Below, one piece after another: positions 1 to 37,064 of a DNA stretch of 37,064 bases. The translations under genes were made by a program, and so were the position numbers. The stretch comes from Candidatus Aminicenantota bacterium (GTDB taxonomy: Bacteria > Acidobacteriota > Aminicenantia > Aminicenantales > UBA4085), in assembly GCA_030691735.1 (NCBI GenBank), contig JAUYDS010000147.1, forward strand, positions 1 to 37,064, read 5' to 3'. The stretch's first letter is position 1; every line of letters starts with the position of its first letter. Below the pieces are notes generated by a model that worked only from the letters and a program-made list of their open reading frames with translations, was not told where the DNA came from and ran no database searches.

Positions 1-103
1 CGATGTCCGCGGTCTTGACCCGGGACAAAAGGAAGGCGATGAGGAGGACGGAGAGAAACGCGGAAACGGCGACATAGACGGTCCGGCTCTTCCTCACGGT
101 CAT
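1..103 (-). CDS. N-terminus of a membrane-anchored protein, truncated by the window edge
   Basis: Minus-strand ATG at 103 opens MTVRKSRTVYVAVSAFLSVLLIAFLLSRVKTADI..., a basic N-terminus plus one hydrophobic helix, and the frame stays open to position 1. Translated by hand; not in the ORF track because it runs off the edge. Confidence 0.5.
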   Translation of the reverse strand, partial: MTVRKSRTVYVAVSAFLSVLLIAFLLSRVKTADI

Positions 104-165
104 ATCTTCGCATAAATCGAAGGAGGGTGACAAGCCCAAGAATGTTTAGGGCGGGCCGGTCGATG

Positions 166-194
166 TTGAGAATAGGCGGGGTTCATGCTATTCT
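166..194 (+). promoter_or_regulatory. Putative sigma70-like promoter for the GH78 gene
   Basis: TTGAGA - 17 nt - TATTCT, about 60 nt upstream of the ATG at 256. Confidence 0.4.
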
Positions 195-255
195 TTTTTT
201 TCATTCCCCGCGATCCTGCGCGGATCTATTCATGACATTGGGAAGGGAGGTTTCC

Positions 256-2922
256 ATGGTTTCTCTGTCGTCCGTCAAGATCTTCGTCTTTATGACGTTT
301 CTGCTCGTCGGTTTGGCCGCCGTCAAGCCTGCCGCCGCCGCGGAGGGCCCCCTGGCTTCGGCCGGCCTGCGCTGCGAGTATCTGACGAATCCGGAGGGGA
401 TCGACGTCAAGCGGCCGCGCTTCTTCTGGATACCTGCGCATGCCGAACGGGGCCAAAAACAGACCGCTTATCAGATCCTCGTTTCGACCGATCCGCAGTG
501 CGCCAAAGGCGACGCCTGGGACAGCGGGAAGGTCGCTTCGGCCGAATTCACCCATGTCGTCTACGCTGGAAAACCTCTGACGAGCGATACCGATTACTTC
601 TGGAAAGTCTGCTTTTGGGACAAGGACGGAAAAGCGAGTCCTTCCAGCGGGATCGCTCGATTCAGCACGGGTCTTTTTTCGAAAGAGGAATGGAAAGGGA
701 CGTGGATCGGCGGGGCGAACCAGCTCCGGACGGAGTTCCGGCTCGGCGGTCCCGTCGTTCGGGCCAAAGCTTATGTCTGCGGCCTCGGCTATTATGAGCT
801 GAGGATCAACGGGGAGAAGGTCGGGACGCATGTCCTCGATCCGGGCTGGACGACGTATGACAAACGGGCGCTGTATGTCGCGTACGATGTGACGCGGATG
901 CTCCGCGCCGGGGCCAACGCCGTGGCCGTCATTCTCGGCGAGGGGTGGTTCAAGTCCCGCGCTTTGCTCCTTCAGATCCAGATCGAATTCGCCGATGGTC
1001 AAAAGATCAGCGTGGTCAGCGACGGAAGCTGGAAAGCCTCTGCCGGCCCGATCACGGCCGACAGCATTTACAACGGCGAAACGTACGACGCGCGTCTCGA
1101 AACGCCGGGCTGGGACGGACCCGGCTTCGACGATAAAAGCTGGAAAAGAGCCGAAGCCGTTCCCGGACCGAAAGGCGTGCTCTCGGCCCAGATGATGCCT
1201 CCGATCAAAGTGATGGATACGCTCGTTCCGCTCAAAATGACCAATCCGAAGCCGGGCGTCTATGTCTTCGATATGGGTCAGAATTTCAGCGGTTGGGCGC
1301 GGCTCCGTGTTTCGGGCCCAAGAGGGACGGAAGTCCGACTGCGCTTCGCCGAATTGCTCTATGATACCGGCCTGATCAATCAGGAGAATCTGCGAAGCGC
1401 CCGGGCCGAGGACGTCTATATCCTCAAAGGTGAAGGCGAAGAGGTCTACGAACCGCGCTTCACCTACCACGGTTTCCGCTATGTCCAGATGACCGGATCT
1501 CCCGGCGTGCCGACGGCCGAAACCCTGCGGGGCCGCGTCGTGCATTCGAGCGTCAAGCAGATCGGATCATTCGCGGCCTCTAAGCCCGTCCTCAATGGGC
1601 TCCAACGGATCATCACCTGGGGCCAGAAGACCAATCTACACGGCATTCCGACCGACTGCAACCAGCGGGACGAGCGGATGGGCTGGATGGGAGACGCCCA
1701 GGGCACGGCCGAAGAAGCCCTGATGAACTTCGACATGGCCGCTTTCTATACAAATTTCATTCGCGACATCCGGGACGTCCAGGACGAGAAAGGGACGATC
1801 ACCGACACCGTCCCTCACATTTGGGGCAGCCGGCCGGCCGATCCCGCCTGGGGAACGGCCTATCCGCTGCTGTCCTGGTACATGTACCAGTATTACGGCG
1901 ACAAGCGGATCCTGGAGGAGCACTTCGACGGGCTGAAGATGTACGTCGAATTCCTGCGCTCTAAGGCCGAGGACGGGATTCTTAAATACAGTTACTACGG
2001 CGACTGGGTCGCGGTCGATAAAACGCCGGGCGCACTCGTGTCCACGTTCTATTATTATTACGACGCCAAGGTCCTGGCCGATGCGGCGAAGGTCCTCGGC
2101 AAGGAGGCGGAAACCAAGTCCTACGGCCGGCTGGCCGAGGAGATCAAGGCCGCTTTTCACAAGGAGTTTTTCGATTCCAAGACCGGAAATTACGGCAACG
2201 GGTCGCAGACCGGCAACGCCTTGGCTCTTTTCCTGGAGCTGGCGCCCGCTAAGGCGCGAGGCTCGGCCTGGGGAAATCTCTTCGATAACCTGGCCTACAA
2301 GAACAATTCCCATCTGACGACGGGCATCATCGGGACGAAGTACATCATGGAGGTCCTGACGAAGTTCGATAATTCCGACTTGGCTTACGATATCGCGACG
2401 CAGACGACGTATCCGAGCTGGGGCTGCATGATCGAGAACGGCGCCACGACGCTCTGGGAGCTGTGGCAGAGGCGGGAGGGCCCGTCCATGAATTCCCACA
2501 ACCATCCGATGTTCGGGAGCGTCGGAAGCTGGCTGTATAAAGCTCTGGCCGGGATCAATCCGGATCCCCAGGCCGTCGCCTTCGAAAAGATCCGGATCGA
2601 ACCGCAGATGGTCCGGGACCTCATGTTCGCTTCCGGCTCGGTGGACACGCTGCGGGGGAGGGTCCTCTCCTCCTGGAGGCGGACGGAGACGAGCCTCTCT
2701 CTCGAGGTCATTGTCCCCATCGGAAGCGAGGCGGACATCGTGATCCCGAAGTTCAACCTCCGCGACCTTGTCCTCAAGGAAGGCGGTAAGGTCGTTTGGG
2801 CCCAAAAAAAGTTCGTTCCCGGCGTTCCCGGGATCTTAGACGTTCAGGAACCGGACAAGGCCTCGAGTCTGACCGTCAAGGTCGGCTCGGGCCGCTATGT
2901 CTTCGAGCTGACGGGCGACTGA
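256..2922 (+). CDS. Secreted alpha-L-rhamnosidase-like glycoside hydrolase (GH78)
   Basis: Signal peptide (MVSLSSVKIFVFMTFLLVGLAAVKPAAAA), GYYELRINGEKVG..LDPGWTTYDKR N-domain motif and TDCNQRDERMGWMGDAQ catalytic-domain signature. ATG at 256 follows GGGAGG; the tracked start at 127 is probably too long. Confidence 0.9.
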   Translation: MVSLSSVKIFVFMTFLLVGLAAVKPAAAAEGPLASAGLRCEYLTNPEGIDVKRPRFFWIPAHAERGQKQTAYQILVSTDPQCAKGDAWDSGKVASAEFTHVVYAGKPLTSDTDYFWKVCFWDKDGKASPSSGIARFSTGLFSKEEWKGTWIGGANQLRTEFRLGGPVVRAKAYVCGLGYYELRINGEKVGTHVLDPGWTTYDKRALYVAYDVTRMLRAGANAVAVILGEGWFKSRALLLQIQIEFADGQKISVVSDGSWKASAGPITADSIYNGETYDARLETPGWDGPGFDDKSWKRAEAVPGPKGVLSAQMMPPIKVMDTLVPLKMTNPKPGVYVFDMGQNFSGWARLRVSGPRGTEVRLRFAELLYDTGLINQENLRSARAEDVYILKGEGEEVYEPRFTYHGFRYVQMTGSPGVPTAETLRGRVVHSSVKQIGSFAASKPVLNGLQRIITWGQKTNLHGIPTDCNQRDERMGWMGDAQGTAEEALMNFDMAAFYTNFIRDIRDVQDEKGTITDTVPHIWGSRPADPAWGTAYPLLSWYMYQYYGDKRILEEHFDGLKMYVEFLRSKAEDGILKYSYYGDWVAVDKTPGALVSTFYYYYDAKVLADAAKVLGKEAETKSYGRLAEEIKAAFHKEFFDSKTGNYGNGSQTGNALALFLELAPAKARGSAWGNLFDNLAYKNNSHLTTGIIGTKYIMEVLTKFDNSDLAYDIATQTTYPSWGCMIENGATTLWELWQRREGPSMNSHNHPMFGSVGSWLYKALAGINPDPQAVAFEKIRIEPQMVRDLMFASGSVDTLRGRVLSSWRRTETSLSLEVIVPIGSEADIVIPKFNLRDLVLKEGGKVVWAQKKFVPGVPGILDVQEPDKASSLTVKVGSGRYVFELTGD

Positions 2923-2948
2923 CCTACCGGGTCCATTTGTGCTATAAT
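2919..2948 (+). promoter_or_regulatory. Putative promoter for nadC-nadB
   Basis: CTGACC - 18 nt - TATAAT; perfect -10 ends 7 nt before the nadC ATG. Confidence 0.5.
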
Positions 2949-2955
2949 TTTCCGG

Positions 2956-3846
2956 ATGAACACCAAAGAGATCGACGTCCTCATCGCCGCGGCCCTCAAG
3001 GAGGACATGCCCGCCGGAGACATCACCTCGGAGAACCTGATCGATCCGAAGACCCTCGGCCGGGCTTTGCTGGTCGCTAAGCAGGATGGCGTTTTGGCGG
3101 GCATCGACATCGCCCGGCGCGTGTTTCATAAGATCGATCCGTTGACATCGTTCAATCGCCGCTTCAAGGACGGCCAGACGTTCAAGGCCGGCGACGTCCT
3201 TGCCGAGATCGAAGGTCGGGCCGTCGTTCTGCTGAAAGGGGAGAGGACGGCCCTGAACTTCCTCCAGCGGATGTCCGGGATCGCTTCGACGACGCGAAAA
3301 TACGTCGAGGCCGTCGCGGGAACGAAGGCCAGGATTCTCGATACACGGAAGACCACGCCCGGTCTCCGTGTCCTGGAGAAATATGCCGTCCGGATGGGCG
3401 GGGGCGAGAACCACCGCCTCAACCTGTCGACCATGGTCCTGATCAAAGACAATCATCTGATGCTGGTCGGCGATATCGTCGAGGCCGTGCGGCGCGTCCG
3501 GAAAAGGATCAAAGCCGGCCTCTTGGTCGAAGTCGAAGTGACGTCGTTCCTCCAGGCCAAAGCCGCCCTGGAAAGCGGGGCGGATTGGATCATGCTCGAT
3601 AATATGTCTTTGTCCCAAATGAAGAGGATCGTAGCTTCGGCCGCCGGCCGGGCGAAGATCGAGGCGTCGGGGAACGTCGGCCTGGACACGGTTCGGAAGA
3701 TCGCCGAGAGCGGGGTCGATTATATCTCGGTGGGAAAGCTCACCCATTCCTATGACTCCATCGATCTCAGTCTCGAGTTCCTAGGCGAGCTGCCCCGGCA
3801 GATCGATAGCGCCTCATTGAAAATCCCCGTAAGGAAGAGATCATGA
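2956..3846 (+). CDS. nadC: Nicotinate-nucleotide pyrophosphorylase (carboxylating)
   Basis: ALKEDMPAGDITSE, ERTALNFLQRMSGIAS, ILDTRKTTPGLRVLEKYAVRMGGGENHRLNL and IEASGNVGLDTVRKIAESGVDYISVGKLTHS match NadC/QPRTase motifs. Confidence 0.97.
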   Translation: MNTKEIDVLIAAALKEDMPAGDITSENLIDPKTLGRALLVAKQDGVLAGIDIARRVFHKIDPLTSFNRRFKDGQTFKAGDVLAEIEGRAVVLLKGERTALNFLQRMSGIASTTRKYVEAVAGTKARILDTRKTTPGLRVLEKYAVRMGGGENHRLNLSTMVLIKDNHLMLVGDIVEAVRRVRKRIKAGLLVEVEVTSFLQAKAALESGADWIMLDNMSLSQMKRIVASAAGRAKIEASGNVGLDTVRKIAESGVDYISVGKLTHSYDSIDLSLEFLGELPRQIDSASLKIPVRKRS

Positions 3847-5417
3847 AGAGCGTTCCTCGTCATAGAACGGATGTCCTCGTGATCGGCTGCGGCATTGCCG
3901 GGGCCAGCGCCGCCCTGGAGGCCGCAAAAAAGGGCTTGCGCGTGGTCGTCATCACGAAGAGCCCGGGCCTCGAGGGGACCAATACCTATTGGGCCCAGGG
4001 CGGAATCGTTTCGATCGGTCCGGACGACGATCCGAAGCTTTTGAGCGAAGACATCGTCAAGGCGGGGGATGGAATCAATAACCCCGAGGCCGTCGATATC
4101 CTGGCCCGCGAGAGCCGGCCGCTCGTCGAAAAGATCCTGATCGGCGAGCTGAAGATCCCCTTCAGCCACGGTACGCCGGAGAATCTGGATTACGCCCAGG
4201 AGGCCGGCCATTCCCGGCGCCGCATCCTTCACGTCAAGGACACAACGGGAAAGACCATCGAGGAGAAATTCGTCGCGGCCCTAGAAAAACAGCCCAACAT
4301 CACCCTCCTGACCGAGCATACGGCGGTCGACCTGTTGACGATCCCTCACCATTCGAAGGACCCGATCGCCTATTACAAAGCGCCGCGATGCATCGGGGCT
4401 TATGTTCTGAACAACCGATCGAACAAAGTCGAGACGCTCTTCGCGAACGTCACCGTCCTGGCCACGGGCGGATGCGGGGCGGTCTATCTGCACACCTCCA
4501 ATCCCCCGGACGCCATCGGAGCCGGATACGCCATGGCCCACCGGGCCGGCGCGCGCATCGTCAACATGGAATACATCCAGTTTCACCCGACCTCGCTTTT
4601 TCATCGGGACGCCGACAGTTTCCTGATCTCAGAAACGGTCAGAGGGGAAGGGGCCCGGCTCAAAACCCGCCAAGGCCGAACCTTCATGGAAAAGTACAGC
4701 GACAAAAAAGACCTGGCGCCCCGCGATGAAGTCGCGCGGGCCATTTACGAGGAGATGATCAACGACAATTCGAACTATGTTCTCCTTGACCTGGCCGGCT
4801 ACGCGAAGGTGGACATCAAAAAGCGTTTTCCCAATATCTATAAAACCTGCCTCCATTACGACATCGACATCACCAAGGAACCCATCCCCGTCGTCCCGGC
4901 GGCGCATTATTGCTGCGGCGGAGTGCTCGTCGACGGCTGGGGCGTGACCTCGCTCAACGGCCTTTATGCGGTCGGCGAGGTGTCTTGCACGGGCTTGCAC
5001 GGCGCCAACAGGCTGGCCTCGACTTCGCTCCTCGAGGGCCTTGTCTGGGGAACGAGGGCGGCGGGGCATATCGCCGACCACTTCGATCCGGCGGTCTCCT
5101 ACAAAGAATCGCGCATCCACGATTGGTACTATCCGGACGTCGAGGAGGCGATCGACCCCGCCCTGATCAATCAGGACTGGCTGACCATCCGGACCACCCT
5201 ATGGAACTATGCGGGCATCATCCGCACGGGGAAACGGCTGGAACGGGCCAAATCCGACCTGGAATACCTGCGCCACCGGATCGAAAGGTTTTATCGGGAG
5301 GCGGCGATGGACGTCAAGATCGTCGGTCTCAAGCACGGCATCCAGGTAGCGCTGATGATCACCCACGCCGCCCTGGCCAACCCCGTCAGTCTGGGGGCTC
5401 ACTTTATCAAACGATAG
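3843..5417 (+). CDS. nadB: L-aspartate oxidase
   Basis: FAD-binding GCGIAGASAALEAA, TNTYWAQGGI, HRAGARIVNMEYIQFHPTSL and GLHGANRLASTSLLEGLVWG motifs; ATGA overlap with nadC. Confidence 0.96.
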   Translation: MKSVPRHRTDVLVIGCGIAGASAALEAAKKGLRVVVITKSPGLEGTNTYWAQGGIVSIGPDDDPKLLSEDIVKAGDGINNPEAVDILARESRPLVEKILIGELKIPFSHGTPENLDYAQEAGHSRRRILHVKDTTGKTIEEKFVAALEKQPNITLLTEHTAVDLLTIPHHSKDPIAYYKAPRCIGAYVLNNRSNKVETLFANVTVLATGGCGAVYLHTSNPPDAIGAGYAMAHRAGARIVNMEYIQFHPTSLFHRDADSFLISETVRGEGARLKTRQGRTFMEKYSDKKDLAPRDEVARAIYEEMINDNSNYVLLDLAGYAKVDIKKRFPNIYKTCLHYDIDITKEPIPVVPAAHYCCGGVLVDGWGVTSLNGLYAVGEVSCTGLHGANRLASTSLLEGLVWGTRAAGHIADHFDPAVSYKESRIHDWYYPDVEEAIDPALINQDWLTIRTTLWNYAGIIRTGKRLERAKSDLEYLRHRIERFYREAAMDVKIVGLKHGIQVALMITHAALANPVSLGAHFIKR

Positions 5418-5542
5418 GGCCTAGTGTGGTGTATCAACAATGACTTTACAATGTTGTCCTTCCGGACTTGATCCGGAATCCAGCTTAAAAAGACCTGGAT
5501 TCCCACCTACGTGGGAACGACGTCTGGATTCCCGCCTTCGCG

Positions 5543-5578
5543 GGAATGACGGGGAAAAAGGGAATGACGGGGAAAAAG
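5543..5578. repeat. Perfect 18-bp tandem duplication (x2)
   Basis: ggaatgacggggaaaaag repeated twice directly after a REP-like hairpin attcccgc-cttc-gcgggaat. Confidence 0.9.
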
Positions 5579-5587
5579 CGCCATGCC

Positions 5588-5645
5588 CTTGTCATCCCCG
5601 CAGTCCCTCTTGTCATCCCCGCGGTCTCTCTCGTCATCCCCGCGG
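5588..5645. repeat. 21-bp tandem repeat (~2.8 copies)
   Basis: cttgtcatccccgcagtccct / cttgtcatccccgcggtctct / ctcgtcatccccgcgg. Confidence 0.85.
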
Positions 5646-5782
5646 AGGCGGGGATCCAGGTTACTGGCCGAACGGGCTGGATTCCCGCTCCCCACTTTCG
5701 TAGGGACAAGTTTACCCCTGCGGAAGCAGGGGCGGGAATGACAGTTCCAGGATTATTATAAAGCCGTTATTGAGACGCAACA

Positions 5783-6628
5783 CTAGAAGGTGATCTTGAT
5801 CCCGGCCGCGGCCGAGAGCCCCGAAAGATCGAACGTTCCTTTGCGGATGTTGGCGAAGGCCGGATCGGACGGTTGGGTTGTGGCGAAAGCCACCTGCGGG
5901 TAGGTCCCGTTGACATCCGTCTTATCATAGAACCAGAAGATGCCGTTTTGACCCTCCTCCCGGCGGTTCCCGAGGAACCAACTTTCCTCTTCCGTCCAGT
6001 CCCCCTGGATGTACGTCGCTTTGGCCAAGCGGGCTTCGGATTGGAGAACGACGGCGACGTGCGGGATTACTTTGATCTCCAAGGAGATACCCGTTTGAAG
6101 GCCGAAGACCATCTTTTGGGCCATAAAGGTTTTTTCTCTATCGTAGGCGAAAAAGTCCGAAGTTGAGGAGCTTTTGTTCTCGAATCGCATCAGGTAACCG
6201 CCGGCTCCGCCGAACAGGTCGACATCAAGCGCGTTTCCCAAAGGCCGGTGGTAATGCAAGTTCAGGGTGATCGGGATGACCGTCAGCCGAGGTTCGTAGC
6301 TTTCCGTGCCGGTATAGACCCACCAGGCGTAATCGAACCTGTTCTTAACCGAGACCTGGAAAACCCCGGCTCCAAATCCGAGGCCGAGCCTGTCATCGAA
6401 CGGAACGATGACTTCAACGGCGCCGCTCCCTCCGAGAGAAAGAGGCCGGAAGAGTCCCGTCACGCTTTCGTAGTTGTCTTTTAGGAAGTCATAAGCGCCG
6501 CGGACGCCGCTGTTGTAATCGTTCTCGAAAAGATAGGTCAGGCCTCCCGTCAGTTTGACGGAGACGGCCGCGGAAGCCGGGGCCGCGGTCAGGACGGCGG
6601 CCAGAACCAGGGCTCCGATCTTTCTCAT
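5783..6628 (-). CDS. Putative outer-membrane beta-barrel protein
   Basis: Signal peptide MRKIGALVLAAVLTAAPASA, alternating aromatic/polar strands and a terminal Phe (...GIKITF), as in outer-membrane barrels. ATG at 6628 after AGCGAGGAG. Confidence 0.7.
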   Translation of the reverse strand: MRKIGALVLAAVLTAAPASAAVSVKLTGGLTYLFENDYNSGVRGAYDFLKDNYESVTGLFRPLSLGGSGAVEVIVPFDDRLGLGFGAGVFQVSVKNRFDYAWWVYTGTESYEPRLTVIPITLNLHYHRPLGNALDVDLFGGAGGYLMRFENKSSSTSDFFAYDREKTFMAQKMVFGLQTGISLEIKVIPHVAVVLQSEARLAKATYIQGDWTEEESWFLGNRREEGQNGIFWFYDKTDVNGTYPQVAFATTQPSDPAFANIRKGTFDLSGLSAAAGIKITF

Positions 6629-6736
6629 GCGCACTCCTCGCTGGGACTCCAGTTTATCAGGTCTTTTCTATTTTTGCCAGACTTAGCCTGGGCGGCAAAA
6701 ACCTCGGAGCCCGAGCCCTTCATTATGCGGGGCCAT

Positions 6737-6764
6737 TTGACATTTCGGCCGATAAGGATAAAAT
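6737..6764 (+). promoter_or_regulatory. Putative sigma70-like promoter for ileS
   Basis: TTGACA - 16 nt - TAAAAT, followed by a 7-bp hairpin gttttaa-cagaagcac-ttaaaac (6770-6792). Confidence 0.65.
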
Positions 6765-6811
6765 AAATTGTTTTAACAGAAGCACTTAAAACGGAACACG
6801 CGGAGATCATT

Positions 6812-9589
6812 ATGGCCACGCCCAACGACCTCAAGGACACCTTGAACCTGCCCCAGACCGACTTTTCGATGAAGGCCAAGCTCGTTCAGAAAGAACCGGA
6901 GACCCTCAAGAAATGGGCCGACGCCGACCTCTACCGCAAGATCCTGGCCAAGCGCCGGGGGAGCCCGACCTTCGTTCTTCACGACGGCCCGCCGTACGCC
7001 AACGGCAGCATCCATCTGGGCACGGCCATGAACAAGATCCTCAAGGACTTCATCGTCAAGTCCAGGACGATGCAGGGCTATCTTGCGCCATACCTCCCCG
7101 GCTGGGACTGCCACGGCCTGCCCATCGAGATCCACGTGGACAAGCTCCTCGGCGAGAAAAAGAAGGAGATGTCGATCACCCAAATACGCGAGGAGTGCCG
7201 CCGATACGCCCTGAGATACATCGATGTCCAGCGGAATGAGTTCATCCGCCTCGGCGTTTTCGGCGAATGGGAAGCGCCCTATTTGACCATGGATCCGACT
7301 TACGAAGCCGAGGTCCTTCGCCATCTAGCGGCGTTCTTCGCTTCCGGGAACGTGTTCAAGGGAAGGCGACCGGTCCATTGGTGCCTCACCTGTAAAACGG
7401 CCCTGGCCGAAGCCGAAATCATCTATAAAGACAAGACATCGCCCTCGATCTACGTGAAATTCCCCGTGGTCTCCGACCTGTCGGCGAAATATCCGGGGTT
7501 GAAGGGTAAAAAGGTGTCGGTCATCATCTGGACGACGACCCCCTGGACCCTTCCGGCCAATCTGGCGATCGCTTTTCATCCTGAATACGAATACGCGGCT
7601 TTCGAAGCGGGGGATGAAGCGTATATCGTCGCCAAGCGGCTCGTACCGATCATCGCCGAACTCCTCGGGCTCGCGGATCCGAAGATCGTGGCCACGATCA
7701 TGGGCAAGGAGCTCGAACGGCTGACGGCCCGCCACCCCTGGGTCGAGCGTGATTCGCTGTTCGTCCTGGCCGACTACGTGACCTTGGACGACGGCACGGG
7801 CTGTGTCCATACGGCTCCCGGCCACGGTTACGAAGACTATCTCACGGGGCTGGCCTACGGCCTCGACATCTACACGCCGGTGGATGATGAAGGCCGGTTC
7901 ATCCCCGAAGTCCCCCGCTACGCGGGCTTGAACGTTTTCAAGGCCAACAAGATCATCAACGAGGACATGCGGCGCGACGGGACCCTCCTCAAGGAAGTCG
8001 AGATCAAGCATTCCTATCCGCACTGCTGGCGCTGTAAGAACCCGGTCATCTTCCGGGCCACGGCCCAATGGTTCATTTCCATGGACAAGGCCGACCTGCG
8101 GAAGAGAACGCTCGAGGAAATCAAGCGCGTCCGCTGGATCCCGGCCTGGGGCGAGGAACGGATCGCCGGAATGATGGAGAACCGGCCCGACTGGTGCATC
8201 TCACGCCAGCGCTCCTGGGGCGTTCCGATTCCCGCCTTCGCCTGCCTGGACTGCGGGGAGATCCTTGCCGACGAGAGGACGGCTCTCCACGTGGCTGACG
8301 TCTTCGAGAAAGAGGGCTCGAACGCCTGGTTCGTCAAGGACCCCGAGGAGCTCCTCCCGGCCGGCGCGCGGTGTCGGAAATGCGGCTCCGTCCGCTTGGC
8401 CAAGGAGAACAACATCCTCGACGTCTGGTTCGAGTCCGGGGCCAGTCATAATGTCCTGGGCCGCAGGCCGGATCTTCCCTGGCCGGCGGACGTCTATATC
8501 GAAGGTCATGACCAGCATCGCGGCTGGTTCAACAGTTCCATCGTGGTCGGCCTCGCGGCCAGGAACGCCTCGCCCTACAAAACCTGTATCACCCATGGCT
8601 TCGTCCTCGATGAAAAGGGCCGGGCGATGTCAAAATCGGCCGGCAACGTGGTCGAACCCGGGGAGATCATCGCCCAGAACGGGGCCGAGATCCTCCGGCT
8701 CTGGGTGGCGATGCTGAACTATAAAGAGGACGCTCCGTTCGGAAAGGAGATTTTGCAGCGGCTCGTCGAGGCCTACCGCAAGATCCGGAACACCTGGCGG
8801 TTCCTTCTCGGCAACCTCTATGATTTTTCGCCGGACCGGGACGCGGTCCGGGCGGCGGACATGGAAACGCTCGACCTCTGGGCCCTCGAGAGGAACGCCG
8901 AGATCGGGAAGAAGGCCCTCAAAGGCTACGACGAATACGAGTTCCACACCATCTTCCACGCCGTCTATAACTTTTTCACGGTAGACCTGAGCGCGTTCTA
9001 TCTCGACATCCTGAAGGACCGGCTGTACTGCTCGGGCCGGGAGGCCAAGCTCCGCCGGTCCGCCCAGACGGCCCTCTTCCGCATCTTGAAGGACACCTTG
9101 ATCCTGATGGCGCCCATCCTGCCGTTCACGACCGAAGAGGCGTGGGAGGTCATGCCGGCCTACAAGGCCAAAGAGGAGTCGGTCCATCTCGAACGTTTCC
9201 CGGGATTCGAGGAACGATGGCTCGAACCCCGGCTCGAAAAGGAATGGGAGGAGCTCATCGGATTGCGGGAGAAGGTCATGAAGGAACTCGAATCCGCCAG
9301 GGAGCGCAAGTTCATCGGCAACGCCCTCGAAGCCCAAGTGCGCTTGACCGTCCCCTCGACGCTGGCGCCGCTCGTAAATAAGTATCGGAGCGATCTTGCC
9401 GCCCTGTTCATCGTCTCGGACGTGGTCGTGGAAGCATCCGGCGGAGAGACGGTGGGGATCGCCGTGGCCCAGGCGCCCGGCCGCAAATGCCAACGCTGCT
9501 GGAACTATTCGACATACGTCGGAACAAGTACGGCGCATCCGGGCCTATGTCGGCGATGCGAGGACGTCGTCAAAGAGATGCGTCCATGA
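6812..9589 (+). CDS. ileS: Isoleucyl-tRNA synthetase
   Basis: HDGPPYANGSIHLGTAMNKILKD (HIGH region), DWCISRQRSWGVPIP, DEKGRAMSKSAGNV (KMSKS) and C-terminal zinc motif CQRCW...CRRC. Confidence 0.98.
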   Translation: MATPNDLKDTLNLPQTDFSMKAKLVQKEPETLKKWADADLYRKILAKRRGSPTFVLHDGPPYANGSIHLGTAMNKILKDFIVKSRTMQGYLAPYLPGWDCHGLPIEIHVDKLLGEKKKEMSITQIREECRRYALRYIDVQRNEFIRLGVFGEWEAPYLTMDPTYEAEVLRHLAAFFASGNVFKGRRPVHWCLTCKTALAEAEIIYKDKTSPSIYVKFPVVSDLSAKYPGLKGKKVSVIIWTTTPWTLPANLAIAFHPEYEYAAFEAGDEAYIVAKRLVPIIAELLGLADPKIVATIMGKELERLTARHPWVERDSLFVLADYVTLDDGTGCVHTAPGHGYEDYLTGLAYGLDIYTPVDDEGRFIPEVPRYAGLNVFKANKIINEDMRRDGTLLKEVEIKHSYPHCWRCKNPVIFRATAQWFISMDKADLRKRTLEEIKRVRWIPAWGEERIAGMMENRPDWCISRQRSWGVPIPAFACLDCGEILADERTALHVADVFEKEGSNAWFVKDPEELLPAGARCRKCGSVRLAKENNILDVWFESGASHNVLGRRPDLPWPADVYIEGHDQHRGWFNSSIVVGLAARNASPYKTCITHGFVLDEKGRAMSKSAGNVVEPGEIIAQNGAEILRLWVAMLNYKEDAPFGKEILQRLVEAYRKIRNTWRFLLGNLYDFSPDRDAVRAADMETLDLWALERNAEIGKKALKGYDEYEFHTIFHAVYNFFTVDLSAFYLDILKDRLYCSGREAKLRRSAQTALFRILKDTLILMAPILPFTTEEAWEVMPAYKAKEESVHLERFPGFEERWLEPRLEKEWEELIGLREKVMKELESARERKFIGNALEAQVRLTVPSTLAPLVNKYRSDLAALFIVSDVVVEASGGETVGIAVAQAPGRKCQRCWNYSTYVGTSTAHPGLCRRCEDVVKEMRP

Positions 9590-10059
9590 AGCGCCACAGG
9601 CCTTACCTTGTCCTGATCGCCGTCCTGATCGCCGCGGATCAGATCACCAAGGCCGTCGTGGCCAAAACCGTTCCGTTCTACGGCTCGGTCTCCGTCATCC
9701 CCGGTTTTTTCGCCGTCTCCCATATCCACAACACCGGGGCGATCTTCGGGCTGTTCAACGGGTCAAGCAACAAACTCATCGCGATCCTGCTGACCGCGGC
9801 CACGCTCACGGCCATGGGTATGGTCACCGTCTATTTTTTCAAGACGCCGACCTCACAAAAAGCGATGCGCTTCGCCCTGGCCCTGATCCTGGCCGGGGCG
9901 CTGGGGAATTTCGTCGACCGCCTCTTCCGCGGCCACGTCATCGATTTCCTGGAAGTCCACGTCAAGAAGTTCTATTGGCCGACGTTCAATATCGCCGATT
10001 CCTGTATTTCGATCGGCGCCGTCCTGCTCGTCTTTATCCTTGTTACGAGGAGATCCTGA
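9586..10059 (+). CDS. lspA: Signal peptidase II (lipoprotein signal peptidase)
   Basis: ADQITK, HIHNTGAIFGLF, GALGNFVDRLFRGHVIDFL and PTFNIADSCISIG motifs; ATGA overlap with ileS. Confidence 0.97.
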   Translation: MKRHRPYLVLIAVLIAADQITKAVVAKTVPFYGSVSVIPGFFAVSHIHNTGAIFGLFNGSSNKLIAILLTAATLTAMGMVTVYFFKTPTSQKAMRFALALILAGALGNFVDRLFRGHVIDFLEVHVKKFYWPTFNIADSCISIGAVLLVFILVTRRS

Positions 10060-10856
10060 TGCATCCCGTTCTGATCAAACTTGGCCCGTTGACCCTCCAT
10101 TCCTATGGTTTCTTCATGGCGCTCGGAGTCGGGCTGGCGCTCTGGTTCTTATACCGGCAGGCGAAGAAACAGGAGCTCGACGCGCCCCGTCTTCTCGACG
10201 CCGCTTTTTACATTATGCTCGTCTCACTCCTCGGGGCCAAGATCGTCCTGCTTGCCGGCAATGTCTCCTATTATTTTCAGAACCCGAAGGAGTTGTTCTG
10301 GGTAGCCCGGTCGGGAGGGGTCTTCCAGGGAGGCCTGGCTTTCGGCATTCTCTTTGCCCTCTGGTATTTCCGCCGCAAACGCATCCCCACCTGGAAGGTG
10401 GCCGACATCGCCGCCCCGGCCCTCGCCCTCGGCCACGGATTCGGCCGGATCGGCTGTTTCTTGGCCGGCTGCTGCTACGGGAAAGGCTGCGACCTGCCCT
10501 GGGCGGCGACCTTTCACAGCGAATACGCCCATAACCTGACCGGTCTTCCGTTGAACGAAGCGCTCCATCCCGTCCAGCTCTATGAGTCCGCCTTGAACTT
10601 TTTGAACGCGCTCGTCCTGTATCTCGTCCTGCGCAAAAAGACGTTCGACGGCCAGGTCTTTCCTCTTTACATCATCAACTACTCGGTCATCCGCTATTTC
10701 ACGGAGTTCTTCCGGGGCGACCATCCTCCGACGGCGTTCCTCTTCAAGGGACCTTCGGCGCTTCTGACCGTCTCCTATTCCCAATTCTTCTGCATCCTGG
10801 GGTTGGCGGCCGGCCTCGTGCTCTATACGATCTTCAAAAAACGGAAACGTGCCTAA
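10059..10856 (+). CDS. lgt: Prolipoprotein diacylglyceryl transferase
   Basis: GPLTLHSYGFFMALGV, GGVFQGGLAFG, GHGFGRIGCFLAGCCYG and HPVQLYE; ATG overlaps the lspA stop. Confidence 0.97.
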   Translation: MHPVLIKLGPLTLHSYGFFMALGVGLALWFLYRQAKKQELDAPRLLDAAFYIMLVSLLGAKIVLLAGNVSYYFQNPKELFWVARSGGVFQGGLAFGILFALWYFRRKRIPTWKVADIAAPALALGHGFGRIGCFLAGCCYGKGCDLPWAATFHSEYAHNLTGLPLNEALHPVQLYESALNFLNALVLYLVLRKKTFDGQVFPLYIINYSVIRYFTEFFRGDHPPTAFLFKGPSALLTVSYSQFFCILGLAAGLVLYTIFKKRKRA

Positions 10857-11763
10857 GCAAGCGTTCCTGATCGCGACGGGCTCCGGGGCCGGCGAACGCC
10901 TCGACGTCTATCTCGCCCGCCGCCTTCAGGATTTCACCCGCTCCGAGTTCCAAAGGTTCATCGACCTCGGCCGCGTCGCGGTGAACGGCGCGGCGAAAAA
11001 ATCCGGCTATAAGCTCAAAGACGGCGACCGGGTCGAGGTCGACGTGATCGTCCCCGAGGCCGCCGCCACCGCAGCCGAGGACATTCCGCTCAGGATCCTG
11101 TACAGCGACCCGGACGTCATCGTCCTCGACAAGCCGGCGGGCATGATCGTTCATCCCGGCGCGGGGGCGCGCCAGGGGACGCTGGTCAACGCCCTGCTCC
11201 ATCATTTTCCCGAAATCCGGGGGATCGGGGGCGACGACCGGCCGGGGATCGTCCACCGCTTGGACAAGGAGACGTCGGGCGTCATGGTCGTCGCCCGGAG
11301 CCTCGCCGCCTACGGCGAACTTCTGCGGCAATTCAAGACCCGGGAGATCAGAAAGGTCTATCTGGCTCTCGTCCGGGGCCGCCTCTCCTCAACGGCCGGG
11401 CGCTTCGACTGGCCCATCGGCCGTCATGTTAAGCACGGACAGCGCATGTCGATCAAGACCCGCAAGCCGCGGTCGGCGATCACGGACTACCAGGTCCTGA
11501 ACGTCTTCAAGGATTTCAGTCTGCTCGAGATCCGTCCCATCACGGGACGGACGCATCAGATCCGCGTCCATCTGACCGCGGCCGGACATCCCCTGGCCGG
11601 GGACAGACGCTACGGCGCCGGCCGCCAACCGAAGGCCCGCTTCCCGCGGCTTTTCTTGCACGCCCATCGACTGGCCTTCCGCCATCCCGTTTCGGGACAG
11701 CCTCTCGAGTTCCTCTCGCCGCTCCCCGATGATCTCGCATCTGTCTTAAAATCCATTGAGTAG
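10849..11763 (+). CDS. RluD/RluC-family 23S rRNA pseudouridine synthase
   Basis: S4-like N-terminus, HRLDKETSGVMVVARS and GRTHQIRVHL motifs; GTG start, 8-bp overlap with lgt. Confidence 0.93.
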   Translation: MPKQAFLIATGSGAGERLDVYLARRLQDFTRSEFQRFIDLGRVAVNGAAKKSGYKLKDGDRVEVDVIVPEAAATAAEDIPLRILYSDPDVIVLDKPAGMIVHPGAGARQGTLVNALLHHFPEIRGIGGDDRPGIVHRLDKETSGVMVVARSLAAYGELLRQFKTREIRKVYLALVRGRLSSTAGRFDWPIGRHVKHGQRMSIKTRKPRSAITDYQVLNVFKDFSLLEIRPITGRTHQIRVHLTAAGHPLAGDRRYGAGRQPKARFPRLFLHAHRLAFRHPVSGQPLEFLSPLPDDLASVLKSIE

Positions 11764-11820
11764 AGCGGCCGACCTAGTGTATGATAACCCTTAATTTTTT
11801 CAACTATTGGAGATTCCATC

Positions 11821-13917
11821 ATGAAGGACTATTCGGCCGACAGGATCAGGAACGTCGCCCTCATCGGGCACGGCGGCTCCGGAAAGACGTCGCTCACCGC
11901 GGCGCTCCTTTACGATACCGGAGCGACCAGCCGCTTGACCCGCGTGGACAAGGGCAACACGGTAACGGACTTCGAACCTGAGGAGGTCGAGCGGAAGATC
12001 TCCATCAGCTCGGCGATGGCCTTTGTCGAATGGAAGGACCACAAGGTCAATATCGTCGATACCCCCGGATACAGCAATTTTCTGTGGGACACCAAGGCCA
12101 GCCTAAGAGCCGTCGATGCCGCGGCCGTGTTGGTCGACAGCGTGGCCGGGGTCGAGGTCGGGACGGAGAAGGTCTGGGAAATGCTCGAGGAGTATGGTCT
12201 GCCGCGGATCCTCGTCGTCAACAAGATGGACCGCGAGAACGCCCACTTCGGACGCACGGTCGAGAGCATCCAACAGTTCTTCGGCCGAAAGGCGATCCCT
12301 CTCCAGATCCCCATCGGCGAGGAGAGGAATTTCCGCGGCGTCATCGACCTGATCGGCCAGAGAGCCTACATTTACGAGAAGGACGAGAGCGGCAAATACA
12401 GGGAAGAGGCCATTCCCGCCGAGCTCCAATCCGAGGCCGAGAAGAGATACAAGGAGCTCGTCGAAATGGTCGCCGAGAACGACGAGAAGCTCATGGGAAA
12501 GTATCTGGAGAAAGGGGAGCTATCGGTCGACGAGGTCCGGAGCGGCCTGAAAAAAGGCCTTCTCGAGCATCAGCTCTTTCCCGTTTTCGCCGCGTCGGCG
12601 ATCCAGAACATCGGCGCCCAGGCCCTGCTCGACGGCATCGTCGGATACGTCCCGTCGCCGCTGGAGCGCGGCGAGATCACGGTCCAGATCAACGGACAGG
12701 ACGGGCTCCTCAAACCGAGCCCCGACGGCCCTTTCGCAGCGCTGATCTTTAAAACGGTGTCCGATCCGTACACCGGGCGCATCTCGATGATGCGGGTCTT
12801 TTCCGGCAAGGTCAATCCCGACGCGTCCATGACGAATCCGAACAAGGAGACCGACGAGAAGCTGAGCGGGCTGTTCTTTCTCCAGGGCAAGGAACAGACG
12901 CCGGCCGGCCAGGCCAAGGCGGGCGATCTTGTCGCCACGGCCAAACTGAAGGTCACGGCTACCGGCGACACACTGACGGCCAAGGGCTCCGGCATCGAGA
13001 TCCCCCGGATCAAGTTCCCCGAGCCGTCGATCTCCTTCGCCATCGAACCCAAAACACGGGCCGACGAGGACCGCATTTCCCAGGCTTCGCATCGCCTGAT
13101 GGAAGAAGACCCCACCATCAACTTCGAGCGCGATCCCGATACAAGCCAGCTCCTCATCTCGGGCAACGGTGAGCTGCACGTCCGGATCGTCACGGAGAAG
13201 CTCAAGAAGCGCTATAACGTCGACGTCGAGCTCAAGCCCCCCAAGATCTCATATAAGGAGACGATCAAGGGCCGGGCCGATGTCCAGGGCCGGCACAAAA
13301 AGCAGACCGGCGGCCGCGGCCAATTCGGCGACATCTGGATTAAAATGGAGCCCCTGCCGCGCGGCAAGGACTTCGAATTCGAGGACAAAATCTTCGGCGG
13401 GGCGATCCCGAGGAATTTCATTCCCTCCGTCCAGAAGGGGATGGAGGAGGCCAAGAAAAAAGGCGTGCTGGCCGGCTACCCGGTCGTCGACTTCAAGGTC
13501 GTTTTGTACGACGGGTCTTACCATGATGTGGACTCGTCCGACATCGCCTTCAAGATCGCCGCGCAGAAGGCCTTCAAACTAGCCATGCTGGCGGCCAAGC
13601 CGACGATCCTCGAGCCCGTCATGACGGTCGAGGTTTACACGCCCGAAGCCTATATGGGCGACATCATGGGCAATCTCAACGGCCGGCGCGGCAAGGTGCA
13701 AGGCATGGAACAGAAAGGCAACATGCGAATCCTGAAGGCCGTCGTTCCCATGTCGGAAATGCTCGACTTCGAACCGTCGCTGACCTCGATCACGGGCGGC
13801 CGGGGATCGTTCCTGATGGAGTTCTCCCACTACGAGGAAGTGCCCTCGCACCTTCAGCAGAAGATCATCGCCGAGGCCGTCAAGGAAGGCCGGGTCAGGG
13901 CGGAAGAAGAAGAATAA
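11821..13917 (+). CDS. Elongation factor G-like GTPase (EF-G2/FusA2-type paralogue)
   Basis: P-loop GHGGSGKTSL instead of canonical EF-G GHIDAGKTT, plus DTPGYSNF, NKMD, GGRGQFGD, VYTPEAYMGDIMGNLNGRRGKVQGME and C-terminal EF-G domains. Confidence 0.9.
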   Translation: MKDYSADRIRNVALIGHGGSGKTSLTAALLYDTGATSRLTRVDKGNTVTDFEPEEVERKISISSAMAFVEWKDHKVNIVDTPGYSNFLWDTKASLRAVDAAAVLVDSVAGVEVGTEKVWEMLEEYGLPRILVVNKMDRENAHFGRTVESIQQFFGRKAIPLQIPIGEERNFRGVIDLIGQRAYIYEKDESGKYREEAIPAELQSEAEKRYKELVEMVAENDEKLMGKYLEKGELSVDEVRSGLKKGLLEHQLFPVFAASAIQNIGAQALLDGIVGYVPSPLERGEITVQINGQDGLLKPSPDGPFAALIFKTVSDPYTGRISMMRVFSGKVNPDASMTNPNKETDEKLSGLFFLQGKEQTPAGQAKAGDLVATAKLKVTATGDTLTAKGSGIEIPRIKFPEPSISFAIEPKTRADEDRISQASHRLMEEDPTINFERDPDTSQLLISGNGELHVRIVTEKLKKRYNVDVELKPPKISYKETIKGRADVQGRHKKQTGGRGQFGDIWIKMEPLPRGKDFEFEDKIFGGAIPRNFIPSVQKGMEEAKKKGVLAGYPVVDFKVVLYDGSYHDVDSSDIAFKIAAQKAFKLAMLAAKPTILEPVMTVEVYTPEAYMGDIMGNLNGRRGKVQGMEQKGNMRILKAVVPMSEMLDFEPSLTSITGGRGSFLMEFSHYEEVPSHLQQKIIAEAVKEGRVRAEEEE

Positions 13918-13969
13918 GGGGGAGGCTAAAAGCATTGGGACCACATACGGCCTGTGTACCTATGGGAAT

Positions 13970-14554
13970 TTAGGGGCAGGCCTGCCAGTCGATCGTCCCA
14001 AAGAATTTTTCGATTTCTTTCAGCAAATCCTTGATCTTCGCTTTTAAAATGATCAGGTCCTGCATCTCGCCATCCTGGTCGCGGACGTAGCTGGGAAGAA
14101 CGGATTGATCGTGAAATCCCATCTTGCGGGCATGGGCCAGGGCGGCCTCCTGCGGCTTCATCATCCAACTGACGACGGTATCGACGTCCTTGCGGAGCGC
14201 CAGGCAATAGATCTCGCGCATCATGATCATGCCCAGGCCGCGGCGCTGGAACGGCCGGGACACGATCACCCGGATCTCGCCCTGGTGCTGGCGCCAATCC
14301 TCGAAGGGGAGCTCGAGCGCGGCCTCGGCGATGATCTCACCGCCGTGAATCGCGACGAGACGGTGGTGGTAGCCGAAATCCATGAGCCGGAGCCTCTGTT
14401 CGACCGTCTTTCGGTTGGTCACATCGATCCGCAAGTACTTCCGGTCTTCCGGAGGCAGGTCCAGGAAGAACTTCGCCAGAAGATCGAGATCTCCCTGGGT
14501 CAACGGCCGGATCGTGATTTCAGCCCCGTCCTTGAGAATCTCGGTTTTCGGCAT
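13970..14554 (-). CDS. GNAT-family N-acetyltransferase
   Basis: ITIRPLTQGDLDLLAKFF and IRVIVSRPFQRRGLGMIMMREI (acetyl-CoA binding motif). Confidence 0.85.
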   Translation of the reverse strand: MPKTEILKDGAEITIRPLTQGDLDLLAKFFLDLPPEDRKYLRIDVTNRKTVEQRLRLMDFGYHHRLVAIHGGEIIAEAALELPFEDWRQHQGEIRVIVSRPFQRRGLGMIMMREIYCLALRKDVDTVVSWMMKPQEAALAHARKMGFHDQSVLPSYVRDQDGEMQDLIILKAKIKDLLKEIEKFFGTIDWQACP

Positions 14555-14582
14555 GAAGCCCTCCTCTTCCCTCTCTGTTCAA

Positions 14583-14611
14583 ACTATAGGTTTGGCGGCA
14601 GGAATTGTCAA
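14583..14611 (-). promoter_or_regulatory. Putative sigma70-like promoter for the GNAT gene
   Basis: Minus strand TTGACA - 17 nt - TATAGT upstream of the 14554 start. Confidence 0.6.
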
Positions 14612-14624
14612 GCCGAGCCGGCCA

Positions 14625-15809
14625 TCAGGACGAGATCCGGCGCTCTCTGACGAAGGTCAGGAGAATGGCCGCGACCGCGGTCAATCCGAGCGACAGAGTG
14701 AACGGCACGGCCGCGCCGAACTGTTCCCATAGGAATCCGGCCAGGGCCGAGGCCGGCAGGGCGCACAATCCGATGATCATCTGGAACGCGCCCAGGGCGC
14801 TGGCCCGGAATTGCGGCGGGCAGATCTCGGTGACGAGCGTCCTCTGGACGGGTTCGAGGGCGGCCTTATGGATTCCGTAGAGAACGAAGATGAGGACGAT
14901 GACGCTCAAGCCCCGGCCGAAGAGAACCCCCGCGGACACGCCGGCCCAAAAGAGATAGGCCAGGAAAAGCACGGGCTTGCGTCCGATCTTATCGGAGAGT
15001 TTTCCGAAGGGGAGCGAGAAGAGTCCGGCCGCTGCCGTATAGATAAGATACAAAACGGGGACGAATCCCTTTTGAAATCCGGATCTCGCGGCATAGATCA
15101 TAAGAAACGAATAGCTGAAGGCGCCCAGGGCGTAGACGGCGTTCAAAACGATGTAAAGGCGGAGGTTGCGGTCGATATCCTTGAAGACCAGACCTTTATA
15201 GATCTTCTTTTCCGATCTTTGTTCTTTGATGTTGAGGAGGATCAGAACGGCGCCGACCAGCGAAGGGATGGCGGCGAGGGCGAAGAGAAGGCGGTAGCCG
15301 AGGATGTTCAGGAAGGCGATGCTGATCAGAATGCCGGCGAAGGCGCCGGCGTTGTCCATGGTTCGGAGGAGGCCGAAGTTCCGCCCCCGGCTCCGGTCCG
15401 TGGAGATGTCGGCGACCAGGGCGTCGCGGGGCGCGTTCCGGATCTTGCCGATGCGGTCCAGAACCTTGAAGGGGAGGAGGTGCGTCCAGACCGAGGAGAC
15501 GGCGTAGCCGAGCCTCGAGATCGAACCGCAGAGATAACCGGTCCAGATGAAGATCTTCCGTTTCTTGATCCGGTCCGAGAAGTAGCCGGACGCGGCCTGA
15601 GAGAGGGAAACCAGCGCTTCGCCGAGACCGTCCAGGAATCCCAGGGCGGTCATGTTCGCCTTCAGCACGGTTGTGACGAATTGCGGCCAGATGGGATAGA
15701 TGATGTCGGAGCCCATGTCGTTCAAGAACGAAGCCGCGGCGAACGTTCGGATCGATCTCTTCTGTTCGGGCGTTTCCCGGCCTATGGTCTCGTTGGTCGG
15801 TTCGATCAT
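14625..15809 (-). CDS. MFS transporter
   Basis: About 12 hydrophobic segments, ASGYFSDRIKKRK and FGKLSDKIGRKPVLFLAY (MFS loop motif). Internal ATG at 15809 (MIEPTNETIG...) preferred over 15857. Confidence 0.88.
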   Translation of the reverse strand: MIEPTNETIGRETPEQKRSIRTFAAASFLNDMGSDIIYPIWPQFVTTVLKANMTALGFLDGLGEALVSLSQAASGYFSDRIKKRKIFIWTGYLCGSISRLGYAVSSVWTHLLPFKVLDRIGKIRNAPRDALVADISTDRSRGRNFGLLRTMDNAGAFAGILISIAFLNILGYRLLFALAAIPSLVGAVLILLNIKEQRSEKKIYKGLVFKDIDRNLRLYIVLNAVYALGAFSYSFLMIYAARSGFQKGFVPVLYLIYTAAAGLFSLPFGKLSDKIGRKPVLFLAYLFWAGVSAGVLFGRGLSVIVLIFVLYGIHKAALEPVQRTLVTEICPPQFRASALGAFQMIIGLCALPASALAGFLWEQFGAAVPFTLSLGLTAVAAILLTFVRERRISS

Positions 15810-15858
15810 GGGTCTCAGAAAGGAGCCGATTATACCGGAAACGCGGCCTCGGGCCAAA

Positions 15859-15887
15859 TTGACTTGGTTTTAGGCCCCGGATATGAT
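15859..15887 (+). promoter_or_regulatory. Putative sigma70-like promoter for the ChaN/PDZ gene
   Basis: TTGACT - 17 nt - TATGAT, 33 nt upstream of ATG 15921. Confidence 0.55.
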
Positions 15888-15920
15888 ACTGGGGAAAATC
15901 GAACGACGGATGGAGGCACC

Positions 15921-17174
15921 ATGAGGGACAGACGGCTCCGCTCGTTAATGCTTTTATCGCTGGTCTTTCTGGCTTTCACCCGGATCGCGTCGGCCCAGGA
16001 CGCGGCGGGAGACAAATCGTTGGGCCTGAAGATCGGAGATTCCCGCTATAAGGACAAAATTTTGGAGGTCGCCTCCGACGAGCTCTATTCGGTCGAGACG
16101 GGCAAGCCCATTCCATTCGCCAAGATGATCCAAGAGATGAAGGGAAGCCAGCTCATCCATGTCGGTGAGACGCACAACTCCCTCGCCATGCACGACCTCC
16201 AGCTCAAGATCATCCAGGCTCTCTACGAACAAGACCGCGCGCTCGCCATCGGCCTGGAAATGTTCCCGGCGACGTGCCAGGACGTCCTGACCAAATGGAG
16301 CCTGGGATTCATGTCTGAGGACGAGTTCATCCGTGAGGCCCAGTGGTATGTCAACTGGAATTTCAATTTCGCCTACTACCGGAAGATCTTCCTTTTCGCC
16401 AAAGAGAACAGGATCCCCGTTTATGCGCTCAACGCGCCCAAGGAGATCATCACAAAGATCCGGATGCAGGGCTGGGACGCCCTCCGCGACGAAGAGAAGG
16501 CCCTCGTCCCGAAGCCCGACCTGACCCATCCCGAGCATCGCCAGCTCATCCGGACGATCTTCGAGAGCGCCGACCTTCCGCACCAGATGAAAGGCGCCGG
16601 CCTGGACATGATGTTCGAAGGCCTCTATCGGGCCCAGTCCGCCTGGGACCACGTCATGGCCGCCAAGGCCTTGGAAGGGGCGCGGAAAGAACGGAAAAAG
16701 ATGGTCGTGCTCGCCGGATCCGGTCACCTGATCTATAACCTGGGCATAAACCTGCGCGCGTACCAACAGAGCCAAATGCCCTTCAAAACCGTGATCAGCG
16801 TCTTCGTCGAAAAAGGGAAACCTTCGGCTCAAGTCGCCCGCAGCCTCGGGGATTATCTCTTCGGAGTTCATGAGGAGGCGAGACCCGAGTTCCCCTCGGT
16901 CGGGTTGAGCTTTAAGAAGTTCAAAGGGATCGACAATCTCGTGATCGACGTCAAGCCCATGGATGGCGTCGCCCTGGGCCGGGATTTTGAAAAAGGGGAT
17001 ATTGTCCTGTCCGTCGACGGCAAGGCCTATACCGACATCAACGAGCTGCGAACCACCCTGGCCCGGTTCAAGTGGGATGAGGAAGTGAAATTCCGCCTCT
17101 TGCGGGCCGCTCAGGAAAAGGACATTGTTCTGAAGTTCGCGGAACTCCCGCCGCCTGCGGAGACGAAGAAATAA
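15921..17174 (+). CDS. Secreted ChaN-like (haem-binding uptake / Tiki superfamily) protein with C-terminal PDZ domain
   Basis: Signal peptide MRDRRLRSLMLLSLVFLAFTRIASAQ with no lipobox Cys; HVGETHNSLAMHDLQLKII...LEMFP; VVLAGSGHLIYNLG; C-terminal FEKGDIVLSVDGKAYTDINELRTTLARF PDZ-like segment. The tracked start at 14811 is an artefact antisense to the MFS gene. Confidence 0.85.
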   Translation: MRDRRLRSLMLLSLVFLAFTRIASAQDAAGDKSLGLKIGDSRYKDKILEVASDELYSVETGKPIPFAKMIQEMKGSQLIHVGETHNSLAMHDLQLKIIQALYEQDRALAIGLEMFPATCQDVLTKWSLGFMSEDEFIREAQWYVNWNFNFAYYRKIFLFAKENRIPVYALNAPKEIITKIRMQGWDALRDEEKALVPKPDLTHPEHRQLIRTIFESADLPHQMKGAGLDMMFEGLYRAQSAWDHVMAAKALEGARKERKKMVVLAGSGHLIYNLGINLRAYQQSQMPFKTVISVFVEKGKPSAQVARSLGDYLFGVHEEARPEFPSVGLSFKKFKGIDNLVIDVKPMDGVALGRDFEKGDIVLSVDGKAYTDINELRTTLARFKWDEEVKFRLLRAAQEKDIVLKFAELPPPAETKK

Positions 17175-17241
17175 GCGGAGGTTGAACGGGACCGAACAGA
17201 CCCGATCGCTCGGTCCTGCGTAGGAGGATGGCCTTTTTCAT
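17068..17241 (-). CDS. Candidate small ORF (57 aa) with strong Shine-Dalgarno
   Basis: Minus strand AAGGAGG-AATCG-ATG opens MKKAILLRRTERSGLFGPVQPPLISSS..., with upstream TATAAA. The 3' part is antisense to the ChaN/PDZ gene, and the length is below the track cutoff. Confidence 0.2.
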   Translation of the reverse strand: MKKAILLRRTERSGLFGPVQPPLISSSPQAAGVPRTSEQCPFPERPARGGISLPHPT

Positions 17242-17318
17242 CGATTCCTCCTTGCCCAGAGGGCTATGCTCTTTATAGCGGATTCGGGGGCGGGACGCAA
17301 ACCCGCGGTGCGTCGTCG

Positions 17319-18011
17319 TCAGGCCCGCCTGTCGATGAAGCGTCTCAATCTTTCGAACGTCAGATAGTCGACGATGAGGCGGAGCATGGTCCAGCCCGAC
17401 ATCGGCCGGGTCTTGACCTCGCAGCGGCCCGCCTTGACGGCCCGGATGATGGCGGGGATGGTCTTTTCGGATTCGACGAGCGTATAGGTCATCCCGAATT
17501 GGGCCAATTTATGGCTGTCGGAATTGCCGACGAGCGGCTTGCCGTACTCCCGCGCCGCAAGGACGCCCTTTTTATTCAGATTCAGAAGCGAATTGTGGTA
17601 GCAGGTGAACTCGACGGCGTCGATATGGCCCAGGAGCGGAAAGAGTCTCGCCTTGAGAGACTTGAAGAGATGGAAGAACGGATGAGGCGCGATGATCAAA
17701 CTGTCCTCGTTTTTGAGGCGCTGGAGGTCGGTCAGCGCATAGCCCTTGGGGTCCGGAGAAAAGCGGGGATTGATGATGACGACGTGGCAGTCATCGGCCG
17801 TGATCTCGATGCCCGGGATCAGCAGGACTCCTTTCCCGGCAGCGTATCGTTCGAGCTCGGGGGTAAAAAGGAGCATGTCGTGATTGGTGATGGCGAGGGC
17901 GTCATAGCCCCTCGCCGCGGCGGCGTCGATGAGCTCGCGCGCCGTATAATGAATGAAGTCCTTGCGGTCTTCTCTCGTGTGGGTGTGAAAATCGATCTTG
18001 AGTTTTTTCAC
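17319..18011 (-). CDS. PHP-domain metal-dependent phosphoesterase
   Basis: DFHTHTRED near the N-terminus, GYDALAITNHD, GIEITADDCHVV and NSDSHKLAQFG. GTG at 18011 (VKKLKIDFHTHT) is the plausible start; the extension to 18167 overlaps mdh. Confidence 0.85.
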   Translation of the reverse strand: MKKLKIDFHTHTREDRKDFIHYTARELIDAAAARGYDALAITNHDMLLFTPELERYAAGKGVLLIPGIEITADDCHVVIINPRFSPDPKGYALTDLQRLKNEDSLIIAPHPFFHLFKSLKARLFPLLGHIDAVEFTCYHNSLLNLNKKGVLAAREYGKPLVGNSDSHKLAQFGMTYTLVESEKTIPAIIRAVKAGRCEVKTRPMSGWTMLRLIVDYLTFERLRRFIDRRA

Positions 18012-18073
18012 GGGGCGGGACGTCCGTCCCGCCCCCGGCGCCGGATTGCGGTCATCACGGGCCGGGGGCGGGA
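18012..18073 (-). promoter_or_regulatory. Two mutually exclusive GC-rich hairpins between mdh and the PHP gene
   Basis: Arms 18012-18022/18025-18035 (ggggcgggacg/cgtcccgcccc, 11 bp) and 18027-18039/18061-18073 (tcccgcccccggc/gccgggggcggga, 13 bp) share 18027-18035. Confidence 0.55.
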
Positions 18074-18099
18074 TCCCCAGTTCGGTCGAATGGAAAAAA

Positions 18100-19035
18100 T
18101 CAGAGCTTGGTCTCTTCGACTGTCTTGGCCACGACCCCGATCGTCTTCTGGAGCATGGCCTTCTCATCGTCGGCGAGTTTGATCTCGAAGATCTTCTCGA
18201 TGCCCTTGGCCCCGATCAGGCAGGGCACGCCAATGAACAGGCCCTTGACGCCGTATTCGCCTTCGCAGAGGGCCGCGCAAGGGAGGATGCGACGCTTGTT
18301 CTTGAGGTAGGATTCGGCCATGGTGATCGCGCTCCAAGCCGGGCTGAAGAAGGCCGAGCCCTTGCCGAAGAGCTTGACGATCTCGGTGCCAGCCTCCCGG
18401 GTCCGGGTGGCGAGCCTGTCGATCTGCTCCTTCGTGGCGATCTCGTTCAACGGGACGCCGCCGACCGTGGTCAAGCGGGGGAGGGGGACCATGTCCGGTC
18501 CGTGACCGCCCAAGACCGTTCCGGCCACATCCGCCACAGAGACGCCCAGCTCCATGGCGATGAAGGCGCGCCAGCGGGCCGTGTCTAGAGCTCCGGCCAT
18601 GCCGACGACCTGGTTTTTGGGAAACCCGGTCAGCTTGTAAAAGGCATAGACCATCGCGTCGAGCGGGTTCGTGACGATGATGCAGAAGGCCTTCGGGGCA
18701 GACTGCTTCACGCCGGCGGCGACCTGGGTGATGATCTGCAGGTTGACGGCGAGGAGGTCTTCGCGGGTCATGCCGGCCTGGCGCGGTTTGCCCGCGGTAA
18801 CGATGACCACGTCGGCGCCCTCGATGTCCTTGTAGTCGGACGTGCCGACGATGTTGGCGTCGTAGTTGCCGTGGGGAGCCATCTCCATGAGGTCGAGGGC
18901 TTTGCCCTTGGCCGGGTTCTCGAGCTCGGGGATGTCCAGGAGAACGATGTCCCCCATCTCTTTTTGCGCGGCGAGCATGGCCAGAATCTGTCCGATCTGG
19001 CCGCCGCCGATCAGGGCGATCTTCTTTCTCATCAA
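18100..19035 (-). CDS. mdh: Malate dehydrogenase (lactate/malate dehydrogenase family)
   Basis: KIALIGGGQIGQILAMLAA, VIVTAGKPRQAGMTREDLLAVN, IVTNPLDAMVYAFYKLTGFPKNQVVGMAGALDTARWR, LGGHGPDMVPL. Confidence 0.96.
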   Translation of the reverse strand: MMRKKIALIGGGQIGQILAMLAAQKEMGDIVLLDIPELENPAKGKALDLMEMAPHGNYDANIVGTSDYKDIEGADVVIVTAGKPRQAGMTREDLLAVNLQIITQVAAGVKQSAPKAFCIIVTNPLDAMVYAFYKLTGFPKNQVVGMAGALDTARWRAFIAMELGVSVADVAGTVLGGHGPDMVPLPRLTTVGGVPLNEIATKEQIDRLATRTREAGTEIVKLFGKGSAFFSPAWSAITMAESYLKNKRRILPCAALCEGEYGVKGLFIGVPCLIGAKGIEKIFEIKLADDEKAMLQKTIGVVAKTVEETKL

Positions 19036-19084
19036 CGCATCTCCTTTTTCAGAATTTAATGGTTCGTCGGGTCTGAGCCGAAGC

Positions 19085-20287
19085 TCAGCCTTTGACGTAG
19101 CCTTCCCAGGTCGAAGCGAGCTTCGGGCTCTGCAGCCAGTCCATGACGTAATCGGTGAAAGCGGTCCCGGTCGCCCCGGACGCGCGACCGGTGATGACCA
19201 TCCGCTTTTCGTACTGGCCGGTGATATCGAGCGCCATTTCGAGCGCCTTGCCTTTTTCGGGATAGCCGATGTGCCCGGCGAGCATGGCCGCGGCGCGGAT
19301 CATGCTGCAGGGGTCGGCGTACTGGGCCCGGCCCTCGGTGACCATCCGCGGCGCGGAACCGTGGATCGCTTCGAACATGGCGTATTGCTTGCCGATGTTG
19401 GCGCTCCCGGCCGTGCCGACGCCGCCCTGGAACTCGGCCGCCTCGTCCGTCAGGATGTCGCCGTAGAGGTTGGGCAGAACGAGCACCTGAAAGTCGCGGC
19501 GGCGCTTCTCGTCGATGAGCTTGGCCGTCATGATGTCGATATACCAGTCGTCGACCTCGATCCCCGGATACTCCTTGGCGATGCGGTAGAAGTTCTCCAG
19601 GAAGCGACCGTCCGTGGTTTTGATGACGTTGGCCTTGGTGACGCAAGTCACCCGTTTCCGGCCGTGTTTCTTGGCGTGTTCGAAAGCGAGCCGGCAGATG
19701 CGGTCCGCCCCGGGGGCGCTGATCAGGCGGAAGTCGATGGCGATGTCGGCGTCCACTTCTATACCGTAAGGTCCGAGGGCGTAGAGGTCCTCGGTGTTCT
19801 CGCGGAAGAAGATCCAGTCGATCCCCTGTTTGGGCACGCGGACCGGCCGGACATTGGCGAAGAGGTCGAGCTCTTTCCGCACAGCCACGTTGCAGCTCTC
19901 GATGTTGGGCCAGGGATCGCCCTTGCGGGGCGTGGTCGTGGGGCCCTTGAGCGTAACGTGGTATTTCTTGATCTCGGCCAGGACGTCGTCGGGGATGGCC
20001 TTTTTGTGGGCGGCGCGGTTCTCGATCGTCAATCCTTCGATGTCCTTGATGATGATTTTTCCGTTGGCGACCTCGTCCTTGAGCAGGAAATGCAGGACAC
20101 GCTTGGACTCGGTGGCGATGAACGGTCCGATGCCGTCGCCGGCGAGGATCCCGATCCGGATCGGTTTGATCTTGCCGTAATCGATCCAGTCGGGCATGGC
20201 CTTGATCTTTTCCATGCGGTTCATCTGGACTTCGAGCAATTTGCCGAAATGGGCGGTGGCCCGGTCGATAGCAGCTTTATCCATCAT
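19085..20287 (-). CDS. icd: Isocitrate dehydrogenase (isocitrate/isopropylmalate dehydrogenase family)
   Basis: GDGIGPFIATES, FRENTEDLYALG, NLYGDILTDEAAEFQGGVGTAGSANIG and FEAIHGSAPR. Cofactor specificity not assigned. Confidence 0.9.
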   Translation of the reverse strand: MMDKAAIDRATAHFGKLLEVQMNRMEKIKAMPDWIDYGKIKPIRIGILAGDGIGPFIATESKRVLHFLLKDEVANGKIIIKDIEGLTIENRAAHKKAIPDDVLAEIKKYHVTLKGPTTTPRKGDPWPNIESCNVAVRKELDLFANVRPVRVPKQGIDWIFFRENTEDLYALGPYGIEVDADIAIDFRLISAPGADRICRLAFEHAKKHGRKRVTCVTKANVIKTTDGRFLENFYRIAKEYPGIEVDDWYIDIMTAKLIDEKRRRDFQVLVLPNLYGDILTDEAAEFQGGVGTAGSANIGKQYAMFEAIHGSAPRMVTEGRAQYADPCSMIRAAAMLAGHIGYPEKGKALEMALDITGQYEKRMVITGRASGATGTAFTDYVMDWLQSPKLASTWEGYVKG

Positions 20288-20391
20288 ATCGTCCTCCCTC
20301 CAAAATTAATGAACGGAATAATTGAGAACAAAAATTCTATAATTTTTAGAGAGGAAAAGCAACAGGACAGGCCCTCGGGGAAAAAATCATT

Positions 20392-20420
20392 TTGACAATT
20401 TTCCGCCGCCGTTTTATATA
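20392..20420 (+). promoter_or_regulatory. Putative sigma70-like promoter for acnB
   Basis: TTGACA - 17 nt - TATATA. Confidence 0.65.
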
Positions 20421-20430
20421 CTAAATGAAG

Positions 20431-20485
20431 TTGTCATCGCGAGGAGCGCAGCGACGTGGCGATCCGACTCGAAGAGTCGTCTCGC
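20431..20485. repeat. REP-like interspersed repeat in the acnB 5' leader
   Basis: ttgtcatcgcgaggagcgcagcgacgtggcgatccgactcgaagagtcgtctcgc: outer GCGAG/CTCGC pairing and inner gactc-gaa-gagtc hairpin. It resembles the widely seen GTCATTGCGAGGAGCGAAGCGACGTGGCAATC repeat type. Confidence 0.6.
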
Positions 20486-20518
20486 TTTAACGAAGAAATC
20501 TGGTATTAGGAGCCGGCC

Positions 20519-23056
20519 ATGTTGGACAACTATTTTAAACAGGAAACCGAACGGAAAGCCCTGGGGATCCCTCCGCTGCCGCTGAATCCGGACGAAACGA
20601 AGGAGGTCTGCGACCTCCTCCAGAATCCGCCCGGAGGACGGGCGGAGGTTCTTCTCCATCTTCTCCAAGACCGCGTCGCGCCCGGCGTCGACCCGGCGGC
20701 GAAGGTCAAGGCCGAATGGCTGGTCCGAGTGGCCAAAAAGGAAGCCGCGTCCCCGGTTGTTTCGGGCGAGGATGCTCTCTTCCTGCTGGGGACCATGCGC
20801 GGCGGCTATAACGTCGGGCCGCTGATTGCGTTCCTCGAGGACCCGGGACTGGCCCCGAAGGCCGCCGAAGCTCTGAAGTCCATCGTCCTGGTCTACGGCG
20901 GATTCGAGGCCATCGTCCAGTTGTCCCCTAAAAACAAATATGCCCGCGAGATCCTCAAGTCCTGGGCGGACGGCGAGTGGTTCCTTTCGCGGCCCGAGCT
21001 CCCCGAGGCCCTCAGGCTGAGGGTCTTCAAGGTCGACGGCGAGATCAACACGGACGACTTCTCACCGGCCAAGCATGCCTCGACCCGCCCCGACATTCCT
21101 CTCCATGCCCTGTCGATGGGCGAAACCCGTTTCCCTGGCGGGATCAAGACCATCGCCCAGGTTCAGGCCGAAGGCCACCGGGTCGTGTTCGTCGGGGACG
21201 TGGTGGGAACGGGCTCCTCCCGGAAATCCGCCTGCAATTCCTTGATGTGGCACATCGGCGAAGATATCCCTTTCGTCCCCAACAAACGGCGGGGGGGCAT
21301 AGTTCTGGGCGGCAAGATCGCTCCCATTTTCTTCAATACGACCGAGGACTCCGGCGGGCTGCCGATCGGCGAGACGGATGTGACGGGTCTGAGGACGGGC
21401 CAGGCCATCGTCCTCGACCTGAAAAATCTCGCGATCCGGAACGAAGCGGGCGAAGTCCTGACGAAAGCGGCTTTGAAACCGGCGTCGCTCAGGGACGAAT
21501 TCCGGGCCGGCGGTCGCCTGAATTATATCATCGGCCGGGCTCTGACCAACCGGGCGCGGGCCGTCCTCGGCCTTCCCGAAGCGGCGTTCTTCGTTAAAAC
21601 CGTGAATCCGACGCCGAAGCCGGGCCAGGGCTTCACCCTGGCCCAGAAGATCGTCGGAAAAGCCTGCGGCGTCGACGGAGTCCTGCCCGGTTCGGCCAGC
21701 GAGCCCAGGATGGCCACGGTCGGCTCGCAGGACACGACCGGACCCATGACCGCCGATGAGCTCAAGGAATTGGCCTGTCTCGAATTCCAATGCGATCTGT
21801 TCATGCAGTCCTTCTGCCATACGGCCGCCTATCCGAAGACCGCGGACGTCAAGATGCACCGGACGCTTCCTCCGTTCATCGTCGAGCGGAAAGGCGTCGC
21901 CCTGAAGCCGGGCGACGGGGTTATCCATTCCTGGTTGAACCGGCTGATCCTGCCCGATACGATGGGCACGGGCGGCGACTCCCATACCCGCTTCCCGATC
22001 GGACTGAGCCTCCCCGCCGGATCGGGCTTGGTGGCCTTCGCCGGCGCGCTGGGGTTCATGCCGCTCGACATGTACGAGTCCGTTCTTGTCCGCTTCAAAG
22101 GAGCGCTGAATCCGGGCATCACCCTGCGGGACGTCGTCAACGCCATCCCTTACTTCGCCATCCAGGAAGGATGGCTGACGGTCGCTAAAAAGGGGAAAAA
22201 GAACATTTTCAACGACCGGATCCTGGAGATGGAAGGCCTCGAGGACTTGACCGTCGACCAGGCCTATGAGCTGACCGACGCCTCCGCGGAGCGCTCCGCG
22301 GCCGGCAGCGTCATCGCCCTCAAGCCGGATAAAGTGGCCAGGTTCCTCAAGAGCAATATCGCTCTGATGAAAAAGATGATCGAGCAGGGCTACCGGGACG
22401 CGGAGACCCTCAAGAAAAGAGTCTCCGCTTGCGAAAAATGGCTGGAAAAACCGGTCCTTCTTGAACGGGACAAGACCGCCGAATACGCGGCCGTCCTCGA
22501 GATCGACCTGGCCGCGATCAAGGAACCACTTCTGGCCTGTCCCAACGACCCGGACGATGTCAAGCCGCTGTCGCAGGTCGCGGGGGACCGGATCGAGGAG
22601 GTCTTCATCGGCTCGTGCATGGTTAACATCGGTCATTTCCGCGCTGTGGGGAGGATCTTTGATAAAGCGGCCTATCCGGGAACGCGCATCTGGATCACTC
22701 CACCGACGAAAATGGACGAGATCCAGCTCAAGAAAGAGGGCTTCTACTCGATCTATTCCCAGGTCGGGGCCCGGACCGAGATCCCGGGCTGCTCGTTGTG
22801 CATGGGCAACCAGGCCCGGGTCAAGCCCGGCGCCACGATCATTTCGACCTCGACCCGGAATTTCGATGACCGGATGGGCGACGGAGCCCGTGTCTATCTC
22901 GGGTCGGCGGAATTGGCCGCCGTCGCCGCGCTCAAAGGCCGGCTCCCCACGCCGGAGGAATATCTAGTCGTCATGAAGGAAAAGGTCTTTCCGTTTTCGG
23001 CCGACGTGTACCGCTATCTCCAGTTCGACGAGATGAAGGATTTTTCCTTGTTTTAA
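20519..23056 (+). CDS. acnB: Aconitate hydratase B (bifunctional aconitase/2-methylisocitrate dehydratase type)
   Basis: GRAEVLLHLLQDRVAPGVDPAAKVKAEWL N-domain, VGDVVGTGSSRKSACNSLMW, GSQDTTGPMTADELKELACLEFQ, TGGDSHTRFPIGLS and GCSLCMGNQARV. Confidence 0.96.
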   Translation: MLDNYFKQETERKALGIPPLPLNPDETKEVCDLLQNPPGGRAEVLLHLLQDRVAPGVDPAAKVKAEWLVRVAKKEAASPVVSGEDALFLLGTMRGGYNVGPLIAFLEDPGLAPKAAEALKSIVLVYGGFEAIVQLSPKNKYAREILKSWADGEWFLSRPELPEALRLRVFKVDGEINTDDFSPAKHASTRPDIPLHALSMGETRFPGGIKTIAQVQAEGHRVVFVGDVVGTGSSRKSACNSLMWHIGEDIPFVPNKRRGGIVLGGKIAPIFFNTTEDSGGLPIGETDVTGLRTGQAIVLDLKNLAIRNEAGEVLTKAALKPASLRDEFRAGGRLNYIIGRALTNRARAVLGLPEAAFFVKTVNPTPKPGQGFTLAQKIVGKACGVDGVLPGSASEPRMATVGSQDTTGPMTADELKELACLEFQCDLFMQSFCHTAAYPKTADVKMHRTLPPFIVERKGVALKPGDGVIHSWLNRLILPDTMGTGGDSHTRFPIGLSLPAGSGLVAFAGALGFMPLDMYESVLVRFKGALNPGITLRDVVNAIPYFAIQEGWLTVAKKGKKNIFNDRILEMEGLEDLTVDQAYELTDASAERSAAGSVIALKPDKVARFLKSNIALMKKMIEQGYRDAETLKKRVSACEKWLEKPVLLERDKTAEYAAVLEIDLAAIKEPLLACPNDPDDVKPLSQVAGDRIEEVFIGSCMVNIGHFRAVGRIFDKAAYPGTRIWITPPTKMDEIQLKKEGFYSIYSQVGARTEIPGCSLCMGNQARVKPGATIISTSTRNFDDRMGDGARVYLGSAELAAVAALKGRLPTPEEYLVVMKEKVFPFSADVYRYLQFDEMKDFSLF

Positions 23057-23078
23057 GCCTGAAGAAGGGAGTCCCAAT

Positions 23079-23837
23079 ATGATCAATCTCGAAGGCCGGA
23101 CGACGATCATCACCGGCGGATCTCGAGGCATCGGGCGGGCGGCCGCGATCCTCTTCGCTGAAGCGGGCAGCGATGTCGCGTTCAATTTCGCCTGCCGGGA
23201 GCAAGCCGCCCTCGAAGTTAAAGCCGAAGTCGAAAAAAAAGGCCGGCGCTGTCTGATCTTCAAGGCCGATATCGCCGAGGAAGCCGAGGTCCGGCGGATG
23301 GTGGAGGGGGTCGCCAAATCATGGGGCCATATCGATGTCCTCGTCAACAACGCCGGGATCTGGACCACCTTAGAGATGGGGGCCATGGACAGCGCCGTCC
23401 TGAAAGAGACGGTCGAGGTCAACATCAACAGCCTGTTCTATTTCTGCGATGCGGTCGTCCCTTATATGAAAAAGAACGGGCGCGGCTCGATCGTCAACGT
23501 CGGCTCGACGGCCGGGGTGAGGGGAGAGGCGCTCCATTCCCACTACGCCGCGTCCAAAGGTGCCATGCACGCCTTGACCAAGTCCCTGGCGGCCGAGCTC
23601 GGCCCGAGCGGCATCCGGGTCAACTGCGTCGCTCCCGGCTGGGTGGACACCGACATGTGCGCCGAGGTCTTCAGCGACGCGGCCTTCAAAGAAAGCGTCC
23701 GGCAATCGATTCCCCTGAAGCGGATCCCCCCGCCCGAGGATATCGCCGGCCCCATCCTCTTCCTGGCCTCTGATCTTGCCCGCCATATCAACGGAGCGAT
23801 CATCAACGTCAACGGAGGATCGGTCCTGTGCGGCTGA
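23079..23837 (+). CDS. SDR-family oxidoreductase
   Basis: TGGSRGIGRAAA, NNAG, and Ser/Tyr/Lys region NVGSTAGVRGEALHSHYAASKGAMHALTKSLAAELGPSGIRVNCVAPGWVDTDM. Confidence 0.92.
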   Translation: MINLEGRTTIITGGSRGIGRAAAILFAEAGSDVAFNFACREQAALEVKAEVEKKGRRCLIFKADIAEEAEVRRMVEGVAKSWGHIDVLVNNAGIWTTLEMGAMDSAVLKETVEVNINSLFYFCDAVVPYMKKNGRGSIVNVGSTAGVRGEALHSHYAASKGAMHALTKSLAAELGPSGIRVNCVAPGWVDTDMCAEVFSDAAFKESVRQSIPLKRIPPPEDIAGPILFLASDLARHINGAIINVNGGSVLCG

Positions 23838-23854
23838 GGGGGCCAAATATTCGC

Positions 23855-23882
23855 TTGACATCGAAAAGAGCCTTATGATAAT
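23855..23882 (+). promoter_or_regulatory. Putative sigma70-like promoter for the M23 peptidase
   Basis: TTGACA - 16 nt - GATAAT. Confidence 0.6.
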
Positions 23883-23905
23883 CATTCAAGCGTATTTGTG
23901 ATGAC

Positions 23906-24796
23906 ATGGGAAAGAGTTTTCTGTCGCTGATCATCATTCCTCATACGAAATCCGACTCTCGAACTCTGTCTTTTTCCAAGAAAGCCATTAAATTCGCCCT
24001 GTGGGGGACGATCGTGGCCGGGGTGTTCATTCTGGGCATGACGGCCGACTACGTCCGGATCAAGTTTACCGGCCACAGATACTCGGCCTTGTTGAGCGAG
24101 AACCAGCAGCAGAAAGAAACGATCAAGCAGTACGAAGGCTCGATCGGCGCACTCCAGGAAAAGGCTAAAAGTTTCGAGAACAAAATCGATGTCCTCAACC
24201 TTATGGCCGGCTTCAAATCCCCGGATAAGCTGCAGGACCCGGGGGTCGGGGATTATCCCCGGTCCGGCCCGGTCTTCTCGGCGTCGCCGCCCCAGATCTC
24301 ATCGGGTAACCTCCAGAACATCCAGCAGAGAACGGACGACATCCAGAAGAATCTGGACACGCTGGCGAACTTCTTCGAAACCCAATCGTCGCGGCTGGCC
24401 GCGACGCCGTCCATCAAGCCCGTCGTCGGAGGCCTGATCTCCTCGGCTTTCGGCGTGAGACCGGACCCCTTTACCGGACAACAGACATTTCATTGGGGGA
24501 TCGATATCGTCGCGGCCTGGGGAAATCCGGTGATCGCTCCGGCGGATGGATTCGTCTTAACGGTCAGCAGCGACAAATTTTACGGGAACTCCATCACCCT
24601 GAGCCATGGGCTCGGCGTGACCACGCTCTACGGGCATTTGAGCAAGATCGGCGTGGGAGAAGGCCAGAAGGTCAAAAGGGGAGACGTGATCGGCAACGTC
24701 GGGAACACCGGAAAGGCGCTCGGACCCCATCTCCACTACGAAGTCCACCTCAACAGCAAGCCCGTCAACCCCTATAATTATCTCCTCGACGAGTAA
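23906..24796 (+). CDS. Membrane-anchored M23-family (LytM) peptidoglycan peptidase
   Basis: N-terminal TM helix, coiled coil, then SSAFGVRPDPFTGQQTFHWGIDI...GNSITLSHGLGVTTLYGHLSK...GNTGKALGPHLHYEVHLNSKPVNP. Confidence 0.93.
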   Translation: MGKSFLSLIIIPHTKSDSRTLSFSKKAIKFALWGTIVAGVFILGMTADYVRIKFTGHRYSALLSENQQQKETIKQYEGSIGALQEKAKSFENKIDVLNLMAGFKSPDKLQDPGVGDYPRSGPVFSASPPQISSGNLQNIQQRTDDIQKNLDTLANFFETQSSRLAATPSIKPVVGGLISSAFGVRPDPFTGQQTFHWGIDIVAAWGNPVIAPADGFVLTVSSDKFYGNSITLSHGLGVTTLYGHLSKIGVGEGQKVKRGDVIGNVGNTGKALGPHLHYEVHLNSKPVNPYNYLLDE

Positions 24797-25743
24797 TCCT
24801 CGCCTCTCCTTCCCATCAAAACGTCCGAAGGTCGGATCCGACCGTTCAGAGAGAAGGAGAACGCGTCCATGGGGCCTTTGTTTTCGGGCTGCAAACGCTG
24901 AATCCGATAGAGGGCTTGATCCCCACAGCGGACATCGATGCCTTCGCGGCGGACCACCACCACTTCTCCCGGCGCTCCTTCGTTCTTCGGCCCGGCCAAG
25001 GCCGTCCCTTTGAGGAGGATCAGGCGCCGCTCCTTGAAAAGGACGTAAGCCGACGGACGGGGGGTGAAGGCCCGGACCCGGCGATCGACGAGGGCGGCCT
25101 CGACGGTCCAATCGATGATCCCGTCTTCTTTTCGGAGCTTGGGGGCCAAGGTGGCCCGCTCATGGTCCTGGGGAACGGGGACGATCGTATCGATGCGGGC
25201 CAGCGTGTCGAGGAGAAGCTCGGCGCCGAGCTGGGACAGCCGGTCCTCGAGCTCGCCGGCGGTCTCGCCGGCGCGGATGTCCGTCTCGGCCGTCGAGAGG
25301 ACCTCGCCTTCGTCCATTTTCTCGTTCAACCGGAAGACCGTGATCCCCGTTCGCTCTTCACCGTTCAGGAGAGCCCATTGGACGGGGCAAGCGCCCCGGT
25401 ACCTCGGAAGAAGCGAGAAATGGACGTTGATGGAATGAAGACGCGGGAGATCGATGATCGAAGCCGGGATGATCTGGCCGTAGGCGACCACGACATGGAT
25501 ATCGGCCCGAACGTCCCTGATCTTCTCGAACGCGGCGGGGTCTTTGCGGATGCGCTCCGGCTGAAGGACGGGGATGGAACGTTCAAGGGCGAACCTTTTG
25601 ACCGGGGCGGCTGTCAGTCTTCGGCCTCGGCCGGAAGGCCGGTCCGGCTGGGTGACGACCAGCTCAACGGCATGGCCTTCTCCGAGAAGGGCGGCCAGCG
25701 AGGGCAGGGCCGCCTCTGGACTGCCGAAAAAGACCAGGCGCAT
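24778..25743 (-). CDS. fmt: Methionyl-tRNA formyltransferase
   Basis: MRLVFFGSPEAALPSLAALL, VTQPDRPSGRGRRL, HSINVHFSLLPRYRGACPVQWALLNGEERTGIT. ATG overlaps the def stop. Confidence 0.96.
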   Translation of the reverse strand: MRLVFFGSPEAALPSLAALLGEGHAVELVVTQPDRPSGRGRRLTAAPVKRFALERSIPVLQPERIRKDPAAFEKIRDVRADIHVVVAYGQIIPASIIDLPRLHSINVHFSLLPRYRGACPVQWALLNGEERTGITVFRLNEKMDEGEVLSTAETDIRAGETAGELEDRLSQLGAELLLDTLARIDTIVPVPQDHERATLAPKLRKEDGIIDWTVEAALVDRRVRAFTPRPSAYVLFKERRLILLKGTALAGPKNEGAPGEVVVVRREGIDVRCGDQALYRIQRLQPENKGPMDAFSFSLNGRIRPSDVLMGRRGEDYSSRR

Positions 25744-26255
25744 CAGGTCTTTCTCTTTTCGGCCTGGCGCTTGAATTTCTTCTTGATCAGATTGCGCTTG
25801 AGGGGCGACAGCCATTCGATGAACAGCTTGCCGTTGATGTGGTCGACCTCGTGGCACAGGACGCGGGCCATCAGGTCGGTCGCCTCGATGGTGCACTCTC
25901 GTCCGTTGAGATCCAGGCCTTTGACCTTGACCTTCTGGGGACGGGCGACCTTTTCGAAGACCTCCGGAACGGACAGGCAGCCTTCATCGCGGATCACCTT
26001 GCCCTCCTGCTCGAGGATCTCGGGGTTGACGAGAACGATCACCTCGCCCTCTTTCTCTCCGACGGACAGGTCCACGGTGATCAGGCGTCGGCTGACGCTG
26101 ACTTGGGGAGCGGAAAGGCCGAGGCCGGGCGCTGCGTGCATGGTCTCGATCATGTCCGCCGCGAGGCGGCGGACGGCATCATCGATTTTTTCAATCGGCT
26201 CGGCTTTTTTGACGAGCGTCGGATGCCCGAGCTTGAGGATGTTGAGAACGGCCAT
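25743..26255 (-). CDS. def: Peptide deformylase
   Basis: GLGLSAPQ, EGCLSVPE and CHEVDHINGKLF motifs. Confidence 0.97.
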   Translation of the reverse strand: MAVLNILKLGHPTLVKKAEPIEKIDDAVRRLAADMIETMHAAPGLGLSAPQVSVSRRLITVDLSVGEKEGEVIVLVNPEILEQEGKVIRDEGCLSVPEVFEKVARPQKVKVKGLDLNGRECTIEATDLMARVLCHEVDHINGKLFIEWLSPLKRNLIKKKFKRQAEKRKT

Positions 26256-26300
26256 AATCGTTTTTCCAGGACTATTTTAGCATAAAAAAACGGAGACATA

Positions 26301-26354
26301 TAATTCGCAGACACATACCGAATTCATGCCAATTCGGTATGTGTCTGCGAATTA
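26301..26354. repeat. Perfect 24-bp inverted repeat, 6-nt spacer
   Basis: taattcgcagacacataccgaatt - catgcc - aattcggtatgtgtctgcgaatta. Confidence 0.95.
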
Positions 26355-26383
26355 CGGGGACTCGTGACAAGCACACGCCCCCT

Positions 26384-26411
26384 AAAAAAAGGGACGCGTC
26401 CCCTTTTTTTT
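26384..26411 (-). terminator. Intrinsic terminator after the OPT transporter (potentially bidirectional)
   Basis: aaaaaaa-gggacgcgtccc-c-tttttttt: GC palindrome with an A tract on one side and a T tract on the other, 15 nt past the OPT stop on the minus strand. Confidence 0.8.
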
Positions 26412-26425
26412 GGTCCTCGAGCGCC

Positions 26426-28450
26426 TCAGATCACGGCCGACGGCGGCGCCGGCTCATCGGCTGCGCCGCGGTTCTTTAAAGGCACGGCGATCAGATAGAA
26501 TGCGATGAGCGCCAGGACGACCAGTCCGATGAGATAGTTCGGCTCGACGAAGATCTTCGGGATGTCGAATCCGATGGCCTTTTGGAGGAAGAGGAACTTC
26601 CACAAGGCCCGCAGAAGTCCGGTCAAGGCTTCTCCGGCGATCAATCCGGCGGCGAGCAGGATGCCGACGTTACCGACGCGGGCTTTCTGAGCGTCGTTGA
26701 GCTGACGCTTGGCCATGACCTTATCCGCGATCCCCTTGATCATGCCGCCGCAGAAGATGGCGAAGGTGGTTTCGAGCGGGAGGTACATCCCGACGGCGAC
26801 GAGCATCGGGGACTTGACCTGGACGAGGATGAGGGCGAAGCCCATGAGCATCCCGACGATGACCAGAGGCCAGGCCATCTCGCCGCCGACGATGCCCTTG
26901 GCCAAGGCGGCCATGAGGCCGGCTTGGGGCGCGGGCAGTTCCTTGCTGCCGAAGGTGAAGGCCCCATGGAGAAGCATCAAGGGGAAGTAGAGGACGAGAG
27001 AGGAGAGGAGGATGCCGAAGATGTTCCCGACCTGCATCTTCCAGGGCGTGCCGCCCAGGATGTGCCCGACCTTGAGATCTTGGAGCATTTCTCCGGCCAC
27101 GGCTGAGGAAACGCAGACCACGGCGGCGACACCGAGGACGGCGGCCACGCCGCTGATCCCGGATGCGCCGGCGACGACCATGAGCAGGGCGGCGATGATC
27201 AATGTCGATAACGTCAGTCCGGAGATCGGGTTGTTCGACGAGCCGATCGTGCCGACGAGGTTCCCGGAAACGGCGGCGAAGAAGAATCCCGCGACGGCCA
27301 TGACGACCGCGGCCAGGATCGCGGGTCCGATCGCTCCGGCGAAGATCTTGTAAACGAAGATCATCAGGACGAAAATAAAGGCCAATCCGCCCAAGACAAC
27401 CTTGATGTTCAGGTCCTTTTCGAGTCGGGACGAGACTTCGGTTTGGCCGGCCGCTTTCTTGACGTCCCCTAACGAACGCTTCAGCCCGTTGGCCAGGTTC
27501 TTGCGCATCCTGAAAAGCGTATAGCCGGCGCCGACGAGCATGCCTCCGACGGCGATCGGCCGGATGATGAATTTCCAAACGTTCGTGACCATGTCCGGCC
27601 AGGCGACATCGGCCATGGCCACTCCCGGACCGTAAAAGGCGCTGATGAGCTGCGGGCCGAGGAAATACATGAGCAGAGGGGCGAAGAGGCCCCAGGCCAG
27701 AACGCCGCCGGCGAAGTTCAAGGAGGCGAGCTTCGGGCCGATGATATACCCGACGCCGAGGTAGGCGGGAAAGATGCCCGGGCCCGACACGGCCACCGTG
27801 CCGCCGGTGCCGATCTTCGCCGCGTCTTCGGCCGCGCCCAAGCGGACGAAACTCGCTCCGAGCTTTCCGACCTTGAGGATGAAATCCTTGCTTGCGGCGA
27901 AGAGCTGGACGACACCCAGGGCGTAAAACAGAGAGCCCAGACCCATGGCCCGGAAAAGATGCTTGGCCCCGGCGCTGCCTTTCTGGCCGGCCTTGTGGAT
28001 CTCGGCCGCGGCCACGGACTCGGGAAAGACGAGGTCGGGATCGGTGACCATCACCCGTCTCAGGAAGGTTACGAACATGATCCCCAAGAACCCGCCGACG
28101 AACATCAGGGCCGAGGATTTGATATAGGCGTCGAAGGTGTTGAATTTCAACCAGGCCCCGGAGATGAGAAAGGCCGGGATGGTGAAAATGGCCCCGGCCG
28201 CGACGGACTCGCCGATCGAGCCGACGGTCCGGGCGATGTTCTCCTCGAGGATCGAGCCTTTCATCAGCTTGAGCAGGGCCATGCCGATGACCGCCGCCGG
28301 ATAGGTGGCGGCGATGGTCATCCCGGCCCGCAGGCCGAGGTAGGCGTTAGCCGCGCCGAGGACGACGGTCAGGACGAGGCCGATGATCAGCGCCTTGAAC
28401 GTGAATTCTCTCATCTCGGTCTTTTCGGGCACATACGGTTGATGGCTCAT
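26426..28450 (-). CDS. OPT-family oligopeptide transporter
   Basis: EFTFKALIIGLVLTVVLGAANAYLGLRAGMTIAATYPAAVIGMALL N-terminus, NIARTVGSIGESVAAGAIFTIPAFLI, FPESVAAAEI and many TM helices. ATG 28450 preferred over GTG 28456. Confidence 0.92.
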   Translation of the reverse strand: MSHQPYVPEKTEMREFTFKALIIGLVLTVVLGAANAYLGLRAGMTIAATYPAAVIGMALLKLMKGSILEENIARTVGSIGESVAAGAIFTIPAFLISGAWLKFNTFDAYIKSSALMFVGGFLGIMFVTFLRRVMVTDPDLVFPESVAAAEIHKAGQKGSAGAKHLFRAMGLGSLFYALGVVQLFAASKDFILKVGKLGASFVRLGAAEDAAKIGTGGTVAVSGPGIFPAYLGVGYIIGPKLASLNFAGGVLAWGLFAPLLMYFLGPQLISAFYGPGVAMADVAWPDMVTNVWKFIIRPIAVGGMLVGAGYTLFRMRKNLANGLKRSLGDVKKAAGQTEVSSRLEKDLNIKVVLGGLAFIFVLMIFVYKIFAGAIGPAILAAVVMAVAGFFFAAVSGNLVGTIGSSNNPISGLTLSTLIIAALLMVVAGASGISGVAAVLGVAAVVCVSSAVAGEMLQDLKVGHILGGTPWKMQVGNIFGILLSSLVLYFPLMLLHGAFTFGSKELPAPQAGLMAALAKGIVGGEMAWPLVIVGMLMGFALILVQVKSPMLVAVGMYLPLETTFAIFCGGMIKGIADKVMAKRQLNDAQKARVGNVGILLAAGLIAGEALTGLLRALWKFLFLQKAIGFDIPKIFVEPNYLIGLVVLALIAFYLIAVPLKNRGAADEPAPPSAVI

Positions 28451-28483
28451 CCTCACACTCCTTTAAGCGGAATCGATGCCCTA

Positions 28484-28513
28484 TGTATATTTGAATTCGA
28501 TCAAAATAGTCAA
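28484..28513 (-). promoter_or_regulatory. Putative promoter for the OPT transporter
   Basis: Minus strand TTGACT - 18 nt - TATACA. Confidence 0.4.
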
Positions 28514-28544
28514 GCGCGCACGATTCTGACCGTCGGACGGTTTC

Positions 28545-28632
28545 GGGGACATGATTCCCTGTCCCCTTTGGAGACGATGAGATGATCGGTTGAATGCGGT
28601 TTAAAAAGACGGGGACAGGGTATCGTGTCCCC
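28545..28632. repeat. REPIN-like pair of inverted REP hairpins
   Basis: ggggacatgattccctgtcccc (28545-28566) and ggggacagggtatcgtgtcccc (28611-28632). Each is a 7-bp hairpin, and copy 1 reverse-complemented matches copy 2 at 20/22 positions. Confidence 0.75.
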
Positions 28633-28716
28633 CTCGTCTTGGAAACTGTTCGATGGTCAGGGCACGATTTTATTTGCGCCGGAGGCCGAAATGTGCTAAA
28701 TAACTCCCTTGAATAG

Positions 28717-29760
28717 ATGAAAATCCCTATGGGCTTAATCCGCTGGGCCAAGAGCCGGCTCTTTTGCGACCTCGCCATCGACCTGGGGACGGCCAATACG
28801 CTCGTCTATCTCAAGGGCAAGGGCATCATCATCCAGGAGCCCTCGATCGTCGTCATCAACCGCCAGAGCGGCAAGGTCGAGGCCGTCGGCAGCCGGGCCA
28901 AGGCCATGCTCGGCAAAACGCCGGCCAACATCCTGGCCATCAAGCCGATGCGCGACGGCGTCATCGCCGATTTCGAGATCGCGGAGAAGATGCTCGATTA
29001 TTTCATTAAAAAGGCGACCAACAACCGCGGCTTTTTGCTTCGGCCGCGGATCGTCATCGGCATCCCGACCGGCATCACCCAGGTCGAGCGCCGGGCCGTG
29101 AAGGACGTGGCCATGCGGGCCAAAGCGACTGAGGTCTATCTCGTCGAACAGCCCATGTCGGCGGCCGTCGGCGCGGGCCTTCCGATCTCCGAGCCGACCG
29201 GGAATATGGTCGTCGACATCGGCGGGGGGACGACGGATATCGCCGTCATCTCGCTCAACGGCATCGTTTTCAACCATTCCATCCGCATCGCCGGCAACGA
29301 GATGGACGAATCCATCATTCAGTACCTCAAGAAGAAATACAACCTTCTCATCGGAGAGAAGAGCGCCGAGATGGTCAAGCTCCAGATCGGTTCGGCCTAT
29401 CCGCTCGATGAGCCCTTGACCATGGAGATCAAGGGCCGGGACCTGCGGGAAGGGATCCCGAAGACCATCGTCATCGACGATCAGGAGATCCGCGAATCCC
29501 TGGAGGACGTCGTCGCTTCGATCGTCAACGCCGTCCGGATAGCCCTGGAAAAGACGCCGCCCGAGCTCTCGGCCGACATCATCGACCGGGGCATCATCCT
29601 GACCGGCGGAGGGGCCTTGCTCAAGAACCTCGACAAGCGGATCCGCGAGGAAACGCAGCTGCCCGTCTTCATCACCGAAGATCCTCTGACGACGGTCGTA
29701 CTCGGGGCGGGCAAGATGCTCGACGACTTGGAGCTCTTGAAGAAGATCTCCGTCACCTAA
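28717..29760 (+). CDS. mreB: Rod shape-determining protein MreB
   Basis: AIDLGTANTLVYLKGKGIIIQEPSIV, GIPTGITQVERRAV, DIGGGTTDIAVISLNGIV, ILTGGGALLKNLD. Confidence 0.98.
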   Translation: MKIPMGLIRWAKSRLFCDLAIDLGTANTLVYLKGKGIIIQEPSIVVINRQSGKVEAVGSRAKAMLGKTPANILAIKPMRDGVIADFEIAEKMLDYFIKKATNNRGFLLRPRIVIGIPTGITQVERRAVKDVAMRAKATEVYLVEQPMSAAVGAGLPISEPTGNMVVDIGGGTTDIAVISLNGIVFNHSIRIAGNEMDESIIQYLKKKYNLLIGEKSAEMVKLQIGSAYPLDEPLTMEIKGRDLREGIPKTIVIDDQEIRESLEDVVASIVNAVRIALEKTPPELSADIIDRGIILTGGGALLKNLDKRIREETQLPVFITEDPLTTVVLGAGKMLDDLELLKKISVT

Positions 29761-29774
29761 TCCGAAGAAATGGA

Positions 29775-30614
29775 ATGCCCCGCTTTCTGAAAGAACAGAA
29801 AAAATCGCTGATCTTTGCGGGACTTCTTTTCGCTCAACTCGTCCTGATCTCGATCCAAGTGCCGCTCGGGGAAGAGCCGAGCTATCTCGAAAAGGCGGTT
29901 TTTTTCGTCTTTGCTCCCGTCCAGCGGGCCGTTCACGGGCTGTTCGCGACGACCGGGCGGATCTGGGACCGATACATCTATCTGCGTCGCGTGGAAGCCC
30001 AGAACCAAACGCTGCGGGACGAGCTCTTCCACGTCCGCCAGACGAACACGCTGCTGACCAACGCGCTCTCCGCCCTCAAGGAAACGAAGGAGATGGAGAC
30101 GGCCCTGGCGACACTTCAGAAATCTTTCCTCGTCGCGGCGGTCATCGGAGTGGACGCTTCCGATATATATAAATCCATCATCATCGACAAAGGATCGAAT
30201 CACGGCCTGACGAGCAACATGCCCGTCCTAGACCGATACGGGAATCTCGTCGGCCGGGTCACGACCCCGATCTCGCCCCGGGAGGCGACCGTCCAACTCC
30301 TCACGGACGACAACAGCTCGATCGGCGTCCTGTCGGAAACGAACAAGGTCGTCGGCCAGCTCTCCGGAAACGCCAAGGGAGGGAGGTGTTGGTTCAAATA
30401 CGTTCTGGCGACGAACGAACAGCTCGTCGAGGGCGAGGAGCTGTTCACCTCCGGCTTCGACAAGATCTTTCCTCCGGGCCTCAAGGTCGGAAAGATCCTG
30501 TCCATCGCGACCGACAACTCTCTGTTCAAGAGGATCGAGGTCGAGCCCCATTTGAATTTCCGCGAACTGAGCCATGTCGCCGTCATCACCCAGAAGATCG
30601 AAGGGATGCGCTAG
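29775..30614 (+). CDS. mreC: Rod shape-determining protein MreC
   Basis: Single N-terminal TM, coiled coil, VIGVDASDIYKSIIIDKGSNHGLTSNMPVLDRYGNLVGRV; position after mreB. Confidence 0.94.
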   Translation: MPRFLKEQKKSLIFAGLLFAQLVLISIQVPLGEEPSYLEKAVFFVFAPVQRAVHGLFATTGRIWDRYIYLRRVEAQNQTLRDELFHVRQTNTLLTNALSALKETKEMETALATLQKSFLVAAVIGVDASDIYKSIIIDKGSNHGLTSNMPVLDRYGNLVGRVTTPISPREATVQLLTDDNSSIGVLSETNKVVGQLSGNAKGGRCWFKYVLATNEQLVEGEELFTSGFDKIFPPGLKVGKILSIATDNSLFKRIEVEPHLNFRELSHVAVITQKIEGMR

Positions 30615-30626
30615 GATTCGACGACC

Positions 30627-31106
30627 ATGAAACCCCTCATCAAAGGCGGGCTGACGATCCTGGCGGCCTTCGTCCTCACCGCCGCGCTCCGTCAGATCTC
30701 CGTGCCGCTCCTCATTTGCGTCAATGTCTTCACCGTGGCGGTCATTCTCTTCGGCCTGATCGAAGGCGAGACGCAGGGCGCGGTCTTGGGCATGGCCTGC
30801 GGTCTCGTCGTCGATTCCTTTTCCCTGGGCATCTTCGGACTGAGCGGTCTGGCTAATACGGTCACCGGTTTCCTGTCGGGATTCATCTCACGAAAGATGA
30901 ACGTCCTGCCGATCGGCCGCCTGTTCGTTTTCACGGGGCTCATGGGCGCCCTGGACCTCGGTCTCTGGGTGCTGTTGTCCGCCGTCTTTTCGGAGGGTTT
31001 CCCCTGGGGCGGCGGATTCCTCCTCGCCCAACCCCTCGTCACGGCCGCGCTGGCGACTGTCGTTTATCCGATTCATCGCAGGATCAAGACCCGCTATGAG
31101 AGATAG
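30627..31106 (+). CDS. mreD: Rod shape-determining protein MreD
   Basis: About 160 aa, polytopic, GLIEGETQGAVLGMACGLVVDSFSLGIFGLSGLANTVTGF; between mreC and mrdA. Confidence 0.88.
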   Translation: MKPLIKGGLTILAAFVLTAALRQISVPLLICVNVFTVAVILFGLIEGETQGAVLGMACGLVVDSFSLGIFGLSGLANTVTGFLSGFISRKMNVLPIGRLFVFTGLMGALDLGLWVLLSAVFSEGFPWGGGFLLAQPLVTAALATVVYPIHRRIKTRYER

Positions 31107-32895
31107 CCCGATCTACGAAGACGTCTCCCATCTCCTGACAAGGTCCCGTGTCGTCTTCATCCTCATCGAGGTCCTCTTTATCTTCGTGGCGTTCTATTAT
31201 TGGAAGACCCAGATCCTCGACTACAAAAAATATTGGAACCAATCGGAGGCCAACCGGACCCGCGAGGTCATCGTTCCGGCGCCGCGCGCCGTTCTCACCG
31301 ACCGCGGGGGATCGGTCGTGCTGGCCAACAACATCGCTTCGTTCAAGGCGTCCATCATCCGCGAGAACAGCAAGAACTTCGAGGACTCCTGCCGGAAGAT
31401 CAGCCTGCTCCTCGGACTTGAGGAAGAGGTTTTGAAACAGCGCATCGAAAAATACCGGTCCTTGCCTTTATTCAAACCGATCGTCGTGAAAGACAATCTG
31501 ACCCTTGAGGATGTCGCCCTGATCGAAGGCCGAAAGATGGACCTGCCCGAACTGGTCATCGAGACCGAGCCAAAACGGTTCTATCCGTTCGCCAACCTGG
31601 CCGCTCATGTCCTCGGCTATATACAGGAACTGACGCCGGACGAGCTTCGGACGACCTTCAAAGACCGCCGGCTCGGGGAGATGGTCGGAAAAACCGGGAT
31701 CGAGAACAGCTACGAAGCGCGCATGGCGGGCGTGGACGGCAAGATCGTCGAAGTCGTGGACAGCCTGGGCCGGAAGCGGGACGAGCTCGATCGCATCGAA
31801 CCCCAACAGAGACCGAAGCTTTCCCTGGCCATCGATTACGATCTTCAAGCGAAGGCGGAAGAGCTGCTGGCGGGGAAGGAGGGGGCCATCGTGGCCCTGG
31901 ACGCGAAAACGGGCGGCGTCATGGCCCTGGCCAGCTATCCGACGTATGACCCCAACAAGTTCGTCAACCGCTTCACGCCCGAGGAGTGGATGGCGCTGGC
32001 CAACAATCCCGACACCCCCCTCGTCAACCGGGCCCTCCAAGGACAGTACTCTCCCGGCTCCATCTTCAAGCTGGTCATGGCCGCCGCCGCGCTGGACAGC
32101 CGGACGATCACCGATCAGACCACGTTCTTCTGTGGCGGCGTCATCGAGATCTACGGCCGGCCGTTCCATTGTTGGTCCGAGCCCGGCCACGGCACGCTCA
32201 ATTTCTATGAGGCGATCCGGCAATCGTGCAACGTCTATTTCTATAATATCGGCCGGCGGATGAACATCGACGCGATCGCCGGCTATGCCGAACAGCTCGG
32301 TCTGGGAAAAAGAACGGGGATCGACATCCCCGGCGAGAAGGAAGGTCTGGTCCCGAGCACCGGCTGGAAGCAGAGAACCCAGAAAACGGCCTGGTACCCC
32401 GGAGAAACGATCTCCGTAGCCATCGGCCAAGGGCCGCTTCAGGTCACGCCGGTCCAGGTCGCGGCGATGACGGCCTTGATCGCCAACCGAGGCCGGAAGG
32501 TTCGACCCCATGTTCTCCTGGACGCGGCGCCCTTCACGGAGACGACGAAGATCCCGGCCGCGATCTTCGAACAGGTCATCGAAGGGATGTGGCGCTCGGC
32601 GAATGCGGGAGGGACGGGCCAGGCGGCCAAGGTCGAGGCCTTCGATGTCTGTTCCAAAACGGGGTCCACCCAATGGATCGGGCGGGAAACGGCCGAACGC
32701 TTGGGCGGGGCGCTGAAAAAAACGCATTCGTGGTTCACCGGCTTCGCCCCCCGCAACGATCCGCAGGTCGTCGTGACCGTCCTGATCGAGTTCGGAGGCA
32801 TGGGCGGCGCCACGGCCGCCCCGATGGCCGGCCAGATTTTCAAGCTTTACAAGACCAAATATCATGATCGACAGAGTCCAACTCCGCGAAATTGA
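31096..32895 (+). CDS. mrdA: Penicillin-binding protein 2
   Basis: TRSRVVFILIEVLF TM, APRAVLTDRGGSVVLANN, YSPGSIFKLVMAAAAL (SxxK), SCN motif RQSCNVYFYNIG, CSKTGSTQ (KTG). Confidence 0.96.
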   Translation: MRDSPIYEDVSHLLTRSRVVFILIEVLFIFVAFYYWKTQILDYKKYWNQSEANRTREVIVPAPRAVLTDRGGSVVLANNIASFKASIIRENSKNFEDSCRKISLLLGLEEEVLKQRIEKYRSLPLFKPIVVKDNLTLEDVALIEGRKMDLPELVIETEPKRFYPFANLAAHVLGYIQELTPDELRTTFKDRRLGEMVGKTGIENSYEARMAGVDGKIVEVVDSLGRKRDELDRIEPQQRPKLSLAIDYDLQAKAEELLAGKEGAIVALDAKTGGVMALASYPTYDPNKFVNRFTPEEWMALANNPDTPLVNRALQGQYSPGSIFKLVMAAAALDSRTITDQTTFFCGGVIEIYGRPFHCWSEPGHGTLNFYEAIRQSCNVYFYNIGRRMNIDAIAGYAEQLGLGKRTGIDIPGEKEGLVPSTGWKQRTQKTAWYPGETISVAIGQGPLQVTPVQVAAMTALIANRGRKVRPHVLLDAAPFTETTKIPAAIFEQVIEGMWRSANAGGTGQAAKVEAFDVCSKTGSTQWIGRETAERLGGALKKTHSWFTGFAPRNDPQVVVTVLIEFGGMGGATAAPMAGQIFKLYKTKYHDRQSPTPRN

Positions 32896-33955
32896 CTGGG
32901 TCCTCATCGGGCTCCTGCTCGTGAACTCGGTCATCGGAATCCTTTTGATCTATAGTTCTTCGCATTATCAGAATGGGAATTTCTACGTCAAACAGATCAT
33001 CTGGCTGCTTATCAGCCTCGGCGTGCTCTTCCTGGTTCTTTCGATCGATTACAAACTCTTGGTCGGCTTCTCTCCTTATCTTTACGTCCTGTTCCTCCTT
33101 CTCCTTGGCGGATTGCTGATCTTCGGGCGAGTGATCTCCGGAGCCAAGAGCTGGATCCACCTGGCGATCATCGGCGGACAACCGTCCGAGCTGGCCAAGG
33201 TCGTGGTCCTGCTCGTCCTGGCCCGGATCTTCTCTGAATTCCAGCGGACCTATCTGAGTCTCGAGTTCGCCGCTCTCAGCGGCGCGGTCGTTTTCGTGCC
33301 GGTCGCCGTGATCGCCGTTCAGCCGGACCTGGGCACGGCCGTCTGCTTTCTGCCCCTGCTGTTGGCCAGCTTCCTCCTCGCCGGCATGAACAGAAAGACG
33401 CTGGCCCTTCTGCTGATCATCACGGTCGTCTCCGGTTTCGTCGGATGGAATTTCTTCTTGAAGGACTACCAGAAACAACGATTGACGACGCTGGTGAATC
33501 CCGGTCAGGACCCGCGGGGGTCGGGCTATCACGTCCTTCAATCGAAGATCGCCATCGGATCCGGGGGCCTGGCGGGCAAAGGTTTTAAAAAAGGAACGCA
33601 GATTCAATTGCGATTTCTTCCGGCCCGCCATACGGACTTCATCTTTTCGGTGCTGGGGGAGGAGTTCGGCTTCCTCGGCGTCTTCATCGTCCTCCTGACC
33701 TATTTCTCCCTGTTGGCCAGGATCTTCCGATCCGTCGGGAAATCCAGGGATCGGGCCGGCATGTACATCGTCTTCATGGCCGCCTGCCTGCTGACCTTTC
33801 AATTCCTGTTCAACGTGATGATGATCGTCGGTCTGTTTCCGATCACCGGGATCCCGATCCCTCTGCTCAGCTATGGAGGGTCGTCGCTCCTGACGACGTT
33901 CGTCGCCGTGGGACTGGTCGTCAACGTTAAGATGAGAAGATTCGTCAATGTCTGA
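32864..33955 (+). CDS. rodA: Rod shape-determining protein RodA (SEDS glycosyltransferase)
   Basis: GARxW-like GAKSWIHLAIIGGQPSELAKV, QPDLGTA, RHTDFIFSVLGEEFGFLG, GIPIPLLSYGGSSLLTTFVAVGLVVNVKMRR. Confidence 0.97.
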   Translation: MIDRVQLREIDWVLIGLLLVNSVIGILLIYSSSHYQNGNFYVKQIIWLLISLGVLFLVLSIDYKLLVGFSPYLYVLFLLLLGGLLIFGRVISGAKSWIHLAIIGGQPSELAKVVVLLVLARIFSEFQRTYLSLEFAALSGAVVFVPVAVIAVQPDLGTAVCFLPLLLASFLLAGMNRKTLALLLIITVVSGFVGWNFFLKDYQKQRLTTLVNPGQDPRGSGYHVLQSKIAIGSGGLAGKGFKKGTQIQLRFLPARHTDFIFSVLGEEFGFLGVFIVLLTYFSLLARIFRSVGKSRDRAGMYIVFMAACLLTFQFLFNVMMIVGLFPITGIPIPLLSYGGSSLLTTFVAVGLVVNVKMRRFVNV

Positions 33956-36485
33956 CGGAGCCGCTAGGGGCGTCCTGGACGGGATCCTGCCGGCGGTCGA
34001 AAAGCCGGGCCGCTACACCGGAGGCGAATGGAACGAGGTCCGCAAGGACCCGGCGCGGGCCAAGGTCAAAGTGGCCCTCGCCTTCCCCGACGTTTACGAA
34101 ATCGGCATGTCCTATCTCGGCCAGAAGATCCTCTATGCCTTGATCAACGCTCTTCCGTTCGCCCTGGCCGAACGCGTTTTCGCGCCCTGGCCGGACTTCG
34201 AACGGGAACTCCGGGAACGCGGAGCGCCGCTCCGGTCGCTCGAAAACAAGATCCCTCTGGCAGAATTCGATATCATCGGCTTTTCGCTCCTGTATGAGCT
34301 CAATAACTCCAATATCCTGACGATCCTCGACCTGGGCGGGATCCCGCTGTTTGCGGAGGAGAGGGATCTCCGGCATCCTTTGGTGATCGCCGGAGGCCCG
34401 GCCGCTTTCAATCCCGAGCCAGTGGCCGACGTCTTCGACCTTTTTCTCATCGGCGACGGGGAAGAGGCGGTTCCGGAAATCATCGGGAAATGCGCGGACA
34501 TGAAAGGCGCGGCAGCGTCCCGTAAAGACATCCTGAGGGAACTCGCCCGTATCCCCGGCGTCTATGTCCCGTCCTTCTATGAGGTTTTTCTCCCGGCCGG
34601 CGGTTCTCTCCAGACGGTCAGGCCGAGGACCGGCGCGCCGGCCACGGTTCGCAAACGCGTCCTTCGCGACTTCAGCCGTTCTTTTTTTCCCGCCGACATC
34701 GTCGTCCCCAATGTCCGGGCCGTCTTCGACCGGGTCGCCGTCGAAGTCGCGCGCGGCTGCCCTCACAAATGCCGGTTTTGTCAGGCGACGAGCCTTTATG
34801 CCCCCTACCGGATCAAGGATCCATCTTATGTCGTGAACTGCATCTTCGAAAGCGTCAAGGCGACGGGCTACGAGGATGCGTCGCTGTTCTCGCTCTCCGT
34901 GAGCGATTATCCGTACCTCGGAGAAACCATTCGGACGTTGATGAACAGCCTGGAAAAGGACCATGTCTCCCTGTCGCTCTCTTCCTTACGGCCCAAAGGT
35001 CTTTCGGCGGAGATCATCCGCGACATCATCAAGGTCCGGAAGACGGGGTTCACGCTCGTTCCCGAGGCGGGCTCTGAACGGTTACGCGGCGTGATCAACA
35101 AGGATCTGAACGATCAGGACATTTGGGACGCCGCAGAGAACGCGTTCCGCGAAGGCTGGAAACTGCTGAAACTCTATTTCATGATCGGCCTTCCCACGGA
35201 ACGGGAAGAGGACCTTCGCGGAATCGCGGCTCTGATCGACGAACTCACGGCGCGCGGCCGGGAGATCATGGCTTCGCCGCCCCGGATCAACATGAGCGTC
35301 TCCTCCTTCATCCCCAAGCCCCACACGCCTTTTCAATGGGCGGCCATGGAAACGGAAGAGGCGCTCCGCGAGAAGCAGTCCTATCTCAAACGTCTTTTGA
35401 AGACGAAGCGCCATGTTCAGATCAAGGACCATCCCGTCGATAGTTCTTTCCTTGAGGCCGTATTCTCCCGGGGCGACCGCCGTCTGTCCGCCGTCCTGCG
35501 CACGGCCTGGGGCCACGGGGCCCGATTCGATAGCTGGCGGGACCATTTCCAATTTCCCCTCTGGCTGCGGGCCTTTGACGAGACCGGCGTCGATCCCCGA
35601 ACGTACTTGGGGGAATTGGATCTGAACTCAGGCCTCCCCTGGGACCACATCGAGACGGGAGTCAAGAAGGGATTCCTTCAGGACGAACTGGCGAAAGCGA
35701 TGAGGTCCGAACGTTCGCCTTCCTGCCTGGAAACGTCGTGCGGCCGCTGTCGCGGCTGCGATTTCATGGCTGACATCGACAGGGAATTCAAAGCGAAGAT
35801 CGAGGTCAGCGATCGTCCGGGTCCGACCTTGGGGCGCCGGACGGAAACGGTGACCCGGTATCAAGCGTTCTACGCGAAGGGGGGACAAGCTCGATTCGTG
35901 TCCCACAACGACCTTCTCAACATCCTCCAGCGGACATTCAAACGGGCGGGCGTGGAGGCCGTGTTCTCCGAGGGTTTCCATCCGAAAATGCAGATGTCCT
36001 TCGTCCCGGCCCTGCCGCTGGGCATGACGGGCGAAGACGAATCGTTCGAATTCAAATCCCCGGCGGATCTTGAGGAGCGGGAATTCGTGGACGTCCTCAA
36101 CCGCCGCGCGCCGTCCGGGATCCAGTTCTTCGGGCTGAAGCGGATCGACGCCGGCGCGCGCTCATTGACCGAGCGGATCTCGTCGATGGTCTATTCGCTC
36201 GATCTCGACACCGCCGAAGCAGGAGAGGGACTGGCCGTCGGGAAAGGGGAGGGAGACCCCGAGGAAAAGACGGAAAAGATCGCGGCACGCCTGATCGACG
36301 AATACCGGCCGGGCAAGCCCGACCTGCTTCAAGAGATCTTCGTGGACGCGTCATCCCACAAGGTCGTCCTGAAGATCGCCTTCAGTCCCCAACGGTCGCT
36401 CCGGCCCCAGGATGTCGTCGAGCGGGCCCTCGGCCTTCAGCGCTCCGTTTATCTCATGACCCGCGAAAAAATCCAGTTCAAGTGA
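33948..36485 (+). CDS. B12-binding/radical SAM protein (TIGR03960-like) fused to a DUF2344 (TIGR03936-like) domain
   Basis: N-terminal FPDVYEIGMSYLGQKILY, VARGCPHKCRFCQATSLYAPYR (CxxxCxxC), CLETSCGRCRGC, then TRYQAFYAKGGQARFVSHNDLLNILQRTFKRAGVEAVFSEGFHPKMQMSFVPALPLGMTGEDE (DUF2344). Confidence 0.9.
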   Translation: MSDGAARGVLDGILPAVEKPGRYTGGEWNEVRKDPARAKVKVALAFPDVYEIGMSYLGQKILYALINALPFALAERVFAPWPDFERELRERGAPLRSLENKIPLAEFDIIGFSLLYELNNSNILTILDLGGIPLFAEERDLRHPLVIAGGPAAFNPEPVADVFDLFLIGDGEEAVPEIIGKCADMKGAAASRKDILRELARIPGVYVPSFYEVFLPAGGSLQTVRPRTGAPATVRKRVLRDFSRSFFPADIVVPNVRAVFDRVAVEVARGCPHKCRFCQATSLYAPYRIKDPSYVVNCIFESVKATGYEDASLFSLSVSDYPYLGETIRTLMNSLEKDHVSLSLSSLRPKGLSAEIIRDIIKVRKTGFTLVPEAGSERLRGVINKDLNDQDIWDAAENAFREGWKLLKLYFMIGLPTEREEDLRGIAALIDELTARGREIMASPPRINMSVSSFIPKPHTPFQWAAMETEEALREKQSYLKRLLKTKRHVQIKDHPVDSSFLEAVFSRGDRRLSAVLRTAWGHGARFDSWRDHFQFPLWLRAFDETGVDPRTYLGELDLNSGLPWDHIETGVKKGFLQDELAKAMRSERSPSCLETSCGRCRGCDFMADIDREFKAKIEVSDRPGPTLGRRTETVTRYQAFYAKGGQARFVSHNDLLNILQRTFKRAGVEAVFSEGFHPKMQMSFVPALPLGMTGEDESFEFKSPADLEEREFVDVLNRRAPSGIQFFGLKRIDAGARSLTERISSMVYSLDLDTAEAGEGLAVGKGEGDPEEKTEKIAARLIDEYRPGKPDLLQEIFVDASSHKVVLKIAFSPQRSLRPQDVVERALGLQRSVYLMTREKIQFK

Positions 36486-36540
36486 AGAAGGGCTCGGGGT
36501 AAGAATCTCGCTCCCTGGCGGAAATCTTAACGCCGGCATC

Positions 36541-36725
36541 GTTCGGTTTTTCCGGCGGCTAATACAAATAGTCGACGCGGCGACAGAGTTGGCCCCCGGC
36601 CCCCTGGGGAACCAGTCCCGTCGGTTCCCCCCATCGGCTAAGCCGATGGGACCCCCCTCCGCTATGGGGGCCTTGGGGCCAACCCTGCCGTCGCGTCCTT
36701 GAATCGTCCGCCGAAAAAACCGAAC
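36541..36725 (-). ncRNA. Candidate structured RNA or palindromic element: two nested long stems enclosing three hairpins
   Basis: Stem P1 36541-36558/36708-36725 (17/18 paired), P2 36574-36596/36675-36697 (20 Watson-Crick of 23), inner hairpins 36606-36630, 36630-36650 and 36652-36670. Non-Watson-Crick positions are mostly G-U if transcribed from the minus strand. Confidence 0.45.
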
Positions 36726-36948
36726 CGCAGCGGCGAGATATCCTTGTGGTCGCTTCGCTTTCTTCCCCCTCGCCCAAGTTAATAATAAGAGCTTTATTGA
36801 GCGCTTCTTTTATAGCTGAGGATAGGAATATGTCGCCATATTTATCAATTAGCGAGCGAAGAAGCGGGCGAACGCTCAATTCACGGATTGAACCGAACGA
36901 CGAGATCGGGAAACGGCTGAGCGACCATGGAGGGTTTAGCCTTTCCGA

Positions 36949-37042
36949 GCTGTCCTTCGAGGACAGCCGATCCGGAAGAGATCGGCCGGCGAAGCATGAT
37001 CGAGCTTCCCGGCGTACTCCCGTTATTAAGAAGCCGGGAAGC
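36949..37042. other. Cluster of three consecutive perfect hairpins at the right edge
   Basis: gctgtcct-tcg-aggacagc (36949-36967), ccgatc-cggaaga-gatcgg (36967-36985), gcttcccggc-19 nt-gccgggaagc (37004-37042). Confidence 0.5.
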
Positions 37043-37064
37043 GAGTTCTGAGCCGCCGAGAAGG

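Follow-up and report, generated by a model that had tools for sequence, protein, structure and literature searches.

Question and architecture of the locus

Downstream of a radical SAM protein gene in an Aminicenantales genome, two long stems and three hairpins appear to be nested within each other, and the question is whether this arrangement is a single structured RNA of that locus, as a preliminary description had supposed, or part of something more widespread. All coordinates refer to the window, i.e. the whole stretch of 37,064 nucleotides that was analysed (Table 1). The architecture was reproduced to the nucleotide: the outer stem comprises 18 pairs, one of them imperfect, and the second stem 23 pairs, three of them imperfect, with spacers of exactly 15 nt on the left and 10 nt on the right. 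On the plus strand, one of the imperfect pairs (36552-36714, 36580-36691, 36583-36688 and 36587-36684) is G.T and three are A.C; read from the minus strand, three become G.U and one remains A.C, as had been described. Two of the three proposed hairpins, ggggaacc/ggttcccc and cccatcggc/gccgatggg, were found in the window sequence as written; the third, ccccc/ggggg, is more plausibly part of the stem P1, at its inner end.

The RNA folding energy of the segment 36531-36735 (205 nt) was -121.5 kcal/mol for the plus strand (z -8.6) and -137.0 kcal/mol for the minus strand (z -9.5), and none of 200 dinucleotide shuffles matched the native energy on either strand. The inner part alone, termed element B, gave -92.6 on the minus strand (z-score in Table 1). 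The preliminary description could not match the structure to tRNA, tmRNA, RNase P, SRP or a known riboswitch, and this was borne out: Rfam (Rfam 15) returned no match at gathering or permissive thresholds for the window or for divergent copies, and a search of the window for tRNA and tmRNA was negative. All neighbouring genes at 28717-36485 lie on the plus strand; the radical SAM-DUF2344 gene comes last, after a mreB-like gene and rod-shape genes that include those for penicillin-binding protein 2 and RodA/FtsW.

Table 1. Position of the repeats, their parts and the adjacent gene in the window
Feature	Position	Strand	Remarks
Repeat A	36489..37064	.	complete length about 690 nt; in L009 the terminal inverted repeat is GGCTCGGGGAATAAGCTCGCTC
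Outer 18-bp stem, left arm	36541..36558	.	part of repeat A, not B
Outer 18-bp stem, right arm	36708..36725	.	part of repeat A
Element B	36574..36697	-	also stands alone at other loci; 134.5 bits with covariance model R1 for this copy; z -8.1
Left arm of P1, outer half (plus strand)	36574..36596	.	pairs with 36675-36697
Right arm of P1, outer half (plus strand)	36675..36697	.	pairs with 36574-36596
P1 inner end GGCCCCC/GGGGGCC	36598-36604 with 36666-36672 (plus strand)		within element B
P3 hairpin, 9-nt conserved loop GACGGGACU (minus strand)	36606..36630	-	
P2 hairpin CCCAUCGGC-UUA-GCCGAUGGG	36630..36650	-	pairing kept, sequence and length vary
Conserved unpaired AUAGCGGAGGGGGGU between P1 and P2	36651..36665	-	
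Radical SAM protein gene (Radical_SAM_N2, Radical_SAM, DUF2344)	33948..36485	+	neighbour, outside the element

A repeat within a repeat

The outer and second stems, previously taken as one structure, proved to belong to two different repeats, A and B. A search of the own genome with 36486-37064 yielded 78 matches, including the query itself and some palindromic self-matches; most were 74-96% identical, and the loci compared form a modular mosaic. Repeat A, which carries a terminal inverted repeat of 22 bp in locus L009, is almost wholly self-folding (z -17.7 against 20 shuffles), and near-full copies were seen only in the own genus. The window copy starts near 36489, and the contig end cuts off its right terminus. 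Element B sits inside one arm of A in the window and is also found alone at other loci; the same outer stem encloses an unrelated sequence of about 110 nt in three loci (L014 248-358, L019 2523-2633 and L021 2677-2787), where this alternative cargo takes the place of B. The nested appearance is thus that of a repeat within a repeat, since the outer stem belongs to A and B occurs alone. Another palindromic module of A, GGAAACGGCG...GCCGTTTCC (query positions 542-611, from the L009 copy), is spread in other families of the order.

The nearest named record, as judged by the radical SAM gene, is JAPKZI010000043.1 (Candidatus Aminicenantes), with 87% identity. At the site that carries A in the window, this relative, a sister species (L045), has a short intergenic region without repeat A, so that A was either gained here or lost in the sister species. 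Many contigs of the MAG end in or near a repeat (the window at 37064, and C36, C73, C123, C157, C192 and C201), so that copies were probably under-counted and the repeat fragments the assembly. This also serves as a warning that repeats of this kind terminate contigs in these MAGs.

Structure of element B

Element B, about 120 nt long, comprises the 23-bp stem together with the three-hairpin core. P1 is followed by the conserved AUAGCGGAGGGGGG, the variable hairpin P2 and the conserved hairpin P3 (GGGGAACC-GACGGGACU-GGUUCCCC). Along the sense strand, which is the minus strand in the window, the fold runs from P1 through AUAGCGGAGGGGG, P2 and P3 with its loop GACGGGACU back to P1, and is predicted to be a three-way junction. 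The stem P1 is 20-50 bp long among copies, drifting in sequence yet remaining paired, and the junction strand AUAGCGGAGGGGG is conserved. The conserved unpaired nucleotides are AUAGCGGA and GACGGGACU. About nine other copies of the own genome carry an insert of about 100 nt that splits the P3 loop at one point, corresponding to near 36617 in the window; the insert has a hairpin of its own (e.g. L013 2526-2629 and about eight further copies). A pseudoknot of GUCCC with the loop sequence GGGAC could form in the window copy and was rejected, as other copies replace that U by A, C or G.

Distribution among Aminicenantales

Seventeen own-genome copies of B served to build the covariance model R1. 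The element is multicopy and dispersed, with 22-24 copies in the own MAG, 33-35 in genome G001, 38 in G006 and 36 in G019. R1 detected B in 7 of 12 genomes of the family and, at E 1e-4, in 20 of 40 sampled genomes of the uncultured order Aminicenantales, representing five families. When 297 genomes of the phylum were scanned with R1 under a stricter filter, matches were confined to Aminicenantales, and no B was found in IMG/VR (exact pattern) or in the phages and plasmids searched. The view of a single RNA at one locus downstream of the radical SAM gene thus had to be abandoned: B is a repeat dispersed through the order, and no insertion is present in the sister species. What stands of the proposed undescribed structured RNA is its structure, covariation and strand bias; it is part of a multicopy mosaic and not of one locus.

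Occurrence was patchy even within one genus (38 copies in G006, none in G002). Gain or loss between sister species was observed, with filled and empty sites in relatives both for A (window against L045) and for B (L042 against G001, which lacks this copy and has 59 instead of 281 nt at the site). The element ends were fuzzy, and no clear target-site duplication was seen in three filled/empty comparisons (L045, L337 and L336, the last being a deletion remnant). At an orthologous site beside a tRNA gene, three genomes of the distant genus g15 carry the B core in tandem arrays whose units measure about 143-173 nt (L204 2772-3229, L205 2679-3233 and L206 2330-2867).

Covariation and strand preference

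Pairing of B is maintained through changes on both sides of the stems. In 119 copies aligned to R1, an alignment that is fitted to the R1 structure and in which three matches are weak and antisense, 95.2% of the cells pair and 30 of the 37 pairs had changed on both sides. Double-sided changes amounted to 674 cells, as compared with 138 in shuffled and 94-123 in slid controls, and the covariation score was 0.428 against 0.120 and 0.05-0.07 in the controls; homologues thus exist and compensatory changes are abundant, and these checks proposed in the preliminary description, like those of folding energy and Rfam, came out in favour of a structure. The alignment of 17 copies, which was not fitted to the model, agrees with this result. 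When 104 copies were aligned by MAFFT on sequence only, the arms were placed wrongly and no usable consensus fold emerged; anchored and model-based alignments took its place.

One orthologous g15 locus was compared between four species. Of its 24 P1 pairs, 15 carry changes in both partners and none in a single partner, and 93 of 96 cells pair. All 15 double changes are Watson-Crick and one-sided G-U steps are lacking, so that copying from arm to arm fits the locus as well. This observation favours the chief rival to a single-strand reading, i.e. that the elements are palindromes at the DNA level alone, MITE- or REP-like and without single-strand function, whose complementarity is kept by template switching or arm-to-arm conversion. 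The orientation of the copies, which is random relative to genes and replication, points in the same direction, as does the complementarity of some copies that continues into locus-specific flanks. Palindromes of this kind would be expected to show G-U and A-C pairs equally. Instead, 135 G-U and 62 A-C pairs were counted on the sense strand in the 25 stem positions next to the core, with G-T and A-C weighted equally in the scoring, and all ten genera were G-U-rich on this same strand. Arm conversion also leaves the conservation of the unpaired AUAGCGGA and GACGGGACU unexplained, and we regard a purely DNA-level origin as a possible but minority explanation.

Among single copies, 57 leaned to G-U and 17 to A-C, and the sense fold was the stabler one in 98 of 100 copies. 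The minus-strand preference, first suggested from only four pairs, therefore holds throughout the family. A looser count reaching into the flanks gave a weaker excess (198 G-U against 159 A-C). As the B copies are related, p-values for the strand are not to be taken at face value, and the agreement of the ten genera is the better argument. Together, these comparisons of sequences favour selection on one strand of the B core, and this strand would probably fold as RNA, single-stranded DNA being less likely. Single-strand selection and arm-to-arm copying may both be at work. If the strand-specific constraint is real, seemingly ordinary selfish palindromes carry a folded core that is selected throughout the order, and MITE-like DNA repeats would no longer be sharply separable from structured RNA families. 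Any role of dispersed repeats as RNA can be tested with R1 and over 100 natural variants.

Genomic context and possible partner genes

Only 1 of 102 copies of B overlapped a gene, as predicted by a home-made gene caller based on codon usage, and the nearest genes are usually no more than a few hundred bases away. This position would suit a cis-regulatory leader, a terminator or a 3′-UTR element of the neighbouring genes. The upstream and downstream genes were, however, oriented -/+ in 28, -/- in 23, +/- in 21 and +/+ in 20 cases, and copies without a preferred orientation make a cis-regulatory or 3′-UTR RNA of the radical SAM operon unlikely. Up to 2 kb from about 100 copies, no transposase or other gene family recurred apart from orthologous loci and common housekeeping families, and no terminator-like site was found in the stretch of the window copy. 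A cis-regulatory role is accordingly considered very improbable.

Spread by a reverse transcriptase, as in a retron-like RNA, was also considered. A UAGC follows the 5′ stem arm of B and is reminiscent of the retron msr; its position is the single point in favour. RVT_1 had no match in the own genome or in the B-rich genomes G001, G004, G006, G016, G018, G019 and G022, and where it was present, in 6 of 39 genomes, it was not correlated with B. A retron-like origin is thus hardly credible. Likewise, Y1 transposases did not track B, and none was found in the B-carrying genomes G022, G023, G024 and G012, which, as incomplete MAGs, may have missed such genes.

The copies showed no bias for the replication strand as judged by the GC skew of their flanks (p 0.24). 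Selection on the sense strand independent of the direction of neighbouring genes would also be expected of a family of cellular noncoding RNA genes, with trans-acting copies under their own promoters that serve the host by protein binding, as a sponge or as a regulator. The conservation of the loops across five families and the retention of some copies at orthologous sites and as g15 tandem arrays are consistent with such a family. It is unlikely, however, in view of the contrast between close relatives such as G002 and G006, the gain and loss between sister species, the lack of B at E 1e-4 in half of the sampled genomes of the order, and the lack of a convincing promoter at the window copy.

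Proposed nature of element B

The reading that we prefer, with modest confidence, is that B is an undescribed dispersed, non-autonomous, MITE-like intergenic repeat of Aminicenantales whose core folds as a single strand. The folded strand, RNA or less likely single-stranded DNA, would be the object of selection, after B had been transcribed or exposed as single-stranded DNA. A factor supplied in trans would recognise the conserved core, and its binding may allow B to persist and spread, the long stem acting through its shape and not its sequence. The window copy of B is nested in an arm of repeat A, a larger foldback repeat that runs from 36489 past 37064. A further-reaching version, which we put forward as speculative and rather doubtful, is that B is a mobile element at the RNA level that spreads or persists via a folded sense transcript or single-stranded DNA, with a conserved three-way-junction core recognised by shape, without a reverse transcriptase or a linked transposase, and that it nests in the hairpins of other repeats.

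Comparison with known repeats

A literature search, mostly outside subscription journals, yielded nothing relevant on repeats or noncoding RNA of Aminicenantes. REP/BIME sequences are numerous intergenic hairpins with a strand sense, and REPs are single hairpins, much shorter than B. The strand sense is common to B and to REP/BIME with RAYT, but Y1 genes do not track B. Structured RNA classes of Rfam 15 share with B covariation and conserved unpaired nucleotides; B differs in that no model matches and that it is dispersed without association to genes.

YPAL/RU-2 of Yersinia and ERIC/RU-1 are bacterial MITE-like palindromic repeats (PMC2229807). In form, B resembles them, YPAL above all, in being 100-200 nt long, dispersed, intergenic, highly foldable and non-autonomous, and in being gained or lost between sister species. 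Unlike these repeats, B has a stem that is hypervariable yet paired and a core that is conserved over the whole order; a target-site duplication and a 5′TA3′ end were not demonstrated for B. MITE-like traits that were found are the many short, dispersed, non-coding intergenic copies, up to 38 per genome, and terminal inverted repeats in the form of the 22 bp of A in L009 and the long paired arms of B. Assignment to the MITEs is only partial, since neither a target duplication nor an autonomous partner was shown. Repetitive hairpin-forming elements that are intergenic, patchy and in part double or triple hairpins have also been described from sponge mitochondria (PMC2800124). They resemble B in being intergenic, foldable and patchy, and differ in being shorter and in residing in other genomes; the main text of PMC2800124 makes no mention of covariation.

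The targets of YPAL include or border regions of dyad symmetry (PMC2229807), and targeting seems to be similar for B in the window and at L289/L291. At L289 (2060-2250) and L291, a terminator-like palindrome between convergent genes, GGGCCTCAGGA/TCCTGAGGGCC, apparently holds B in its loop. This palindrome is formed by flanks outside the shared repeat, and the sequences give the impression that B inserted into a hairpin loop, similar to its position inside the stem of A in the window. With these two cases, hairpin loops are a possible preferred target of B.
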